From Radicibacter daui (GTDB lineage Bacteria > Pseudomonadota > Alphaproteobacteria > Radicibacterales > Radicibacteraceae): a stretch of 64,000 nt of DNA. This document shows positions 1-64,000 of this stretch, in pieces. The translations under genes and the position numbers were made by a program. Position 1 is the first letter of the stretch. Each line of letters begins with the position of its first letter. Location of the stretch: NCBI GenBank assembly GCA_030657355.1, contig CP131056.1, positions 2,252,501 through 2,316,500 on the forward strand, written 5' to 3'. The notes below the pieces were generated by a model, which did no database searches, was not told the DNA's origin, and worked only from the letters and a program-made list of their open reading frames with translations.

Positions 1-1434
1 CTGGAGCGCACGGAAACGGCGGTCAATGCCTACAAGGCGCTGGAAGGGCGCCGGGCCGACCTGCAGATCACCCTGACGCTGATGTTCTCGCTGGTGGCGA
101 TGCTCATCCTCTTCGCCGCCATCTGGTCCGGCCTTGTGGTCGCCGAGCGGCTGTCGCGCCCGCTCGGGCGGCTGATCGCGGCGGCGGAGCGGGTGAGGGC
201 GGGCGACTTCAATGTCCGCGTCAGTGTCGGCGATCCGTCGGACGAGATCGGCAATCTAGGCCGGTCCTTCAACCGCATGACCGCGCAGATCGAAACCCAG
301 CGTAATGACCTCATAGCCGCCAACCGGCAGCTCGATCTGCGCCGGCATTTTACCGAGGCGGTGCTGACCGGCGTTTCAGCCGGTGTGCTTGGCCTTGATG
401 CCTCCGGCCGTATCGACCTGCCCAACCCGTCGGCAGCAGGGCTGCTGGGCGTGCCGATGGAAGAGCTCTCCGGCCGGCTGCTGGTGGAAGTTGCGCCGGA
501 GATGGCGGATGCGCTGCAAAAGGCAGCCTCGCGCCCCGGACGTGCCGCGCTGGCGCAGGTGGACCTCAAGCGCGACGGGCACAGCCGTATCCTGCATGTT
601 CGTGTGGTGCATGAGGCTGAAGCCGGGGCCGGCGAGAGTGCCTTCGTGGTGACCTTTGACGACATTACCGAGCTGATGTCCGCCCAGCGCAAGGCGGCCT
701 GGGCCGATGTGGCGCGCCGTATCGCGCATGAAATCAAGAACCCGCTGACGCCGATCCAGCTCGCTGCCGAGCGGCTGAAACGCAAATATCTGGTCCAGAT
801 TTCCGAAAAGCCGGAAATCTTCTCCCAATGCATCGACACCATCGTGCGGCAGGTGGATGACATGCGGCGCATGGTGGACGAATTCTCCTCCTTCGCGCGC
901 ATGCCGCTGCCCCAACTGGTGGCGCGGGACCTGCGCGCTGTGTGCGAGGGGCCGCTGCACCTGCACTCCCACGCCCGGCCCGAGCATGTGGAGCTGACGG
1001 TCGACATGCCGGAGCGGGAGCTGCCGGTTCTGTGCGACGAGCAGCAGATCAGCCAGGCCCTCACCAACCTGCTGCAAAATGCGGTGGATGCGTTCGAAAC
1101 CATGCCGGAAGGCCATGCCGCCCGTATTCGCGTGGTGCTGGGAGAGACCGGCGGAATGGCTTTTGTGCGGGTGTCGGACAATGGCCGCGGCCTGCCCAAG
1201 GATGACCGGCACATGCTGGTAGAACCCTATGTCACCACCCGCACCAAGGGCACAGGACTGGGGCTGGCAATCGTCAAAAAGATCATGGAAGATCACGGCG
1301 GCGAATTGACGCTGGATGATGCGCCTGGGGGAGGCGCAAGCGTCAGTCTGGTGTTGCCGCTCAACCCGGACAGGGCAGTGCGGGCCAGGTCCGTTCGTCA
1401 CGAAGAAGGAAAGAGTGCCAACAATGTCGCATGA
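1..1434 (+). CDS. ntrY: Nitrogen regulation sensor histidine kinase NtrY (5' partial)
   Basis: Membrane histidine kinase that phosphorylates NtrX in the NtrY-NtrX nitrogen/redox system. The frame is open from base 1, so the N-terminus (the usual extra membrane segments and periplasmic part) lies outside. The 477 visible residues show a membrane helix at about 24-46, a HAMP domain (about 47-98), a PAS region (about 105-215), and a HisKA domain with the phospho-acceptor in RIAHEIKNPLTP (His243 of the fragment). An HATPase_c domain follows, with the N box around NLLQNAVDAF and the G boxes DNGRGLP and GTGLGLAI. The stop codon overlaps the start of ntrX by 11 bases, as expected for a co-translated kinase/regulator pair. 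Confidence 0.95.
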   Translation: MERTETAVNAYKALEGRRADLQITLTLMFSLVAMLILFAAIWSGLVVAERLSRPLGRLIAAAERVRAGDFNVRVSVGDPSDEIGNLGRSFNRMTAQIETQRNDLIAANRQLDLRRHFTEAVLTGVSAGVLGLDASGRIDLPNPSAAGLLGVPMEELSGRLLVEVAPEMADALQKAASRPGRAALAQVDLKRDGHSRILHVRVVHEAEAGAGESAFVVTFDDITELMSAQRKAAWADVARRIAHEIKNPLTPIQLAAERLKRKYLVQISEKPEIFSQCIDTIVRQVDDMRRMVDEFSSFARMPLPQLVARDLRAVCEGPLHLHSHARPEHVELTVDMPERELPVLCDEQQISQALTNLLQNAVDAFETMPEGHAARIRVVLGETGGMAFVRVSDNGRGLPKDDRHMLVEPYVTTRTKGTGLGLAIVKKIMEDHGGELTLDDAPGGGASVSLVLPLNPDRAVRARSVRHEEGKSANNVA

Positions 1435-2842
1435 CATTCTCATCGTCGACGATGAGGCGGACATTCGCTCTCTCATATCGGGGATTCTCGACGACGAAGG
1501 CTATTCCACGCGGCAGGCCGGCGATGCCGACCAGGCGCTGGAGGCGCTGCGCACACGCGTGCCGGCGATGGTCATTCTCGATATCTGGCTGATCGGCAGC
1601 CGGCTTGACGGGCTTGGCATCCTGGATGAAATCCAGCGCCTTTATCCCGGCCTGCCGGTGGTGATGATCAGTGGCCACGGCACCATCGAGACTGCCGTCT
1701 CTGCCATCCAGCGCGGGGCTTACGACTTCATCGAAAAGCCGTTCAAGTCCGACCGGCTGCTGCTGATGGTCGAGCGCGCCATCGAGGCTGCGCGGCTTCG
1801 CCGCGAGAATGCCGAGCTCAAGCTGCGCGCCGGTACGGATGACGAGCTGACCGGCAAGTCCGCCGGTATCCAGCAGGTGCGCCAGCAGGTGGACAAGGTG
1901 GCGCCGACCGGCAGCCGCGTGCTGATCACCGGCGAGGCCGGCGTGGGCAAGGAAGTGGTTGCCCGCATGATCCACACCCGCTCGCGCCGGGTCGAGGGGC
2001 CGTTCGTCGTCCTCAATTGTGCCGCGCTTAATCCCGACCGGCTGGAGATCGAACTCTTCGGCCAGGAAACCGCCGAGGATGGCGGACCGGGCAAGGTTGG
2101 CACTTTCGAGCGCGCCCATGGCGGCACCCTGCTGCTGGATGAAGTCGGCGACATGCCGCTGGAAACCCAGAGCAAGATCGTGCGCGTGCTGCAGGAGCAG
2201 AATTTCAGCCGCGTGGGCGGCACGGCGCGCATCAAGGTGGATGTGCGCGTGCTGGCGACGACCAGCCAGGATCTGCTGCTGGCGATTGCCGACGGCCGTT
2301 TCCGTCAGGATTTCTATTATCGCCTGGCCGTGGTGCCGATTGCGGTACCGCGCCTGACCGACCGCCGGGACGACATTCCGATGCTGGCGCGCAGCTTCAT
2401 GACGCGCGCCGCGCAAATTTCCGGCATCCAGCCGCGTGAGTTTGGTGAGGACGCGCTGGCGGCGCTGCAGGCCTATACCTGGCCGGGCAATGTGCGCCAG
2501 CTGCGCAACGTGGTGGACTGGTTGCTCATCATGACGCCGGCTGAGCATGAAGGGCCGCTGCGCGCCGACATGCTGCCGCCGGAAATCGGCGCCATCACTC
2601 CCGCTGTGCTGCAGTGGGAAAAGGGCGGCGAGATCATGGGGTTGCCGCTGCGCGAGGCGCGCGAGCTCTTTGAGCGGGAATATCTGCTGGCGCAGGTTAC
2701 CCGCTTCGGCGGCAACATTTCGCGCACCGCGGCTTTCGTCGGCATGGAACGCTCGGCCCTGCACCGCAAGCTGAAATCGCTTGGCGTGCATGGCGGGGCC
2801 GACCGGGGCGGTTTGCGCGCGCCGGCTGAGCAGGAAGAATAA
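1424..2842 (+). CDS. ntrX: Nitrogen assimilation response regulator NtrX
   Basis: Cognate response regulator of NtrY, 472 residues. The receiver domain (1-120) has the acidic pair D9/D10 and phospho-acceptor D53 in VILDIWL. It is followed by a sigma54-type AAA+ domain (Walker A GEAGVGKE, about 168-175) and a C-terminal Fis-type helix-turn-helix (ISRTAAFVGMERSALHRKL). In the AAA+ domain the usual GAFTGA sigma54-contact loop after ELFG is replaced by an unrelated GGPGKVG stretch. NtrX proteins of alphaproteobacteria are known to diverge at this loop, so sigma54 activation is doubtful. The ATG at 1424 is used because the receiver begins there; an upstream in-frame extension only reads through the end of ntrY. 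Confidence 0.95.
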   Translation: MSHDILIVDDEADIRSLISGILDDEGYSTRQAGDADQALEALRTRVPAMVILDIWLIGSRLDGLGILDEIQRLYPGLPVVMISGHGTIETAVSAIQRGAYDFIEKPFKSDRLLLMVERAIEAARLRRENAELKLRAGTDDELTGKSAGIQQVRQQVDKVAPTGSRVLITGEAGVGKEVVARMIHTRSRRVEGPFVVLNCAALNPDRLEIELFGQETAEDGGPGKVGTFERAHGGTLLLDEVGDMPLETQSKIVRVLQEQNFSRVGGTARIKVDVRVLATTSQDLLLAIADGRFRQDFYYRLAVVPIAVPRLTDRRDDIPMLARSFMTRAAQISGIQPREFGEDALAALQAYTWPGNVRQLRNVVDWLLIMTPAEHEGPLRADMLPPEIGAITPAVLQWEKGGEIMGLPLREARELFEREYLLAQVTRFGGNISRTAAFVGMERSALHRKLKSLGVHGGADRGGLRAPAEQEE

Positions 2843-2916
2843 CAACGGGCACCCGCTGAAGCCGCGCCCGCATCAGGCGGGCGCTCGCCAAGACGAAATC
2901 CGTGTCGAGGGGTATC

Positions 2917-4296
2917 ATGAAGGTCATCATCTGCGGGGCCGGGCAGGTCGGTTACAACATCGCCCGGCAGCTTGCCGCCGAAGACAACGATGTGACCATC
3001 ATCGACCAGTCGGCCGAGCTCATCCAGAAGATCAACGATAGCCTGGAAGTGAGGGCTATCCGGGGCTTCGGGTCCCAGCCTGATGTGCTGGAGCAGGCGG
3101 AAGCCGATGGCGCCGACATGCTGATCGCCGTCACCCAGAGTGACGAGGTCAACATGATGGCCTGCCAGGTGGCGCACACGCTGTTTGAAGTGCCGCTCAA
3201 GATCGCCCGCATCCGCAACCAAGCCTATCTGTCGCCGCTGTGGTCGCGCCTGTTCTCGCGCGAGCGTATCCCCATCGATCACATCATCTCCCCGGAGATG
3301 GAAGTGGCCGCCTCCATCGCCCGCCGCATGGAGGTGCCCGGCGCCCTCGACGTCATTTCCCTCCACAATGACCTTGTGAAGGTGGTGGGGGTGCTCTGCA
3401 CCGAAAACTGCCCGCTGCTGCACACGCCGCTGCGGCAGCTGACGGCGCTGTTTCCTGACCTCGATATCGAGATCGTGGCGATGGTGCGCGGTGACCGCAT
3501 GTTCGTGCCGACAGCGGACGAGCAGATGGTGCCGGACGATGAAGTCTATTTTGCCGTGGCGACCAAGCATCTGGCCCGCGCCATGTCGGCCTTCGGGTAT
3601 GAAGAGCCGCAGGCCAAGCGCGTCGTCGTTCTCGGCGGCGGCAATGTGGGTTACTTCCTGACCCGCGAGGTGGAAAAGCGCTATCCCCGCGCCAACATCC
3701 GCATCATCGAGGCGGACAGGGCACGCGCGCAGCTGCTGGCGCAGAAGGTCGAGCGCGCCATCGTGCTGCTGGGCGATGGCCTTGATGAAGCGGTGTTCGA
3801 GGAAGCCAATGTGGCGGCGAGCGACCTTTTTGTCGCCGTAACCAACAATGACGAAACCAACATCCTCGGTGGCCTGCTTGCCAAGCGCTCCGGTGCAAGG
3901 CGGGCGGTCGTGCTGACCAACAAGGGCGGTTTTGCCGGCCTTTCCACGGGCATCGGCCTCGATGCCGTGGTAAGCCCGCGTTCGATCACCGTGTCGCGTA
4001 TTCTCCAGCATGTCCGCCGCGGCCGTATCAAGGCGGTGCACAGCCTGCGCGATGGCGGCGCCGAGATCATCGAGGCTGAAGCCCTGGAGACGACGGAGCT
4101 TATCAACCGGCCGATCGGTACGCTCAACCTGCCGAAGGACAGCAAGATCGGCGCAATTGTGCGGGATGATGAGGTGATTATCCCGCGGCCTTCGACGGAA
4201 ATTCGTGCCGGCGACAGCGTGGTGATGCTGGCCCTGCCGACGGCGATCAAGAAGGTTGAGAAGCTTTTCTCCGTTAGAATTGAATTCTTTATCTAA
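2917..4296 (+). CDS. trkA: Trk potassium uptake regulator TrkA
   Basis: Cytoplasmic NAD(H)-binding gating subunit of the Trk/Ktr potassium transporter, 459 residues, the standard double-RCK length. The first Rossmann domain opens with GAGQVGYN (about 6-13) and the second with LGGGNVGYFL (about 235-244). Each is followed by a TrkA_C-type domain. The ATG is placed at the start of the Rossmann strand MKVIICGAGQVG; GAGGGGT upstream serves as ribosome binding site. An in-frame GTG 15 bases earlier is less likely. It follows ntrX at 74 bases; ntrYX-trkA-hfq-hflX is a recurrent alphaproteobacterial order. No TrkH/TrkG channel gene is in the window. Confidence 0.95.
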   Translation: MKVIICGAGQVGYNIARQLAAEDNDVTIIDQSAELIQKINDSLEVRAIRGFGSQPDVLEQAEADGADMLIAVTQSDEVNMMACQVAHTLFEVPLKIARIRNQAYLSPLWSRLFSRERIPIDHIISPEMEVAASIARRMEVPGALDVISLHNDLVKVVGVLCTENCPLLHTPLRQLTALFPDLDIEIVAMVRGDRMFVPTADEQMVPDDEVYFAVATKHLARAMSAFGYEEPQAKRVVVLGGGNVGYFLTREVEKRYPRANIRIIEADRARAQLLAQKVERAIVLLGDGLDEAVFEEANVAASDLFVAVTNNDETNILGGLLAKRSGARRAVVLTNKGGFAGLSTGIGLDAVVSPRSITVSRILQHVRRGRIKAVHSLRDGGAEIIEAEALETTELINRPIGTLNLPKDSKIGAIVRDDEVIIPRPSTEIRAGDSVVMLALPTAIKKVEKLFSVRIEFFI

Positions 4297-4337
4297 AGAA
4301 GCTGATAAGTCACATCAGCCTTTCCCCTGAGGGTGTA

Positions 4338-5213
4338 ATGGGTCGTTTTGCCTATGTGAACGGGCATTATGTGCGCGAGCGCGATGCCGAGGTTTCCGCT
4401 TTTGACCGCGGCTTTCTGTTTGCTGATGGTGTTTATGAAGTAAGCGCCATTCTCAACGGGCGCATGGTCGACAATGACCTGCATCTGGCCCGTCTCGACC
4501 GTTCGCTCGGCGAATTGCAGATCGACTGGCCGATGAGCGAGCGGGCGCTGCTTCAAGTGCAGCATGAACTGATCCGCCGTAACCGCACGAAGGAAGGGCT
4601 GATCTATCTGCAGGTAACGCGCGGTGCCGCGCCACGTGACTTCAAATTCCCCGAAGCCGCCGTGCCCAGCCTCTTCATGTTCACCCAGGAACGCAAGCTG
4701 CGCAGCTCAGCAGCCGCCCGCAGCGGCGTTAGCGTGGTGACGATGCCGGATATCCGCTGGAAGCGGCCGGATATCAAGAGCATAGCCCTGCTTCCTCAGG
4801 CGCTTGGCAAGCAGCAGGCGGCGGAAGAGGGGGCTTTTGAAGGCTGGATGGTCGATGACAAAGGTTTCGTCACCGAGGGCACCTCTTCCAACGCGTGGAT
4901 CGTGACGCATGACGGTGTCATCCGCACCCGCCCGGCCAGGGAGGGCAGCGGCATTCTGGCCGGCATTACGCGTCAGTCGATCATCCGGCTTGCGAAGGAA
5001 ACCGGCATTAAGATTGAAGAAAAAGCCTTTACGCCGGCTGAGGCCTACAATGCAGCCGAGGCGATGATGACATCGGCCGGCGCCTTCGTGGTGCCGATCG
5101 TCCGCATCGACGGGAGGCCGGTCGGCACCGGCTCGCCGGGACCGGTCGCGCCGCGTCTCAGGGAAATCTATCTTGAGATGGCGGATGAGCAGACGCGCCG
5201 CAGGCCGGTCTGA
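4338..5213 (+). CDS. dat: D-amino acid aminotransferase (class IV PLP enzyme)
   Basis: Fold-type IV PLP transaminase of the D-alanine transaminase / branched-chain transaminase family, 291 residues, full length. The N-terminal signature AFDRGFLFADGVYE and the PLP lysine in DIKSIALLPQALGKQ (the family's usual Schiff-base region) are present. The cofactor-phosphate segment VTEGTSSNAWIV follows. Likely role: interconversion of D-alanine and D-glutamate for peptidoglycan. It stands between trkA and a HAD phosphatase gene that starts 2 bases after its stop, so the two are probably co-translated. Side-chain specificity within class IV cannot be fixed from sequence alone. Confidence 0.88.
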   Translation: MGRFAYVNGHYVRERDAEVSAFDRGFLFADGVYEVSAILNGRMVDNDLHLARLDRSLGELQIDWPMSERALLQVQHELIRRNRTKEGLIYLQVTRGAAPRDFKFPEAAVPSLFMFTQERKLRSSAAARSGVSVVTMPDIRWKRPDIKSIALLPQALGKQQAAEEGAFEGWMVDDKGFVTEGTSSNAWIVTHDGVIRTRPAREGSGILAGITRQSIIRLAKETGIKIEEKAFTPAEAYNAAEAMMTSAGAFVVPIVRIDGRPVGTGSPGPVAPRLREIYLEMADEQTRRRPV

Positions 5214-5215
5214 CA

Positions 5216-5890
5216 GTGACCGAACTGCTGCCTCGGCCGAAGCTCGTACTCTTTGACTGGGACAATACCCTGGTCACGCCCTGGCCGGCGCTGGCGCGCG
5301 CCGTCAATGCTGCGCTGGTCGCCGTCGGACGCAGTCCGGTGACACAGGCGATCGTGGCGGCGGCCATGGGGCAGGGTGGTGAGGACCCGCTTGCTGGCCT
5401 CGACAAGGAAGCGGGGCTTCTCGCCCGGCAGTCCTTCACCCGCGCCTTTGCGGCCGAACCCGAGCCGCGCCTTGAGGCCGTTGCCGGCGCGCTGGATGTC
5501 CTGGGTCTGCTGACCGCGAGTGCCATTCCCGTGGCCATCCTGTGCAACCGCCGGGTGGCGGAGGTGGCCGGTGAGGCGGAAGCGCTGGGGCTTTCGCCGT
5601 TTCTGGCCGGTGTTGTCGGCGTTGATAGCGGCGTGCGCGCCAAACCGTCGGCGGAAGGCGTGGCACTTGCCATCGAGCGGCTGGGGCTTCTGGGGGAGAT
5701 TGAGGACAGCCGCGAAATCTGGCTTGTCGGCGATACCGATATCGATCTCGTCTGCGCGCATGCGGCCGGCGCAACGCCGATCTTGCTGCGCGAGAGTGCT
5801 TTACCGGCGGCGGTGCTTGAAAAATGGCCGCCCGCAATCCAGCTTTCTCAGTGTGAACAAATCATCGCCTTGTTGGCCGCTATTCTCTAG
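5216..5890 (+). CDS. HAD-family phosphatase
   Basis: Haloacid-dehalogenase superfamily hydrolase of 224 residues. Motif I is DWDNTLV (about residues 14-20), with the two catalytic aspartates. An LCNR segment fits motif II, AKPS gives the motif III lysine, and VGDTDIDL is motif IV. A phosphoglycolate-phosphatase-like cap domain lies between motifs I and II. The start is GTG, two bases after the transaminase stop, implying translational coupling. The substrate is not predictable; the position between the D-amino acid transaminase and hfq is common in Rhodospirillales. Confidence 0.85.
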   Translation: MTELLPRPKLVLFDWDNTLVTPWPALARAVNAALVAVGRSPVTQAIVAAAMGQGGEDPLAGLDKEAGLLARQSFTRAFAAEPEPRLEAVAGALDVLGLLTASAIPVAILCNRRVAEVAGEAEALGLSPFLAGVVGVDSGVRAKPSAEGVALAIERLGLLGEIEDSREIWLVGDTDIDLVCAHAAGATPILLRESALPAAVLEKWPPAIQLSQCEQIIALLAAIL

Positions 5891-5969
5891 AGGCGGCTGA
5901 GCTATGCGTGCGGGTGCGTTGTGCGGGGCCGGCCGATGGGCCAATATTGAAATGCGTCGGTAACGCTAT

Positions 5970-5994
5970 GTTGCCTCGGAGTTTTTCCGGCAAC
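5970..5994 (+). other. Imperfect hairpin in the hfq leader
   Basis: GTTGCC (5970-5975) pairs with GGCAAC (5989-5994), and GGA pairs with TCC inside it across a two-base bulge. The hairpin ends 22 bases before the hfq start codon, just 5' of the GGAGG ribosome binding site. There is no T-run after it, so it is more likely a leader structure than a terminator. Its function is unknown. Confidence 0.4.
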
Positions 5995-6016
5995 CAACAA
6001 TAACGGAGGACATAAA

Positions 6017-6262
6017 ATGTCTGAAAAAATACAAAACCTCCAAGATGTGTTCCTCAACGGCGTGCGCAAGGCCAAGGCCCCGGTGACGGTGTTCCTGGTC
6101 AACGGCGTGAAGCTGCAGGGCATCATCACCTGGTTTGACAATTACTGCATCCTGCTGCGCCGTGATGCGCACTCGCAGCTTGTCTACAAACATGCCATTT
6201 CCACCGTCATGCCGGCGCACCCCGTGCAGCTGTTCGACGGTGAGAAGGACGACGACAATTAA
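6017..6262 (+). CDS. hfq: RNA chaperone Hfq
   Basis: Sm-like hexameric RNA chaperone that pairs small RNAs with mRNAs; 81 residues, typical for alphaproteobacteria. The Sm1 motif ([20 protein letters not shown]) and the Sm2 motif with YKHAISTV are intact. Gln8 (distal/proximal RNA contacts) and Phe42-equivalent positions look conserved. The acidic C-terminal tail is short (EKDDDN). A strong ribosome binding site, ACGGAGGAC, lies 7 bases upstream. hflX starts 2 bases after its stop, so the pair is an operon as in E. coli. Confidence 0.97.
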
Positions 6263-6263
6263 A

Positions 6264-7604
6264 ATGGCCGAGGAGAAGGTCGCGACCGGCAGTTCCGGAG
6301 CGGCCATCGTCATCCATCCGGTGATGTTCGGGCAGGGAACTGCCCGAACCCCGGAGACGCGTCTTGAGGAAGCGGTGGGCCTTGCCGCCGCTATCTCGCT
6401 TGATGTGGTCTATTCCGCCTGCGTGAAGGTCAATCGCGTGGCGCCGGCGACCCTGATCGGTGGCGGCACGCTGGAGACGCTGAAGGGCGAGGTGGAAGCG
6501 CATGAAGCCGAGCTCGTCATCTTCGACTGCGCGCTCTCGCCGGTTCAGCACCGCAATCTCGAAAAGGAAATGGGCGTCAAGGTCATCGACCGGACGCAGC
6601 TGATCCTCGAGATTTTCGGCGAACGCGCCCGCACGGCCGAAGGCAAGCTGCAGGTGGAACTGGCCTCGCTCAGTTTCCAGCGCTCGCGCCTTGTGCGCTC
6701 CTGGACCCACCTTGAGCGTCAGCGCGGCGGTTTTGGCTTTACCGGCGGCCCGGGTGAATCGCAGATTGAAATCGACCGCCGCCTGATCGACGAGCGGCTG
6801 ACCCGCCTCAAGCGCGATCTTGAGGAGGTGCGCCGTACCCGTGCCCTGCATCGCAAGGCCCGGCAGAAGATCCCGTATCCGGTTGTTGCGGTCGTCGGCT
6901 ACACCAACGCCGGCAAGTCCACGCTGTTCAACCGGCTGGCGCAGGCGTCTGTCTTCGCCGAGAACCTGCTGTTCGCCACGCTCGACCCGACCATGCGCGG
7001 CATCGACCTGCCGTCCGGCCGGCGCATCATCTGCTCCGACACGGTCGGTTTTATCTCCGACCTGCCGACGCATCTGGTCGCCGCCTTCCGCGCTACGCTG
7101 GAAGAGGTGGATGCCGCCGACATCATCCTGCATGTGCGCGATGCCGCCCATCCGGATACGGAAGCGCAGAAGGCCGACGTGCTGGCGGTGATGGCCGATA
7201 TGGGCATCGACAGCGCCGATCCGCGCCTTGTCGAGGTTTTGAACAAGATCGATCTTGTCGATCCGGCGCACCGCGCGGTGCTGCTGGAAGATGCCAGCCG
7301 GTCCGGCACGCAGCGTGTCGGCCTGTCGGCGCTGACGGGCGAGGGGATCGAGCGGCTTGTCGCCTGCATCGATGCGCGCATGACCTCGGCGAACATCATC
7401 GTTGCCATCGACATGCCGGCAAGCGAAGGCGCCGCGCTGGCGCTCCTCTATCGCAAGGGTGACGTGCTTGAGCGCGAAGATGACGAGGATGGCACCGTTC
7501 ATCTGAAGGTCGGCCTCAACGAAGCTGACCTTGCCCGTTTTGCCGAACGGTATCCCGGTTTTATCCGTAAACCCGAAGCCGGAGCGGGGAGCTCTGCCGC
7601 CTGA
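6264..7604 (+). CDS. hflX: Ribosome-associated GTPase HflX
   Basis: GTPase that splits stalled or hibernating 70S ribosomes, 446 residues. The N-terminal HflX domain (about 20-190) carries the conserved FGFTGGPGESQIEIDRR segment. The G domain begins with the P-loop GYTNAGKSTLFNRL (about 211-224). G3 is DTVGFISDLP and G4 is NKID. The ATG just after the hfq stop is preferred; longer in-frame reading runs into hfq in another frame. The last base of its stop codon region is shared with the start of the next gene, so translation is coupled. Confidence 0.95.
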   Translation: MAEEKVATGSSGAAIVIHPVMFGQGTARTPETRLEEAVGLAAAISLDVVYSACVKVNRVAPATLIGGGTLETLKGEVEAHEAELVIFDCALSPVQHRNLEKEMGVKVIDRTQLILEIFGERARTAEGKLQVELASLSFQRSRLVRSWTHLERQRGGFGFTGGPGESQIEIDRRLIDERLTRLKRDLEEVRRTRALHRKARQKIPYPVVAVVGYTNAGKSTLFNRLAQASVFAENLLFATLDPTMRGIDLPSGRRIICSDTVGFISDLPTHLVAAFRATLEEVDAADIILHVRDAAHPDTEAQKADVLAVMADMGIDSADPRLVEVLNKIDLVDPAHRAVLLEDASRSGTQRVGLSALTGEGIERLVACIDARMTSANIIVAIDMPASEGAALALLYRKGDVLEREDDEDGTVHLKVGLNEADLARFAERYPGFIRKPEAGAGSSAA

Positions 7605-8428
7605 TGTCTTTTGCCGTGCCCGATCCTCACCGTGTTGCCGCCCTGATCCAGAAGGTGGCCGATGAGGAGATCCTGCCGCGTTATCATAACCTTGCCAGCG
7701 ACGAGGTAAGGGAGAAGGGGCCGGGCGATCTGGTGTCGGTCGCCGACGAGCAGGCAGAAGTCGCGCTCTCCCGGTTGCTGCCGGAACTGCTGCCGGGCTC
7801 GGCCGTGGTGGGTGAGGAGGCGGTGGCCAAGGACGCCACGGTGCTGAAGCGTCTCGCGCAGTCCAATATGCCGGTCTGGGTTGTCGACCCGGTGGACGGC
7901 ACGGCCAATTTCGTCTCTGGCAAGGGCAGCTTCGGAACGCTGGTGGCGCTGGTCAATAACGGGCGCACCGAAGGCGCGTGGCTTCTGGAGCAGATCACCG
8001 GGCGCACCGGCATCGCGGTCCGCGGCAGCGGCTGTGAGCTGAATGGCAGCCCGATGCGCCTTGACGGTACGCTTGCTCGCCGGCGCGACGGCGGCGCGAT
8101 TGCCGCTGTCACCGTCAGCCGGGTGGCGCCAGCCACACGTACGGTCTGGAAAGAGGGGTTTGACGGCTGGGTCAAGCTGCGCTCCGTCGGAAGCGCCGTC
8201 TCCGTCTATCTCGATCTCATCAGCGGCAAGGTCGATGTGCTGGTCACGCGCCAGCTGACGCCGTGGGATCATGCGGCCGGTCTGCTTGCCCATGCTGAAG
8301 CAGGCGGCGTCAACGCTGCGCTGGATGGCCGCGACTATAACCCGACCGATTATTTCTCCGACATCATCGCCGCGCCGGATGCCGATTTCTGGCAGCGGGT
8401 AGCATCCGTGGTGTCCGAGGAAGGCTGA
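7604..8428 (+). CDS. Inositol monophosphatase family protein
   Basis: Mg-dependent Li-sensitive phosphatase fold, 274 residues, near full length. The metal-binding motifs are present: GEE at about 67-69, DPVDGTANF at about 97-105 and TPWDHAAG near residue 223. The family includes inositol-1-phosphatase, histidinol-phosphatase (HisN) and 3',5'-bisphosphate nucleotidase; sequence inspection does not separate these. The start overlaps the hflX stop by one base. A bidirectional terminator follows immediately. Confidence 0.88.
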   Translation: MSFAVPDPHRVAALIQKVADEEILPRYHNLASDEVREKGPGDLVSVADEQAEVALSRLLPELLPGSAVVGEEAVAKDATVLKRLAQSNMPVWVVDPVDGTANFVSGKGSFGTLVALVNNGRTEGAWLLEQITGRTGIAVRGSGCELNGSPMRLDGTLARRRDGGAIAAVTVSRVAPATRTVWKEGFDGWVKLRSVGSAVSVYLDLISGKVDVLVTRQLTPWDHAAGLLAHAEAGGVNAALDGRDYNPTDYFSDIIAAPDADFWQRVASVVSEEG

Positions 8429-8439
8429 GGCCGCAAAAG

Positions 8440-8460
8440 AAGGGGCCCTAAAGCCCCTTT
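8440..8460. terminator. Bidirectional intrinsic terminator between the phosphatase gene and mazG
   Basis: AAGGGGC (8440-8446) pairs with GCCCCTT (8453-8459) across a six-base loop. A-rich sequence precedes it and T residues follow, so it can end transcription from both sides. It contains the mazG stop codon. Confidence 0.75.
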
Positions 8461-9245
8461 GCCTCCTGCCAGTAAGCTTCCATTTCTTCCAGCGTTGCCT
8501 CTGCCGGGCTGCGGCCTTCGGCGCCAAGACGTGCTTCTATGTGATGGAAGCGGCGGGTGAATTTGGCGTTGGTGGCACGCAGCGCGCCTTCCGGGTCGAT
8601 ATCGAGATGCCGGGCAAGATTGGTGACGGCGAAGATGAGGTCCCCGATCTCGTCTTCCAGCCGGGCCCGGTCAATCTGCGGTGCTGAAAGCTCGGCGCGC
8701 ACCTCGTCCATTTCCTCGGCGATCTTGTCGAAGATCTGCCCGGCATTTTCCCAGTCGAAACCGACACGGGCGGCGCGTTTTTGCAGCTTTGCGGCACGCA
8801 GCAGTGCGGGCAGGGCGGCGGCGACATCGTCCAGCACGCTGGTGCGGCCGTCCCTGGTGGCCGCCTTGGCCTTGCGCTCCTGTGCCTTCATATCCTCCCA
8901 GGCGCGGGTCTGCGCCTCGGCGCTTTCGACCTCAACGCTGCCGAAGACGTGTGGATGGCGGGCGATCATCTTGTCATTGACGGCGCGGGCCACATCCTCG
9001 AAGGCAAAATGGCCGTCTTCTTCCGCCATCCGGGAATGGAAAACGACCTGAAGCAGCAGGTCCCCGAGTTCCTCACGCAGGCTCGCCATATCGCCTTTTT
9101 CGATGGCATCCGCCACCTCATAGGCTTCCTCGATGGTGTAGGGCGCTATGGTTGTAAAGGTCTGCTCGATATCCCACGGGCAGCCGCCTTGCGGATCGCG
9201 CAGGCGGGCCATGATCTCCAGAAGACGGTTCAGTTCAGCGCTCAT
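8448..9245 (-). CDS. mazG: Nucleoside triphosphate pyrophosphohydrolase MazG
   Basis: House-cleaning NTP pyrophosphohydrolase of 265 residues with two MazG domains, as in E. coli MazG. The first domain carries LRDPQGGCPWD (about 16-26) and the metal-binding EExxE pattern in IEEAYEVADAI plus EELGDLLLQVVFH. The second has the equivalent EIGDLIFAVTNLARH. It hydrolyses canonical and damaged NTPs to NMP and PPi. It converges on the phosphatase gene and shares its terminator. The ATG is 16 bases after a stop in frame, and AACCGTCTT-type codons follow without a better start. Confidence 0.95.
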   Translation of the reverse strand: MSAELNRLLEIMARLRDPQGGCPWDIEQTFTTIAPYTIEEAYEVADAIEKGDMASLREELGDLLLQVVFHSRMAEEDGHFAFEDVARAVNDKMIARHPHVFGSVEVESAEAQTRAWEDMKAQERKAKAATRDGRTSVLDDVAAALPALLRAAKLQKRAARVGFDWENAGQIFDKIAEEMDEVRAELSAPQIDRARLEDEIGDLIFAVTNLARHLDIDPEGALRATNAKFTRRFHHIEARLGAEGRSPAEATLEEMEAYWQEAKGL

Positions 9246-9469
9246 TTTTCCTCAAGGCCGGTTTGCGGGCGATCAGGCAGGACAGGATGTTTGCCCATCG
9301 GGAGCGGTTTTTAGGCCCTGCGTCAACCCGGCAGCGTTCAAACAGCACCGGGCGGCGACATGCGGCCTTGAAACCTGCCGGCGAACGGGAGATATAAGGG
9401 CCTTCCGGCAGCTTGCCCAAGGGCGAATGCCGGAGAGCGCATTTTCCATGAGAATGAAGAAGACCCCCG

Positions 9470-9721
9470 ATGTCCGATAGCAGCGCCCTTCAGAACAAGC
9501 CGGTCAGCCCGCGCGGTATCGTGAGCGCCCTGTGTGCCACCGGTGTGATGGCAGGGCAGGCTCTGGCGCTTATTCTCGGCACCATCTGGGCGGTTGCCGA
9601 CGGTTTCGGTTTTGCGCCGGTCGTTGTTGACGGTCTTTATGTCGTGGCGACACTGATCGTGCTCTATGGCGCCTACAAATATGCCCGCCGGGCGGTCATC
9701 GCCGAGCGCAGCTATCAGTAA
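9470..9721 (+). CDS. Small membrane protein of unknown function
   Basis: An 83-residue protein with two predicted membrane helices, about residues 15-40 (GIVSALCATGVMAGQALALI and onward) and about 48-67 (VVVDGLYVVATLIVLYGAY). A short basic tail follows. No family is recognised. GAAGAAG lies 8 bases before the ATG. It stands alone between mazG (divergent) and a terminator. The 224 bases upstream hold nothing else that I can identify. Confidence 0.65.
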   Translation: MSDSSALQNKPVSPRGIVSALCATGVMAGQALALILGTIWAVADGFGFAPVVVDGLYVVATLIVLYGAYKYARRAVIAERSYQ

Positions 9722-9783
9722 GCCCTTGGTCCAGTTATAGGCAGCTCTGGCGGCCACCGTCGCGTGTTGTCAGGGTTTGGCGG

Positions 9784-9810
9784 GGGCGCTGTTTTAGCGC
9801 CCTTTCTTTT
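9784..9810 (+). terminator. Rho-independent terminator
   Basis: GGGCGCT (9784-9790) pairs perfectly with AGCGCCC (9796-9802) across a five-base loop, followed by TTTCTTTT. It ends transcription of the small membrane protein gene. The 80 bases after it are strikingly AT-rich (around 9810-9880) and probably hold the promoter of the next gene. Confidence 0.85.
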
Positions 9811-9964
9811 GATTGAAATAAGTTTGATAATGTAGATTATGGAAAATATAATATATATCCGTTTGTGTTAATTTCTCTCAAGGAAATACCGGGTATTATG
9901 GTGCCATTGTTTCTGGTGCCTTCGTTTCCGGCCGGCAGTCAGGTTCCTCAGGAGACCGGGTTTC

Positions 9965-10804
9965 ATGAGTTCTGCGACCCAGCGCCATATTGACCGTATC
10001 CGCGAACGCCTGCTGTCCACCGAAATGGTCACGGCCGGTGAAATCACTTTTACGCGCTACGAGTTCAATCTGGCCGCCGTGCTGGATTTTGAGCCGCATC
10101 TCGCCAATCTGCTCGATACCTGGGAGCAGCAGCCCCGCGCCACCGCCCGCCAGTTGCTGGAGAGCTACCAGCAGCGCAACGCCTTTACCCGCAACCTCTT
10201 CCAGCGCTTCCAGGTGGTGAATGTCGCCTCGGGCAATCCGCAGCACTTTACGCTCGAATATGTCGGCAAGGACGTCATCACCTATGGTCAGGAGCTGGAG
10301 AATCGCCGGCTGATCGAGGTGATGCCCGAGCCGATCTTCTGGAAGGCTGCCGCCGACTACTGGCGCGCCGCCGTTTGCGGCGAAGCGCAGTACAGTGTCG
10401 TTACCCATACCGGTTATGGTGTCTTTCGCAGCTATGGGCGCCTCGTGCTGCCGCTGCGGCCCGAAGACAGCAAGAAGGCTGCCGGCAGCGTTCTGGTGGC
10501 CGTCAGCTATATCGAACAGCCTCCGGTGGCCGAGGCTGAAGAAAAGGCGCCGAAGGCAACCGCACAGCCCAAACGCGACCAGCGCCAGATGAGCCCGGCA
10601 CTGGCTGCTGTCGACGAAGCCAACCGCGACTATGGCCAGGCAACGAACTGGCTCGGCGTTCTTGATGAGCGTATGCAGCGCGTCGCGCGCATGGTCGAAA
10701 TTGCCAAGGAATTGCGGCGAAGTGCCGCCCTGACAGAGGGCCCGGCGCGTGAAAAACTGCTGCTTGATGCCGGCGAACTGGAGCGCCGGGCCTCAAATCT
10801 CTGA
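9965..10804 (+). CDS. PAS-domain (PAS_5-like) protein with C-terminal extension
   Basis: A 279-residue cytoplasmic protein. Residues about 40-185 have the pattern of the PAS_5-type sensory domain common in Rhodospirillales: FTLEYVGKDVITYGQ, then a variable region and SYGRLVLPLRPE. The last 90 residues are a charged linker and a helical segment (RMQRVARMVEIAKELRR) that could mediate oligomerisation. No output domain is visible. No signal peptide. It is monocistronic after an AT-rich upstream region. Signal and partner are unknown. A shorter PAS_5-like protein is encoded at 55473-55988. Confidence 0.75.
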   Translation: MSSATQRHIDRIRERLLSTEMVTAGEITFTRYEFNLAAVLDFEPHLANLLDTWEQQPRATARQLLESYQQRNAFTRNLFQRFQVVNVASGNPQHFTLEYVGKDVITYGQELENRRLIEVMPEPIFWKAAADYWRAAVCGEAQYSVVTHTGYGVFRSYGRLVLPLRPEDSKKAAGSVLVAVSYIEQPPVAEAEEKAPKATAQPKRDQRQMSPALAAVDEANRDYGQATNWLGVLDERMQRVARMVEIAKELRRSAALTEGPAREKLLLDAGELERRASNL

Positions 10805-10943
10805 GCACATCGCCAACGGTGTCAGAGATTTGCACCGAACCGTTCCTGTAACACCCGAAAGCCGGTTTCAGGTGCCTCGTCCTGATCTCTGTCAAAAATA
10901 GTTTTCGAGCATCCCTTTATGCTCGTTTTCGGAGTCAAGCGTC

Positions 10944-10972
10944 TTGTGACCGGGCATTTGTTTATCCATAAT
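10944..10972 (+). promoter_or_regulatory. Candidate sigma70-type promoter of the peptide/YcaO cassette
   Basis: TTGTGA (10944-10949) and CATAAT (10967-10972) are separated by exactly 17 bases. This would start transcription near 10979, about 80 bases before the peptide start codon. A small hairpin (GGCTG/CAGCC, 11022-11034) lies in that leader. Inferred from consensus match only. Confidence 0.5.
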
Positions 10973-11057
10973 GGCGGTGCTCGGCTGCTTTCCGGAGATG
11001 ATTTTCGGCCTCTGGCCAATCGGCTGGCGCAGCCAAACAACTGGAGTGGAAGAAGAC

Positions 11058-11156
11058 ATGACCAAGCTCAGCAAGTCTGTTCCCGCAGGTTTCGGCCCCA
11101 AGGGTCTTGCCCGTACCGAGGACAAGTCCGCCGCCATGATCGATGGTGTCCGGTAA
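11058..11156 (+). CDS. Candidate RiPP precursor peptide (32 residues)
   Basis: A short gene encoding a 32-residue basic peptide with no cysteine. It begins MTKLSKSVPAGFGPKG and ends AAMIDGVR; the central region is glycine-rich. The ribosome binding site GGAAGAAG lies 4-5 bases before the ATG, a promoter-like pair lies upstream and a strong terminator follows 27 bases after the stop. The next gene is a YcaO enzyme followed by TfuA, the pair that installs backbone thioamides. A small gene with its own promoter and terminator just before ycaO is the usual layout of a RiPP precursor. Absence of Cys argues against azoline formation at Cys, but thioamidation needs no special side chain. No homologue is recognised; the assignment is by context. 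Confidence 0.62.
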   Translation: MTKLSKSVPAGFGPKGLARTEDKSAAMIDGVR

Positions 11157-11182
11157 GCTCTCGCCGTCTGACGAGACAACAG

Positions 11183-11222
11183 AAAATGGGTGCGGCGATC
11201 CCCTCGCCTGCACCCATTTTTT
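11183..11222 (+). terminator. Intrinsic terminator/attenuator between peptide gene and ycaO
   Basis: AAAATGGGTGC (11183-11193) pairs perfectly with GCACCCATTTT (11210-11220). The stem is extended by GGCGA/TCGCC with one bulged T, and is followed by T residues. It should stop most transcription after the peptide gene and let a minor read-through fraction reach ycaO-tfuA. That is the expected stoichiometry for precursor versus enzymes. Confidence 0.85.
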
Positions 11223-11263
11223 ATGGCCGTAACCGGCCGGAAACGGACTGGCAGGCATAAGGC

Positions 11264-12565
11264 ATGAACGAGATGGGCGGCCCGCAGCCAGGGCCTCTGG
11301 CACAAAACCGGCTGGCGACAAATGAGCCCGGACCGGCGGCTGACTTTACCCGCCGCAAGGGGCTGCGCACGCTGGCGCCGGAAGAGACGCTTGCCCGGCT
11401 GAAACCCTTGCTGGCACCGCTTGGCATTACCCGGGTCGCCGTGGTGACGGGGCTCGACCGGGTCGGCATCCCGACTGTTATGGTAGTCAGGCCCAATTCG
11501 CGCTCGCTGGCCGTTGCCCAGGGCAAGGGGCCGACGCTGGCTGCGGCCAAGGCGTCCGGCATCATGGAAGCGATCGAGTTCTACCATGCCGAAACGGTGG
11601 AACGCCCCCTGCTCCACCGCAGTGCGGAGTCCATGCTGCGGGCGGGCCTTCCCATCGTCGATATCGGCAAACTCGCCCATAATGCCGATAGCACCTTTCA
11701 TGAAGCCCGCAAGATTGCCTGGGTGGTCGGGCAGGACGTGGCGGATGGCAGCGACATCTGGGTGCCGCTGGAGCGCGTCAGCATGGATTTCACGCTGCCG
11801 CTGATGCCGGGAGACGGCGCCTTTATTGCCAATTCCAACGGCCTTGCTTCCGGCAATAGCCGGGAGGAAGCGCTGGCCCACGGGCTCTATGAGCTTGTCG
11901 AGCGCGATGCGCTGACCCTGTGGGAACTGGCGGACGAAAAAAACCAGCGCGCCACCCGGCTGGATCCGGCCTCGGCCACCGATCCCGTCGCTGCAGGCCT
12001 TGTCCGGCAGGTAAACGAGGCCGGGCTGCTGCTGGGCCTGTGGGACCTTACCAGCGATATCGGCCTGCCGGTGATCCTGGCGCGCCTGCTGGAGCCGGAG
12101 CCGCCGCCCTATCATGGCTTTCGCCCGGCTTTCGGTGTCGGTTGCCATCCGGACCGTGACGTGGCGCTGGTGCGGGCGGTGACGGAGGCCGCTCAAAGCC
12201 GCCTGACTTTCATCGCCGCGGCGCGCGACGATCTGAGTTACGCCGCTTATGCCCGGCAGTCAGGCCCGGAAATCTATGAGCGCTGGCTGGGCAGCATCGC
12301 CGATGGCGGCCCTTCACGCCCGCTCATCAGCGTGCCGTCCCCGGCGACCGGTGATCTTGCCGCTGATATCAGCATGACGCGGGCAAGGCTGGCCGCCTGC
12401 GGCCTGGGTCAGCTCATTACCGTCGACCTCACCAAACCCGAGATCGGCATTCCGGTGCTGCGCGTCATTGTGCCGGGCCTTGAGGACAAGATGGATACGC
12501 CGCTTTATGTCCCCGGCGAACGGGCGCTGGCGCAGTTCGGGCGCTTTCAGCCGGAGGAGGCGTAA
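11264..12565 (+). CDS. YcaO-domain cyclodehydratase/thioamide synthetase subunit
   Basis: ATP-dependent YcaO enzyme of 433 residues that activates backbone amides of a peptide or protein. The YcaO domain (about 55-410) shows the ATP/Mg-binding patterns: SxxxE in ASGIMEAIEF (S98, E102), the glutamate cluster in EEALAHGLYELVERDA (E201, E202, E210, E213) and TEAAQSR (E308, Q311, R313). The C-terminus ends QPEEA and lacks the proline-rich tail of azoline-forming YcaOs, consistent with a TfuA-dependent thioamide type. tfuA starts 2 bases after its stop. There is no separate E1-like or ThiF/Ocin partner and no transporter or protease gene nearby. Substrate: most simply the 32-residue peptide just upstream; a housekeeping protein target is the alternative. 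Confidence 0.9.
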   Translation: MNEMGGPQPGPLAQNRLATNEPGPAADFTRRKGLRTLAPEETLARLKPLLAPLGITRVAVVTGLDRVGIPTVMVVRPNSRSLAVAQGKGPTLAAAKASGIMEAIEFYHAETVERPLLHRSAESMLRAGLPIVDIGKLAHNADSTFHEARKIAWVVGQDVADGSDIWVPLERVSMDFTLPLMPGDGAFIANSNGLASGNSREEALAHGLYELVERDALTLWELADEKNQRATRLDPASATDPVAAGLVRQVNEAGLLLGLWDLTSDIGLPVILARLLEPEPPPYHGFRPAFGVGCHPDRDVALVRAVTEAAQSRLTFIAAARDDLSYAAYARQSGPEIYERWLGSIADGGPSRPLISVPSPATGDLAADISMTRARLAACGLGQLITVDLTKPEIGIPVLRVIVPGLEDKMDTPLYVPGERALAQFGRFQPEEA

Positions 12566-12567
12566 CG

Positions 12568-13320
12568 ATGAGCGATCTGCAGACCGTTGTCTTTCTGGGC
12601 CCCTCGCTGTCACTGGACGCAGCGCGGGCGCTACTGCCACAGGCTGATTTCCGTCCGCCGGTAGCGATGGGCGATGTACTGGCGGCTTGCGAGGCCGGAG
12701 CGCGTCGCATTGCGCTCATCGACGGTTTTTTTGAAAACCGCCCGGCCGTTTTCCACAAGGAAATCCTCTTTGCCCTCTCGGCCGGCTGCCGGGTTTATGG
12801 TGCCAGCAGCATGGGCGCACTGCGGGCTGCCGAACTGGCAGCCTTTGGTATGGAAGGTGTTGGCGCCGTCTATGCGGCTTTTGCCGACGGCACGCTGGAG
12901 GATGATGACGAGGTGGCGGTGACACATGCGCCGGGCGAGTTCGGATTTCGCCCGGTGAGCGAAGCGATGGTGAATATCCGCGCGACCATCGCTGCCGCCA
13001 TCGAGGCGGCTGTGCTGGCACCGCAGGAAGCAGCCGGGATCATCCACACGGCCAAAGAGCTTTCCTACAAGGAACGGCAGTGGAAGGCGCTGGAAAGCCT
13101 GTTTCCACCAGCTTTTGCCGTCTGGTTTGCCGCCCATGGCCCCGTGGATGTAAAGGGTGCCGACGCGCGTCAGCTCCTGATGCTTCTGGCGGCTACTGCG
13201 GTGTCCGATCCGGAGAGAGATGAGGCCTCCGAGCCGGCTTTTCTTTTCCAGCACACCGTCTATTTTGAGCGCGCCCGTGACGAAGCGCGGGGCCGGAACG
13301 GGCAGATGCCGTCCGGCTGA
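12568..13320 (+). CDS. TfuA-like protein, YcaO partner in thioamidation
   Basis: A 250-residue member of the TfuA-like family, named after the trifolitoxin locus. It is recognised by VVFLGPSLSLDAA at the N-terminus, IALIDGFFE, the highly conserved YGASSMGALRAAEL (about 72-85) and DDDEVAVTHAP. In characterised systems TfuA works with YcaO to deliver sulfur for peptide-backbone thioamidation (for example McrA thioglycine in methanogens, where YcaO and TfuA are paired). The gene is two bases downstream of ycaO and surely co-translated. Confidence 0.9.
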   Translation: MSDLQTVVFLGPSLSLDAARALLPQADFRPPVAMGDVLAACEAGARRIALIDGFFENRPAVFHKEILFALSAGCRVYGASSMGALRAAELAAFGMEGVGAVYAAFADGTLEDDDEVAVTHAPGEFGFRPVSEAMVNIRATIAAAIEAAVLAPQEAAGIIHTAKELSYKERQWKALESLFPPAFAVWFAAHGPVDVKGADARQLLMLLAATAVSDPERDEASEPAFLFQHTVYFERARDEARGRNGQMPSG

Positions 13321-13343
13321 CACCAGGCTGGCCGGCGTGACCC

Positions 13344-13535
13344 ATGGATTTGAAGACGACGGGACTGATTTTTGCCGGCTGCACGGCGGTGGCGCTGTGG
13401 GCCGGCATCATGGACCGGCGCCCTTATGACATTCACCGCCCGCGCCGCCTGCCCTATGTCCCTATCCTGCTGGTGGCCGGTGCGGCGGCGCTGCTTACCT
13501 TGCGGCACGTGCTGACCTTGCTGACAGGGCGCTGA
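13344..13535 (+). CDS. 63-residue membrane protein in the YcaO-TfuA operon
   Basis: A small protein with two membrane helices (about 5-22 and 40-58) joined by a basic Arg/Pro-rich loop (RRPYDIHRPRRLPYVP). No family is recognised. It starts 23 bases after tfuA on the same strand and is followed by a hairpin, so it is probably the last gene of the cassette. A role in export, immunity or membrane anchoring is possible but purely inferential. Confidence 0.55.
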   Translation: MDLKTTGLIFAGCTAVALWAGIMDRRPYDIHRPRRLPYVPILLVAGAAALLTLRHVLTLLTGR

Positions 13536-13549
13536 AGCATAGTGCTTCA
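13533..13549. terminator. Hairpin between convergent genes
   Basis: TGAAGCA (13533-13539) pairs with TGCTTCA (13543-13549) around a three-base loop. It sits between the small membrane protein gene, whose stop it contains, and the convergent metallohydrolase gene. There is no T-run, so termination strength is uncertain. Confidence 0.4.
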
Positions 13550-14323
13550 AGGGTCGGGCTGCTCGATCACCAGCCCGTCATAGGCGGGCTCGATGCCGGC
13601 AGGCAGCCGGTCCATCAGCGTGCGGTAATCCATATGATGGCTCATATGGGTGAGATAGCTGAGGCGCGGTTTCAGTTCGCCAATCCAGCCAAGCGTCTGC
13701 GCCAGATGCGAATGAGTGGGATGCGGCGCTTCGCGCAGGCAGTCCACCACCCACACATCCACGCCCTTGATCAGCTCCATCGCCCGCGCCGGCATCAGCT
13801 TCACATCGGTGGAATAGGCAAAATCGCCGAAGCGGAACCCGAGGCTCGGGCCCCGCCCGTGATCCTGCTTGAACGGCATGATCTTGAGGCCGCAGACGGT
13901 AAAGGGTGTGTGCGGGGTGATGATGTGGGTGGCAAAGGCCGGCACCGCATGCGGCGCGGCATCCTTGTTGCGGAAGATATAGGCGAAGCGGTCCCTGAAA
14001 TCCTCGAGCAGCGGCTGCGTCAGCCAGATATCGATGGGTTTGCCGCTGCGCCAGTTGAAGACACGCAGCTCGTCGATGCCATGGGTGTGGTCGGCATGCT
14101 CGTGGGTGTAGAGCACCGCATCGATGCGGTCGATGCCATGGGTCAGCAACTGCTGGCGCAGGTCCGGCGAAGTGTCGACGAGGATGCGGTAACCCTGATA
14201 CTCGACGAGAATGGAGGCGCGCAGGCGCCGGTTGCGTGGTTCGGCCGGGTCGCAGCTGCCCCAGTCACCATCGATCATCGGCACGCCGGAAGCGGTGCCG
14301 CAGCCAAGGATGGTGATTTTCAT
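13547..14323 (-). CDS. MBL-fold metallohydrolase (PhnP/lactamase-B type)
   Basis: Metallo-beta-lactamase superfamily hydrolase, 258 residues from the chosen start at MKITILGCGTASGVP. The zinc-binding motif THEHADH (about 75-81) is present, as are the later histidine/aspartate ligands (KQDHGRG, STDVKLM, LTHMSHHMD). The short GC-G-SGVP N-terminus is typical of the PhnP / tRNase Z-like group that acts on cyclic phosphodiesters. It is the last gene of the rlpA-to-MBL block, 34 bases after tatD. A 33-residue longer reading is possible but lacks similarity to the family. Confidence 0.88.
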   Translation of the reverse strand: MKITILGCGTASGVPMIDGDWGSCDPAEPRNRRLRASILVEYQGYRILVDTSPDLRQQLLTHGIDRIDAVLYTHEHADHTHGIDELRVFNWRSGKPIDIWLTQPLLEDFRDRFAYIFRNKDAAPHAVPAFATHIITPHTPFTVCGLKIMPFKQDHGRGPSLGFRFGDFAYSTDVKLMPARAMELIKGVDVWVVDCLREAPHPTHSHLAQTLGWIGELKPRLSYLTHMSHHMDYRTLMDRLPAGIEPAYDGLVIEQPDP

Positions 14324-14357
14324 TGTGCCGGCTCTCCGGTGCCCATGCGCATCTTCG

Positions 14358-15152
14358 TCAGGCGGCTGCGCGGGTAAAAAGCCGGTCGAAATTGGCCGTC
14401 GTTGCCGCGGTAATCTCTTCAAGGCTCACGCCGCGTGCTTCGGCCAGCACGCTTGCCGTATGGCGCACATAAGCCGGCTCGTTGCGTTTGCCGCGAAACG
14501 GCATCGGCGCCAGATAGGGGCTGTCGGTCTCCACCAGAATGCGCTCCAGCGGCAGGTCGCGTGCCAGTTCGCGCAGCTCGACGGACTTCTTGAAGGTAAG
14601 GATGCCGGAAAAGGAGATGTAGAAGCCGCCTTCCACCGCCGCTTCGGCGAGCGCCCTGCTGGAGGTAAAGCAGTGCAGAAGCCCGCGCAGCCCCTGCCCC
14701 AGCCCGCCTTCCTTCAGCAGCGCCAGCGTATCGTCCTCCGCATCGCGGGTATGGACGATGAGCGGAAGGTCAGTTGCCCGGCAGGCGGCCATATGGGTCA
14801 GGAAACACTTGTGCTGCGCGGCGCGCGGCGCCTTGTCGTAGAAATAATCGAGCCCGCTTTCCCCGATGCCGACGACACGCGGATTGGCGGCCAGCGCCAC
14901 CAGCTCGGCCTCGCTTACATCCTCTTCTTCGCCGGCATTATGCGGATGGGTGCCCACGGTGCACCACACGCTGTCATACCGCTCGGCGATCTCGCGGATG
15001 CGGTCAAAGCGGCGCACGCGGGTGCAGATGGTGACCATGCGGCCCACGCCATTATCGTGCGCGCGCTGCACGACGGCATCGCGCTCCTCCTCAAAATCCG
15101 GGAAATCGAGATGGCAGTGGCTGTCGACGAGCCGGGAGGTCAGATGAGACAT
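14358..15152 (-). CDS. tatD: TatD family metal-dependent deoxyribonuclease
   Basis: TIM-barrel metal-dependent hydrolase of 264 residues. It begins LVDSHCHLDFPDFEEE, with the metal-binding HxH, and shows ESGLDY, the histidines in HTRDAEDD and LHCFTSS, and the TDSPYLAP metal-binding aspartate motif. TatD enzymes are 3'-5' DNases involved in DNA repair and quality control. It follows holB by 34 bases. In many alphaproteobacteria metG lies between holB and tatD; here it does not. Confidence 0.95.
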   Translation of the reverse strand: MSHLTSRLVDSHCHLDFPDFEEERDAVVQRAHDNGVGRMVTICTRVRRFDRIREIAERYDSVWCTVGTHPHNAGEEEDVSEAELVALAANPRVVGIGESGLDYFYDKAPRAAQHKCFLTHMAACRATDLPLIVHTRDAEDDTLALLKEGGLGQGLRGLLHCFTSSRALAEAAVEGGFYISFSGILTFKKSVELRELARDLPLERILVETDSPYLAPMPFRGKRNEPAYVRHTASVLAEARGVSLEEITAATTANFDRLFTRAAA

Positions 15153-15186
15153 GTCGGGAACTTCCGCTGTCGGCCGGTTTGGAGGC

Positions 15187-16275
15187 TTACTGGCGACTGA
15201 TCGCCATCAGCGCTCCGAGCATGGCCTGGCGCCGGTCAAGATTGGCGCGGTCGGTATCGTTGAAGAGGTCGCGCACGGTTTCCCATACCGACATCCATTC
15301 CGCAAGGGGGCGGCCTGCTGCCAGGCGGGCGATGGCGGCCTGCTCACCTTCCACGATGGCACGCGGCGCGATGCCGGTGGCAAGGCCGCGCATGAAGCGG
15401 GCAAGCCACCATTCCATCAGCTCGCAGGTGGTGCGATAGGCGTTTTCTTCCGTCGCCCGGCCCAGCCGTTCGGCCAGCGCATGGATGCTGGAAATACTGG
15501 CCTCGGGAAATTCACGCATCAGGGCGACGAGCTCACCATAAAGCTCAAGCCCGCCATTTTGCTGCAGCATCAGCGCGCGGCCGATGCTGCCATCGGCAAG
15601 GCGCACCAGCGCGCCGCGTGTGGCGGCATCCAGATCCGGTTCGGCGCTCGCCAGAAGCTTGGCGACGATATCCTCTTCCAGCGGCGCCAGCGCCAGCGTG
15701 CGGCAGCGCGAGCGGATGGTGGGCAGCAGCCGCGCCGGGTTGTGGCTCACCAGCAGCAAAATGGCGCCGGCCGGGGGTTCTTCCAGCAGCTTCAGGATGG
15801 CGTTGGCAGCCGAACGGTTCATATGCTCGGCGCCATCGATCACGACGATGCGCCAGCCACCCTCTGCCGCTGTCTGCGTCAGGAACGGGCCGATACGGCG
15901 GGCGGCCTCGACGGTGATTTCACCACGCAGGCGCCCGCGTTTTTCATCGAACTCCCGCTCGACCACCAGCAGATCGAGATGCCCGCGCGAGACCACGCGC
16001 TGAAAAACCGGCGCGTCGGGCGCCAGATAAAGGCTCTGCGTCGGCTCTGCCGCCGGTGCATCGCCAAAAAGCGAGGGGCCGGCATCCTTCTGCGGCGGAT
16101 TGGCCAGCAGATGGCGGGCAAGGCGAAAGGCAAGCGTTGCCTTGCCGATGCCGGCCGGGCCGGTCAGCAGCCAGGCATGGTGCGGGCGCCCGCCGGCAAA
16201 GGCGGCCAGCAGCTGGGCCTCTGCCCCTTCATGCCCCTGCAGATCCGGATTGGCGCGGGGTTCGGGCAGGCTCAT
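15187..16275 (-). CDS. holB: DNA polymerase III subunit delta'
   Basis: Clamp-loader subunit of 362 residues. The N-terminal AAA+ fold has Walker A GPAGIGKATL (about 39-48) and sensor/Walker B-like VVIDGAEHMNRSAANAILK, followed by LEEPP and the SRC motif (RSRCRTL) that contacts the neighbouring subunit. The zinc-binding cysteines of gamma/tau are absent, as normal for delta'. The start overlaps the tmk stop (ATGA), so translation is coupled. Confidence 0.93.
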   Translation of the reverse strand: MSLPEPRANPDLQGHEGAEAQLLAAFAGGRPHHAWLLTGPAGIGKATLAFRLARHLLANPPQKDAGPSLFGDAPAAEPTQSLYLAPDAPVFQRVVSRGHLDLLVVEREFDEKRGRLRGEITVEAARRIGPFLTQTAAEGGWRIVVIDGAEHMNRSAANAILKLLEEPPAGAILLLVSHNPARLLPTIRSRCRTLALAPLEEDIVAKLLASAEPDLDAATRGALVRLADGSIGRALMLQQNGGLELYGELVALMREFPEASISSIHALAERLGRATEENAYRTTCELMEWWLARFMRGLATGIAPRAIVEGEQAAIARLAAGRPLAEWMSVWETVRDLFNDTDRANLDRRQAMLGALMAISRQ

Positions 16276-16955
16276 GGCCTGTCCGCCCTGCTGTCCGCAC
16301 GTCCGTCCCGCTCCAGTCCCAGGCGGCCACTGATGGTGGCCTTGAGTGCGGCGGTGATGGCGACAACATCATCGCTGGCATCGATGACGGCGCAGCGTTT
16401 CGGCTCCGCCGCCGCAATCTCCAGAAAACCCTGCCGCAGCCGCTGGTGAAAGCCGGTGCCCAGTTTCTCGAACCGGTCTTCTCCCACCGCCGTGCCGCGC
16501 GAGCGGGCAAGGCCGATGGCGGGATCAATATCGAGGATCAGCGTCAGATCCGGCGTCAGGTCGCCGACGGCAAGCCGGTGGATTTCCCGGATCGTCGCGG
16601 CATCCACGCCGTGCCCATACCCCTGATAGGCTAGGGTTGAATCGGCAAAGCGGTCGCACAGAACCCAGGTGCCGGCGGCCAGCGCCGGCTCGATGGCTTT
16701 GACGATATGGTCGCGCCGGGCGGCATAGACCAGCAGTGTTTCGGTAATGCCATCCCAGCGGCCGGCCTCGCCGCGCACGAACAGCGCACGGATATCCTCC
16801 GCCCCCGGCGAGCCGCCGGGCTCGCGGGTGGAGAGCACCTCATGCCCCGCCTGCCGCAGCCAGTCGGCCACGGCGCGGATCTGGGTGCTCTTGCCGGCCC
16901 CCTCGCCCCCTTCGAAGGTGATGAAGCGGCCGCGAGCGGGAGAAGCCGCCGTCAA
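16272..16955 (-). CDS. tmk: Thymidylate kinase
   Basis: dTMP kinase of 227 residues. It has P-loop FEGGEGAGKST (about 14-24), the DR(Y/F)xxS-type motif in CDRFADSTLAYQG and the LILDIDP strand. STREPGGSPGAE carries the conserved TREPGG. It phosphorylates dTMP to dTDP for DNA synthesis. It is coupled to both neighbours by four-base ATGA overlaps (carboxypeptidase upstream, holB downstream). Confidence 0.96.
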   Translation of the reverse strand: MTAASPARGRFITFEGGEGAGKSTQIRAVADWLRQAGHEVLSTREPGGSPGAEDIRALFVRGEAGRWDGITETLLVYAARRDHIVKAIEPALAAGTWVLCDRFADSTLAYQGYGHGVDAATIREIHRLAVGDLTPDLTLILDIDPAIGLARSRGTAVGEDRFEKLGTGFHQRLRQGFLEIAAAEPKRCAVIDASDDVVAITAALKATISGRLGLERDGRADSRADRP

Positions 16956-18136
16956 ATCAGCCCCTGTACCATCTGCTTGAGGCTGAAGAACATGCGGCCG
17001 ATGGCGCCCAGCTTTTCCACATCGGTGCCGGCGACAACCGGGATTTCATGATCCGGCATATCCTTGGCGGAGATGACGAGCGTGCCCATCGGCTGGCCGG
17101 CGGTGATCGGGGCCGGCACCGGCTCCTGCAGCACGATCTTGGCGGCGATGTCATCCAGCGAGCCGCGGCGTACCGTCAGCGCCACATCCTGCGCGGCGAC
17201 CAGCGGCACTTCATCCTGCTTGCCCATCCACACCTTTGCGGTGCCGACCGGGGCGCCCGGCTTGAACGGGTTGATGATCTTGAATTCGCGGAAGCCCCAT
17301 TCGATCAGCTTGGCCGGCTCTTCGGCACGTGCGCGCTCGGACAGCAGGCCGTTCATCACCATCATCAGGCGGCGGCCATCGCGCTGCACGGTGGCTGTCA
17401 GGCCATAACCGGCGATTTCGGTGTGGCCGGTCTTCATGCCGTCCGCGCCGATGCCTTCGAACAGCAGCGGGTTGCGATTGCGCTGGCGGATGCCGTGATA
17501 GGTATATTCCGGCTCGGAGAAGAAGTGGAAATATTCCGGGAACTGGCGGATGAGCGCCATGGCGAGGATGGAGAGGTCGCGCGCTGTGGAATAATGGTCC
17601 GGATCCGGCCAGCCGCTGGCATTCATGAAGTGGCTGTTCTTCATGCCCAGCTCGGCCGCGTCCTTGTTCAGAAGGTCGGCAAAGGCATCTTCGGAGCCGG
17701 CAATGCCCTCCGCCAGCACAACGGTGGCGTCATTGCCGGACTGGATCAGCACGCCGCGGATCAGGTCTTCCACACGGATGCTGTTGCCAAGCTCCACGAA
17801 CATCTTGGAGCCCTGCATGCGCCAGGCCTTTTCGCTGACCGGCAGCTTGTCGTCCATGCTGAGCTTGCCGGCCTTCAGCCGCTTGAACACCTCATAGATG
17901 GTGATCATCTTGCTCATCGACGAGGTGGGCATGTGCTCGTCGGCATTCTTCTCGAACAGCACCGTATTGGTGTTCATATCAACAAGAATGGCCTCGCGGG
18001 CGTTGACGTCGATCGTCTCCGCGCTGGCGCTGGCGCTATAAAGCGCGCCTGCTGCAATGCCGGCAAAAACGAGCCGCAGGCCGGCACGATAAACCATCCC
18101 AAGTCCGGCACCCACCGATCCGGAAAAAACACCCAT
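16952..18136 (-). CDS. D-alanyl-D-alanine carboxypeptidase (class A PBP5/6-like)
   Basis: Periplasmic penicillin-binding carboxypeptidase that trims peptidoglycan pentapeptides. The signal peptide ends at ASASA|ETID. The catalytic triad motifs are SMSK (SxxK), SGN (SxN) and KTG in GMKTGHTE; a PBP5_C-like beta domain lies at the C-terminus. I chose the ATG at 18136 because AAGGGGG lies about 10 bases upstream. The frame could extend 27 codons further (to 18217), or start at 18097 with a shorter signal peptide. The 3' end overlaps tmk by four bases. Confidence 0.9.
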   Translation of the reverse strand: MGVFSGSVGAGLGMVYRAGLRLVFAGIAAGALYSASASAETIDVNAREAILVDMNTNTVLFEKNADEHMPTSSMSKMITIYEVFKRLKAGKLSMDDKLPVSEKAWRMQGSKMFVELGNSIRVEDLIRGVLIQSGNDATVVLAEGIAGSEDAFADLLNKDAAELGMKNSHFMNASGWPDPDHYSTARDLSILAMALIRQFPEYFHFFSEPEYTYHGIRQRNRNPLLFEGIGADGMKTGHTEIAGYGLTATVQRDGRRLMMVMNGLLSERARAEEPAKLIEWGFREFKIINPFKPGAPVGTAKVWMGKQDEVPLVAAQDVALTVRRGSLDDIAAKIVLQEPVPAPITAGQPMGTLVISAKDMPDHEIPVVAGTDVEKLGAIGRMFFSLKQMVQGLI

Positions 18137-18278
18137 CTTCAAAAAAGCCCCCTTGGTGGCATCCCCCGCCCGCGTGGCCACTACAATACGCGGGCGCTCA
18201 TTCAGCGCGTCCTGCATGCCCAGTGTGGCAAGCTCAAGGCCATCTTGCCATCACGGGCCGTCAAGGTCATGACAAGCC

Positions 18279-19442
18279 TCAATCAACAACCACGCGCGCG
18301 TCGTTTTGTCCCGAAGCAACCACCCGGGCGAGCGCCTTGTCGGCATCGTCCACATTGGCAATCGGGCCGACCCGCACGCGGAAGAACTGCACGTTCTTGA
18401 CCATCACCGGCGAGATTTCGACATTGCCGAGCGAGGCCAGCCTCGCCCGCAGCCGGTTGGCATAATCAAAATTGGTGAAGGAGCCGGCCTGCACGAAAAT
18501 GCGGTTTGCCGCCGGGTTGACCGGCACCTGCTGAACGGCTTCCGCCGGCAGGAAGCGCCCGTCTTCCACCTTGCCCGGCACATCCGTCACCTGCTCGGTA
18601 ACCGGCTGCAGAGTGTTGCTGGCAAGCACGCCGCTGGCGGGCGCAGTGCTCGGCACCGCGGCGGGCGGCGGGGCCGCCGGCGTCGGCGCGCCGATGGGGC
18701 CGAGGCTCTGGCTCACCACCGCACTGCGCGGCGCGGCGGCCGGCTGATTGGTTGCATCCGTGGAGAGCACCGGCGCGCCGGTGCCGTTCTGGGCGGCCGA
18801 CGCGATGGCGCCCATATCCTCGTCATTACGGGAGATGGCGGCCATTTTGATCGCCCGGCTTTCATCCGCCAGGATCTGCACGCGCACCTTGGCGGTGCCG
18901 GTCCGGTCCATGCCCAGCAGCTGCGCAGCGCGGCGCGACACGTCGATGATACGGCCGGCGACAAACGGCCCGCGATCATTGATGCGCAGCACGATGGAGC
19001 GGCCGTTATCCAGATTGGTCACGCGCACCAGCGAGGGCATCGGCAGCGTCTTGTGCGCGGCCGTCAGGTCATTCTGGTTATAGACCTCGCCATTGGCCGA
19101 GCGCTGGCCGTGGAAACCGGGCCCATACCAGGAGGCGATGCCGGTTTCGTCGTAGTTATAGTCTTCCTGCGGATAGTACCACTGGCCGGCGACTTGATAG
19201 GGTTTGCCGATCTTGTAGCCGCCGGACGAGACCGCGCCGCTGCCGCCGGACTGGTTCTGGGTGGTGGGCTGTGGGCCGCGCGAGGTGCCGCAACCGGCAA
19301 GGACAAGCCCGGCGCCAAGCGCCACAAGTAACGAGGTTCGGTGGAAGTGCCGCAGGGCGCTGGCGCCCCCGTGCCGGGACTGCCCGCCAAAAAACCTCTC
19401 GCTGCCCTGCCCCGTTTTGCTCAGCCCCGTCATGCCCGCCAC
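18279..19442 (-). CDS. rlpA: Septal ring lytic transglycosylase RlpA family lipoprotein
   Basis: Outer-membrane-type lipoprotein of 387 residues. The signal peptide ends in the lipobox LAGC (about residue 51). A double-psi beta-barrel (about 100-190, TGIASWYGPGFHGQRSANGE) carries the catalytic-type residues of RlpA. A Pro/Ala-rich linker and a C-terminal SPOR domain (about 310-387, IFVQAGSFTNFDYANRLRARL) follow. RlpA cleaves glycan strands lacking stem peptides at the division septum. It heads the block containing the carboxypeptidase gene and fits a cell-wall remodelling pair. Confidence 0.93.
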   Translation of the reverse strand: MAGMTGLSKTGQGSERFFGGQSRHGGASALRHFHRTSLLVALGAGLVLAGCGTSRGPQPTTQNQSGGSGAVSSGGYKIGKPYQVAGQWYYPQEDYNYDETGIASWYGPGFHGQRSANGEVYNQNDLTAAHKTLPMPSLVRVTNLDNGRSIVLRINDRGPFVAGRIIDVSRRAAQLLGMDRTGTAKVRVQILADESRAIKMAAISRNDEDMGAIASAAQNGTGAPVLSTDATNQPAAAPRSAVVSQSLGPIGAPTPAAPPPAAVPSTAPASGVLASNTLQPVTEQVTDVPGKVEDGRFLPAEAVQQVPVNPAANRIFVQAGSFTNFDYANRLRARLASLGNVEISPVMVKNVQFFRVRVGPIANVDDADKALARVVASGQNDARVVVD

Positions 19443-19733
19443 GATTGTCCGCCCGCCCCTTCGGGCGCCCTTGCGCCCCGGTGATGCGCCGCCAAAGCGC
19501 CATCATTCAGTCTTGCCACAGCGGCCGGGTCGCCGCAACCGAAGGCGGAAGCCAAAACCACAATATCTATGATTTTTGGGGTCGGTCGGCATACCGCCCC
19601 TTGTTCCGGCCCGGGGCTGATGCTAGAAGCCCGCCTTGGCTTAACCAGCCCTTGCCCCCGCCCGGCTTTTGCCGGATGCTCGGGGCCTTCGAGGCGCCCT
19701 CATAAAGGGTAGCCGGCGGCTCTGCCGCCCGAC

Positions 19734-19823
19734 GGAGAGATGGCCGAGTGGTTTAAGGCAGCGGTCTTGAAAACCGCCGTGGGTGCAAGCCCACCGTGGG
19801 TTCGAATCCCACTCTCTCCGCCA
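19734..19823 (+). tRNA. tRNA-Ser (anticodon UGA)
   Basis: A 90-base class II tRNA with encoded CCA. The acceptor stem GGAGAGA pairs with TCTCTCC (19813-19819), G is the discriminator, and GGTTCGAATCC forms the T arm. The anticodon loop CTTGAAA carries TGA, decoding UCA. A long variable arm (GTGGGTGCAAGCCCAC) is diagnostic of tRNA-Ser. Accessory-looking genes follow directly downstream, as is common at tRNA integration sites, but no repeated 3' end was spotted. Confidence 0.97.
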
Positions 19824-19933
19824 CCACCGCCCTAATCGCGCGGCTACGACGCAACCGCGATAATCGCTATCAGAGACTATACGGCGATCACCTTACTCGC
19901 CGCGGTCCAAGCGTGAACGCGATTCCCTGGTGC

Positions 19934-20485
19934 TCAGATGTCGCTGCGCAGCTCCATCACGGCGCCTTCGCACCAAGTCGTTATGATCCAGTGCGCTTTG
20001 AACAACTCGTCCAGATCGACCTCGACCCCGACATAGGGCCTGCCGTCCCGGTCGGCCGGATAACGGAAGCGATCGGACAAGGGATCGAACGATTGAACTT
20101 GCGCGATCATCGAGCGGACATTTTGGGCAAGACCATCATCATCTTGACAGTCCTCTGCTGCACGGATCTCAAGGAGCCGCTGAAACAGCTTCTCCAGATT
20201 ATGGCCGGGATTGCCGCGCATTTCGCCGGCCAGATTCAGGATCGCCGACTTAATTGCCAACTCAACGCTCTGGCGCCACAGCACAAGTAACGGTCGTTCG
20301 AGCAGTCCGGAACGGTCGACGCGTGCCAGATCCCACAAAGCTTCGAATCCGCGCTCGAAACTATAGGATAGAAAGTCCCACGAGCCCGCTGTCATGTCGG
20401 TCGACCGGTCGCGTACAAACGGCCGTAGCGTGGGCTGCAAGTCGACGATTTCTTCGACGAGGGCCTCTCGGCGTTGATAGGACAT
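19934..20485 (-). CDS. Hypothetical protein, HEPN-like
   Basis: A 183-residue soluble protein. The middle part (LWRQSVELAIKSAIL then RGNPGHNLEKLFQRL, about 70-110) resembles HEPN-type helical domains and contains an R-x4-H arrangement, the ribonuclease signature of many HEPN toxins. No membrane segment or signal. Base composition is less GC-rich than the surrounding housekeeping genes, and it lies next to tRNA-Ser, both hinting at transfer. A 48-residue ORF sits 49 bases upstream on the same strand. Family assignment is tentative. Confidence 0.6.
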   Translation of the reverse strand: MSYQRREALVEEIVDLQPTLRPFVRDRSTDMTAGSWDFLSYSFERGFEALWDLARVDRSGLLERPLLVLWRQSVELAIKSAILNLAGEMRGNPGHNLEKLFQRLLEIRAAEDCQDDDGLAQNVRSMIAQVQSFDPLSDRFRYPADRDGRPYVGVEVDLDELFKAHWIITTWCEGAVMELRSDI

Positions 20486-20534
20486 GACGAGCCATCCAGT
20501 TGAGGTGCCGTTATATTAAATGGGCGCGAACTGG

Positions 20535-20681
20535 CTAAGCCATAGCAATTGGAACCAGCCTTTGGTCGTCAATAACCGTCAGATCGTAGGTCACTTGCCC
20601 GCTCCGCCTCAAACGCTCGGCGACACCTTGGACACGCTGATGGAAGTAACCTGATGCTGCCAGCGCAGCATCGAATATCAT
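20535..20681 (-). CDS. Small ORF (48 residues) upstream of the HEPN-like gene
   Basis: An uninterrupted short frame encoding 48 residues, beginning MIFDAALAASGYFHQRVQ and ending DDQRLVPIAMA. It looks protein-like rather than a random shadow (amphipathic helix then a beta-like tail). GAGAG lies a few bases before the ATG. It precedes the HEPN-like gene on the same strand, so the two could form a two-gene unit. No family is recognised. Its existence also makes the longer ATG start of the overlapping opposite-strand lyase gene less likely. Confidence 0.4.
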   Translation of the reverse strand: MIFDAALAASGYFHQRVQGVAERLRRSGQVTYDLTVIDDQRLVPIAMA

Positions 20682-20707
20682 CCTTCTCTCAACAGAAAGG
20701 TGCTGTT

Positions 20708-21646
20708 TTGGCCGGCCTGATAGATTCTGAAACCAGTGGCGTCTTTGTTATCGCCGTCACGCCCTTCACTGAAGACGGTGCCCTTGATGCGAACAGCATC
20801 GACCGGGTGACGGACTTCTATTTCGAGCGCGGGGCGGATGGGCTCACCATTCTGGGCATGATGGGGGAAGCGCCGAAGCTGACGCAGGCGGAAGCCATCG
20901 AGGTGACGCGGCGCACGCTCGGCCGGGCGGCGGGCAAGCCGGTGATTGTGGGTGTGTCGGCGCCGGGGCTGGCGGCGATTGGCGAGCTGACGAAGGCGGT
21001 GATGGATCTGGGCGCGGCGGGCGTGATGGTGGCCCCGCCCCCGTCCCTGCGCACCAATGAGCAGATCATCGCCTATTATGGCGAGGTGAGTGAGGCGGTG
21101 GGCGCTGGCGTGCCGGTGGTGCTGCAGGATTATCCGCTGTCCACCGGCGTGCAGATCAGCGTCGAGACGCTCTGCCGTATCGTGGAGGCCAATCCCGGTA
21201 TCGTGATGCTGAAACATGAGGACTGGCCCGGCCTTGCCAAGATCAGCGCGCTGCGCGCGGCCGAAGCACGCGGGCAGCGGCGGCTCTCCATCCTCTGCGG
21301 CAATGGCGGCCTGTTTCTGCCGGAAGAACTGAAGCGCGGCGCCGATGGCGCGATGACGGGTTTTGCCTATCCGGAAATGATGGTGGCGGTCTGCCGGCAT
21401 ATGGCTGCCGGGCAGAGCGAGCGGGCGCAGGACATCTTCGACGCCTATCTGCCGCTGGTGCGCTACGAGCAGCAGCCGGGCGCCGGCCTTGCCGTGCGCA
21501 AGTTCGTGCTCGCCCGGCGCGGCGCTATCGCCAGTGCCGCGCAGCGCCGGCCCGGCACCAGCCTTGCCCCGCAGGCAGTGGCGGAGGTGGAATGGCTTAT
21601 CTCCCGGCAGGAGCGCCGGTTGGCGGAACCGGGTATTTCCGGCTGA
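20708..21646 (+). CDS. Dihydrodipicolinate synthase family protein (aldolase/lyase)
   Basis: Class I TIM-barrel lyase of the DapA/NanA superfamily, 312 residues from this start. The Schiff-base lysine is in IVMLKHEDWPG (about residue 160), and the pyruvate-carboxylate-binding GEAPKLTQAE region follows LTILGMMGE. Unlike DapA (about 290 residues) it has a C-terminal extension (VRKFVLARRGAI...). It is therefore more likely a sugar-acid or 2-keto-acid lyase than lysine biosynthesis. TTG at 20708 is chosen because AGAAAGG lies 7 bases upstream; an in-frame ATG at 20654 has a weaker site and would overlap the opposite small ORF. Confidence 0.82.
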   Translation: MAGLIDSETSGVFVIAVTPFTEDGALDANSIDRVTDFYFERGADGLTILGMMGEAPKLTQAEAIEVTRRTLGRAAGKPVIVGVSAPGLAAIGELTKAVMDLGAAGVMVAPPPSLRTNEQIIAYYGEVSEAVGAGVPVVLQDYPLSTGVQISVETLCRIVEANPGIVMLKHEDWPGLAKISALRAAEARGQRRLSILCGNGGLFLPEELKRGADGAMTGFAYPEMMVAVCRHMAAGQSERAQDIFDAYLPLVRYEQQPGAGLAVRKFVLARRGAIASAAQRRPGTSLAPQAVAEVEWLISRQERRLAEPGISG

Positions 21647-21765
21647 CTATTTTCGACTGCTGAGATTTGGTTGCCCACTAAATATGTGCGGGAGAGTCCG
21701 ATGGTGCGGTGTTTGGCGCTAATGGCCGACCGCTGGAAACTCATAATTTAGGTAGATCGACCGCT

Positions 21766-22314
21766 TCAGTCCTTGGTGTTCACGTGTTCGTCGCGAAGTC
21801 CCACTCCACCTGGACCCGGCGCACGCGGATCTGAGCGGCGGTCACTCTCTTCGATCTCTACGGTCAGCACGATTTTCGACATGCCGTCTGATATAGAGCC
21901 GGATGGACGGGGCGTTTTCCAAGGGTGGAGCACGTATGTGAGCAAAATGCTCAGGCCTTCAACATACCGCGTGCAGTCGCCTTCGCGTGTCCACCGGGAC
22001 TTGATGCCGTCGTTCCCTGTTATTTCGCACTCGGGCCAATCGCCCATACCTCCCCAGTACACTCTGGAAATAACACCAGAGATCACTGCGTGTTTGAGCG
22101 AGCCGTCTATAGTGGCGCGCCACCATTGCGGTGTGCCCACCAGCACTGGAACTGGGCTGACACCAAAGTCAGTTGTTCCGGTAGAAGCTTTCTGCATTGC
22201 CTCAATGCGCTCCTGATCCTGCGCAAATGAGTAAACCTTGATGAAATCCATTTTTTTAATGACCATCTGCGGGAGGAGCAGCAAAGCGGTGAGCCTACGC
22301 AGGCTTGTTAACAT
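21766..22314 (-). CDS. Hypothetical protein
   Basis: A 182-residue protein with a hydrophobic N-terminus (LTALLLLPQMVI) and a soluble remainder rich in Trp and Gly around residues 62-95 (GTPQWWRATIDGS, YWGGMGDWPECEI). No family is recognised. The gene and its surroundings are AT-richer than average. The start is uncertain: the upstream sequence lacks a clear ribosome binding site, and internal ATGs at residues 17 and 22 are possible. Probably accessory. Confidence 0.5.
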   Translation of the reverse strand: MLTSLRRLTALLLLPQMVIKKMDFIKVYSFAQDQERIEAMQKASTGTTDFGVSPVPVLVGTPQWWRATIDGSLKHAVISGVISRVYWGGMGDWPECEITGNDGIKSRWTREGDCTRYVEGLSILLTYVLHPWKTPRPSGSISDGMSKIVLTVEIEESDRRSDPRAPGPGGVGLRDEHVNTKD

Positions 22315-22406
22315 TTATTTATAAGGCAAGCGCTCGTTTATATTCTGGATTTTCTGGCCGCGACGGTTGCCGCATTGCGCCTGATGGGGAGCCTGCCAAA
22401 TTATCT

Positions 22407-22820
22407 TCAGCTCGACATCTTCCACCGCGCGCCGAAACGTTTCTGTGCCGCTTCCGTCGCCGGGGTGAACAGCGCCACCAGCGTGCCTTCCGGGTCGCGC
22501 AGCTGGCAGGTGCGATTGCCCCACGGCATCAGCTTGGGTTCATGCACCACCTCCACCTTGTCCTTGAGGCGGGCGAAGTCGGCATCGACATCCGGAACCA
22601 TGAATTCAAGGATGGCGGTGCGGTTGGCCGCAGGTTCGGCGCTGCCGGCGCGGAACAGGGCGACGGTATCGGCGCTGCCGATGGCAAGCGCGGCCGAGGG
22701 GGTGACGATCTCGGCAAAAACCGGGGCCAGCCATTCGGCATCATACCCTGTAACCAGCTCATAAAAATCGACCATGGCGCGGATGTCGGCGGCGATCAGG
22801 CGGGTGGAGGCAAGTTGCAT
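22407..22820 (-). CDS. VOC-family (glyoxalase/bleomycin-resistance fold) protein
   Basis: A 137-residue vicinal-oxygen-chelate protein with paired beta-alpha-beta-beta-beta halves: STRLIAADIRAMVDFYELVTGYD at the N-terminus and CQLRDPEGTLVALFTPA at the C-terminus. AGGAACC lies about 7 bases before the ATG. It is divergent from a WYL-type regulator 111 bases away, which probably controls it. Substrate unknown; the family includes glyoxalase, dioxygenases and antibiotic-binding proteins. Confidence 0.85.
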   Translation of the reverse strand: MQLASTRLIAADIRAMVDFYELVTGYDAEWLAPVFAEIVTPSAALAIGSADTVALFRAGSAEPAANRTAILEFMVPDVDADFARLKDKVEVVHEPKLMPWGNRTCQLRDPEGTLVALFTPATEAAQKRFGARWKMSS

Positions 22821-22931
22821 GGGGCAAGGTTCCTGAGTGTCGGAGCGTTCAGTCGGACGTCCCGGTGAAAACGATGCCCTGTTGTCACACAGGCCTGTTG
22901 CCAGCATTCTGGCAGCAGGAGTCAGCATCCC

Positions 22932-23645
22932 ATGCGCCGTGCCGACAGGCTTTTCCAGATCATCCAGATATTGCGCCGCTCCACCCGGCCGGTGACGGCG
23001 GCTGCCCTGGCGGCGGAAATCGAGGTGTCGAAGCGCACCATCTACCGCGATATCGCCGACCTCATCGGCCAGCGTGTGCCCATCGCCGGAGAGGCCGGTT
23101 TCGGCTACCTGCTGGCAGAGGATTATTCCATGCCGCCGCTGATGCTGACACCGGACGAGATCGAGGCGGTGGTGCTGGGCGCGCAATGGGTGGCGGGGCG
23201 CGGCGACAAGACACTGTCGCTCGCCGCTGCCGATGTCATCGCCAAGATCGCTGCCGTCATCCCGGCGGAGCTGCGCCCCTTCATCGCCGAGCCGAGCGTG
23301 GGGGTGAAGCCGGGTGGTGCCGGGCCGGAAGAGCTGATCGACATCACCGACCTGCGCCGTGCCATCCGCGAAGGCCGCAAGCTGCGCCTCATCTACCGGG
23401 CGGAGAATGGCGAAGAGACGCAGCGCATCATCTGGCCCGTCATCCTCGGGTATAGCGAAGCGGTAAGGTTGATCGTGGCCTGGTGTGAACTGCGACAGGG
23501 TTTCCGGCATTTTCGCACCGACCGGGTACTGGCCGCCGAGGTGATGGAAGAGACGAACGGATTGCGCAAAAGCGACCTGCGCCGACGCTGGGAGCTTTGG
23601 AGGGCGCAGCAGATGACGTCGCGGGCGGCCGCGCGGCTTTCCTGA
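22932..23645 (+). CDS. YafY-type HTH/WYL transcriptional regulator
   Basis: A 237-residue DNA-binding regulator. The N-terminal HTH_11-type domain (MRRADRLFQIIQILRRSTRPVTAAALA, then VSKRTIYRDIADL) covers about 1-60. The WYL ligand-sensing domain (about 135-215) shows LRRAIREGRKLRLIYR and the family's closing DRVLAAEV. The divergent VOC gene is the likely target, an arrangement frequently seen for this pair. Confidence 0.9.
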   Translation: MRRADRLFQIIQILRRSTRPVTAAALAAEIEVSKRTIYRDIADLIGQRVPIAGEAGFGYLLAEDYSMPPLMLTPDEIEAVVLGAQWVAGRGDKTLSLAAADVIAKIAAVIPAELRPFIAEPSVGVKPGGAGPEELIDITDLRRAIREGRKLRLIYRAENGEETQRIIWPVILGYSEAVRLIVAWCELRQGFRHFRTDRVLAAEVMEETNGLRKSDLRRRWELWRAQQMTSRAAARLS

Positions 23646-23718
23646 GCCCTGCCCGGCCGTTTTTCGACGTCCGGACCTGCGGGGAGTTAACGGCCAGTTC
23701 GGCGGCACGAACCATTAG

Positions 23719-25617
23719 CTACCGATCAAGATCAGACAGTGTGAAGGCTGGCCGTTCGCCATCACCGACCAGGAAGACCCGTGCCCAGATGTCCAGTACC
23801 AGCAGGGTCCACAGCCGCATGCTCCGGCGGATTCCATCATAGCTGGCGCCTTCTGCCAGATAGTCAGACACCATCCTGCCGTCGATCAGGCCATACTCGA
23901 CTGCCGGTGATGCGTGATAAAGCTGCCGGACGAGCTGGCCCAGACGTCCGGACATCCATTTATCGACCGGGCTGCCAAAACCCATTTTCGGACGGGTCAG
24001 GATCTGTTTGGGAAGCAGGTCCTCAAAGGCTGTTTTCAGGCACAGTTTCCATTCCCGCGATGTCTGGTTCAACTTAAGCGCGGTTGGCAATCCGGCGGCC
24101 AGCTCGACGAAACGATGGTCAAGGAACGGCTCCCTGATCTCCAAAGACGCCGACATCCCCATACGGTCGGTCAGATGCAGTACGTCATCACTAAGATATG
24201 TTCGCATATCCATCTGCATCAGGCGATTGACCGGGTCGAGCCCGGCGCCCGCGCTTTCACGCCACTCCTCGTCGAAATTCGGGGCTGCCGGTGCGCCTGC
24301 CATGCGTGCTGCGTAATCGGTATCGAAGATCGAAGCCTGACGCAGGAAGCGTGAGGGCTGCTGCAGATTGGCGGTATTCGCTCGCCAGCCAAGGGTGTCA
24401 GACGCCGCAGCCAGCAAAGGCCCGAATACCATGCGACGCAGCGGCATTGGCAGGCGACGATACAGATGCTCGATAGGCTTGCCGTCAAAATATCTCGGAT
24501 AGCCGCCAAAAAGCTCGTCACCTCCTACCCCGGACAGCACAACCCGCAGTTCCGATGCCACGAAATGGGAAAGCAGATAGTTTGGAACCACGGATGTATC
24601 GGCATGGGGCTCGTCCATATGCCAGACCAACTCCGGCAACAAGCGCAAGGCATCGTCGGCGGTGACGGTAATTTCGCGATGCCGGGTTTGGTACTTGTCG
24701 GCCACCAGCCGGGCGAACGGCGTCTCATCCATGGCATGATCGCCCGCGAAACCGACGGAATAGGTCTGTACGGGGCTGGAAGCGTGGCGCGACATCAGCG
24801 CAGTAACGGCGCTGGAGTCCAGCCCGCCAGAGAGGAACGCGCCTACCGGCACGTCGCTACGCAGACGGATACGCACGGCATCGTCCAGAACCTCAAGAAC
24901 CCGGTCGGCCGCTTCATCCATTTCCATCGGCACCGGCCGCAGGGCGGTGCCGATATCCCACCAACGGCGTTCTTCCGCGCTGCCGTCGGTTCCTATCAGC
25001 CACATATGCCCGGGACGGACCTTGCGCACGCCCTGGAACGGCGTTCGGGGGGCGCGCACGTACATCAAGCTGAGGTAGTCTGCAATCGCCTGACGATCGA
25101 TTGACCGGTCAATATCGGGGGCCAGTAAAAGACTTTTCAGTTCCGAGCCGAATACCCAGCCTGCGCCGGCCATGGCAAGGTAAAGCGGCTTTATGCCCAG
25201 CCGGTCGCGTGCCAGCAACAGGCGGCCCATCCGGCTGTCCCACAATGCAATGGCAAACATGCCATTGAGGCGGGAGAGGAAATCCGGGCCCATTTCCTCG
25301 TAGAGATGGACGATGACCTCGGTGTCGGAGCGCGTGGCGAAGACGTGACCCTTGGCCTTCAACTCCTCCATCAATTCGACGTAGTTGTATATCTGTCCGT
25401 TGAAGACCAGGGCGATTGTGCGATCCTCGTTGAAGATCGGCTGATGACCACCCTCGATATCGACAATACTCAGCCGGGCCATTCCCAATGTGACGGCTTC
25501 CGTATCGAAAAAGCCATCCTCGATCGGGCCGCGGTGGCGGAAGCGGGACACCATCTTGCGAACGAGATCGCTTCGCTCAAGAGCTGAACCACCAAAGATC
25601 CCCGCGATGCCGCACAT
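23719..25617 (-). CDS. asnB: Asparagine synthase (glutamine-hydrolysing), polysaccharide-locus type
   Basis: Two-domain amidotransferase of 632 residues. The class II glutaminase domain starts at Cys2 (MCGIAGIFGG), so the ATG at 25617 is required for an active nucleophile. The synthetase domain has the PP-loop FLSGGLDSSAVTALM (about 260) and SGVGGDELFGGYPRY. Members inside O-antigen loci usually amidate a sugar carboxylate or amino-acid decoration rather than supply asparagine. That fits its place as the last gene of this minus-strand locus, 96 bases after a glycosyltransferase gene. Confidence 0.9.
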   Translation of the reverse strand: MCGIAGIFGGSALERSDLVRKMVSRFRHRGPIEDGFFDTEAVTLGMARLSIVDIEGGHQPIFNEDRTIALVFNGQIYNYVELMEELKAKGHVFATRSDTEVIVHLYEEMGPDFLSRLNGMFAIALWDSRMGRLLLARDRLGIKPLYLAMAGAGWVFGSELKSLLLAPDIDRSIDRQAIADYLSLMYVRAPRTPFQGVRKVRPGHMWLIGTDGSAEERRWWDIGTALRPVPMEMDEAADRVLEVLDDAVRIRLRSDVPVGAFLSGGLDSSAVTALMSRHASSPVQTYSVGFAGDHAMDETPFARLVADKYQTRHREITVTADDALRLLPELVWHMDEPHADTSVVPNYLLSHFVASELRVVLSGVGGDELFGGYPRYFDGKPIEHLYRRLPMPLRRMVFGPLLAAASDTLGWRANTANLQQPSRFLRQASIFDTDYAARMAGAPAAPNFDEEWRESAGAGLDPVNRLMQMDMRTYLSDDVLHLTDRMGMSASLEIREPFLDHRFVELAAGLPTALKLNQTSREWKLCLKTAFEDLLPKQILTRPKMGFGSPVDKWMSGRLGQLVRQLYHASPAVEYGLIDGRMVSDYLAEGASYDGIRRSMRLWTLLVLDIWARVFLVGDGERPAFTLSDLDR

Positions 25618-25713
25618 ACTCACTCCTGAAATCAACTAGGGCAGAAACCGGACAAAACAGATACGTCTGGCTCGTTCAAAGGCACTCTTTCCGGCCAGTG
25701 CGGAAAGCTAGGG

Positions 25714-26697
25714 TCAGCGGTATTCCCCCGCCCCGCGCCCCTCGCCGTTGGACGGTACTGCGCGAGTGTCCCCACGGAAAAGGGCTGGATCGACCGGTCC
25801 CCAAATAATGGATGGAAGGTCGCGAAGTGTTCCGTGGCGCAAGCAGTACCATGCGGATCGCAGCAGCGACCTCAGCCGCGCCCTGGCCCGGACCCTGAAC
25901 GAGCAAGACTGAGAGTAGCTGCGGACTATCCTGTCTTCGTTGGCGAGGCGTTTGACCAATGCCTTGCTCAGGCCGCCCATCCAGTTATGGACCCCGAGCA
26001 GATGATCGAGATACCCCAAACGCGGGCACCGATAGTTTTGGGCCAGCAGGCACCAGGCCTCGAAATCCTGCGTGTGGCGCAAACCGTTGGAAAATACCGG
26101 GAAAGATAGCAAAGAACGCCGTATTATCAGTGCGCTGGTGGCAAAAATATTACCGTATTTCATCATGTCATCCAGCAAGACCGGACTGCGCGGCAACTGC
26201 TTGTCGAGCATTGCGGCACCTTCCAGGCTCAGCCGTTCATGGCCGATGGCAAGCATCGGATGCATGATGATATCCAGTTCCGCGACACTAAGGGCTCGAC
26301 GGACCGTTGCCAGCTTGTCATGGCGCCAAGGATCATCCGCGTCGCAAAAGCAGACAAACTCGCTCGGCGCCGTAAGTTCAACTCCCCTGTTTCGGGCAGC
26401 AGCAGCATCGCCGTCAGGCAGCCGGTCCAGCAGGATCTGAGAATGTCCAGAGAAAGCCGCGGTCAATGCTTCCCAGGTACCATCGGTCGACCCGTTCTCG
26501 ATGATAGCCAGGCGATCCTCCGGCTCCATGTTGGCAAGCACACGGCGGGCGGTATCGACGACGCAACCGGCGTTATTGTGGGCTGGAATTACGACCCCGA
26601 AGCTGGTTCTGGCTATCCTGTCGACAGGTCCAGTCCATAATTTCAGGTCAGGCCAACATCCATGGTAAAGGCGCAGGAACGGCGCAGTCCCGGTCAT
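25714..26697 (-). CDS. Glycosyltransferase family 2
   Basis: GT-A fold glycosyltransferase of 327 residues. The nucleotide-binding start is FGVVIPAHNN (about 33-42), followed by IIENGSTDGTWEAL and the DxD-type CDADDPWRHDKL (about 117). The acceptor-binding region contains HTQDFEAW. Its ATG overlaps the stop of the upstream methyltransferase gene (ATGA), so I reject longer readings. It probably adds one sugar to the lipid-linked repeat unit at the cytoplasmic face. Confidence 0.88.
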   Translation of the reverse strand: MTGTAPFLRLYHGCWPDLKLWTGPVDRIARTSFGVVIPAHNNAGCVVDTARRVLANMEPEDRLAIIENGSTDGTWEALTAAFSGHSQILLDRLPDGDAAAARNRGVELTAPSEFVCFCDADDPWRHDKLATVRRALSVAELDIIMHPMLAIGHERLSLEGAAMLDKQLPRSPVLLDDMMKYGNIFATSALIIRRSLLSFPVFSNGLRHTQDFEAWCLLAQNYRCPRLGYLDHLLGVHNWMGGLSKALVKRLANEDRIVRSYSQSCSFRVRARARLRSLLRSAWYCLRHGTLRDLPSIIWGPVDPALFRGDTRAVPSNGEGRGAGEYR

Positions 26698-27821
26698 GAA
26701 CCGGTTGAGCCTTTTCCGGCAGGCTTGGTTGCGGAAATGTTCCAACACCAGCCCAGCCATTTGCCCAGTGCCAGTTCGAAGCGGCTGTCCTCCACCATCG
26801 GCTGGCCACCATAAAGAATAGTCGTTGCCTCGAACCAGGGAACGCCAAATGCGCGTAACACGGCGTTGCGCAGCCGTGGCGCCCACGGAAGCGGCAGATA
26901 GTCAAGGCGGAAGCTGTTCTTACGCAAATGGACGTGTTCGAAGGCGTGCATAAGCTTCGACAGCTGGCGCGCCGAATAGACCCGGGTCACCGGGTTGAAT
27001 GCTCCGGCGAAGACAGGGCGCCCTTCTGTCACCCGGCCGACCCAATGCTCCTCCGGCCGCCCGAAGATGGCGCCGCGCAGGATCGCGCGCGGCACGATGT
27101 TTGTCCAATAGTGGCTCGAGTGCCGGGAATACAGCATCAATACAGCCTGCCCTCCCGGTTTGAGGACACGATGCACCTCGGCGATGCACTGGTTGGTGTT
27201 GCTGGAATGGTGAAGAACGCCATTGGAATAGACGATGTCGAAGCTGTCGTCTGCGAAGGGCAGATTTTCGGCATCAGCCTGAAATGCGACGCTTTCGGCC
27301 CCCTGTAACAGGCGAAGTTTCAACGCAGTTGAGACGACGCGCTGCGGTGTGATGTCCACCGATATGACACGGGCGCCCTGACGCTTGAACAGGGCGGAAT
27401 GTGCTCCGCCGCCAGACCCGATTTCGAGGACTGTCTTGCCGGCCAGATCCCCGAACGGCATTTCGGTTACCGCGAGCTGCCCGCGCTTGCGAAAAAACCG
27501 CTCAACCAGGTCAAGTTGCCGGTTCAGATCATCCCGGGTCATGTTCTGGTCATGATCCGTGTACCATTGCTGGCACAGATCGCCCCAGAAGGTCTGGATA
27601 TTTTTCTTCTCGGCCGTATCGGACGACGGCGCGACCAGACTGCCATGCCCTTCATTTGGAAGGTAGGGAAACTCTGCTCCGCAGGCCGGACAAGTAAGCC
27701 CGTGATCCAATGCCAGATGCTCGTGATGACAAACAGGGCAGCGCAGCAGTGAATTAAAAAATGCAGCGGCGTCTGTATTCGTATCGGCAAGCAGATCAGC
27801 CATGTCGCGTACAATATCCAT
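26694..27821 (-). CDS. SAM-dependent methyltransferase with N-terminal zinc ribbon
   Basis: A 375-residue class I methyltransferase. A CPVCHHEH / CPACGAEF zinc ribbon (about 28-52) precedes the Rossmann domain: VLEIGSGGGAHSALF (SAM motif I, about 132), VISVDITPQ, and motif IV DIVYSNGVLHHS. Likely modifies a sugar or a lipid-linked glycan. Start uncertain: ATG at 27821 is used; a TTG at 27848 and an ATG at 27803 are alternatives, none with a strong ribosome binding site. Coupled to the GT2 gene downstream. Confidence 0.83.
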   Translation of the reverse strand: MDIVRDMADLLADTNTDAAAFFNSLLRCPVCHHEHLALDHGLTCPACGAEFPYLPNEGHGSLVAPSSDTAEKKNIQTFWGDLCQQWYTDHDQNMTRDDLNRQLDLVERFFRKRGQLAVTEMPFGDLAGKTVLEIGSGGGAHSALFKRQGARVISVDITPQRVVSTALKLRLLQGAESVAFQADAENLPFADDSFDIVYSNGVLHHSSNTNQCIAEVHRVLKPGGQAVLMLYSRHSSHYWTNIVPRAILRGAIFGRPEEHWVGRVTEGRPVFAGAFNPVTRVYSARQLSKLMHAFEHVHLRKNSFRLDYLPLPWAPRLRNAVLRAFGVPWFEATTILYGGQPMVEDSRFELALGKWLGWCWNISATKPAGKGSTGS

Positions 27822-27870
27822 TGGACCAAGTCGCAGGGGTGATAGCAAAGCTCAGGTCAATCTCAAAGGC

Positions 27871-28800
27871 TTAAGGCCCTTCTTCCAAGGCGGACCCCTC
27901 GTTGGCATTCATAGTGCCCGACCTTGTGAAGCCAAGCCGGTCCAGTTCGACCGACCAGATCTGCCGATAAACAGTATGCCTGCCCAGGACCAATCCATCC
28001 AAGAAATCCTGCTCCGATCTGCTGGTCCAGTCAGGTGTGACGTCACCGATCCGTGGCAACAGCCATTGGTTGTCTTTTCGATACATCATAACCATCTCCC
28101 GCGCGCCGGAGACGACCCATTCACGGAACCGGTCGGACAGGGCTGTTCGGGCGGGGCAACAGGCAAGGTCAACCAGATGCCGCAATATGAGTATCTCGTA
28201 GGAGACCGACCCCTCGTTCAGACGCGGCCCTGTTCCATTCAGAAACAGGGTGTCCAGATGCCGCGTCAGGATGCCTTCGACCCGCTGGCGAAACTGAGTG
28301 AGATCGACTGCGTCCGGATGGTTGCCAAATTCGCCGGTATACAGTTCTCCGGCACGAAAATTGTTTAGCAGGTGGTTGTTAAACCACGTTGTCGCCCGTC
28401 GGTATTCCGGCTTCTGCGCCAGGCCGGCAGCGGCGGTATGTGCGAGCCGCTGCAGGGGAGTTGGCAACTCGCTGCCCGAGGGGAGAAGACGTTTCAAATA
28501 TACCAGATGACACAGGCGCTGGGAGAGACTGTAGGGGTCTTCAGCCAACTGGCCGGCAGCAAGCTCAAGGAAGCGGGCTATCGCGCCGTCCGCTCCCTCA
28601 TCAAGCAGTGTCTCCACTAGCCAGTTGGCCCGTGACTGGTAAAGCTTTTGCTCAAGATTGCCCTCCCCCTGCGCGGCAAATCCCGCAAGGTCATTCTGCC
28701 GGCCAAAGCGGGCAGCAATCTGGTGGGTGATACGAAAGGCAACTCCTGGCAGGATCCCCGGGTTTTTCAGCAGAACCCGCAACCATTCCCGCGGCGTCAT
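27871..28800 (-). CDS. Heparinase II/III-like protein, N-terminal (alpha-toroid) half
   Basis: A 309-residue protein corresponding to only the helical half of heparinase II/III-family polysaccharide lyases. Recognisable landmarks are TTWFNNHLLNNFRAGELYTG (about 140-160), where the family has an Asn-His pair near the active site, and GPRLNEGSVSYEILIL (about 192), where it has an E.S..Y pattern. It ends shortly after LLPRIGDVTPDW, where the full-length enzyme would continue into the beta-sandwich. That half is encoded separately at 30578-31281, with another gene in between. The start overlaps the upstream gene's stop by four bases (ATGA), so the split is fixed in the operon. Confidence 0.75.
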   Translation of the reverse strand: MTPREWLRVLLKNPGILPGVAFRITHQIAARFGRQNDLAGFAAQGEGNLEQKLYQSRANWLVETLLDEGADGAIARFLELAAGQLAEDPYSLSQRLCHLVYLKRLLPSGSELPTPLQRLAHTAAAGLAQKPEYRRATTWFNNHLLNNFRAGELYTGEFGNHPDAVDLTQFRQRVEGILTRHLDTLFLNGTGPRLNEGSVSYEILILRHLVDLACCPARTALSDRFREWVVSGAREMVMMYRKDNQWLLPRIGDVTPDWTSRSEQDFLDGLVLGRHTVYRQIWSVELDRLGFTRSGTMNANEGSALEEGP

Positions 28801-30497
28801 GATGTCCGCCGATCTATGGGATTACGGCCTGCGCTTCGGCGGGCGGAAAGCCACTCTCCGATCACGTCAGCAAGCGCAGCCCCTCGCCCCGGTTGTCCCA
28901 GATAGTCCCCGGCAAATCCGGTTCGGAAACGCTCCTGCGCCTGCGCGATCTCGTCGACGGGTGTGCTGTCAACATATCGAACAAGCGCGTCAACATCGGG
29001 TTGCAGGACGCCGTTCCCGTGCGCCAATTCCTCAAAACGGGGACGCACGATCGCGGTACGATTGACGACGAATACAGTCCGTCCGGCACAGACAGCGTCG
29101 GCGAGGATGGTCGATGGCGAGTCAATGACAAGCGCCCCAGGGCAGGCGGGTAACCCGCCAAGCTGTATTTGGCAGTTATGGCGCCGGGCCAAGTATTTCG
29201 CGATGGAATGGCCATACTGGCGTTCATCGTAAGGGTGGGGTTTGAGTGTTACCTTAAAACGACGCGACAGACCGGCCAGAATATCTTCTACCGAAGCAAG
29301 GTAGAGAGCGTCATTCATGCGGCGGTTGTCGTACATGATGTTGCTGCTCACGAAACCCGTGAGCACGTAGGTCAGTTCCTCGCCCATCCATGGCGGGGTT
29401 TCTGTCCGGCCACGAAAAATGGGTGGTGTGGCTACCAGATATTCACAGTTTGCAGCGGCCTCAAATGTCGCCAGTTCAGTGCCCACCGTCCGGGTGGCAA
29501 CGATCTTGGCATCCGACAGCAGGACATCGGCATACTGGCTGGCCAGCCATTCGTCATGCCCAACGCAGGCATGCTGCATGGTTATCACCGGGATGCCCTG
29601 GAGGCGGAGTGCTCTGGTCAGGGCAACTTCGGCAAGAGTGCCGTAGTTGACGGTGAAAAAATAAGGTGCGCCGGCCCAGTCGGCTGCGGCGATACGGGCG
29701 AGAGAATTGACGCGTCGGGCCCGTTTCAATATTGCTTTGAGAACGGGAATGTACGGGTGGCTGCGCTCAGCGGGCGTTGGTGCGATCATGACCGGAGCGT
29801 TGTGGCGGAGCAGAAAGAGAACATCCCGCAGTCGCAGGTGCCGTATGGCCCGGACTAGCAAGGAGCCGCGATCAATCCGGTGGATCATTCCTTGCTGGAA
29901 CTCCGCGGAGGCACCGTAACCGTCACGGCCGATCAGAGGCGCAGAAGGTTTGCGTCTGCGAAGCAGTGCTCGCCACGCATCCCGCCCGTTTGCGGCAATC
30001 AACTTCAATGTCAGGCTGCATCGCGGAACTGCCTGGCGCCCGGAAACGACAAATCCAGGTGTGGCTTCCATGAACAAGGCGGCGATCCTGCCCTGCTCGG
30101 GCGTATCGCCTTCAGCCGCAACCCAGGGGTTACGTGTGCCAATGAAATATTTCGTCCCGTCCAGCATTGCCAGCCGATCCACCAGTTCGGCTTTTTCCAG
30201 AAAGGTGTCTAGAATCTTCTTGGCGATGTAGTAAGGGCAGTCTTCACTGGCGAAAATTGTTTCCAGCAAGAGTTTGCGCCGCTCGGCTACCGCAGCCATC
30301 AATGCATCGTGATCGATCAACTGGCGCAGCGACAACAGGCGTTCCTTGGGCCAATCATCGGGAATGAAGGTATGGGCTGCTGCGCTTACTGGAATCAGAC
30401 AAGCGTTCCGCATCAGCCCGGGATTTGAACCCATGAACAGCGAGAAGTCGTTTTCCTTGTCCAGTATTACGTAATCCACGTCGATCAAAGCTTTCAT
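28797..30497 (-). CDS. Putative GT-B-fold surface-carbohydrate biosynthesis protein
   Basis: A 566-residue soluble protein. The N-terminal third is unassigned. The C-terminal half resembles the CDP-glycerol glycerophosphotransferase / capsule synthesis GT-B group: an alpha-beta unit with GIPVITMQHACVGHDEW, a strand VTLKPHPYDERQYG and a donor-site-like VIDSPSTILADAVCAGRTVFVVN. This pattern (HP near a strand, then S.S....A...G) is typical of KpsC/TagF-like transferases. It is inserted between the two heparinase halves, with a four-base overlap downstream. Exact reaction unknown. Confidence 0.68.
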   Translation of the reverse strand: MKALIDVDYVILDKENDFSLFMGSNPGLMRNACLIPVSAAAHTFIPDDWPKERLLSLRQLIDHDALMAAVAERRKLLLETIFASEDCPYYIAKKILDTFLEKAELVDRLAMLDGTKYFIGTRNPWVAAEGDTPEQGRIAALFMEATPGFVVSGRQAVPRCSLTLKLIAANGRDAWRALLRRRKPSAPLIGRDGYGASAEFQQGMIHRIDRGSLLVRAIRHLRLRDVLFLLRHNAPVMIAPTPAERSHPYIPVLKAILKRARRVNSLARIAAADWAGAPYFFTVNYGTLAEVALTRALRLQGIPVITMQHACVGHDEWLASQYADVLLSDAKIVATRTVGTELATFEAAANCEYLVATPPIFRGRTETPPWMGEELTYVLTGFVSSNIMYDNRRMNDALYLASVEDILAGLSRRFKVTLKPHPYDERQYGHSIAKYLARRHNCQIQLGGLPACPGALVIDSPSTILADAVCAGRTVFVVNRTAIVRPRFEELAHGNGVLQPDVDALVRYVDSTPVDEIAQAQERFRTGFAGDYLGQPGRGAALADVIGEWLSARRSAGRNPIDRRTS

Positions 30498-30577
30498 GAA
30501 AAATAAAGTTGAAGAAAAGTCAGTTTTTCATGGCAGGATTTTACGAGCGGAAATCCCGGGCAATGTCAAAGAAACCG

Positions 30578-31281
30578 TTACTGGCCCGTATCGTCAACTT
30601 CCCAGAACAGCTTCGGCCGCCAGTAATCGGGCAATTTCATGGACAGTCTCTGGCAGCTTTCGATTTCGCCATAGTCCTTGCCCCGTTCTGCCTGCCGCAA
30701 AGTAACGGCCTCGGGCAGGTCAAGATAAGTCAGGGTTGCTCCCCCGGCCCGGATGCGATCCGGGCCATCTGATGTCGCATCAAGGTCGGCGAAGACGTGA
30801 GTGAACACCGGCCGAAGCGGCGCGGAGGCAAGCGCCTCCCTGAACCGCAAACAACCGTGCCGCTGGCGCTCGATAACAAGAGAACGGCTGCTTCCTGTCA
30901 GGCTGTTGGTGGCCTTGAAAACCGCCTGTTCCCGGTCGACATCCCACTTCAGGTGGGCCGGTTCGCGGTTCAGCCGGCTGGAAAAGAAGAAACGGGTCTG
31001 CGGCCTTACAGGGCGAGCCACATCACTCAGCCCGTTATGGGCGGCCGAGCCGACAAAGAAATTGCCTTCCGCACCGTAGTCGGGGCGCCCTGGATCTATC
31101 AGAATCTCCCGGCCGCGAAGATAGAGCACATATGACAGGCAATCTTCGTGGCCGTGGTGATAAAAGGATTTCCCGGGCCGGAATACCGACACGAACACTG
31201 TAAAGTCGTCGAAGTCGGCACGTACACAATTCATGGCGGCAACACAGTGTCCGGAACAGAAGGCCAGTTATCGTCGGGCAT
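30578..31281 (-). pseudogene. Heparinase II/III-like protein, C-terminal (beta-sandwich) half, possible 5' frameshift
   Basis: The intact frame gives 218 residues from ATG at 31234. It carries the family's C-domain signature: SFYHHGHEDCLSYVLYLRGREILIDPGRPDYG, described here as HxHxD-like with Asp and Tyr (about residues 24-53). Six bases after the upstream epimerase stop another ATG (31281) starts MPDDNWPSVPDT, which looks like the natural N-terminus of this domain, but it is one frame off and ends at 31234. The transition near 31245-31252 suggests a small indel; loss of one copy of a repeated TCCGGAC would explain it. If translation starts at 31234 the domain lacks its first strand. Treated as possibly broken. 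If instead intact, it supplies the catalytic-side half that pairs with the product of 27871-28800. Confidence 0.6.
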
Positions 31282-31286
31282 CTCGA

Positions 31287-32204
31287 TCAGGCTGGGTCTG
31301 AAGCTGCGGGATCCCGGCTCTGGTATATCTTGTTTATAAGTTCGATCAGTCCATTGCCCATATCGGTGTGCGCCGGCAGCGACAGCTTTCTGGCCTCGAT
31401 CGGCACAAAATTATACTGGGTCATGCGATAGTGCTTGGAATCGTCAAGCCCGCTGAATTCCAGTTCAATTGGCCGGTTCAGTATTTCGCGGATCATCTCA
31501 AACAACTGCTGCATGGACATTCGCTCGGCGCCGGTCAACAGAAACGCCTTGTTGCGTGCCTCACCCAGCACGAGGTCGGCCGTCATCTCCGACGCATCGT
31601 TGATGTGGATGAATTCGCGGCTGTCTGTGGGGTTGCCGTCGTACCGCAGCCGGCCTTCGTGCAAAGCCGAGGTTATGAGCCGATGCATGCCATTGGAATC
31701 ATTGCTGTCGCCACCGTATAGGGAGCCATACCGCACAATGACGTAATCCAGACCGTGTGTGCTATTGAATTCCTGAATGTACTCTTCAGATGTTCTCTTC
31801 GATATTCTGTAAAAAGAACCATGTATGCTATAAACATATGCCGAACTGGCGTAGATATATTTATCTACGTTTTTAGAAACGCAGGCTTCCAGCAGATTCA
31901 GGTTGCCAATGACGTTGACGCTGATGCATTCCCTGGGCAGCTTCTTGGCCACGTTCAGGTCCGAGATGCCGGCGAAATTTACCACCCGGCACCCTTCGGA
32001 GAGTGCATCGACCACCGACTGCTGATCGCGGATATCCACGCGGGTGAAGGGAACGTCTGGCGGTAGCCCGTGGTCGTGCAAATCGGCGACCCGGACCGGG
32101 TGGTTCCGCCGCAGCAGCTCCATAACAAGGCCCCGCCCCAGATAACCATTGCCGCCAAAGATTACGACTTCAGGAACTGGCACGGCCTGCTTGTCCTCTC
32201 TCAT
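31287..32204 (-). CDS. NAD-dependent sugar epimerase/dehydratase (SDR)
   Basis: Extended short-chain dehydrogenase of 305 residues. The NAD-binding motif is FGGNGYLGRGL (about 15-25), followed by NFAGISDLNVA, SSAYVYS and the catalytic YRISK (YxxxK, about 131-135). Family members act as UDP-sugar 4-epimerases, 4,6-dehydratases or reductases. It overlaps the upstream aldolase stop by four bases (ATGA) and so is co-translated with it. The nucleotide-sugar substrate cannot be read from the sequence. Confidence 0.88.
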   Translation of the reverse strand: MREDKQAVPVPEVVIFGGNGYLGRGLVMELLRRNHPVRVADLHDHGLPPDVPFTRVDIRDQQSVVDALSEGCRVVNFAGISDLNVAKKLPRECISVNVIGNLNLLEACVSKNVDKYIYASSAYVYSIHGSFYRISKRTSEEYIQEFNSTHGLDYVIVRYGSLYGGDSNDSNGMHRLITSALHEGRLRYDGNPTDSREFIHINDASEMTADLVLGEARNKAFLLTGAERMSMQQLFEMIREILNRPIELEFSGLDDSKHYRMTQYNFVPIEARKLSLPAHTDMGNGLIELINKIYQSRDPAASDPA

Positions 32205-33019
32205 TGATCAGCGGCCACATGGACGTTGCGGGCACCAGGCAGAGCTGTGTCAATTGCCGAGACAAAATCGTCAACAGCCTGCCGGATCATGAAGACGTCG
32301 GAAGCGTAGGCCAGAAGTCGCATTCCTCGATTGATCATGGCGACGGCGCGGGCCGGATCTACCGGAACCGCATGCCCTCCTGCTGGCTTGCCTGCCTTTG
32401 CGGCCGCTGTGATCACGCGTTCAACGGCCGCCACCATATCGGGGTGATCCAGCTGTCCCGCCAGTCCCATGCTGGCCGAAAGGTCGTAGGGACCGATGAA
32501 CACTGCATCCACAGCGCCCTGAGCCAGGATTGCCTCCACGTTGGCGACGCCATCGACATGTTCTATCTGTGCAATTACAATGGCTGCCTCGTTCCAGCCG
32601 TTGGCATATTCGAAGAAGTCGCGGCCATATCCCTGGGCACGGGCCAGTCCGACACCGCGGGTTCCCCCCGTCGCCGAAGGATAGCGAGCAGATTCTCCGA
32701 TCCGGGCCGCCTGCTCGGCAGTGCGGATATCCGGAACGATCACGCCTGCAGCGCCTGCATCCAGTACCTGTTTGACCAGCGTGGTGCCGTGGTCGGGCAA
32801 CCGCACCAACGCCGGGCAGCCGCAATTGCCAGCGACGCGGATCAGGTCTGCCGCCTCTGACAGGCTGATCGGGGCGTGTTCCATGTCCACACACACCCAG
32901 TCAAGTCCGGAGCGAGCAAGTACCTCGGCGCAGATCGGATCGCGTGTCATCAGCCAGGACCCTACCGACAGGCGCCCCTCACGCAGCCCGCGCTTCAGTC
33001 GAGCAGCGAGTTCCAGCAT
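32201..33019 (-). CDS. HpcH/HpaI family class II aldolase
   Basis: Metal-dependent pyruvate aldolase of 272 residues, related to 4-hydroxy-2-oxoheptanedioate aldolase. Present are VDMEHAPIS (catalytic His, about 47), VRLPDH (Arg), the metal ligands in AQIEHVDGVANV (Glu) and FIGPYDLSASMG (Asp), and PDIRTAEQAA. The family reversibly joins pyruvate to an aldehyde, giving 4-hydroxy-2-keto acids. In a polysaccharide locus with a KdsB-like enzyme it may build a 3-deoxy-ulosonic acid. That role is inference. Five bases separate it from the exonuclease gene upstream. Confidence 0.88.
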   Translation of the reverse strand: MLELAARLKRGLREGRLSVGSWLMTRDPICAEVLARSGLDWVCVDMEHAPISLSEAADLIRVAGNCGCPALVRLPDHGTTLVKQVLDAGAAGVIVPDIRTAEQAARIGESARYPSATGGTRGVGLARAQGYGRDFFEYANGWNEAAIVIAQIEHVDGVANVEAILAQGAVDAVFIGPYDLSASMGLAGQLDHPDMVAAVERVITAAAKAGKPAGGHAVPVDPARAVAMINRGMRLLAYASDVFMIRQAVDDFVSAIDTALPGARNVHVAADQ

Positions 33020-33021
33020 TT

Positions 33022-33663
33022 CTATTTCTCCAGGTTGAAAACGTGCCCGGGGCCGGCGCCGCGTCGGCGTCTGTCCAGCTCCTCCAGCACCAGGACCAGA
33101 TTGCCGGCGTCACCCAGCGCGGTGTGCTGGTCCCCGTCCGGCTTTATACCAATCAGAGACGGCAGTGCCGAGCTCTGGGCTTGTTTTGGATCCGCTCCGG
33201 TAGCGGCGCACAGGTCGGCGCGAATATCCCGGAAGCGGAGAGAAAACGGCATATCGGCAGCGAAAAGGCCATTAAGTTCCATGTTCTCCGCCAGCACGGC
33301 GTTGTCCCAGCCGAACGACCACAGTTCCGCCTTCTCTCCGGCGAAATCCGCTAGTTGCCTGTAGGCCGTGGCAAAATCCAGCCCGCTTGTATCCACGTCC
33401 TCCTGGCGAATGCCGGTTAACGCCTTGAAGTAGTCGGAGAGCAGCGGATGAATGCGAGGACGGACATAGCAGTGGAAGATCCCATCAGCGTGGCGAGAAA
33501 GCCCATCGACTCCCACATGCAGGCGCACGGCACCAATTTCCACCACCTCCCGATGTTCATCGGGCCCGGACCATCCCCGGGCGTGAGACCCTTCCCAGGA
33601 AGTGTATTCGAGATCGTAGACGACGATCTGGGAGCCGGGTGCGGGAAACTTGAAGGGAGTCAT
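33022..33663 (-). CDS. DEDDh-family 3'-5' exonuclease
   Basis: A 213-residue nuclease of the RNase T/ERI-1 group with all acidic residues: YDLEYTSWEGS (D, E, about 17-19), WDNAVL (D, about 118) and HTALGDAGN (H and D, about 180-185). It should remove nucleotides from the 3' end of RNA or DNA. Finding it in the middle of a polysaccharide operon, immediately before the aldolase gene (tagaaATG), is unusual. The start at 33663 has AGG five bases upstream; an ATG at 33687 is also possible. The 150 bases before it hold no recognisable gene. Confidence 0.8.
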   Translation of the reverse strand: MTPFKFPAPGSQIVVYDLEYTSWEGSHARGWSGPDEHREVVEIGAVRLHVGVDGLSRHADGIFHCYVRPRIHPLLSDYFKALTGIRQEDVDTSGLDFATAYRQLADFAGEKAELWSFGWDNAVLAENMELNGLFAADMPFSLRFRDIRADLCAATGADPKQAQSSALPSLIGIKPDGDQHTALGDAGNLVLVLEELDRRRRGAGPGHVFNLEK

Positions 33664-33838
33664 GAACGCCTGGGCTTTCTGGGTCATCCGATATTAGTGT
33701 CCAGCGCTCCGGGGCGTTTTCCGGCCCCCCGAGCAAGCACTCCGCAACCTGAGACTTTCTGGCCTTCCGGCCCCGATTGTCTGCTGGGAGCCACCAGCGA
33801 GGTTGCGATGCTCGCAGAACGGGCAAACGCTCTGCGTT

Positions 33839-35326
33839 TTACTGGTCGTCATCCGACCGGTCAACGGCGATCTGCCCGATCTTCGGCGTCGATGCGAGGC
33901 ATCCCAGCGGATCGATCATCGGTCGCTCCCCCCCTGCTCCCATGGCGGCGAAACCATCAAGTAAGATCCGGCGCGATGCCTGCTCATCGGCATTCGAAAC
34001 GCTGATAGTGGTCCCGGGCCAATCGTCGAACCAGCCCGCGGGGTCCTGGTTGGGGATGTCCGGATGGTCAAGATAGGCCAGCCGGCGCTGGTCGGTGCGC
34101 AACTGGAAAACCATCGTGGTGTCCGCGTATACACAATAGCCGTAATGCGCCGACAGGTCGGTGGCGCGAGGAAAGCTTTGAGCCAAAGGCATTTCTGTCA
34201 TTGTCGGATGCAGGCGGACCCAGACGCCGATCTTGTCCCTGATCAGCGAAAGTGCGGCCAGGTCCCGGCTGACCTTGGCGTAGTTGATGCTTCCCAGATA
34301 GAGGATGCCACGCCCCTGTTTTGACAGCTTCAGGTCATAGGTCGCACCGCTGAAGCGATGACGCCGCAGCGCTGTGGTCGGCGTGGTGACTCCCAGATCC
34401 GCGAATATTGCTGGCCAATGCGGTCCGATCACGAACAGGAGGTCCGGCGAGAGCCGGCGATGCCGGGGAGCGTTATCTGGAACCCTCATATTCAGGTCAT
34501 TGGGCGAAAAGGTGCAGTTTTGTACCGCCCAGATTTGACGCCCGGCAGCGCGTAGCCGGGCGATCAACAGTTGTTCCCAGTCATGCCGCTCCATCGGTAG
34601 GCACACCACGGCGTCTGGCGCATACTGTGCCAGACGTGCGGCGGCAGCGGCATAGAGCATGCTGCCGGTGGCATGGCCGCTGGCGAAATCAGCAACGAAG
34701 GCTGCATCGATCCGGCTGCCCCGTAGGGCGGGAACGGATCTCAACGCCCGATAGAAAAGAATTTGCCGGCGCAGGGCCTGGGCCAGGTCGACAAATCGGA
34801 AATGCGCTTCTAGCGGTACTGACGCGCCCCGGTCGCCTAGATACCGGCGCCACGATACTTGGGGTAACCGCAATCCGCAGGCCACAATCCGCCGGCCAGT
34901 CAGTTCCGTTTCGCAAAAACCTGCAAAATCCTTCGCGACCAGACCGCCGCCGCTATCCGCCAGGAAGCCCACCAGGATAGCCTCGGCACCGGCCACGGCG
35001 CGATGGTCACGGTTGGCACTGGTGCGGCGTAGCAGTCTGATCAGCAGGCTGCGGGCCATAAATTTTGCGAGTTCCCGCAGGGTTCCCCGACAGATCGCCA
35101 GCCAGCCGGTAGTTCTGTCTGCCGCAGCTTGTATGCGCGCCGTTTTCAGAACCAGCCTTGAGTAAACCGGATCGGCACTTGTGCTCAGTTCGAAGATGGC
35201 GCTCGCGATGCCGGCGCCCTCTTCGGTCAGCGGTGCCAGCGATGCCATATAGGCTTCAACGGCGGCCTTCGCCGTTTCGCCCGGGGCGACGGGTGTCTTC
35301 CCTGTAGACGCTGAGATCAGGGGCAT
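33839..35326 (-). CDS. Putative surface-polysaccharide transferase (GT-B-like)
   Basis: A 495-residue soluble protein. The C-terminal half resembles capsule-type GT-B proteins: VVCLPMERHDWEQLLIARL, QIWAVQNCTFSPNDLN, DLLFVIGPHWPAIF, GILYLGSINY and VWVRLHPTMTEMPL. Order and spacing recall the protein at 28797-30497, so the two may be distant relatives. No membrane segment. Four bases separate it from the lactonase-like gene upstream. The exact donor and acceptor are unknown. Confidence 0.62.
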   Translation of the reverse strand: MPLISASTGKTPVAPGETAKAAVEAYMASLAPLTEEGAGIASAIFELSTSADPVYSRLVLKTARIQAAADRTTGWLAICRGTLRELAKFMARSLLIRLLRRTSANRDHRAVAGAEAILVGFLADSGGGLVAKDFAGFCETELTGRRIVACGLRLPQVSWRRYLGDRGASVPLEAHFRFVDLAQALRRQILFYRALRSVPALRGSRIDAAFVADFASGHATGSMLYAAAAARLAQYAPDAVVCLPMERHDWEQLLIARLRAAGRQIWAVQNCTFSPNDLNMRVPDNAPRHRRLSPDLLFVIGPHWPAIFADLGVTTPTTALRRHRFSGATYDLKLSKQGRGILYLGSINYAKVSRDLAALSLIRDKIGVWVRLHPTMTEMPLAQSFPRATDLSAHYGYCVYADTTMVFQLRTDQRRLAYLDHPDIPNQDPAGWFDDWPGTTISVSNADEQASRRILLDGFAAMGAGGERPMIDPLGCLASTPKIGQIAVDRSDDDQ

Positions 35327-35330
35327 GGGG

Positions 35331-35960
35331 TTAATACCGGTAAACGGTCAGACGCTCACCAGCGCCGTCAATCAGCGCCCGCACCGGCAGGTCAGTCCCG
35401 TCGTCGCTCCGGGCGCGTTCCCATGTAGATACCTTGTCGGCGCCGGCGAACAGCAACGCGATTTGCCGTGCTTGCAGAATCGCCGGAAGCGTCAGGCTGA
35501 TGCGTTCTCCCTTACCGGGCACAGACAGATCGACTACTGGTCCCGGTCCAGCCGTGCGCCAGCTGGTTCCGGGGAACAGCGAGGCGATATGTCCATCCGC
35601 GCCCATACCCAGGATAACCATGTCAAACGGGTGGGGCAAATCGGCGACCAGCCTGGACGCCTGATTGTCCAAGAGACTCAAAAAAGCCATATCGGCTGGC
35701 AAATGCCGCCGGATCATGCCTTCGTTGCTGTCCTGATGATCAACCGGCACACGCCGCTCGTCCGTGGCTAGCACCGTGATACGTGACCAGTTTAGCTCTC
35801 GCCTGGCGAGATGATGCAACATCAATGACGGCGTATTGCCGCCAGGGACGACCAGAACGGCTCCTCCCCCTGTCTCTATTGCACCAGACAAGGTCAGCAC
35901 CACATCATCGGTCAATGCCTTCGAGCAGGCGTCCGCGTCGATAAAAATCCGTTCCTGCAA
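35331..35960 (-). CDS. pgl: 6-phosphogluconolactonase family protein
   Basis: A 209-residue member of the glucosamine-6-phosphate isomerase/6-phosphogluconolactonase family. It has VVPGGNTPSLML (phosphate-binding, about 37-48), ATDERRVPVDHQDSNEGM and ILGMGADGHIASLFPGT (catalytic His, about 120). Pgl enzymes hydrolyse 6-phosphogluconolactone. A copy inside a glycan locus without zwf or edd may act on another sugar-phosphate lactone or ring. Three bases separate it from the HAD phosphatase gene, so they are one transcript. Confidence 0.82.
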   Translation of the reverse strand: MQERIFIDADACSKALTDDVVLTLSGAIETGGGAVLVVPGGNTPSLMLHHLARRELNWSRITVLATDERRVPVDHQDSNEGMIRRHLPADMAFLSLLDNQASRLVADLPHPFDMVILGMGADGHIASLFPGTSWRTAGPGPVVDLSVPGKGERISLTLPAILQARQIALLFAGADKVSTWERARSDDGTDLPVRALIDGAGERLTVYRY

Positions 35961-35963
35961 GTT

Positions 35964-36635
35964 TCAGGCTCCCTCTGGGGAAAGGCTGGCGAGCAGATGA
36001 TACAACGCCGACATATCCTGCACGACCGGTACTCCCTCCGGGAATGGCGAGTCCCGGCCTTCAGAAACGACACCCAGAAAAGGCCAGCCGGCGTCCCGGG
36101 CTGCCCGGAAATCGGTCAACGCGTCGCCGACAAACAGCCGTTGTTCCGGGGCCGCCCCACTATGTAAAGAGGCGATAAGATTGAGGGCATCAGCCTTGGC
36201 AGCGGGCGATCCATAAACAGCCCGGAAATGGTGGCCCAGGCCGCGAGCGGACACGATTCCGGCGAGTTCAGTCTCCGGTGTCGCGGAAACGATGTAGGCG
36301 GGCAATCTCTGCGATATCCAGGCCAGCAATTTACTGGCGCCGGCGATCTCCGGTGCAGCGATAACTGCATCGACTACCGCTTGGGAAAATCGCGTCACCA
36401 GAGCGTCAAGGGCTGCCTCTTCAGCCCTTTCGCCGGCGATTTCGACCAGGAAATGTTGAAACTTGCGGCGCCGGTCAACACCGCCATTGTCCTTGTGATA
36501 GGCAAGGAGCGCCTGGCCCATATGGGCAGGGTAGTTCGCAACTGCCCGTACAAATGCATCTCCCTTGATGTCGACGGAATCGACAAGTACTCCGTCAAAA
36601 TCAAAAGCAATTAATGTTGGTGATGACGTTATCAT
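35964..36635 (-). CDS. HAD-superfamily phosphatase (PGP/beta-PGM-like)
   Basis: A 223-residue HAD hydrolase with motif I FDFDGVLVDS (about 11-20), motif II VSATPE, a motif III lysine near SPAAKADAL and motif IV VGDALTDFRAARDAG. The helical cap follows motif I. It is the first gene of the left-reading sub-operon that starts in the AT-rich divergent region. In this setting it could dephosphorylate an ulosonic-acid phosphate (as KdsC does for Kdo-8-phosphate), although its sequence class differs from KdsC. Confidence 0.85.
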   Translation of the reverse strand: MITSSPTLIAFDFDGVLVDSVDIKGDAFVRAVANYPAHMGQALLAYHKDNGGVDRRRKFQHFLVEIAGERAEEAALDALVTRFSQAVVDAVIAAPEIAGASKLLAWISQRLPAYIVSATPETELAGIVSARGLGHHFRAVYGSPAAKADALNLIASLHSGAAPEQRLFVGDALTDFRAARDAGWPFLGVVSEGRDSPFPEGVPVVQDMSALYHLLASLSPEGA

Positions 36636-37002
36636 GCTAAACTCTTCAAAATTTAAGGCGCTTTATTTATTGTTATTACCCAATTGTATTTTAATTTTGT
36701 TTATTGCTAGCCGGCCTTCATTTCAGTGAGAGGGTGAGGCTGAGGGGGTGCAGTACGGTCTGCTGAATTTCATGACGTCGCCCCTGCTATTTATTGTGCG
36801 TCTTATCGATCTTCTGGCACAGTTTCATCCGTCTGGACAGCCTCCGCCTTATGCTGCCCCGTCTTGCCGATCATCCATGTAGCAAGGTAGTGTCCCCAAC
36901 CTGCCGCGACAGCATCCGGGCGCCGCACTCCGTCACGCCAGAACAAAAACCGGCAAGGCGTCTTCATAGTCACTGGTTTTGACCCAAAGGATCATAGTCC
37001 TC
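36636..37002. other. Divergent, AT-rich intergenic region inside the polysaccharide locus
   Basis: 367 bases between divergently transcribed genes. The left third (about 36640-36715) is very AT-rich and should hold the promoter of the HAD-to-asnB operon. The right part is GC-normal and leads into the KdsB-like gene with AAAGGATC as ribosome binding site. No ops/JUMPstart element, no convincing hairpin terminator and no protein-like short frame were found. Confidence 0.6.
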
Positions 37003-37818
37003 ATGCGCACTATCGCCATTATTCCCGCCCGCATGGGATCCGGGCGTTTTCCCGGCAAGCCCCTGCACTCGATCGAAGGTGTATCGATGATCGGGCATTG
37101 TTACCTGCGGACCCGCCTCAGCCAGACACCGACCCGGGTTGTTGTGGCTACGCCCAACGAGGAAGTGGCGCAGGACATACGGGCGCTTGGCGGCGATGTA
37201 ATCCTCACTCCCGAATTTGATATGTGTAATGACCGTATTGCCTGGGCCTATAACGAGATCGCCAAGGTCGATGGTCCTTATGATCTGGTTATCAACGTTC
37301 AGGGTGATCAGCCGCTGATCTATCCCGAGATGCTGGATGCGCTAATTGACGCGGCCCGGACTGATCCGGCATTCCCGAGCTTCACCATGGTCGAGCCCTG
37401 TACGACACTGGATGATTTTCACGATCTCAATCGCGTAAAGGTCTTGTTCCGCGAAAAGGATGGGGGCCTCATCTATATGTCGCGTGCGCCGATCCCCTCC
37501 CCCAAGAAGCATGGATCGATGCCGGAGAAGACTTACAAGCACGTTGCCATCATCGCCTTCAAGCCGGACTTTCTGCAGAAATTCCTGGATTTCGGCATGA
37601 CCTACAACGAGCATATCGAGGGTATCGATTACAATCGCGTCCTTGAGATGGGAGCGGAGATGAAGGTTATTGCGACCGACATCGTGACCGATACCGTTGA
37701 TACTCCGGAAGATCTCGAACGCGTGCGCGTCACCATGCGCACCGACCGGCTCTGGTTGTCGGGGGCCTATGGTCCGCGCGCGGGCGGCGCTTCCGGGGCC
37801 GGGGAGACGGCACCGTGA
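37003..37818 (+). CDS. KdsB-like CMP-sugar-acid cytidylyltransferase
   Basis: A 271-residue cytidylyltransferase of the KdsB/NeuA fold. The CTP-binding start AIIPARMGSGRFPGKPL is clear, followed by NDRIAWAY, the metal-site strand INVQGDQPLI, SRAPIPSP and the closing VDTPEDLERVR. Two differences from true CMP-Kdo synthetase: GDEP is GDQP here, and the usual EQLEQLR..E substrate helix is EHIEGIDYNRVLEMG. A 2-keto sugar acid other than Kdo is therefore likely. It and the next gene read against the rest of the locus and overlap by four bases. Confidence 0.82.
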   Translation: MRTIAIIPARMGSGRFPGKPLHSIEGVSMIGHCYLRTRLSQTPTRVVVATPNEEVAQDIRALGGDVILTPEFDMCNDRIAWAYNEIAKVDGPYDLVINVQGDQPLIYPEMLDALIDAARTDPAFPSFTMVEPCTTLDDFHDLNRVKVLFREKDGGLIYMSRAPIPSPKKHGSMPEKTYKHVAIIAFKPDFLQKFLDFGMTYNEHIEGIDYNRVLEMGAEMKVIATDIVTDTVDTPEDLERVRVTMRTDRLWLSGAYGPRAGGASGAGETAP

Positions 37819-38765
37819 GGATTTTGATCTCGGTTCATCCCTTTGCTGCTACCGGGATAGAGCCTCTGGAAAAGCTCCGGGAGTCTGGCCACGAACTGCG
37901 GTTCAATCCTCATGGCCGCAAGATGACCGAAGCAGAGATACTGGCCATGGCGCCGTGGGCGGACGCAATCGTTGCCGGCACCGAACCGATTACCGAGCAG
38001 GTTATTGAAGCTTGCCCCAATCTCAGGGTGATCTCCCGCGTTGGTTCCGGTTTTGATTCCGTCGACCGGGCGGCCTGCCACAGGCGCGGCATTAAGGTAT
38101 GCTATGCTCCCAATGCCCCGGTGCCCAGTGTAGTCGAGTTGACGCTTGGGCTAGCGCTCGACTGTCTGCGCCGGTTTGGTGAAAGCGATCTGCGCATGCG
38201 GCGGGGCGAATGGTACCGGCCCATGGGCAGATTGCTACGCGGGCGCGTGGTCGGTGTTGCCGGCGTCGGTCGTATAGGCTCGCGGGTGGCCCAGACGATG
38301 CAGGCGCTTGGGTGCGAGGTCCGCGGGCACGATATCGCACCGAACCCCGACCTGAATATTCCGTACGTGTCGCGCGAAGTGTTGCTGGCGGAAAGCGACA
38401 TCGTCACTCTTCATCTGCCGCTAAGCGCCAGGACCCGGCATTGGATAGACGCAGCAGCGCTGCGGTCGATGAAGCCTGGTGCAATTCTGATCAACGCGGC
38501 CCGCGGCGGTATCGTTGATGAGGCGGCACTGGAAGTGGCGCTGCGTGAGCGCCACCTGTCCTGCGCTGCCGTGGATGTATTTGAGCGGGAGCCTTATGAT
38601 GGGCCGTTGCGCCAGGTCGGCAATGTCATCCTGACCGGCCACATTGGTGCTGCAGCAGCGGAGAGCCGCATACTCATGGAGTATGAAGCGGTAGAAAATG
38701 CCTTGCTGGTGCTGAGTGGCAAGGAACCGCTCAATGAAGTCCCACTGGACCTGCTGGCCGGCTAG
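37815..38765 (+). CDS. D-isomer-specific 2-hydroxyacid dehydrogenase
   Basis: A 316-residue NAD-dependent dehydrogenase of the phosphoglycerate-dehydrogenase family. The NAD-binding motif is GVAGVGRIGSRVAQTM (about 142-157) and the catalytic Arg is in INAARGGIVDE. Glu lies in DVFEREPY and His in LTGHIGAAAAES. It starts GTG within the preceding stop (GTGA), so it is coupled to the KdsB-like enzyme. It may interconvert a 2-keto acid and a 2-hydroxy acid in precursor supply. Its last 35 bases overlap the convergent Wzy-like gene. Confidence 0.88.
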   Translation: MRILISVHPFAATGIEPLEKLRESGHELRFNPHGRKMTEAEILAMAPWADAIVAGTEPITEQVIEACPNLRVISRVGSGFDSVDRAACHRRGIKVCYAPNAPVPSVVELTLGLALDCLRRFGESDLRMRRGEWYRPMGRLLRGRVVGVAGVGRIGSRVAQTMQALGCEVRGHDIAPNPDLNIPYVSREVLLAESDIVTLHLPLSARTRHWIDAAALRSMKPGAILINAARGGIVDEAALEVALRERHLSCAAVDVFEREPYDGPLRQVGNVILTGHIGAAAAESRILMEYEAVENALLVLSGKEPLNEVPLDLLAG

Positions 38766-40044
38766 TTGTGTGCGTCGGGGCCAGTGTAAATGCTGGCCCC
38801 ACCCCTGCCCTGTTTCTGGATGTTTGAGCCGGTCCTTGTGCCCAGGGGTGCATTCGCGTGTACGATACCAGGGCGCTCAGTAGAAAAACCATCCAGTATT
38901 TCAGATGCGGACCATGGAAGACCGTGGCCACTAACAGGGGGAGCATGGCCATTGTCATTATTCCCGATAGTTCGCTTGTCGGCCGTATCAAGCCACGCCA
39001 CGCGATAAAACTGTAAATTGCCGCGACTATCGGAATCGCCATCACGCCGTAGAAAATGGTGTACTGCAAAATTCCGTTTGTCAGGTTTATGCCTGGATAA
39101 AGTGTGGCATCAGCGGTCGTCAGCCCAATGCCAAGCGGATGTGTCTCCAGATGTTCAAGAATAAAGAAAATACTCGATATTTTATCTGCAGCGCTGTGTT
39201 GTCTGAATAATATAGAGTACAGTAAATTACTGTGCAAAATGAACCCAGACGCCATGGCTACTCCGATTCCCAATGGCGCGAGGATCAGCAGCCCGCGAAC
39301 CAGGCGGCCGTAACGGACTACGAAAAGACCGACGAGCAGAACGGATGCCGAAATCGCTGTAAGTCCGATGGTTGTCAACAGGCCGACGCCGATAATCAGA
39401 GCGCCGAAGTGGCGTCTGGTTGCCAGCGCGTAAGCCAGCCCGATTATGAGGATGTGTCCAAAATGGGAGGGTTCGCTGTAATAGAAATTGGTTCGCGGAG
39501 TTGTCCCCTGCGAGGCGCCGAGTAGGCCATACCAGCCAAGGATATAGCGGCCATCGGAATTACCCATCGCAATGTTGATCTCGCCGATATGGCGCAACCC
39601 GATCAGAAAAGCCCCGAATGACAAAATTGCCTGGGCGGCCGCAATCAGCACGACCAGATAAAAAAGCCGGAGATAGCGTTCAATTTCCTGCGGCGTGGTC
39701 ATCGCCTTGGGTAGCGCGTATGCCAGCAGAATGAGGAACATCAGCTTCATCGTGGCGCCGATATCCGGATTTCGCCCCAGGAACAACGGCATCAGGGCCG
39801 CGACAAGGGAGATCACAAGGAATGTCAGCAGTACTGCCGCCTCGATAGCACCAAAACCACGCAAGATGCGGTTGCTGTTCAAGGCTAGCAGCAACAGACC
39901 GGCCGCAATCATGCCCAGCCGGATCGCGGCTCCAGGAAGCGTGAATTCCAGGATCGGCATGTTGGAAAGGCTGATAGCGGCCACACCCCATATGGCCACC
40001 CAGCGTGCCGAGGTGGCCGAGACTGCAGAAACGCTTCCAGTCAT
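38731..40044 (-). CDS. O-antigen polymerase/ligase-like membrane protein (Wzy/WaaL type)
   Basis: A 437-residue integral membrane protein with about ten hydrophobic helices and a larger periplasmic loop around SDGRYILGWYGLLGASQGT and FYYSEPSHFGH (about 150-180). This architecture matches O-antigen polymerases and ligases, whose sequences are poorly conserved. AAGGGAAAG just before the ATG at 40044 fixes the start. With Wzx- and Wzz-like genes in the same locus a Wzy-dependent pathway is implied, this being the probable Wzy. Confidence 0.78.
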   Translation of the reverse strand: MTGSVSAVSATSARWVAIWGVAAISLSNMPILEFTLPGAAIRLGMIAAGLLLLALNSNRILRGFGAIEAAVLLTFLVISLVAALMPLFLGRNPDIGATMKLMFLILLAYALPKAMTTPQEIERYLRLFYLVVLIAAAQAILSFGAFLIGLRHIGEINIAMGNSDGRYILGWYGLLGASQGTTPRTNFYYSEPSHFGHILIIGLAYALATRRHFGALIIGVGLLTTIGLTAISASVLLVGLFVVRYGRLVRGLLILAPLGIGVAMASGFILHSNLLYSILFRQHSAADKISSIFFILEHLETHPLGIGLTTADATLYPGINLTNGILQYTIFYGVMAIPIVAAIYSFIAWRGLIRPTSELSGIMTMAMLPLLVATVFHGPHLKYWMVFLLSALVSYTRMHPWAQGPAQTSRNRAGVGPAFTLAPTHTTSRPAGPVGLH

Positions 40045-40073
40045 AACTTTCCCTTGCGGTCCGGCTATTGGGG

Positions 40074-40802
40074 CTACTGCTTGCGTACGCACCAGGAGGT
40101 TCCGAAGGGCATCGGTTCCGGCTTTTCCGGTTTATCGGCAAAAAACTCGTCTATGGCCTTACGAGCACCCGGCCACTCAACGATGTCTTCGTACTCATCA
40201 AACAGGATGATGCCGCCTGCCAGCGTCCGCGGATAAAGATTTTCGAGGCAGGTCAAATAGCTCTGGTACAGGTCGCAGTCTAGAAAGACAAACGAGAATT
40301 TCAGGTCCTCTGGCAAGCCCGGCATGGTGTCCTCGAAGCGTCCCTTGTGGAACTCGACGCCACCTGACGGCTCGTAACGGTTGGCCAAACGTTTGATATG
40401 GGGAAGCGTATACTGGCTATATCGCCCGACAACACTAACGGCCTTGCGCTCCTCGGGAATTCCTTCCAGGTCCTCGGGCGAGATATAGGGAAAACCTTCG
40501 AAAGTATCAAACGCGTGATACGGGCGGGGATCGCGCTGTTGATTAAGGTAAGACAGGGAGAAAAACATCCCCCGTCCACTGCCGACACCCGCCTCTGCGA
40601 TGGCGCCGCCCAAATTGCGGGTTTGCTCCAGTCCGTAAAGCAAGCGGAATAACCGCGTGTCGTTTCTGAAATAGGGCCGTGGTGTATTTTCGCACAGAAA
40701 ACGGGAGAGCCCTACAAAGCTTATGGTTTTCGTCAGCCTCACCCGTACGGCGAAACCAAAGCCGGAATTCGCACCAATAATTTTTTTAATAAAAGCTTTC
40801 AT
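40074..40802 (-). CDS. TylF/MycF-type O-methyltransferase
   Basis: A 242-residue SAM- and metal-dependent methyltransferase of the TylF/MycF (macrocin O-methyltransferase) family. It has AIAEAGVGSGRGMFFSL (SAM motif I, about 67-83), HAFDTFEGFP, FVFLDCDLYQSYLTCLE and GGIILFDEYED. Family members methylate sugar hydroxyls, so it probably decorates a repeat-unit sugar. It is 29 bases upstream of the Wzy-like gene. The region before it (40803-40900) is AT-rich and otherwise empty. Confidence 0.9.
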   Translation of the reverse strand: MKAFIKKIIGANSGFGFAVRVRLTKTISFVGLSRFLCENTPRPYFRNDTRLFRLLYGLEQTRNLGGAIAEAGVGSGRGMFFSLSYLNQQRDPRPYHAFDTFEGFPYISPEDLEGIPEERKAVSVVGRYSQYTLPHIKRLANRYEPSGGVEFHKGRFEDTMPGLPEDLKFSFVFLDCDLYQSYLTCLENLYPRTLAGGIILFDEYEDIVEWPGARKAIDEFFADKPEKPEPMPFGTSWCVRKQ

Positions 40803-40900
40803 GATTTCTCATCTGGATATCGTTTCAGAATTTGGTAGCTCTACATAAATTTTCAGCCCTTGTGAAGCAAACTTCATGTCTAATTTTCAATTTAAAGAAT

Positions 40901-42298
40901 TTATCCGTATACCAACAACCATCGGCCAAATATTATCGCCAAGAGAAAAATACTAATATTTATAAAGACCCATATCAAGCGCCGCTGAATTCGGAAAAAA
41001 TTCCTATTCTCTGCCGTGGTCTCAAGAAAAATCTGGTACCCTATATGTTGAAGTACCGGGCCAAGATACCCTGCTGCTGCCACACTCCATACTACTTTGG
41101 GATTGGGCCCGAAAACAGCTTCTGCGCATCCGGGAACAATGGTGAGTACCGCCAATGCTGCGGCGAAGCCGGCCGGACGCAGCGCGCCTAAAACTGGCAG
41201 GATGGCGACCCTTCGTCCCAGAAGAACCACAGCCTTGTCCATTTCCAGCAAGGCTATAGGCACGACAGACAAAGCGAGCAGGCTGATCTCGAGGATGTGG
41301 TTGCTGTAGTCAGGCAATACCCATCTCAGGATTACATAGAGTATGGCAAGGCCGGCGAACGTGGCCATGCCCAAACCTGCGGCAAGGCTGACGCGAAGCT
41401 GCCATGAGTGGAAGATCGTATCATGGCCCATATCCTTTACCCGTGCAGCTCCGGGCCACAGGGTCCAGTAAAGATTGCTGATAATCGTAATCAATGTCCC
41501 ACGGGCCATCACGCCCAGATTGTAACCCGCCAGTGTGGCTGGTCCGGCTATGGCGAAGACGATCAGGGAATCTATCTGCAGGGCAAGAGCAGTGACGAAT
41601 TTGTCTGCCGCTACGCCCACCCCGTAGCGGTGTGGTACTAACAGGCCTATAATCGTTTTTGGCCTCGGCCGGGCTTCTCTTAGCTGGCGGGTGATCCACA
41701 ACAGCAGCATGCTTGTTACTAAGGTGCCGGCTAACAGGTATCCCACATGACCAGCTAACCAGGCGCAAAACAGACCGGCGAAGACTTCTGTCACGCGCAG
41801 CATGCGGGCGACGACCACGACCCGCGTCCATTCCAGGCACTGCAAGATGCTCTCCGCGACGGCGAGAACGCGAAAAGTTAGCCAGAACAGTCCGGTCGCC
41901 ACCAGCAGGCCTGGCGTCGCAGCGATGTCTGGAAAAAAGTGGGCAAAGATCATCAGGCCGATCGGAAGCACCAATACCGCTTCAACCAGACTGGCGACAA
42001 TGGAAGCCATGGCTGCGGAAGTTCGTTCCTCACCAGTCAGGCCTGGTATCGTCCGGGCTGCCGTAAAGTACTGCCCTGCCGTAATCGCACTGAACAGACC
42101 CGCGGAGGATTGTGCCGCGTTGATAAGACCTACTGAGGCTGCCGGCAGTACAAGCCGCAGAGCTAATGCACCGAGTATCCTGACAAGCTGCGTTCCGTAA
42201 CTGCTACCAAGCAGGGCGAGAAAGACACGAGCCTTCCCCTTCCCGGCCTTTTCAGCCGCGCGACCCTCGCCGGTCGAGGCGGCGCCAAGATTGGCCAT
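40901..42298 (-). CDS. Wzx-type oligosaccharide flippase
   Basis: A 465-residue polytopic membrane protein with about 12-14 helices, of the polysaccharide transporter/MVF-like superfamily. Landmarks: GSSYGTQLVRILGALALRLVLPAA at the first helix, GVGVAADKFVTALALQIDSL and AGYNLGVMARGTLITI in the middle. It would flip undecaprenyl-linked repeat units to the periplasm for the Wzy-like polymerase. Its 3' end runs into AT-rich sequence. Confidence 0.82.
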   Translation of the reverse strand: MANLGAASTGEGRAAEKAGKGKARVFLALLGSSYGTQLVRILGALALRLVLPAASVGLINAAQSSAGLFSAITAGQYFTAARTIPGLTGEERTSAAMASIVASLVEAVLVLPIGLMIFAHFFPDIAATPGLLVATGLFWLTFRVLAVAESILQCLEWTRVVVVARMLRVTEVFAGLFCAWLAGHVGYLLAGTLVTSMLLLWITRQLREARPRPKTIIGLLVPHRYGVGVAADKFVTALALQIDSLIVFAIAGPATLAGYNLGVMARGTLITIISNLYWTLWPGAARVKDMGHDTIFHSWQLRVSLAAGLGMATFAGLAILYVILRWVLPDYSNHILEISLLALSVVPIALLEMDKAVVLLGRRVAILPVLGALRPAGFAAALAVLTIVPGCAEAVFGPNPKVVWSVAAAGYLGPVLQHIGYQIFLETTAENRNFFRIQRRLIWVFINISIFLLAIIFGRWLLVYG

Positions 42299-42340
42299 TG
42301 TTTTTCTTTCGTTTACCTGTTCGTTACGCGGGCAAGAATA

Positions 42341-43264
42341 TCAGGAAGTGAGAATAGTAGAGTGGTGCCCTGCTTTGAGGTTATATTCCGTCATGCCGCG
42401 CCGGATATAACGGCGGTTTTGAACATTATCGTCTAGCCTTGCCCTGCCGGCTTCTTCGAAACCTGTATTCTTGAGCAACTCGTCAATCTGTGTAGAGGAT
42501 TCCGCATAGTTTTCAGCGGTTTCAACGTACACTTCACGCACTGATTGAACCAACGTCTGTTGCGCACCCTTGAGGATGCTCAATTCGTTACCGTCCACGT
42601 CGAGTTTTATGTACTCGGGTGATGGAGCGCCCCATTTGAGTACGAATTCATCAACGGTTATTCCCATTGTCGCCATGGAGGCGGCGGGAATGAAATCCTT
42701 GCCTTCGTTATCGGTTGTCTTGTCGAAAACATTCATTGCACTGCCGATCTCCACCGAATGGTAGTTGAAGCGGCCAAGGAACGCCCGTTCATAAAGGGCC
42801 AGTGGATAGACGGCGCAGCGTTTGGAATAGCCATTCGCGATAACGCTATTGCATAGCGAGTAATAATTGCCCGGGTGCGGTTCGAATGAAACGATGTCGA
42901 GGTCATCACGGGAGGCGGCGTAGAGCGTAAAAATCCCTATATTCGCGCCAATATCCCAAAAAACACTGCCCGCTGGAATGTTATCAATCCAGCTGCAGGT
43001 GTCGCTTTCCTTGCGAGGTGTCAACCTCGCGCGCTCGACCATCGCATTGTTCAAGCAGATTACATCGAATGACGTTTTCTTGCCCCGGACTGGCTGGGCG
43101 TATTTCAGATTCTGCCCGGCTTGGGCAATCAGATTGGCCCGAATAGGCCAAACCAGCAGCGACGCCATGCGAACGGCCCGTGCCAGAATACGTGCACCAA
43201 CCACAGCTCCCCTGGAGCGAACCCGGAGCCAGTAGCGCATGCGCCTGAGCATTTCGTCGTTCAT
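42341..43264 (-). CDS. FkbM-family methyltransferase
   Basis: A 307-residue SAM-dependent methyltransferase. SAM motif I is VFWDIGANIGIFTLYAA (about 98-114), the acidic strand is VSFEPHPGNYYSL, and the FkbM-typical YIKLDVDGNELSILKGA is near residue 220. FkbM proteins O-methylate sugars or polyketides. The first 55 residues are a basic hydrophobic segment that could associate with the membrane. It stands 42 bases upstream of the flippase gene. The 184 bases before it show no gene. Confidence 0.9.
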   Translation of the reverse strand: MNDEMLRRMRYWLRVRSRGAVVGARILARAVRMASLLVWPIRANLIAQAGQNLKYAQPVRGKKTSFDVICLNNAMVERARLTPRKESDTCSWIDNIPAGSVFWDIGANIGIFTLYAASRDDLDIVSFEPHPGNYYSLCNSVIANGYSKRCAVYPLALYERAFLGRFNYHSVEIGSAMNVFDKTTDNEGKDFIPAASMATMGITVDEFVLKWGAPSPEYIKLDVDGNELSILKGAQQTLVQSVREVYVETAENYAESSTQIDELLKNTGFEEAGRARLDDNVQNRRYIRRGMTEYNLKAGHHSTILTS

Positions 43265-43448
43265 AGAATATAAACTCCCTAAACGGTCCGCATTCTACTA
43301 TTGCCGGACTTTTCACACCGTTAGTGTGGTTTTGGTACTTGCAGTTACGGCAGCAGCCGTCATGGCGCTAACAGATGGTTCGCATCCTGTCCGCGCTCTT
43401 TTCTCCTGCGGCCAAATGGCATTATTCCCGAACGGGTCGAGGCTGGCT

Positions 43449-44468
43449 TTATTTACCTTCAAGTTTAATCTGCCGCGCCATTTTGCGAGCATCCGCGAAA
43501 TCATGCCTGCCGGCGCCGAGCTTGTGCATGTAGCGACGCAGATCATGAAGAAGCTGAAAAAATCGCCGCTTCACGGGCGTTTCCCGCAACCTGCCACGAA
43601 CAGAGCCAAGTGTGTCTTCAAGGCCTGCCGGCATTGCTGCAGCCTTTGGGCTGCCAGGGCGCAAGACAGCCTCGAGGCTCTCGTTAACAAAAAGTGTCTC
43701 CAGACCGGCGGCCGCAGCCACATTTCGTAAACTTGCTGCGGTAAACATATGACGATGGCAATTCTTGAACGCGAGATGAATGTCGTACCGCCGATTTTCA
43801 CTCGCGCGCAAGCCGGGGACTTCCAGATAAATCAAACCATCCGGCGACAGCTTGGAAGCAACCTCGCGCAGGGACTGAACCGGATCCGGAAGGTGCTCAA
43901 GAACCTGGATCATGGTAATCAGTTTGTATCGTTCCGGTGCGCTGGCGAATTCGGACATAGGCCTCAGGTCCAGGCCAATTGAATTTCCGACGGCCAATTG
44001 GCGCGGATCGAAATCATACCCCGCGCGACGCCAGCTTTCAGGCAGCGCCGCCAATGTGCCGCCATATGCACAGCCATAGTCAAGTGCGCTGGAAATGCCT
44101 TCGTACAGTCCGAGTTTGCGTAACAACCGAGTGATTTTACGCCCGACCATAAACTCGCCAACGAAGGTACCCTCGACGCCTCCCCCCCTGCCGTATACTT
44201 CTGTATAATGCTTTGTATAGAATTCGGTCAGGCACTCGTCAGTATAATAGGGATTTGCAAATATAAATCCGCAGTCAGTGCAGTGAACATATTCAAGTTG
44301 AAACCCGTAACGATCCTCACTGCAAACGTCGGTGAACTCCGTTCCGCCACAGGCAAAACACGGATCCGGTTTTCGAAATCTAAAGAAATTTCCTGCCTTC
44401 AGCTCGGTTATTCTCCGACGCTGGGTGTCGGAAATCGAAATCTTCCCCTGATCCGGCTTTAAGATCAT
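43449..44468 (-). CDS. Class I SAM methyltransferase with zinc-ribbon N-terminus
   Basis: A 339-residue protein. CFACGGTEF and HCTDCGF (about 37-66) form a four-cysteine zinc site. A Methyltransf_23-like domain follows: SALDYGCAYGGTLAAL (about 126), YDFDPRQLA, ITMIQVLEHLPDPVQSL. This is the architecture of C-methyltransferases and hypothetical methyltransferases of glycan loci. The last 60 residues are basic and helical. It lies 17 bases downstream of the Wzz-like gene. Confidence 0.86.
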   Translation of the reverse strand: MILKPDQGKISISDTQRRRITELKAGNFFRFRKPDPCFACGGTEFTDVCSEDRYGFQLEYVHCTDCGFIFANPYYTDECLTEFYTKHYTEVYGRGGGVEGTFVGEFMVGRKITRLLRKLGLYEGISSALDYGCAYGGTLAALPESWRRAGYDFDPRQLAVGNSIGLDLRPMSEFASAPERYKLITMIQVLEHLPDPVQSLREVASKLSPDGLIYLEVPGLRASENRRYDIHLAFKNCHRHMFTAASLRNVAAAAGLETLFVNESLEAVLRPGSPKAAAMPAGLEDTLGSVRGRLRETPVKRRFFQLLHDLRRYMHKLGAGRHDFADARKMARQIKLEGK

Positions 44469-44485
44469 TTTATCTCCAGACGAAT

Positions 44486-45475
44486 TTACTCAGCCACGAC
44501 CAGTTTTTGTGATGAGGCCGCAGGCCCTTTGGGATGCAACCGGCCCAGGCCCCATAGAATTGCGGCCACTGTCCCGAAACTGCCCCCCAGAACCAGTGCC
44601 AATGCCAACACCAGTACCGGTCTCGGGGATACCGGACGGTTGCTGACTGTCACAGGGTCCAGCACACGCGCAGCGATCGGCACGTCATCGCGCAACACCA
44701 TCAGCTCCTGTTCCTGCTGCGCCACCATGGAAACAAGAGATTCCCGATAGACGTTGAGATTGGTGTCGAGGATCTTCTTCTGGAGATAATCGATATTGCC
44801 CTGCAGCTCATTACGGCGACGATCGCGCAGAATGGTCTCTGCTTCCTGGTAGAGCATTTCAAGCAGCTTCTGGGCAAAGTCCGGGTCTTTGGCCGTCACC
44901 GAGATTTCCCAGAGAGAGCTGCGGTCCAGAAGGTTTGATCCCTGATTTACCGCGTGCACGTTCTTGGAAAGCCAGGTGACAAGGTCCCGTGCATCGGGAG
45001 GCGTCCACTGCGGGTAGCTGATCATTCTTTTGATGGCATTCTTGAAATTTACCATCGAACCTTGTGGTTCAATCCATCGCTGCCGCTTTTCGTCCCACTG
45101 CTGCGCATAAATCTCTTGAAGCAGGCTATGGTTCTGAGCGAGCTGTTCGGCCACCCTATGGCTGGTCAGAAGGGCTGTGAACTCCTCGAAGCTGGCACCG
45201 TTCTGGGAAGAAGAAGGTGCGGCGAGGCCAAGAAGGGATGCGCCGCCCTGAAGACGTTTCAGCAGCGCGTTGCTTCCATCCTTTACCTCGACCACCATCA
45301 TCGCCGCTTTGTAGGTCGGGATTGCAATGCTCAGGTAGAACACGGCTGCTGCAATCGACAGCAGCCCGATCAGGGTCAATACCCACCACCCGCGCAGCAG
45401 GGCGCGCATTAATGAAGCAAAGGATAGCGACGCGGCCGGATCGTCGAAGGTGTGGGGGGCTTCAACCAGTTTCAT
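44486..45475 (-). CDS. Wzz-type polysaccharide chain-length regulator
   Basis: A 329-residue inner-membrane protein with two membrane helices, about 30-52 (WWVLTLIGLLSIAAAVFYL) and about 290-312 (PVLVLALALVLGGSFGTVAAI). They flank a periplasmic helical domain. The proline-rich segment before the second helix (VSNRPVSPRP) is the Wzz signature. There is no C-terminal tyrosine kinase domain. It sets the modal length of Wzy-polymerised chains. Confidence 0.9.
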   Translation of the reverse strand: MKLVEAPHTFDDPAASLSFASLMRALLRGWWVLTLIGLLSIAAAVFYLSIAIPTYKAAMMVVEVKDGSNALLKRLQGGASLLGLAAPSSSQNGASFEEFTALLTSHRVAEQLAQNHSLLQEIYAQQWDEKRQRWIEPQGSMVNFKNAIKRMISYPQWTPPDARDLVTWLSKNVHAVNQGSNLLDRSSLWEISVTAKDPDFAQKLLEMLYQEAETILRDRRRNELQGNIDYLQKKILDTNLNVYRESLVSMVAQQEQELMVLRDDVPIAARVLDPVTVSNRPVSPRPVLVLALALVLGGSFGTVAAILWGLGRLHPKGPAASSQKLVVAE

Positions 45476-45530
45476 TCCTGCCGTCCGTCTTGTAGAGCCT
45501 GAGAAGGCCTAATCATCTCGAGTCCTGACG

Positions 45531-46652
45531 TCAAGATGCAAGCCCGCGCGATTTCAGTGTTTTTTCAGTAATCGAATTGCTGGAATTTCCCCCGTCGGCG
45601 CTGATTATATATCCAATCGACTGGTAGAGGTCGCGATGTTGGCGCAGTATTTCCTCTGGAGCATGCCGCCGCTGGGAATGAAGGCGTGCTGCCTCGCCCA
45701 GTTGGACTGCGTATTGCGGGTCCTGTATCCGCTTTAGGGCGCCAAGCCCCGCCGCCTCGTCTCCTACGGGAACCAGCAGGCCCGTTACGCCATCCTCTAT
45801 CGCATCCCGGCAGCCGCGAACATCGGTCGCTATACAGGGCAGTCCGCAGGTCATGGCGTCGACGAGAGCCAAGGGCATGCCCTCATAGAGCGAGAACATG
45901 GCAAAGGCGTCGATATTTCTGTGGAAGTCCGTCATGTGGTCCACAAAGCGCATGTTCTCGAAATGTTTCCCCAAAAGCTCCCGGCCCAAGGCATCAATCT
46001 CGTCGTGACGGGGGCCATCCCCACACAGAACTAGAGTGAGCGGTGTGGTTGCGCGTCGGTTATGGGCCGCGATCAGCCGTATCAGGTCGTCATGGAGTTT
46101 GGGAAAGTCCATTCGCGCGGCAAAACCGATGCGCCGGATTGGCCGGGCACGATGGTCGATGATATTTGCCGGCTGATAGCTGGGATTGATGATCTCCCGT
46201 CGACAAAAGACGGGAAACGGGGAAAGCGCCGCCATCTCTGAAGCGCTATCCGCCACGACCGCATCGCAGGCAAGGCTGAAGAGGCTTTCCGTTGCCAGAG
46301 TGACGGCCAGTTTCAACGGTCGGAAGGACGCCAGACCATGATAGCTGTGGACTACCTTAACTCGCTTTCCCAAGCGCAACCGGTGCCAGCGCGCGTGGTA
46401 ACCGGCGATACGTCCGTGAGAATGAATCAATAACGGGCCGCGCCTTGCCAGTTCCTCCACCGCCGCAAGAGTTCCAGCAAAATCCTTGCGCATGAACGAC
46501 ATTTCCCGCTCATCCCGTCCTGGTCCCGCGAGTTGATCCTGATCGCTCTCCAGATAAAGAATACGGCTGGTTTCGGGCTCTATGCCGAGCAGGTCACGGG
46601 CGACTGCGGACCCGCCGCCCCGGTTGCGCCATTTCGAAATCTGCAGGATCAT
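45531..46652 (-). CDS. Glycosyltransferase family 4
   Basis: A 373-residue GT-B glycosyltransferase. The N-terminal acceptor domain begins ILQISKWRNRGGGSAVARDLLG. The C-terminal donor domain has IGFAARMDFPKLHDDLI, LVLCGDGPRHDEIDALG, FSLYEGMPLALVDAMTCGLPCIATDVRG (the EGxPxxxxEAxxxG-like GT4 motif, with Asp in place of the second Glu) and GLLVPVGD. It should act on the nucleotide sugar made by the neighbouring enzymes. Thirty-three bases separate it from the dehydratase gene upstream. Confidence 0.9.
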   Translation of the reverse strand: MILQISKWRNRGGGSAVARDLLGIEPETSRILYLESDQDQLAGPGRDEREMSFMRKDFAGTLAAVEELARRGPLLIHSHGRIAGYHARWHRLRLGKRVKVVHSYHGLASFRPLKLAVTLATESLFSLACDAVVADSASEMAALSPFPVFCRREIINPSYQPANIIDHRARPIRRIGFAARMDFPKLHDDLIRLIAAHNRRATTPLTLVLCGDGPRHDEIDALGRELLGKHFENMRFVDHMTDFHRNIDAFAMFSLYEGMPLALVDAMTCGLPCIATDVRGCRDAIEDGVTGLLVPVGDEAAGLGALKRIQDPQYAVQLGEAARLHSQRRHAPEEILRQHRDLYQSIGYIISADGGNSSNSITEKTLKSRGLAS

Positions 46653-46685
46653 GACTGGACACTCGTCGGAAAAGCTGCGGGCTGA

Positions 46686-47930
46686 CTAAAGGCGCTGATC
46701 CAGATTGCGGCCAGTCTCGTTATGATGCAGTTCAGGCACAGCGGCGGCGATCATGGCGACAAGGTCCGCCTTCGAGGGTGTTGTATGACCTCTGGAAAGC
46801 GCCGCGCCCAGAACGGACAGGAATTGTTGCATCGCGCCGGGAACGTGTCCGCGATAGGCAACCGAAAGCACGCTGTCCAGACCTTCGATGCCGCTTGCTA
46901 TCTCGCCGAGCCCTACAAATTCCTCGTAGGGCTTTTCACCGCTGGTGTCGAGCGGTGTCAGCAGCAGCGGATAGCGCCCCTGCGCCAGTTCTTGATCAAT
47001 GGCCGCAACAGCCGCGGCCTCGTCTTCGTAAAGGGCCGGAGTCAAGCCGAGGTGACGCAGTAATCCCTCCGCGACCGTTTGCATCGGGATGAGATCAACA
47101 TCGGACGACAGGTGCGGCACCAGGATATCGCGGTCATGATCGTGAAAAGCTGCCAGGAGGCAGATTTCCGCAGCTTCTTCGAGCGAGACAAAATAGCGTC
47201 GCGTGTCGCGGGGGGCAGCAAGCGGCTGGCGCTTGCGCAAACGGTTCATATAACCAAACGGCAAGCTGCCATCAGAAAAAGCGACATTGGCGAAACGCGC
47301 GGAGGTTACATGGGGGAGCCGGGCTGACATTACCTCCGGCGAGAAGATAACATGTTCCATCAGCCGTTTGCTGGCACCCATAAGGCTGGTGGGGTTGGCC
47401 GCCTTGTCTGTTGAAACGGCAAAGTACCGGCCCCGAAATCCGCTCTCTGCAAGCCAGGACAGGAAGCGAACATGCTTGAAAAGATTGGTATCAAGCATCT
47501 GCAGAAGCGAATACGGGTCTTTCTCGGAGCGTACGTGCTTCAGCGCGGCAAAGTTCAGAACCACGTCGTATGGAGGAAGGTCGCGCAGCACCATACCCAT
47601 GATTTCGGAGCCATAGTCGAGCGGCAGTGACCGGTAGTCGGCAACAGGTAATCCACCCGGCTGGCCACGCAGATCGCGGGTCAGTTCCGCGAGATTATTC
47701 TCGCTCTGGTCAAAGACGTGCAGGCAGGCAGGACGAAAACCGGCAAGCCGTGCCGTGGTCGCAGATCCTATGCTGCCGGCTGCGCCCACCACCATTACCC
47801 GCCTGCCCTCCAGCGCTGCTCCAATCGCCCCGTTCCGGCGGCTGACGTCAGCAGCGAAGTGGCTGGTTTGGCGCCCCGTGGCCAGAGCCGCAATCTCGCT
47901 ATCGATACCCAGCGGCTTCCACGCAGTCAT
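46686..47930 (-). CDS. Polysaccharide-biosynthesis SDR (CapD/PseB-like UDP-sugar 4,6-dehydratase)
   Basis: A 414-residue extended SDR. The cofactor motif is VVGAAGSIGSATTARL (about 46-61), then NFAALKHVRSEKDPYSLLQ, FAVSTDKAANPTSLMGASKR (about 170-190) and a C-terminal substrate domain. In the PseB/CapD group the catalytic Tyr of YxxxK is replaced by Met in MGASK, as here. It probably makes a 4-keto-6-deoxy UDP-HexNAc intermediate. The extra 45-residue N-terminus precedes the Rossmann fold but contains no membrane helices, unlike full-length CapD. Confidence 0.87.
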   Translation of the reverse strand: MTAWKPLGIDSEIAALATGRQTSHFAADVSRRNGAIGAALEGRRVMVVGAAGSIGSATTARLAGFRPACLHVFDQSENNLAELTRDLRGQPGGLPVADYRSLPLDYGSEIMGMVLRDLPPYDVVLNFAALKHVRSEKDPYSLLQMLDTNLFKHVRFLSWLAESGFRGRYFAVSTDKAANPTSLMGASKRLMEHVIFSPEVMSARLPHVTSARFANVAFSDGSLPFGYMNRLRKRQPLAAPRDTRRYFVSLEEAAEICLLAAFHDHDRDILVPHLSSDVDLIPMQTVAEGLLRHLGLTPALYEDEAAAVAAIDQELAQGRYPLLLTPLDTSGEKPYEEFVGLGEIASGIEGLDSVLSVAYRGHVPGAMQQFLSVLGAALSRGHTTPSKADLVAMIAAAVPELHHNETGRNLDQRL

Positions 47931-47986
47931 TCTGAACCTCTTGCAATGTGCTTGAATTTGTCTGGGCGAATAGAGCTATCGAACCG

Positions 47987-48877
47987 TCATCGGTCACTGA
48001 AAGAATGGTCCCCGGCAGTGGAGACCATATCTGCAAGCGAACGCTCAAGGGTGAACTTGGGTGACCAGCCGATAGCAGAACTCAAACGAGCGATGGACAG
48101 CACCTGGCGTTCAATGCCACCGGCAAGGGCTGTGTCTTCTACAATCGAATAGTTACCTGGACAATTGAGGCAGACAATTTCCACGACCGAGCGCAGGGGA
48201 GTTTCATTTCCGGAGCCAAGATTGAACAGTCCGGCCACACGGCCTTGGGCCAGTTGACAGATTGCGTCGGCGGCGTCGCGGACATCTATGAAGTCGCGGG
48301 TTGGGGACAGCCTGCCTAGCCTTAACTCTCCGCCGTCTGCCGACAACCGCACTACTTCATTTACCAGACGACCGGCAAAATAGTCTGAGGACTGACCCGG
48401 CCCGAACAGATTTGCGATACGCGTAATGCATAACGGACCTCTGTGGTTCTGCGCCTGTTGTTCCTGAGCCAGTTTGCTGACGCCGTAAGGACTGGATGGC
48501 GACGGCAGTCGTGTTTCGTGGACTGGCAGGGCAACATCCTCTACTGCACCATACACCGCCCCGGACCCTGCGAGCAGCATCCACGTATCAAGTCCCGCCA
48601 AGGCCTCGACGAGAAGCGCTGTACCCGTCGCGTTGAACTCCAGCGGGCATTCTTCAATACCGGGTCTGGACGCTCCCGCCAGATGAATGACGCGGTCCGG
48701 GCGTAGCCGACGTACGGCGTCCATCCACGGTCCAGCCACGCCGGCATCGCCCGTGATGCTGGCGCCCGGCTTTCTTGAAAGGGTTGCCACCGTGGCGCCG
48801 CTTTGTCTCAGGGATTGAACGACTGATCGACCAAGAAAACCTGTCGCGCCTGTAACCAGAATATTAAGCGGGCTCAT
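47987..48877 (-). CDS. NAD-dependent epimerase/dehydratase
   Basis: A 296-residue extended SDR with cofactor motif VTGATGFLGRSVVQ (about 8-21). The Ser/Thr site is at LLAGSGAVYGA and the catalytic tyrosine in YGVSKLAQEQQA (YxxxK). The C-terminal part binds a nucleotide sugar, compatible with GDP- or UDP-sugar reductases/epimerases. Its start overlaps the end of the nucleotidyltransferase gene by 14 bases, so both act in one nucleotide-sugar pathway. Confidence 0.88.
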   Translation of the reverse strand: MSPLNILVTGATGFLGRSVVQSLRQSGATVATLSRKPGASITGDAGVAGPWMDAVRRLRPDRVIHLAGASRPGIEECPLEFNATGTALLVEALAGLDTWMLLAGSGAVYGAVEDVALPVHETRLPSPSSPYGVSKLAQEQQAQNHRGPLCITRIANLFGPGQSSDYFAGRLVNEVVRLSADGGELRLGRLSPTRDFIDVRDAADAICQLAQGRVAGLFNLGSGNETPLRSVVEIVCLNCPGNYSIVEDTALAGGIERQVLSIARLSSAIGWSPKFTLERSLADMVSTAGDHSFSDR

Positions 48878-49568
48878 TCTGGATCAACTGGGCGATGTTA
48901 TCCTGCGCCGACTGATAGTCCTCATGACGGCCAATATCGAGCCAGTAGCCATTGTGGCGGAAGGCCTTGACCGGCTGTCCATTCCTGATCAGCGTCAGGA
49001 CAAGTGTGGGCAGGTCAAAGTAGGAATTCACCGGAATAAAATCCCGAACTGAAGGGTCACAGCAATAGATACCCATGCTGACAGGGCGATACATTGTCGG
49101 CTTTTCAATGTAGTCAACAATCCCATCGCTATCGTCTATCTCCAGAACCCCGAGATCGATCTTTACCTCTTTGGAATAGGTGGCGATCGTCATTCTCTGG
49201 CCGTGCTGCTGATGAAATCTGGCGAAAGCTGTGAAATCGATGTCGGTCAGAATGTCGCCATTCATAACCAAAAACGGCTCCTTTGGGTCTTCCATCAGCT
49301 TAAGAGGGCCTACAGTTCCAAGCGGCTTGTCTTCTCGCAAGTAACTGATATTTACACCCAGCCTACCTCCATCGCCAAGATAAGCCTCAATTAGGCTTCC
49401 CAAATATCCGACGGAAATTACAAAATCAACGATGCCCTGTGCCTTTAGACGTCGGATTAATATTTCAAGTATTGGCACCTCCCCGACTGGCAAAAGAGGC
49501 TTTGGGAGCACTGCAGTATAGGGTCGAAGTCTGCGGCCTTGCCCGCCAGCAAGAATGACAACTTTCAT
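48864..49568 (-). CDS. Sugar-1-phosphate nucleotidyltransferase (RmlA/HddC-like)
   Basis: A 234-residue NTP_transferase protein. The signature VILAGGQGRRLRPYTAVLPKP (about 4-24, shortened in reading to the LAGGxGxRLxP and KP elements) and the metal site MNGDILTDIDF (about 101-111) are present. NEGYWLDIGRHED-like residues close the protein. It activates a hexose- or heptose-1-phosphate with an NTP. It is the first gene of the locus; GAGG lies about 6 bases before the ATG. Confidence 0.88.
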   Translation of the reverse strand: MKVVILAGGQGRRLRPYTAVLPKPLLPVGEVPILEILIRRLKAQGIVDFVISVGYLGSLIEAYLGDGGRLGVNISYLREDKPLGTVGPLKLMEDPKEPFLVMNGDILTDIDFTAFARFHQQHGQRMTIATYSKEVKIDLGVLEIDDSDGIVDYIEKPTMYRPVSMGIYCCDPSVRDFIPVNSYFDLPTLVLTLIRNGQPVKAFRHNGYWLDIGRHEDYQSAQDNIAQLIQNEPA

Positions 49569-49668
49569 AATGCCTCACGATTATAATGCAGTGGCCATGC
49601 CATGCTGTCAGTGTTACCGCCATTCGAATTTTTAACCAAGCAGAAGTTTATGCCATGCCTGATTTCCC

Positions 49669-49683
49669 AAGATGACTCATCTT
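49669..49683. promoter_or_regulatory. 15-base palindrome upstream of the polysaccharide locus
   Basis: AAGATGA-C-TCATCTT is a perfect inverted repeat about 100 bases before the first locus gene (nucleotidyltransferase). It is too short and loop-poor to be a terminator and could be an operator. Nothing is known about the binding protein. Confidence 0.4.
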
Positions 49684-49691
49684 CTTTCTGC

Positions 49692-49700
49692 GGGGGGGGG
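49692..49700. repeat. Homopolymeric G9 tract in the upstream region of the polysaccharide locus
   Basis: Nine consecutive G residues (C on the transcribed-strand reading) about 125 bases before the first gene of the locus. Such tracts slip during replication and can alter promoter strength, but they can also be inert. Confidence 0.8.
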
Positions 49701-49737
49701 CATTGCTGTCGAAAAACCAATAATTTACAGTTGGCAA

Positions 49738-50841
49738 CTAGATGTCGGGTGTGCCGTGATCCTGGCTGATCGATGATAACGATCTTGTCGCAGCCTGCCC
49801 TATAGCGCCCGGGCCGAAACTTTCACGGTAAGCGGCCGGTGTTGTCGAGAGCTGCTGGCGGAAATGATGGCGCAGCGTGCCGGTGGTGCCGAAGCCGGAA
49901 AGCGCCGCCACCTCCTCGATTGAAATCGCCGTTGTTTCCAGAAACTCGCGCGCTTTGCCCAGCCGCTCTGCCAGCAGCCAGCGTGCGGGGGTAAGGCCGG
50001 TTGCCGCCTCGAACCGGCGCAGGAAGGTGCGCCGGCTCATGCCGGCCCGGGCGGCCAGTGCCTCGACGGAATGGTCGGCGCTGAGATCCGCGCGCATCTG
50101 GTCCAGCAGGGGGCCGAGCCGGCTGCTTTCATGTGCCCGCGGCACCGGCTGGCGGATGAACTGCGCCTGCCCGCCATCGCGGTGGGCCGGTATCACCAGC
50201 CGGCGCGCCACCTTGTTGGCGGCCTCGGCGCCAAAATCCTGCCGGATGATGTGCAGGCAAAGATCGAGCCCGGCGGCGGTGCCGGCCGAGGTGAGCACGC
50301 TGCCTTCATCGACATAAAGCACATCCGGCGTGACCTGCACGCCGGGGAAACGCCCCTGCAAGGGCCCGGCATAACGCCAGTGCGTGGTGGCGCGGCGCCC
50401 TTCCAGCAGGCCGGCAGCCGCCAGCACAAAAGCGCCGGAGCAGAAGGAGAAGATGCGCGCGCCGCGCGCGTTTGCGGCCCGCAATGCCGCCACCAGCCGG
50501 TCCGGCACCGGCGCCTCGATGCCGCGCCAGCCGGGCACGATGATAAGAGCGGCTTGCTCCAGCAGTTCCAGCCCGCCATCGACATGGAAACGCAGGCCGC
50601 CGGTTGCCCGCATCTCGCCCTTATCCACGCCGGCAACGGCAAAACGATACCAGCCCGGCCCCATTTCGGGGCGGGCGAGGCCGAACACCTCGACAGCGAT
50701 GCCGAATTCAAAGGTGCAGAGCCGGTCATAGGCCAGCGCCACCACCAGCGGGCCGCCGGGGATGACCGTGCTGTCCGGGGCCGCTTCGGGCCGGGAAAGA
50801 TCATTTGGCATGATTTTGAGGGTAGCTGTCATGAGTGCCAT
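49738..50841 (-). CDS. GlxA-family AraC-type transcriptional regulator
   Basis: A 367-residue regulator. The N-terminal DJ-1/PfpI-like domain (about 30-215) has IFSFCSGAFVLAAAGLL with the family's nucleophile-position Cys and GSVLTSAGTAAGLDLCLHII. The C-terminal AraC domain has two helix-turn-helix motifs, EALAARAGMSRRTFLRRFEAATG and IEEVAALSGFGTTGTLRHHFRQ. The start is uncertain; ATG codons at residues 4 and 11 are alternatives. It is divergent from the rhodanese gene 63 bases away, a likely target. Confidence 0.9.
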   Translation of the reverse strand: MALMTATLKIMPNDLSRPEAAPDSTVIPGGPLVVALAYDRLCTFEFGIAVEVFGLARPEMGPGWYRFAVAGVDKGEMRATGGLRFHVDGGLELLEQAALIIVPGWRGIEAPVPDRLVAALRAANARGARIFSFCSGAFVLAAAGLLEGRRATTHWRYAGPLQGRFPGVQVTPDVLYVDEGSVLTSAGTAAGLDLCLHIIRQDFGAEAANKVARRLVIPAHRDGGQAQFIRQPVPRAHESSRLGPLLDQMRADLSADHSVEALAARAGMSRRTFLRRFEAATGLTPARWLLAERLGKAREFLETTAISIEEVAALSGFGTTGTLRHHFRQQLSTTPAAYRESFGPGAIGQAATRSLSSISQDHGTPDI

Positions 50842-50904
50842 CTACAAGCTTTGCCGGCACGGCCTTATCGTCGGCGGCATGACCCCGATGGAGGCTTTGA
50901 GACC

Positions 50905-51324
50905 ATGAGTTACGTGACCGATTACCCGCCCGCTTCTCCCGAAATCGCCGCCGCGCATTTTCTCGGCCGGCTCTCTGTCGAGACCGATTGTTCGGACGTG
51001 GCGGCGGCGCTGGCCGTCGGCGAGCCGGATTTTGTGCTGCTGCATGTGGTGGGCGCGCCGGAGGCCTATGCAAGGCGCCATGTGCCGGGCGCGCTGCATC
51101 TGCCGCACCGCCAGATCAGCGCTTCCAGGATGGCTGAGTGGCCGGAGGAAACGTTGTTTGTCGTCTATTGTGCCGGGCCGCACTGCAACGGCGCCGACCA
51201 GGCCGCGCTCAAGCTGGCGCGGCTTGGCCGTCCGGTAAAGATCATGATCGGCGGCATTACCGGCTGGCAGGACGAAGATTTGCCTTTCGCCACCGGCGCC
51301 GAACCGGGCAAGTTTCCGGCCTGA
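50905..51324 (+). CDS. Rhodanese-like domain protein
   Basis: A 139-residue single-domain sulfurtransferase. The active-site loop is CAGPHCNGAD with the catalytic Cys at about 85. It is preceded by FVLLHVVGAPEAYARRHVPGALHLPH and followed by IMIGGITGWQDE, all typical of rhodanese. It probably belongs to a GlxA-controlled unit with the NIPSNAP gene downstream. It starts at ATG 50905 after a GAGG site; earlier in-frame codons belong to the upstream regulator region in antisense. Confidence 0.9.
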   Translation: MSYVTDYPPASPEIAAAHFLGRLSVETDCSDVAAALAVGEPDFVLLHVVGAPEAYARRHVPGALHLPHRQISASRMAEWPEETLFVVYCAGPHCNGADQAALKLARLGRPVKIMIGGITGWQDEDLPFATGAEPGKFPA

Positions 51325-51405
51325 CTTTTTATGGGGGAGGACGGGTTCAGATGGGCCCGCCTTCCCTCATCCCGCTCATCCCCTGTTTCGGGAGCCCACC
51401 GGCCC

Positions 51406-51717
51406 ATGATCACCTGTTCCCTGCGCTACATCATCGATCCGCACAAACTCGCGGAGTTCGAGACTTATGCCCGGATGTGGATCCCGCTGGTAAACCGCAT
51501 GGGCGGTACGCATCACGGTTATTTCCTGCCGCATGAAGGCGCCAGCAACATCGCGCTCGCCCTCTTTAGCTTCCCCAGCCTCGCGGCTTACGAGCAGTAT
51601 CGCCTGAAAGCGGCGAGCGATCCGGACTGCATGGCGGCGCTGGAGTTTGAAAAACAGAACCGCAGCATCATCAGCTACGAGCGCAGCTTCATGCGGCCGG
51701 TGTTCGAGCAGGAGTGA
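51406..51717 (+). CDS. NIPSNAP family protein
   Basis: A 103-residue ferredoxin-like alpha+beta protein of the NIPSNAP/dimeric alpha-beta barrel class. It begins MITCSLRYIIDPHKLAEFET and has GGTHHGYFLPHEGASN and ALFSFPSLAAYEQYR. GGGAG lies about 11 bases upstream of the ATG. It is 81 bases downstream of the rhodanese gene on the same strand. Function unknown; often linked to regulators of the GlxA or LysR type. Confidence 0.85.
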   Translation: MITCSLRYIIDPHKLAEFETYARMWIPLVNRMGGTHHGYFLPHEGASNIALALFSFPSLAAYEQYRLKAASDPDCMAALEFEKQNRSIISYERSFMRPVFEQE

Positions 51718-51740
51718 GCACGGGGCTTGTGGCCAGACGA

Positions 51741-52487
51741 TCAGAACGGCCGCGTCAGCATCTCCATGCCCAGCAGCAGTAGCGAAAACAGAAAGCAGCG
51801 CCGGAAGACTGCCGGGCTCACCCGCTGGCGCAGAAACTGGCCGGCGCCCATGCCGGCCAGTGCCGGCAGCGTGGCGAGCAGCGACAGCAGCAGGTTGCCA
51901 GGGTGAAAGCCCCCCTGAAAGGCCAGCCCGCTGGCGAGCGCCAGCGTCGACAGGGTGAAGAACAGGCCGAGGGCCTGCACCAGCTCATCCCGGCGTAGCC
52001 CCAGCGCCTGCAACCACGGCACCGCGGGAATAACGAAGATGCCGGTGGCGCCGGTTACAAGACCGGTGGCGAGGCCGACGGGTGCCTGAAGCCGGCGCTC
52101 CAGCCGGGGCGGCACCCGCAGCGGGCCCGCCAGCAGCGTGTAGAGTGCGTAGGCGCAAAGCGCGAGGCCAAGCGCCACCGTCGCGGGGCCGGTTTTGCCG
52201 GCGCTCGCCAGCACTGGCGCCGTCAGCAGGGTGCCGCAGAAACTGGCCGCCAGCAGCGGCCATAACCGGCGGGACAAGGCGGGCAAGGCCGGGCCGGCGG
52301 CAAGCTGCCAGAGGTTGGTGAGGAAAGACGGCACGATCAGCAGCCCGGCTGCGGTGAGCGGCGACAGCACCGCCCCGAGGATGGCCATCGCCACAGTGGG
52401 CAGCCCCATGCCGGTGACGCCCTTGACCACACCGGCAAGGAAGAAGGTGGCGGCGATGAGCAGCAACTGCGAAGTCGGGTCGGTCAT
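51741..52487 (-). CDS. TauE/SafE-type sulfite/organic anion exporter
   Basis: A 248-residue membrane protein with about eight helices of the TSUP (TauE/SafE) family. The first half carries GVVKGVTGMGLPTVAMAILGA (about 20-40) and the second half the repeated GLVTGATGIFVIPAVPWLQALG, the two G-x-G-x-G-x-x-x-P repeats of the family. The ATG at 52487 is chosen because the N-terminus then starts just before the first helix. It is divergent from a LysR regulator, its probable controller. Confidence 0.88.
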   Translation of the reverse strand: MTDPTSQLLLIAATFFLAGVVKGVTGMGLPTVAMAILGAVLSPLTAAGLLIVPSFLTNLWQLAAGPALPALSRRLWPLLAASFCGTLLTAPVLASAGKTGPATVALGLALCAYALYTLLAGPLRVPPRLERRLQAPVGLATGLVTGATGIFVIPAVPWLQALGLRRDELVQALGLFFTLSTLALASGLAFQGGFHPGNLLLSLLATLPALAGMGAGQFLRQRVSPAVFRRCFLFSLLLLGMEMLTRPF

Positions 52488-52592
52488 GATGACCCAAGCC
52501 TTAAACGCGCTGGCGGCTCCGCTGAATGTGGAAGGCGCCGCTATCAGCCTTCGGCTGTTCCGAAGGCTGGGCATGGGCTAGACTGTGCCCCC

Positions 52593-53483
52593 ATGCGATT
52601 TGACCTTACTGACCTGCGTCTTTTTCTGGCCGTGGTGGATGCCGGCAGCATTACCGGCGGCGCGGCAGAAGCCGGCCTGTCGCTGGCCGCAGCCAGCGAA
52701 CGCTTACGGGATATGGAGTTGGATGGTGCCGTGAGCCTGCTGGAACGCGGGCGGCGCGGCGTAAAACCAACGCCTGCCGGTGAGGCGCTTGCCCACCATG
52801 CCCGCCGTGTACTGCGGCAGATGGCGGAGATGCGCGGCGAGCTGGCAGCCCATGCAAGGGGTCTGCGCACTGTGGTGCGTATGGCGGCCAATACGGCGGC
52901 CATCAGTGAATTCCTGCCGGCACGGCTTGCACCCTGGCTGGCGGCCGAGCCGCAGATCGATATCGATCTCAAGGAACGCCAGAGCAGTGAAATTGCCCGG
53001 CTGGTGACAGGCGGCCTTGCCGATATCGGCATCCTCTCCGCCGCCGTCGATACTGCCGGGCTGGACCTCCGGCCTTTTGCTGCCGACCGGCTGGTGCTGG
53101 TGGTGCCGGCCGGGCACCGGCTGGCTACTGCGAAAAGCATCGCCCTCGTCGAAGTGCTGGACCAGCCCTTCATCGGCCTTGGCAGCGGAGCCCTGCAGGC
53201 GCATGTAGAGGCGCAGGCACAGCGTCTTGGCAGCCGGCTCAAGCTCAGGTTGCGGCTTGCCACCTATGAAGGGGTCTGCCGTCTGGTAGCGGAAGGTGCC
53301 GGGCTGGCGATCCTGTCGGAGGCGGCGGCCCGCCGCTGCGCCCGCGGGCTGAAGCTGGTTATCCTGCGCCTCAGCGATGGCTGGGCGACCCGCCAGCTGT
53401 CACTGGCAAAAGCAAGTGACAGCGATCTGCCGGCCCCGGCGCGGGCACTCTTCGACTATCTGGCCGGCGATACCGGCGCCTAG
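52593..53483 (+). CDS. LysR-family transcriptional regulator
   Basis: A 296-residue LTTR. The winged helix is at the N-terminus (RFDLTDLRLFLAVVDAGSITGGAAEAG, then AAASERLRDMEL). A LysR_substrate domain (about 88-290) includes the FPGLPL-like effector pocket. It is unusual in AAASERLRDME, where most LTTRs have PAVSRQIRRLE. It is divergent from the TauE exporter by 105 bases, and its 3' end overlaps the convergent TfoX-N gene by four bases. Confidence 0.92.
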   Translation: MRFDLTDLRLFLAVVDAGSITGGAAEAGLSLAAASERLRDMELDGAVSLLERGRRGVKPTPAGEALAHHARRVLRQMAEMRGELAAHARGLRTVVRMAANTAAISEFLPARLAPWLAAEPQIDIDLKERQSSEIARLVTGGLADIGILSAAVDTAGLDLRPFAADRLVLVVPAGHRLATAKSIALVEVLDQPFIGLGSGALQAHVEAQAQRLGSRLKLRLRLATYEGVCRLVAEGAGLAILSEAAARRCARGLKLVILRLSDGWATRQLSLAKASDSDLPAPARALFDYLAGDTGA

Positions 53484-53827
53484 AGTTTGGCGGGCAGACC
53501 GTTCACGAAAGTCAGCGCCCCGTCCAGCAGGCGGGCGCGCAGTGCGTCATCGGCAAAAGCATCCGGATCGGCCCATACCCAGCCGGGCATGCCCCTGCCC
53601 TGCATTACCATCGGGGTGATCCCCGGCTCTTCCAGCGCCCAGCCCTCATTGCCCTTGCCGAGGCGGATGAGCATGGCGTCCACCTTGGCGCCGCACAGCA
53701 GATTGCCGCGCAAAAGCCAGCACAGGCCGCCGAACATGGGCTGTTCGGAAAGGCCCACCATGTTTGATAAGCCCACGCCTTCCAGATGCTCGCGGATCAG
53801 TTCCTCAAGGCCCGGGTCGCGCGCCAT
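53480..53827 (-). CDS. TfoX N-terminal domain protein
   Basis: A 115-residue protein consisting only of the TfoX_N domain: MVGLSEQPMFGGLCWLLRGNLLCGAK (about 23-48, the MFGG signature), then MLIRLGKGNEGWALEEPG and MPGWVWADPDAF. The competence-linked C-terminal domain is absent, as in most alphaproteobacterial members. Function unknown. Seventeen bases downstream of the RidA-like gene. Confidence 0.88.
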   Translation of the reverse strand: MARDPGLEELIREHLEGVGLSNMVGLSEQPMFGGLCWLLRGNLLCGAKVDAMLIRLGKGNEGWALEEPGITPMVMQGRGMPGWVWADPDAFADDALRARLLDGALTFVNGLPAKL

Positions 53828-53844
53828 GATCTCTTCCTTTCCCT

Positions 53845-54330
53845 TCAGGGATCGATCAGCACTTCTGCCTCGATCTCGACCGGAATGCCGAACGGCAGGC
53901 CCGCCATGCCGACAGCGGAACGGGCATGGGCGCCGTGCTCCGGGCCCCAGAGGTCGTTGATGAGGTCGCTGAAGCCGTTGATGACGAGGGGATAGCGGTC
54001 AAAGGTCGGCGCGGCATTGACCATGCCGAATACCCGCAGCCACGCCTTTACCCGGTCCAGCTCGCCGAGATGCTGCTTGAGGCTTGCCAGCATGGCGAGC
54101 GCGGTAAGGCGCGCGGCCTCATAGGCCTGCTCCTGGCTGAGATCATGCCCCACCTTGCCGAGCGGTTTGGCAATAGAGCCGTCGGCGGCGAGCGGGCCAT
54201 GGCCGGAGATGAAGGCGCGGTCACCCATCACCCGCACCCAGGGGAAACCCAGCACCACCCCCGGCGGCAGTTGCACCGGCTCAGGCAGTACGAGCCCCCG
54301 CTCCGCCAGACGTTTCTCGATCTCGCCCAT
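53845..54330 (-). CDS. RidA/YjgF-family protein
   Basis: A 161-residue member of the RidA superfamily in its longer subfamily form. It has FISGHGPLAADGS, the internal helix LTALAMLASLKQHLGELDRV and the end SAVGMAGLPFGIPVEIEAEVLI. The enamine-hydrolysing Arg of archetypal RidA (in the PVR.. SR motif) is HARSAVGMAG here, so Arg is present at the right place. Likely deaminates reactive enamines or has a related role. Confidence 0.9.
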   Translation of the reverse strand: MGEIEKRLAERGLVLPEPVQLPPGVVLGFPWVRVMGDRAFISGHGPLAADGSIAKPLGKVGHDLSQEQAYEAARLTALAMLASLKQHLGELDRVKAWLRVFGMVNAAPTFDRYPLVINGFSDLINDLWGPEHGAHARSAVGMAGLPFGIPVEIEAEVLIDP

Positions 54331-54387
54331 CGTCTCTCTGCCCGCGTTCCTGTCATCGTTACTGGCAGGAGAGTGCCGCCGCCGGGC

Positions 54388-54726
54388 CTAGACGGCAAGC
54401 GCGCGGTAACTGCCGGTATCGCTGCGCACGCCCATCAGCGCCATCACCTCCTCGCGGTTGATGCCGCGGCGCGCATCCTCGGCGGCCACCGCTGCGGCAA
54501 CAGCCGGGGCAAAGGCGGCATCGGCGAATTCGACGATGGTGACGAAGTTGAAGAGGCCGTTGCCGGCCACCTGCTCCATCAGCGTATCGCGCACAAAACC
54601 CTGCTGCCGGCGCAGGATGGAAAAAGTATCGCGGACCATCTCCATGAATTGCTGCCGCGCTTCGGGCGGAACCTGAAACTTGTTGATGCGGAAAACCGGG
54701 GCCGGAGCGGCTGCGGACTGGGTCAT
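54388..54726 (-). CDS. Dimeric alpha-beta barrel (antibiotic biosynthesis monooxygenase-like) protein
   Basis: A 112-residue ABM-type protein: FRINKFQVPPEARQQFMEMV, then FSILRRQQGFVRDTLM and FNFVTIVEFADAAFAPAVAAA. This superfamily contains small cofactor-free monooxygenases acting on quinols. It is divergent from soxR across a perfect SoxR-box palindrome, so it is probably a SoxR-activated redox-stress gene. Confidence 0.85.
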   Translation of the reverse strand: MTQSAAAPAPVFRINKFQVPPEARQQFMEMVRDTFSILRRQQGFVRDTLMEQVAGNGLFNFVTIVEFADAAFAPAVAAAVAAEDARRGINREEVMALMGVRSDTGSYRALAV

Positions 54727-54793
54727 CTGGTATCGTTCCTGACGTAAAGGAGCCCTGGCGCCATGGGGCGCGGCTTGACGGCAAGGACGCTAC

Positions 54794-54815
54794 GACCTCA
54801 ACTTAAGTTGAGGTC
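54794..54815. promoter_or_regulatory. SoxR operator (22-base perfect palindrome)
   Basis: A perfect 22-base inverted repeat with core CCTCAACTTAAGTTGAGG, matching the SoxR-box pattern CCTCAA-(6)-TTGAGG. It lies between the divergent monooxygenase-like gene and soxR and overlaps the promoter region of both. The AAGGAGG ribosome binding site of soxR follows it directly. Confidence 0.9.
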
Positions 54816-54832
54816 AAGGAGGTTCTTTCGCG

Positions 54833-55297
54833 ATGACAAAACCGGCCGGAGCAGTGTCGGCGTGGCTTACCGTTGGCGAGGTTGCCGAGCGCAGCGGCGT
54901 GAGTGTCTCGGCTCTCCATTTTTATGAGCGTAAGGGGCTGATCGCCAGCATGCGCACCGGCGGCAACCAGCGCCGGTTTCCGCGCGGCGTGTTGCGGCGC
55001 ATCGCCGTTATCAAGGTGGCGCAGCGCGCGGGTATTCCCTTGGGCGAGATTGCCGCGGCGCTGGGCGGCCTGCCGGCGGGAAGCCCCGTTCAGGCAGAAG
55101 ACTGGCAGCGGCTCTCGGCGCGCTGGAAAGAAGATATCGAGGCCCGTATCGCCGATCTGACCGCGCTCAGGGACAATCTGGCCGGCTGTATCGGCTGCGG
55201 ATGCCTGTCGCTGGGCGAATGCCCGCTGCGCAATCCCGCCGACAGGCTGGCGGCTGGCGGCGCCGGTGCCCGGCTGTTGCCACGCCCGGGGATATGA
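54833..55297 (+). CDS. soxR: Redox-sensitive transcriptional activator SoxR
   Basis: MerR-family regulator of 154 residues. The winged HTH is [20 protein letters not shown] (about 13-32). The dimerisation helix follows and the [2Fe-2S] cluster motif [14 protein letters not shown] (about 119-132) supplies the four cysteines. Oxidation by redox-cycling compounds turns on promoters with the CCTCAA-N6-TTGAGG box, one of which lies just upstream. There is no soxS, as normal outside enterics; the divergent monooxygenase-like gene is the likely direct target. Confidence 0.96.
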
Positions 55298-55472
55298 AGG
55301 CGAAAAGTCACACAAATTCCGGGCGGTCAAAAATGGAACTACTTCTTTTGCACCGACCTTGAGTAACTATTGGCCGCTGACCGCCCGCGGGCACCGCGTT
55401 AGAATTGACGGCGCCCGCAAATGTCAGTGCTCCGCCCTTGCCCCGATGCCAGGGTGCTTCCGGAAGGCGTGG

Positions 55473-55988
55473 ATGTTGAAACTCGTCAAGCGGCCCCTGC
55501 AAACGTTCCGGCAAGAGCGCATGGTTGCGTTCGATCCCCTCGACCCGCCTTTTGACAGGCTGGGCCCGGAGCGGCTGGAGCGGGTGTTTTCCCTCTGGCA
55601 CCACTGGCGCGGCGACAAGCCGGCGCCCCGCCGTGCCGAGGTGGATCCGGCCGCCCTGCGTGCCCTGCTGCCGCAGATCTTCATTCTCGATGTCGAGGAA
55701 GATGATTTCCGCTTCCGCCTTGTCGGCGAGGCGGTCAATGAGCGGTACGACCACCGGCTCAAGGGCCATTCGCTGCGTGATCTGCTGAATGGCGCCGTGC
55801 TCGACGAGACGCTGCATGAGCACCGGCAATGCGTGGAACGTCTGCAGGCGGTGCTGGTGCATAACGGCCTGGACACAGCCTCGCATGATGATCGCAGCAT
55901 CTATACGCGGTTGCTGCTGCCGCTGGAGGTCGTGGGCGGGACGGCCCGTCATATTCTGGGGATGATGGAGTTTCCTGCCGCGGCCTGA
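55473..55988 (+). CDS. PAS_5-domain protein
   Basis: A 171-residue soluble protein: a PAS_5-type sensory fold with LERVFSLWHHWRGDK, ALRALLPQIFILDVEEDDFRFRLVGEAVNERYDHRLKGHSLRDLL (given here only as landmarks at about 60-105) and a closing YTRLLLPLEVVGG. No output domain. The ATG at 55473 has GGAAGG six bases upstream; the frame is open further upstream but without similarity. It is a shorter relative of the protein at 9965-10804. Confidence 0.8.
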   Translation: MLKLVKRPLQTFRQERMVAFDPLDPPFDRLGPERLERVFSLWHHWRGDKPAPRRAEVDPAALRALLPQIFILDVEEDDFRFRLVGEAVNERYDHRLKGHSLRDLLNGAVLDETLHEHRQCVERLQAVLVHNGLDTASHDDRSIYTRLLLPLEVVGGTARHILGMMEFPAAA

Positions 55989-56092
55989 GACGGGGCACGT
56001 GAAGCCGGCTGCCGGTTTTACGGAATTGCGCATTAAAAATTTTACTGTAGTTTAATTTTTAAGCGCCATTTCCGAAGACGTGCCAGTTCCCG

Positions 56093-56713
56093 ATGGACCC
56101 AGTCTCTCCACCGCCCTCCAGCCTTACGGCGCTGTCTTCTGCCGGCACCGCCTCGGCGCAGATCGGCTCCATCCTGCGCGAGCGGCGCAAGAAGCTGAAG
56201 CTTACGCTGCAGGCGGTTGCCGAGCGGGCGCATCTTTCCATCGGCTTCGTCTCGCTGGTCGAGCGCGATCTCGCCACTCCTTCCCTCTCCGCCCTCGTCA
56301 ATATCGCGCAGGTGCTGGGGCTGGAGGTGGGCGATCTCATCCGCGTGCCGGATGGCGACGATGTGGTGTCCTATGCCTCGACGCGGGCGAGTTTTTCGCT
56401 GGGTAACACGGCGATTGCCTATGGCCGCCTCAGCGCCGATTTCCCCGACAGCCATATCAATGCCGTCGAGCTGATGGTGCCGCCCGGTTATGTCGCCGAA
56501 GAGGTCGAACATTCCGGCGAGGATTTCCTCTACCTGCTCGAAGGCCGCCTGCGGGTGGTGCTGGATGGCAAGCAGTATGAGCTGCGGCCGGGCGATGCCA
56601 TGCATTTCCGCTCCTCACGCTCGCATGGTTTCACCAATCCCGGCGATGGTCCGGCCCGGCTGCTCTGGGTCGGCGATCTTTCCATTTTCCCCCACCGCGC
56701 GAGCGATACCTGA
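56093..56713 (+). CDS. XRE-family HTH regulator with C-terminal cupin
   Basis: A 206-residue regulator. HTH_3 lies at about 22-78 (LRERRKKLKLTLQAVAERAHLSIGFVSLVERDLATPSLSAL in several pieces). A cupin_2 ligand-binding domain at about 120-195 has HSGEDFLYLLEGRLRV and DAMHFRSSRSHGF. Such proteins (PuuR/HipB-cupin type) usually regulate amino-acid or polyamine uptake or catabolism. It is one base away from the GAF gene and directly upstream of a peptide-type ABC transporter, which is its likely target. Confidence 0.92.
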   Translation: MDPVSPPPSSLTALSSAGTASAQIGSILRERRKKLKLTLQAVAERAHLSIGFVSLVERDLATPSLSALVNIAQVLGLEVGDLIRVPDGDDVVSYASTRASFSLGNTAIAYGRLSADFPDSHINAVELMVPPGYVAEEVEHSGEDFLYLLEGRLRVVLDGKQYELRPGDAMHFRSSRSHGFTNPGDGPARLLWVGDLSIFPHRASDT

Positions 56714-57228
56714 TGACGACGCCCCTGCCCACTTCCGCCCAGGCCCTCGGCGCCCTGCTTGCCGCATGCGACGATATCCGCACCGGCTGCCAGCTGGCGC
56801 AGGATGCCCTGCTTGCCCGTTTCGGCGGCCGGCTCTTTACCCTGACGGCGTCCTTCCCCGAACGCGGCGTGGCGCGGCGGCTGTGGACCAATCTCGGCTC
56901 GGAATATAGCGAAGGCGGTGAGAAACCCATTCTGGCCGATGCCTGGTCCGATCAGGTGCTGAAGCGCGGCGAGCCGTTCCGTGGCTCGACGATCGAGGAT
57001 GTGAAACCCTATTTCCCCGATCATGCCCAGATCTCCGGCCTTGGCCTTGGCGCCGTGCTCAACCTGCCGGTGCGCGCCGGCGGCCGGACCATCGGCACCG
57101 TCAATCTGCTGGACGCGGATCATGCCTATGACGGGGTTGACCTGTCGGACGCCTTCGCCTGGGCGCAGGCGCTGAAACCGATCTTTACCGCCTATCACGC
57201 GGCTGCCGCCGGCAGCTCTGCGGCCTGA
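56713..57228 (+). CDS. GAF-domain protein
   Basis: A 171-residue single-GAF-domain protein: FTLTASFPERGVARRLW, IEDVKPYFPDHAQISGLGLGAVLNLPVRAGGRTIGTVNLLD (landmarks at about 95-135). No catalytic domain. Its start shares one base with the stop of the XRE-cupin gene, so the two are translated together. GAF domains bind small molecules; an accessory sensor for the transporter operon is plausible. The next 124 bases contain a GC-rich hairpin (57241-57265) but no T-run. Confidence 0.82.
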   Translation: MTTPLPTSAQALGALLAACDDIRTGCQLAQDALLARFGGRLFTLTASFPERGVARRLWTNLGSEYSEGGEKPILADAWSDQVLKRGEPFRGSTIEDVKPYFPDHAQISGLGLGAVLNLPVRAGGRTIGTVNLLDADHAYDGVDLSDAFAWAQALKPIFTAYHAAAAGSSAA

Positions 57229-57352
57229 AAAACTTCGGGGGGGCCGCCCGGTGAACAGGCGGCTCCGTGAAGCCTTGAAAAAACAATAAAAACAAAAGCC
57301 AAGAACCAAAACCTGAGTTGAATGTCTCTCACGAACAGGGAGCTGGACTGAA

Positions 57353-58936
57353 ATGAAAAAACTGCTTCTGGCGGCGCTCCTCGGAGCTTCGCTTGCCGGG
57401 CTTGGTGCGCCTGCCGTGGCCGCTACGCCCAAGGATAGTCTGGTCGTCGCCAAGAATATCGACGACATGATCTCGCTCGACCCGGCCGAGGTCTATGAGT
57501 TCACCGGCGGTGAAATCACCACCAACCTCTATGACGGGCTGGTGCGTTACGATGCCGACGACACCACCAAGCTGGTCGGCGGCCTTGCGGAAAGCTGGAG
57601 TGCCGATCCTGCCGGGCGCAGCATCACCTTCAAGCTGCGCAAGGGCGTGACCTTTGCTTCCGGCAACCCGGTCACTGCCGATGATGTGGTGTGGTCCTAT
57701 GCCCGCGTCGTGACGCTCAACAAGCCGCCCGCCTTCATCTTCACCCAGCTGGGCTGGAAGCCGGACACGGTTGCCACCATGGTGACCAAAGTTGGCGAGG
57801 ACAGCGTCAAGATTTCCTATGACGGCGATTATTCGCCCGACTTCGTGCTCAACTGCCTTGCCGCGCGTGTCGGCATGGTCGTCGATATGAAGACGGCGAT
57901 GGCGCATGAGAAGGATGGCGATCTCGGCAATGGCTGGCTCAACCGCAATTCCGCCGGCACCGGCCCCTTCGTTCTCAAGCTGTGGAAAGCCAATGAGAGC
58001 GTGGTGATGGAAGCCAACCCGCATTATCGTGGCAAGGCGCCGGCGATGAAGCGGGTGATCTATCGCCACGTGCCGGAACCCTCGACCCAGCGGCTGATGC
58101 TGGAAAAGGGGGATGTCGATATCGCGCGTGACCTTGGCCCCGACCAGATCGCCGGCCTTGCCGGCAACGACAAGATCAAGGTCGAGACCTATCCGCAGTC
58201 GGCCGTCTATTTCCTGTCGCTGAACCAGAAGTCGGAAAAGCTGCAGAACCCGGCGGTGTGGGAAGCGATGCGCTGGCTCATCGACTATCAGGGCATGGTC
58301 GGCAGTTTCCTCAAGGGCGGTTTCGAGGTGCATCAGGCCTTCTGGCCCAAGGGTTTTGCCGGCTCGCTGGATGACACGCCCTACAAGCTGGATGTCGACA
58401 AGGCGAAGAAGATCCTCGCCGATGCCGGCATCGATCATCTCGATGTCACCATGGACATGATCAATTCGGCGCCGTTCCCGGATATCGCCCAGTCGATCCA
58501 GTCCACCTTCGCCAAGGCGGGCATCAAGGTCAGCCTGATGCCGGGCACCGGCAGCCAGGTCATCACCCGCTACCGCGCGCGTGAGCATGAGCTGATGCTG
58601 CTCTACTGGGGTCCGGACTATATGGACGCCAACTCCAACGCCATGGCCTTTGCCTTTAACGCCGACAATTCCGACGATCACTACGCAAGCTCCACCACCT
58701 GGCGCAATGCGTGGATCGACAAGGATCTGAGCGAAAAGACGGTGGCCGCGCTAAAGGAGCCGGATCGCGAGAAGCGCCTTGCCATGTACAAGGAGCTGCA
58801 GCTTGCCGTGCAGCAGCACTCCCCGATCATCAACATGTTCCAGAACACCGCTCAGGTGGCACTGGCCAGCGATGTGAAGGGCTATGTCCAGGGTGTAACC
58901 TCGGACCTCGTCTTCTATCGCAACGTCGAAAAATAA
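57353..58936 (+). CDS. ABC transporter substrate-binding protein, peptide/nickel type (SBP_bac_5)
   Basis: A 527-residue periplasmic binding protein of the DppA/OppA/NikA family. The signal peptide is MKKLLLAALLGASLAGLGAP and cleaves near AVAA|TPKD. The family signature VTADDVVWSYARV is near residue 120, with LVGGLAESWSADPAG before it. AGGGAG lies 9 bases before the ATG. It supplies substrate (oligopeptide, or another small solute) to the permease and ATPase genes downstream, and a terminator after it should give it a higher transcript level. Confidence 0.92.
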   Translation: MKKLLLAALLGASLAGLGAPAVAATPKDSLVVAKNIDDMISLDPAEVYEFTGGEITTNLYDGLVRYDADDTTKLVGGLAESWSADPAGRSITFKLRKGVTFASGNPVTADDVVWSYARVVTLNKPPAFIFTQLGWKPDTVATMVTKVGEDSVKISYDGDYSPDFVLNCLAARVGMVVDMKTAMAHEKDGDLGNGWLNRNSAGTGPFVLKLWKANESVVMEANPHYRGKAPAMKRVIYRHVPEPSTQRLMLEKGDVDIARDLGPDQIAGLAGNDKIKVETYPQSAVYFLSLNQKSEKLQNPAVWEAMRWLIDYQGMVGSFLKGGFEVHQAFWPKGFAGSLDDTPYKLDVDKAKKILADAGIDHLDVTMDMINSAPFPDIAQSIQSTFAKAGIKVSLMPGTGSQVITRYRAREHELMLLYWGPDYMDANSNAMAFAFNADNSDDHYASSTTWRNAWIDKDLSEKTVAALKEPDREKRLAMYKELQLAVQQHSPIINMFQNTAQVALASDVKGYVQGVTSDLVFYRNVEK

Positions 58937-58948
58937 GCCGCAGTCCGC

Positions 58949-58989
58949 ACGCTGCCGGCGGCTCCTGTCGCCGGCAGCGTTCCTTTTTT
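58949..58989 (+). terminator. Intrinsic terminator/attenuator after the binding-protein gene
   Basis: ACGCTGCCGGCG (58949-58960) pairs perfectly with CGCCGGCAGCGT (58969-58980) across an eight-base loop. TCC and six T residues follow. It lies between the binding protein and permease genes and would make the binding protein the most abundant product. Confidence 0.88.
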
Positions 58990-59027
58990 ATGCTTTTGCT
59001 GTTGCTTGAAACAAAGAGGCTCGCCGG

Positions 59028-60050
59028 GTGCCCGCCAGGTTCTTACGCAGGCTCATTTCCTTCGCCCTTACGCTGGCGCTGACGTTGTTTGGCCTGCTGG
59101 CCGTGACCTTCGTCATTGCGCGCGTGGTGCCGATCGACCCCGTCATTGCGCTGGTGGGTGACAAGGCGCCGGCCGATGTCTATGCCGCCGCGCGTGCCCA
59201 TCTGGGGCTCGATCTGCCGCTGTGGCAGCAGTTCATCATCTATCTGCGCGATGTGCTGAGCGGCAATCTCGGCTCGTCCTCCACCACCGGCAATCCGGTG
59301 CTGAGCGATATCGCCCATACCTTTCCAGCCACGCTGGAACTGGCCACCTACGCCATTATCGTCGGTATCGGGCTTGGCATTCCGCTGGGCGTTGCCGCTG
59401 CCGTCTGGCAGGGCCGCTGGCCCGACCATCTGATCCGCGTGGTCTCTCTCTTCGGCTACTCTGTCCCGGTCTTCTGGCTCGGGCTTGTGGCGCTGCTCGT
59501 CTTCTATGCCCGGCTGGACTGGGTTGGCGGTCCCGGCCGCCTCGATATTGCCTATGACTATATCGTCGAGCCGTGGAGCGGCCTTCTGACCGTCGATGCT
59601 GCCGCTGCCGGCGAGTGGGATGTGTTCTGGAACGCCGTCTCGCATCTGGTGCTTCCGGTGGCGCTGCTCGCCTATTTCTCCATGGCCTATATCGGGCGCA
59701 TGACGCGCTCCTTCATGATCGACGAGCTGGGCAAGGAATATATCACCACTGCCCGGGTAAAGGGGGCGAGCGAGGCGCGGGTTATCTGGCGCCACGCCCT
59801 CGGCAATGCCGCCGTGCCGCTCATCACCGTGGTCGCCCTCTCCTATGCCTATCTGCTGGAGGGTGCGGTGCTGACGGAAACGGTCTTCGCCTGGCCGGGT
59901 CTTGGTTCCTATATCACACAGGCGCTCTTCGATGCCGATATGGCTGCCGTGCTGGGCGGCACGCTGGTGGTCGGCGCCAGTTTCGTGGCGCTCAATATCT
60001 TCTCGGAGCTTGTCTATGCCTGGCTCGATCCCCGCGCGAGGATGAAATGA
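59028..60050 (+). CDS. ABC transporter permease, DppB-type
   Basis: A 340-residue inner-membrane permease with six helices. The N-terminal helix (LRRLISFALTLALTLFGLLAVTF) is followed by the family motif RVVPIDPVIALVGD. The EAA cytoplasmic loop that docks on the ATPase is ARVKGASEARVIWRHALGNAAVPLI (about 237-261, landmarks only). The start is GTG at 59028. It overlaps the second permease gene by four bases. Confidence 0.92.
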   Translation: MPARFLRRLISFALTLALTLFGLLAVTFVIARVVPIDPVIALVGDKAPADVYAAARAHLGLDLPLWQQFIIYLRDVLSGNLGSSSTTGNPVLSDIAHTFPATLELATYAIIVGIGLGIPLGVAAAVWQGRWPDHLIRVVSLFGYSVPVFWLGLVALLVFYARLDWVGGPGRLDIAYDYIVEPWSGLLTVDAAAAGEWDVFWNAVSHLVLPVALLAYFSMAYIGRMTRSFMIDELGKEYITTARVKGASEARVIWRHALGNAAVPLITVVALSYAYLLEGAVLTETVFAWPGLGSYITQALFDADMAAVLGGTLVVGASFVALNIFSELVYAWLDPRARMK

Positions 60051-60976
60051 GCCTTTCCTCCCCGCTCCCGCCGCGCCGCGGCCTTCGCGCCTGGCTTACT
60101 TCGGATACGCCGGCCTCCCGCTTTCAGGCCCGGCTCGGGCGCTATTACGCCACATGGCGGGCGCTCAGCAGCAATCCCTTGACCTTGCTCGGCCTCGCCA
60201 TCCTGCTTGCGCTCGTGCTGGTGGCGGCGTTCGCGCCGTGGCTCGCGCCTTTCGCACCCAATGATCAGGACCTGGCAAACCGGCTGGCGCCGATGGGCGG
60301 CCTGCACCCGCTGGGCACCGACCAGCTGGGCCGCGATATCCTGAGCCGCCTTCTCTATGGCAGCCGGGTCACCCTTGCCATCATCGTTCTGGTCGCGGTG
60401 ATTTCCGCCCCCATCGGCCTCGCCGTCGGCACTATCGCCGGCTATTTCGGCGGCTGGGTGGCGGCGGTGCTGATGCGGGTGACCGACATCTTCATGGCCT
60501 TCCCTCGCCTTATCCTGGCGCTGGCTTTCGTGGCGGTGCTGGGCCCTGGCATCGACAACGCGGTGATCGCCATCGCCATCACCGCCTGGCCGCCTTATGC
60601 GCGTATTGCCCGGGCGGAGACGCTCACCTTTCGCAATGCCGACTTTGTGCGGGCCTCGATTGTCGAGGGGGCCGGGCACTGGCGCATCCTGATGACGCAG
60701 ATCGTGCCGCTCTGCCTCGGCTCCATGATCGTGCGGGTCACGCTCGACATGGCGGGCGTCATCCTCATTGCCGCCGGCCTCGGTTTTCTTGGTCTCGGCG
60801 CGCAGCCGCCAACGGCGGAATGGGGCGCGATGATCTCGACGGGGCGTGACTATATGCTGGACCAGTGGTGGGTGGCAGCCATGCCGGGCATCGCCATCCT
60901 GCTGGTCAGCCTTGCCTTCAACCTCTTGGGCGACGGGCTGCGCGACGCGCTCGACCCGCGCAAGCGCCGGAGCTGA
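60047..60976 (+). CDS. ABC transporter permease, DppC-type
   Basis: A 309-residue permease. An N-terminal OppC_N segment (ALSSNPLTLLGLAILLALVLV) is followed by HPLGTDQLGRDILSRLLYGSRV, the DppC signature near residue 85, and an EAA loop FVRASIVEGAGHWRILMTQIVPL. It forms the second half of the membrane channel with the DppB-type permease. Translationally coupled on both sides. Confidence 0.92.
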   Translation: MSLSSPLPPRRGLRAWLTSDTPASRFQARLGRYYATWRALSSNPLTLLGLAILLALVLVAAFAPWLAPFAPNDQDLANRLAPMGGLHPLGTDQLGRDILSRLLYGSRVTLAIIVLVAVISAPIGLAVGTIAGYFGGWVAAVLMRVTDIFMAFPRLILALAFVAVLGPGIDNAVIAIAITAWPPYARIARAETLTFRNADFVRASIVEGAGHWRILMTQIVPLCLGSMIVRVTLDMAGVILIAAGLGFLGLGAQPPTAEWGAMISTGRDYMLDQWWVAAMPGIAILLVSLAFNLLGDGLRDALDPRKRRS

Positions 60977-61839
60977 TGGTTATGGCTCAAGACACGCTGC
61001 TTGAGGTTGATGGCCTCACCGTACGTTTTCCCTCCGTCCACGGGCCCATCGAGGCGGTGCGGGACATCAGCTTTGCCATGGGGCGGGAAAAGATCGCCAT
61101 CGTGGGAGAGTCGGGCTCTGGCAAGAGCATGACGGCGCGCGCCATCCTCGACCTCATCCGCCCGCCGGGGGAGCGTATTGCCCGCTCCATAAGGCTGGAT
61201 GGCACCGACCTTACCCGCCTTTCCCCGCGCCAGATGCGGCAGGTGCGCGGCGGGCGCATCACTATGGTGATGCAGGACCCCAAATATTCGCTGAACCCGA
61301 CCATGAGCGTGGGCGCCCAGCTTTATGAGAACTGGCTGATCCATGTCGGCAAGCCCAAGCGCCTCTCCCGGGCTGCAGGGCAAAAAGCGGTGCTGGAGAT
61401 GCTGGAGGCGGTGCAGATCAACGATCCGCCCCGGGTCGCCCGCTCGTTTCCGCATGAGCTTTCCGGCGGCATGGGGCAGCGGGTGATGATCGCCATGATG
61501 CTGATCCCGCAGCCCGAGCTGATGATCGCCGACGAGCCGACCAGCGCGCTTGATGTCACGGTACAGATGGAGGTGCTGAAGCTGATGGACGGGCTTGTTG
61601 CCCGCAACGGCATGGGCCTTCTCTTCATCAGCCACGACCTGCCGCTGGTCTCCCGCTTTTGCGACCGCGTGCTCATCATGTATCGCGGGCGCATCGTGGA
61701 AGAATGCCGGGCGGACCGGCTGCATGAGGCGCAGCACCCCTATACGCAGGGGCTTCTTTCCTGCCTGCCCTCCTATGCGCAGCGCGGCCATCCGCTGGCC
61801 ACCCTTTCCCGCGACGCGGGCTGGGAGGTGGCGCCGTGA
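60976..61839 (+). CDS. ABC transporter ATP-binding protein, DppD-type
   Basis: A 287-residue ATPase with Walker A GESGSGKS (about 46-53), the signature LSGGMGQRVMIAMML, Walker B LMIADEPTSALD and a His switch in FISHDLPLV. The C-terminal region has the oligopeptide-type extension VEECRADRLHEAQHPYTQGLLSCLP, with HPYT. The ATG at 60976 overlaps the previous stop by one base; an ATG six bases further is also possible. Confidence 0.92.
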   Translation: MVMAQDTLLEVDGLTVRFPSVHGPIEAVRDISFAMGREKIAIVGESGSGKSMTARAILDLIRPPGERIARSIRLDGTDLTRLSPRQMRQVRGGRITMVMQDPKYSLNPTMSVGAQLYENWLIHVGKPKRLSRAAGQKAVLEMLEAVQINDPPRVARSFPHELSGGMGQRVMIAMMLIPQPELMIADEPTSALDVTVQMEVLKLMDGLVARNGMGLLFISHDLPLVSRFCDRVLIMYRGRIVEECRADRLHEAQHPYTQGLLSCLPSYAQRGHPLATLSRDAGWEVAP

Positions 61840-62591
61840 ACAAAAACCCAAGTTCAGGAATGATCGAGGTTCAGGATCTGAGCGTACGCTATGGCGACTT
61901 CGTCGCCGTCAAGGGCGTGAGCTTCAGTGTGGCGGCCGGGGAAACCTTCGGCCTTGTGGGGGAGTCCGGATCGGGCAAATCCACCATCCTGCAGGCACTG
62001 GCCGGTCTTGCCGATGACTGGTCCGGCAGCATGTCGGTGGACGGGCTGGCGCTCGTGGCCGGCGCCCGGCGCAGCCTTGCCTTCCGCAAGCATCTGCAGA
62101 TGGTATTCCAGGACCCTTACGGCTCGCTGCATCCACACCAGACGGTCGACCAGATCCTGTCCTCCCCGGCCCGCATTCACGGGTTTGGCAGCATCGACAG
62201 GCGCATTGCCGAGGTGATGGAAGCTGTCGGCCTTGGCCCGCAGTTCCGTTTCCGCCTGCCGCATCAGCTCTCGGGCGGCCAGCGCCAGCGCGTGGCCATT
62301 GCCCGTGCGCTGATCGTGGAACCGAAGGTGCTGCTGCTGGATGAGCCGACCAGCGCGCTCGACGCCTCCGTGCAGGCGGAAATTCTCAATCTGCTGGTGA
62401 CCCTCAGGCACGAGCGCGGTCTCACCTACCTGCTGGTCACGCATGATCTGTCGGTGGTCGCCTATCTCTGTGACCGGCTGGCGGTGATGGAAAAAGGCAG
62501 TTTTGTCGAAACCCAACCCATCGAGGCGCTGGAGACCGGTGCCTTTGATCAGGACTATACGCGCCGCCTGTTCGCGGCCGCCGCGCGCTGA
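61836..62591 (+). CDS. ABC transporter ATP-binding protein, DppF-type
   Basis: A 251-residue ATPase. Walker A is GESGSGKSTI (about 43-52), followed by VFQDPYGSLHPHQTV, the signature LSGGQRQRVAIARAL, Walker B VLLLDEPTSALD and LVTHDLSVV. Shorter than typical DppF because it lacks a long C-terminal oligopeptide extension. Start GTG inside the preceding stop (GTGA). It completes a five-gene importer. Confidence 0.92.
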   Translation: MNKNPSSGMIEVQDLSVRYGDFVAVKGVSFSVAAGETFGLVGESGSGKSTILQALAGLADDWSGSMSVDGLALVAGARRSLAFRKHLQMVFQDPYGSLHPHQTVDQILSSPARIHGFGSIDRRIAEVMEAVGLGPQFRFRLPHQLSGGQRQRVAIARALIVEPKVLLLDEPTSALDASVQAEILNLLVTLRHERGLTYLLVTHDLSVVAYLCDRLAVMEKGSFVETQPIEALETGAFDQDYTRRLFAAAAR

Positions 62592-62616
62592 CCCCTTGCC
62601 GGAGAAGGACCGTTCG

Positions 62617-63315
62617 ATGAAGCCCGTTCGGCCCAAAACCGCCGATGCTCCCCGTGCTGACAGACCAATGCTGCCCCGCCCGCCCCTGGATGTGCTGCAT
62701 CTGGCAGGGGAGCAGGCCGATCTGGAGCGGCTGGATATCAAGCGGCATGCCAATGAATTGTGGGGTGCCATCGGCAGCCGGGCGGAGCTGTGGGCGGGTA
62801 TCCCTTCCGGCCCGTTTCATGACCGGACGACTTTTCGCAAGTGGCTGGACGAACGCATCCGCCGGCCGACGCAGGCGCTGCTGGCGATCATGGACAAGCG
62901 CGGCGACCGGCCGGTGGCGGCCGGCCTGTTTTTCCTGCTCAATATCCGCGCTGAGGTAGGCGTCGCCGAGATGGGGCTCGTTTATGGTCCTGCGCTGTCG
63001 CGCCAGACCATCGGCACCGAAGCCGCGCTTTTGCTGATGCGCTATGTGCTTGCCCAGCAGGGTTATCGCCGGCTGGAATGGCGCTGCGATACACAGAACG
63101 AAGCTTCCCTGCAGGCAGCCAGGCGCCTGGGTTTCGAGCCGGAGGGTGTGCTGCGGCACGACAACTGGGCCAAGGGGCGTAATTTCGATACGGCTGTGCA
63201 TGCCATCCTGGCAGCCGACTGGCCGGCCATCGAAAAGCGTATCGAGCACTGGCTGCGGCCGGCCAATTTCGATGCGGGCGGCAAGCAGAAAAAAGCGCTG
63301 TCGGCACGGGGCTGA
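62617..63315 (+). CDS. GNAT-family N-acetyltransferase
   Basis: A 232-residue acetyltransferase of the RimJ/RimL-like GNAT group. Acetyl_transf_3 features: VAEMGLVYGPALSRQTIGTEAALLLMRYVL (about 112-141), RRLEWRCDTQNEASLQAARRLGFEPEG and VLRHDNWAKGRNFDTAVHAIL (both landmarks). GGAGAAGGA lies 7 bases before the ATG. It is 25 bases after the last transporter gene and probably acetylates an imported or cytosolic amine. Confidence 0.9.
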   Translation: MKPVRPKTADAPRADRPMLPRPPLDVLHLAGEQADLERLDIKRHANELWGAIGSRAELWAGIPSGPFHDRTTFRKWLDERIRRPTQALLAIMDKRGDRPVAAGLFFLLNIRAEVGVAEMGLVYGPALSRQTIGTEAALLLMRYVLAQQGYRRLEWRCDTQNEASLQAARRLGFEPEGVLRHDNWAKGRNFDTAVHAILAADWPAIEKRIEHWLRPANFDAGGKQKKALSARG

Positions 63316-63327
63316 CAGCGCTTTCTG
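63292..63327 (+). terminator. Intrinsic terminator of the transporter/GNAT operon
   Basis: AAAGCGCTGTC (63292-63302) pairs perfectly with GACAGCGCTTT (63314-63324) across an eleven-base loop. It contains the stop codon of the acetyltransferase gene and is preceded by A and followed by T residues, so it could also serve the convergent small gene. Confidence 0.8.
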
Positions 63328-63354
63328 CGAGGGCCATGTCAGGCAGAGGCCGGA

Positions 63355-63525
63355 TCAGAACCCGACATACCCCGGCCTGCCAAACAGCATGAACAGGATC
63401 AGTAGCAGCACGATCAGGCCAATGCCGCCGCCAAACGGCCCGGCTCCATAGTAACCGGACCGGTATCCGTAGAAGCCGCCGCCAAAAAGAAGAAAAATAA
63501 CCAGTATGAGAAGCAGAAGCCCCAT
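63355..63525 (-). CDS. Small hydrophobic protein (DUF3309-like)
   Basis: A 56-residue protein with two membrane helices, MGLLLLILVIFLLFGGG and IGLIVLLLILFMLFG, separated by a Gly/Tyr-rich loop (GYRSGYYGAGPFGGG). This fits the DUF3309-type small membrane proteins. GGGAG lies 8 bases before the ATG at 63525, favouring it over the in-frame GTG at 63540. Function unknown; the 225 bases upstream hold no other gene. Confidence 0.78.
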   Translation of the reverse strand: MGLLLLILVIFLLFGGGFYGYRSGYYGAGPFGGGIGLIVLLLILFMLFGRPGYVGF

Positions 63526-63750
63526 GGTGAATACTCCCACTCATTAATGAATGGCACCGGACGTTTTCCTCATTTCAGAAGAAAGCGGAAAATATCCTGT
63601 TGGGCGCCGTTGGGAGTGTAACGGATGGCAGGTGCCGGAAGTTCCGTGAGGGGCTTTTCTCGCCTATCAAAAGTTATGGTTCCGGGCCGGTTCTCGGCTA
63701 TATTCCGCCGCATCGGGGATTAAAGAATTACTCGAAAACCGGGGGTTATC

Positions 63751-64000
63751 TTGAAGGCGCTTGAGAACTTCGTCGAACGTATCATTCTGGCCAGCCGCTG
63801 GATTCTGGTCATTTTCTATCTGGGCCTTGCCGCATCGCTGGCGGTTTATGGCTACTCCTTCATCCTCAAATTCGTACACATGATCGGCACCGTGTCGAAC
63901 ATGGGTGAGGATGACATGATCCTGGCTGTGCTGGGCCTCATCGACGCCTCTCTGGTCGCCAGCCTGATCGTGATGGTGATGATCTCGGGGTACGAGAACT
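63751..64000 (+). CDS. UPF0114/YqhA-family membrane protein (3' partial)
   Basis: The first 83 residues of a membrane protein running off the window. It reads LENFVERIILASRWILVIFYLG at the N-terminus (first helix), then AVYGYSFILKF and LGLIDASLVASLIVMVMISGYEN, the recognisable UPF0114/YqhA pattern. The start is TTG at 63751, with GGGGG ten bases upstream. Function unknown in this family. Confidence 0.85.
   Translation, partial: MKALENFVERIILASRWILVIFYLGLAASLAVYGYSFILKFVHMIGTVSNMGEDDMILAVLGLIDASLVASLIVMVMISGYEN

Follow-up and report, generated by a model that had tools for sequence, protein, structure and literature searches.

In the 64,000-nt window of the Radicibacter daui genome analyzed here, a heparinase II/III-type protein is encoded by two separate, intact genes that lie in swapped order on either side of a third ORF, within a biosynthetic gene cluster. 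Both pieces are homologous to one single-chain protein, and residues that align with the catalytic residues of heparinase III are distributed between the two products. The reading we prefer, with a probability of roughly 55%, is that gene fission and rearrangement produced a two-subunit uronate lyase or epimerase, presumably cytoplasmic; we infer its history, the pairing of its subunits, its activity, its substrate, and the choice between the two reactions from the sequence.

The three genes are transcribed from the minus strand in the order C half (beta-sandwich domain, 218 aa, positions 30578..31234), 566-aa ORF (28797..30497), and N half (toroid domain, 309 aa, 27871..28800), in agreement with the first-pass annotation, which had described helical and beta-sandwich halves as separate genes in reversed order around a 566-residue gene. 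Of the four-base overlaps proposed there, one is present: the stop codon of the 566-aa gene and the start codon of the N half share an ATGA at 28797..28800 (minus strand). The C-half and 566-aa genes are instead separated by an 80-base gap (30498..30577, minus strand). The C-half boundary originally placed at 31281 does not lie in the reading frame of the gene; that frame is open from an in-frame TAA (31270-31268) onward, and its first ATG, GTG, or TTG is the ATG at 31234. Inspection by eye revealed no clear ribosome-binding motif before the C half or the 566-aa gene. Because of this and the missing overlap between these two genes, joint expression of the halves is less well supported than it would otherwise be. 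A scan of positions 27500-32500 for sigma-70-type promoters found no site, a result that decides nothing for the host organism. Codon use and GC3 of the genes are in the same range as in neighboring genes.

The neighbors, all on the minus strand, are a gene for an NAD-dependent epimerase/dehydratase upstream (31287..32204) and, downstream, genes for a methyltransferase (26694..27848), a family 2 glycosyltransferase (25714..26886), and an asparagine-synthase-like amidotransferase (23719..25635). Similar proteins are encoded near intact heparinase-type genes of Massilia solisilvae (locus L052) and of an alphaproteobacterium (L069/L078): the methyltransferase in L078, the glycosyltransferase in L052 and L078, and the amidotransferase in L052, where its gene adjoins the heparinase-type gene, and in L078, where it is one gene away.

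The C half was identified readily. It carries the motif HHGHED...LIDPGRPDYG and matches the Pfam model of the Hepar_II_III C-terminal domain, PF07940, at 41.2 bits (cut-off, 24; E 1.7e-10), and it is thus a Hepar_II_III beta-sandwich domain. A C-domain profile built without the window ranked it first among 570 window frames (E 3e-15). In BLAST, its residues 21-70 align to residues 810-861 of the L052 protein (52 bits), a score reached by 0 of 1000 shuffled sequences.

The N half is a more distant relative. It matched no Pfam family, including the N-domain model PF16889. Since that model is also unmatched in four of the six intact proteins examined, all of which carry PF07940, it does not decide membership. 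BLAST aligned the N half to the L052 protein over 247 columns (42 bits; 0 of 1000 shuffles reach this score), with residues 50-275 facing residues 517-746. At default filters, phmmer did not report this pair, the similarity being weak enough to be dropped; with filters off, the pair scored 27.6 bits, and a run of the L052 protein against the N half gave 29.5 bits, compared to 6.8 for the best of 2000 shuffles. A toroid profile built without the N half picked it as the best of the 570 window frames (E 4.6e-4; next frame, 0.72). The score itself is low, 14.1 to 14.2 bits; none of 2000 shuffles reached 14.2, and one reached 14.1. When the heparinase part of the L052 protein was searched in the genome containing the window, the C half was recovered and the N half was missed, and BLAST similarity of the N half to the L069 protein did not exceed chance, with 183 of 1000 shuffled sequences scoring as well. 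When profiles were first compared, the N half matched a mixed set of heparinase frames only weakly (E 0.034); this result was left unused since some of the rows were wrong-strand frames. Overall, the alignments to relatives and the toroid profile support the N half being a toroid homologous to the Hepar_II_III family, and alignments, shuffles, and leave-out profiles agree with the earlier proposal that the halves together correspond to one heparinase II/III-type protein, each being one of its domains, and that relatives are single chains. Since the window pair lacks the one-chain architecture of Hepar_II_III, we class it as a split variant and not as an ordinary member.

Structure models of the halves alone, which the first-pass annotation had suggested as a check, cover adjoining parts of the heparinase III chain in 4mmh: residues 146-417 for the N half (Z 8.8) and 397-585 for the C half (Z 9.9). 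Confidence was middling (pLDDT 64.7 for the N half and 61.5 for the C half), and the modeling alignments included rows from relatives of the expected fold. For the C half, the first 32 rows of the structural comparison are all polysaccharide lyases or dermatan sulfate epimerase. The fold match of the N half is unspecific, with unrelated alpha/alpha toroids scoring equal to or above heparinase III. The models are poor at residues 1-70 (N half) and 186-218 (C half), so a piece may be missing from either half. Foldseek found no match to either model in the PDB at E 0.001 or better; PDB searches were uninformative with one sequence and informative with profiles.

The catalytic residues of heparinase III are tabulated as Asn240, Tyr294, and His424 (PMC12088678). 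The corresponding columns are at positions 216, 270, and 400 of the 4mmh sequence, a constant offset of 24. Asn240 aligns with Asn142 (codon 28377-28375) and Tyr294 with Tyr201 (28200-28198) of the N half, while His424 aligns with His27 of the C half (31156-31154). The predicted catalytic Asn and Tyr are thus in the toroid piece, and the predicted catalytic His is in the sandwich piece. In alignments of 16 sequences (the window and 15 relatives picked from 17 loci), His143, Glu196, Tyr201, Gly252, and Asp253 of the N half are invariant and Asn142 is shared by 15 of 16; His27, His29, Asp31, Asp47, Gly49, Tyr53, and His66 of the C half are invariant. The distance from the GD motif (the toroid GD in chains with several) to HxHxD is 84 residues over both window products (58 + 26), and 92 in the L052 protein, and it ranges from 76 to 112 among the 15 relatives that have the two motifs. 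The break falls in the inter-domain linker.

According to the reading we prefer, a surface-polysaccharide cluster would once have encoded a Hepar_II_III-type protein as a single chain. This ancestral protein would have split at the linker, and rearrangement of the pieces would have left an unrelated ORF with the beta-sandwich gene upstream of it and the toroid gene downstream. The products would most likely pair via the surface common to both domains in one-chain enzymes. In the cleft that pairing would rebuild, Asn142 and Tyr201 from the toroid subunit and His27 from the sandwich subunit would neutralize the carboxylate of a uronate and remove or supply its C5 proton, so that uronate in the polymer made by the cluster would undergo either beta-elimination (lyase) or C5 epimerization. 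Since the active-site residues are divided between two products, the enzyme, if it works, must be two-part. A stable two-subunit enzyme would be consistent with domains that are intact, with catalytic residues that complement each other, and with a break at the linker. That the enzyme is obligately two-subunit, with the catalytic base/acid pair divided between the polypeptides and active only when these are paired in the polysaccharide-synthesis cluster, has about even odds in our estimate.

A part for the 566-aa protein found no support. The first-pass annotation had called it GT-B-like and a possible partner of the enzyme; no family was matched in Pfam (E 1) or NCBIfam (E 0.1), and nothing we found ties it to the enzyme. 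Among 387 genomes, it matched its own and, weakly (E 1.1e-4), one other, in a protein without a Pfam family. Its similarity to the glycosyltransferase of the Massilia fusion protein is not above chance, and kinship with a 495-aa neighbor was rejected by comparison.

To find the arrangement elsewhere, genome, plasmid, and viral sets were searched. The N half matched its own genome only (1 of 58, 1 of 387, and 1 of 160 genomes in overlapping sets). Counting its own genome, the C half had matches in 4 of 58 genomes and in 5 of 387; the other matches are weak (best E 3.4e-6), the frames that hold them are between 571 and 994 aa long, and a 650-aa frame among these has an internal stop. Among 72,556 plasmid records, neither half nor the 566-aa protein had a match at E 0.01, nor did the heparinase part of the L052 protein at E 1e-5. 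For the N half, 86 stretches in genome_contigs that fit a pattern and 5 stretches in viral_contigs came up, and none was confirmed. The other matched loci comprise single frames with both domains, long frames in which the C domain alone passes the threshold, frames cut by contig edges (the short C-domain frames of L027/L080, L074, and L079), and interrupted genes; no profile hit came from L077, at a contig end, or from L004/L046, where the match contains one internal stop. Thus, no second genome with the three-gene order was found, and conservation cannot serve as proof of function.

That the arrangement is found in one genome only would also be expected if a heparinase-type gene had been broken by duplication or rearrangement, leaving ORFs that are drifting or useless, which we regard as the strongest alternative, with perhaps one chance in four. 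Such genes do break, or appear to through sequencing error: in L075 and L076, from two other genomes, they are interrupted with the domains in original order. The last part of the C half has diverged, since its alignment to the L052 protein covers just 50 residues, compared to 227 and 150 for the intact L069 and L003 proteins. Intact single-chain relatives also exist in clusters with common neighbors (L052 and L069/L078), one part of the refuting condition that the first-pass annotation had set; as for its other part, decay, the window pieces look unlike it. Neither ORF is interrupted, both use codons within the range seen in neighboring genes, and all catalytic residues examined are kept. Identity to the L052 protein is 33% over 209 residues (score 141) for the N half, 28% over 215 (score 190) for L069, and 34% over 220 (score 95) for L003, so the N half is inside the spread of intact relatives.

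It is rather improbable that the pair folds and lacks lyase or epimerase chemistry, serving, for example, in polymer binding or as a scaffold in a biosynthetic complex. Fusion of the nearest relative to a glycosyltransferase suggests that the domain could be part of a synthesis complex, but the catalytic-center Asn, Tyr, and His are kept, which pure binding would not need. An assembly or annotation artifact concealing a normal single gene is very improbable: although the arrangement is known from one assembly only, that assembly has two contigs with a listed completeness of 100 and contamination of 0.12, both halves have start and stop codons of their own, the ATGA junction is clean, and the longest direct repeat in 27500-32500 is just 37 bases at 76%. 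A flanking repeat was also considered as the cause of the rearrangement and dropped, the best candidates being this repeat and an exact 14-base inverted pair in the same interval with one arm in each half.

Polysaccharide lyases of the heparinase fold are tools for analyzing and tailoring glycosaminoglycans. If the preferred reading of a two-subunit enzyme is true, this natural split form would mean that the toroid can fold separately from the sandwich domain and then reassemble with it, and it would offer a ready-made split enzyme controllable by assembly as well as a clear example of gene fission in which the gene order is swapped. In the open PMC literature, no split enzyme of the heparinase fold was found among the matches listed. 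The case also draws attention to heparinase-fold proteins in biosynthetic clusters, one of them glycosyltransferase-fused, for whose role (lyase or epimerase) the matches listed in the same literature held no settled answer.

Heparinase III (PL12; 4mmh, 4fnv, and 5jmd) is a single-chain, secreted, catabolic enzyme. The window pair resembles it in combining a toroid and a beta-sandwich and in the correspondence of Asn142/Tyr201/His27 to Asn240/Tyr294/His424. In contrast, the halves are distant from it in sequence, lie in a biosynthetic cluster, and have no strongly hydrophobic 19-residue stretch (highest means 1.29 and 0.69). The C half also aligns with dermatan sulfate epimerase 1 (6hzn) and the PL15/PL17 alginate lyases (3a0o and 4nei) at Z 9.2-9.3, all of which are single chains. 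The L069/L078 protein of alphaproteobacterium G027 is an intact 626-aa chain; a dehydrogenase fusion gene, not the 566-aa gene, adjoins it, and its cluster contains asparagine synthase, family 2 glycosyltransferase, and methyltransferase genes and, at the contig end, a partial UDP-glucose dehydrogenase-family gene. By eye, the post-toroid motif is FGDISPD in L069/L078 and L052 and IGDVTPD in the window N half. The best match found for each half is the Massilia solisilvae protein (L052:7574-10669, NZ_JANUGV010000001.1), which has both domains and the same motif order and whose gene adjoins an asparagine-synthase-like gene and is followed by a family 2 glycosyltransferase gene. That protein is a single 1031-aa frame with a fused N-terminal glycosyltransferase domain (Pfam Glycos_transf_1), whereas the halves described here carry no such fusion and are encoded by two genes, with the order of the domain genes swapped.

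Three genes on the minus strand of the window encode, in transcription order, a 218–amino acid product with the beta-sandwich domain of heparinase II/III-type proteins (C half, 30578–31234), a 566–amino acid middle protein (28797–30497), and a 309–amino acid product with the toroid domain (N half, 27871–28800). The N half is followed on the same strand by methyltransferase, family 2 glycosyltransferase (GT2), and asparagine-synthase-like genes. Beside the two half genes lie stretches of 52 bases (upstream of the C half), 80 bases (between the C half and the middle gene), and 22 bases (downstream of the N half). Of the four-base overlaps that the first-pass annotation had placed between the genes, the one joining the middle gene to the N half was found; the C half is instead separated from the middle gene by the 80-base gap. 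The C-half start had been put at 31281, but the frame opens only after an in-frame stop at 31270–31268, and the start is therefore at 31234. The C half matched Pfam Hepar_II_III_C above cut-off, while no Pfam or NCBIfam model matched the N half. An exact 14-base inverted pair (28398–28411 and 31177–31190) has one arm in each half gene, and a direct repeat of 37 bases with 76% identity (27506–27542 and 31460–31496), whose arms lie within the methyltransferase and epimerase genes, flanks the three-gene block; both may be due to chance.

When an alignment of the C half with one relative was used to scan genome_contigs, 63 stretches matched, of which 17 gave loci. One of these, L052 from Massilia solisilvae, contains a single 1031–amino acid frame combining a glycosyltransferase domain (Pfam Glycos_transf_1) with a Hepar_II_III protein. 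By BLAST, residues 50–275 of the N half aligned to residues 517–746 of this protein (28.7% over 247 columns, 42 bits) and residues 21–70 of the C half to residues 810–861 (48% over 52 columns, 52 bits), in complementary and collinear places; for either half, none of 1000 shuffled versions scored as high. Leave-out profiles built from 15 relatives ranked the N half first among 570 window frames for the toroid domain (14.1 bits, E 4.6e-4; next frame, 0.72) and the C half first for the sandwich domain (E 3e-15; next, 1.4). At the sequence level, both halves are thus homologous to one single-chain protein, which bears out the earlier proposal that the two products are the two domains of one heparinase II/III-type protein.

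The N half is a distant relative. With default filters, phmmer did not report it against L052; with filters off, it scored 27.6 bits, and 29.5 bits in the reverse direction (the highest of 2000 shuffles scored 6.8). With the leave-out profile it scored 14.2 bits, a value that none of 2000 shuffles reached, although one came to 14.1. When the heparinase part of L052 was searched against the source genome, the C half was found and the N half was not. Against L069, an intact 626–amino acid alphaproteobacterial relative, the BLAST score of the N half was no better than chance (equaled or exceeded by 183 of 1000 shuffles), and plain local alignment gave 30% over 158 residues.

The distance from the GD motif at the toroid end to the HxHxD motif of the sandwich is 92 residues in L052 and 76 to 112 in the 15 relatives having both motifs, L052 included (the toroid GD was used for chains with several). 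In the window, the N half extends 58 residues past GD and the C half has 26 ahead of HxHxD, a total of 84. These distances place the break in the interdomain linker, and little of the chain seems to be missing or doubled.

In 16-row alignments of the window and 15 relatives from the 17 loci (L056 and L066 excluded beforehand), Asn142 of the N half is present in 15 rows and His143, Glu196, Tyr201, Gly252, and Asp253 in all 16, as are His27, His29, Asp31, Asp47, Gly49, Tyr53, and His66 of the C half. Among solved structures, the profiles of the two domains recovered heparinase III, whose neutralizer and base/acid pair are given in a table of PMC12088678 as Asn240, Tyr294, and His424. The alignment columns of Asn, Tyr, and His in the heparinase III structure 4mmh, counted along the printed alignments, are 216, 270, and 400, which a single offset of 24 turns into these positions. 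Residues aligned with the catalytic Asn, Tyr, and His are thus present across the two halves, the N half carrying two of them and the C half the third, so each piece by itself has an incomplete site.

AlphaFold2 models, with relatives supplied as alignment rows, were of middling confidence for both the N half (pLDDT 64.7, pTM 0.66) and the C half (pLDDT 61.5, pTM 0.61), and neither had a Foldseek match in the PDB at E 0.001. In VIA, the top 32 rows of the C-half comparison were all polysaccharide lyases or dermatan sulfate epimerase, 4mmh being the best (Z 9.9, 162 residues, 3.4 Å, chain 397–585). The N half matched heparinase III chains at Z 8.8 to 9.5 (4mmh: Z 8.8, 214 residues, 5.0 Å, chain 146–417); since unrelated alpha/alpha toroids reached 10.3, its model supports the fold class but not the family.

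Immediately next to the Massilia gene is an asparagine-synthase-like gene and then a GT2 gene; a NeuB-family gene is close by. In alphaproteobacterium G027, the single-chain relative (L078, the same protein as L069) stands in a row with asparagine synthase, GT2, methyltransferase, Wzy_C, and dehydrogenase fusion genes and, where the contig ends, with part of a UDP-glucose dehydrogenase-family gene. Asparagine synthase and GT2 are common to the window and both loci, and the methyltransferase to the window and L078; these common neighbors place the split protein in a kind of surface-polysaccharide cluster. An intact relative in another genome, G042, showed no such neighbors in common with the window. 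Further on, the window carries Wzz, sugar-nucleotide, and cytidylyltransferase genes; UDP-glucose dehydrogenase-family matches in the source genome (two over cut-off, one weak) all lie outside it. At 32201–38765, HpcH/HpaI aldolase, HAD phosphatase, cytidylyltransferase, 2-hydroxyacid dehydrogenase, and glucosamine-isomerase/6-phosphogluconolactonase-type genes are grouped, as would suit a pathway that makes a CMP-activated acidic sugar. An RNase_T-type exonuclease gene (33022–33687) also lies in the cluster, between the HpcH/HpaI-type aldolase gene and the gene for a 495–amino acid protein without known family.

Both relatives examined in shared-neighbor clusters (L052 and L078) are single chains, in agreement with the first-pass statement that the full-length family carries both halves in a single chain. 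Profiles of each domain, with the window sequences among their rows, were searched against frames of at least 60 amino acids in the collected loci, a nonrandom sample mostly picked by C-domain matches. Besides window copies, some matching loci had both domains in one frame; others had long frames (578 to 1601 amino acids) in which the C domain alone passed the threshold, or frames cut by the contig end. Heparinase-type genes in two loci from other genomes (L075, 5649–7751; L076, 940–2923) are interrupted by stop or frame changes, reflecting decay or sequencing error, with the domains in original order. Sought in overlapping sets of 58, 387, and 160 genomes, the N half was present in its own genome only; that genome (two contigs, 5.06 Mb) shares only its class with the 57 others drawn as relatives, and has four further Hepar_II_III_C loci with frames of 563 to 697 amino acids.

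The gene arrangement of this known kind of protein is real and unusual; the function of the split protein is unproven, and no evidence connects the middle protein with the enzyme. The data establish the homology, the break point, the residues, and the cluster context. From these we infer that an ancestral single-chain gene was split at the linker and rearranged, and that the two products would pair noncovalently to form a functional lyase or epimerase acting on uronates, whose location and substrate are likewise conjectural. The C-middle-N order could, speculatively, have arisen by tandem duplication of the middle gene and the enzyme gene followed by loss of the outer domains. The main rival is decay, with the pieces being remnants of a heparinase-type gene, because the arrangement was found in one genome, which leaves no other for estimating selection, and the end of the C half has diverged (its alignment to L052 spans 50 residues versus 227 for intact L069). 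In both halves, codon use and GC3 fall inside the range of neighboring genes, and no remnant of the other domain was found among window frames of at least 60 amino acids.

Among the matches listed, no open paper described a split enzyme of the Hepar_II_III fold. In the Massilia protein, a glycosyltransferase domain and the heparinase-type protein are fused in one chain, whereas the window has two separate genes; this fusion suggests that the subfamily works in the cytoplasm, in biosynthesis.
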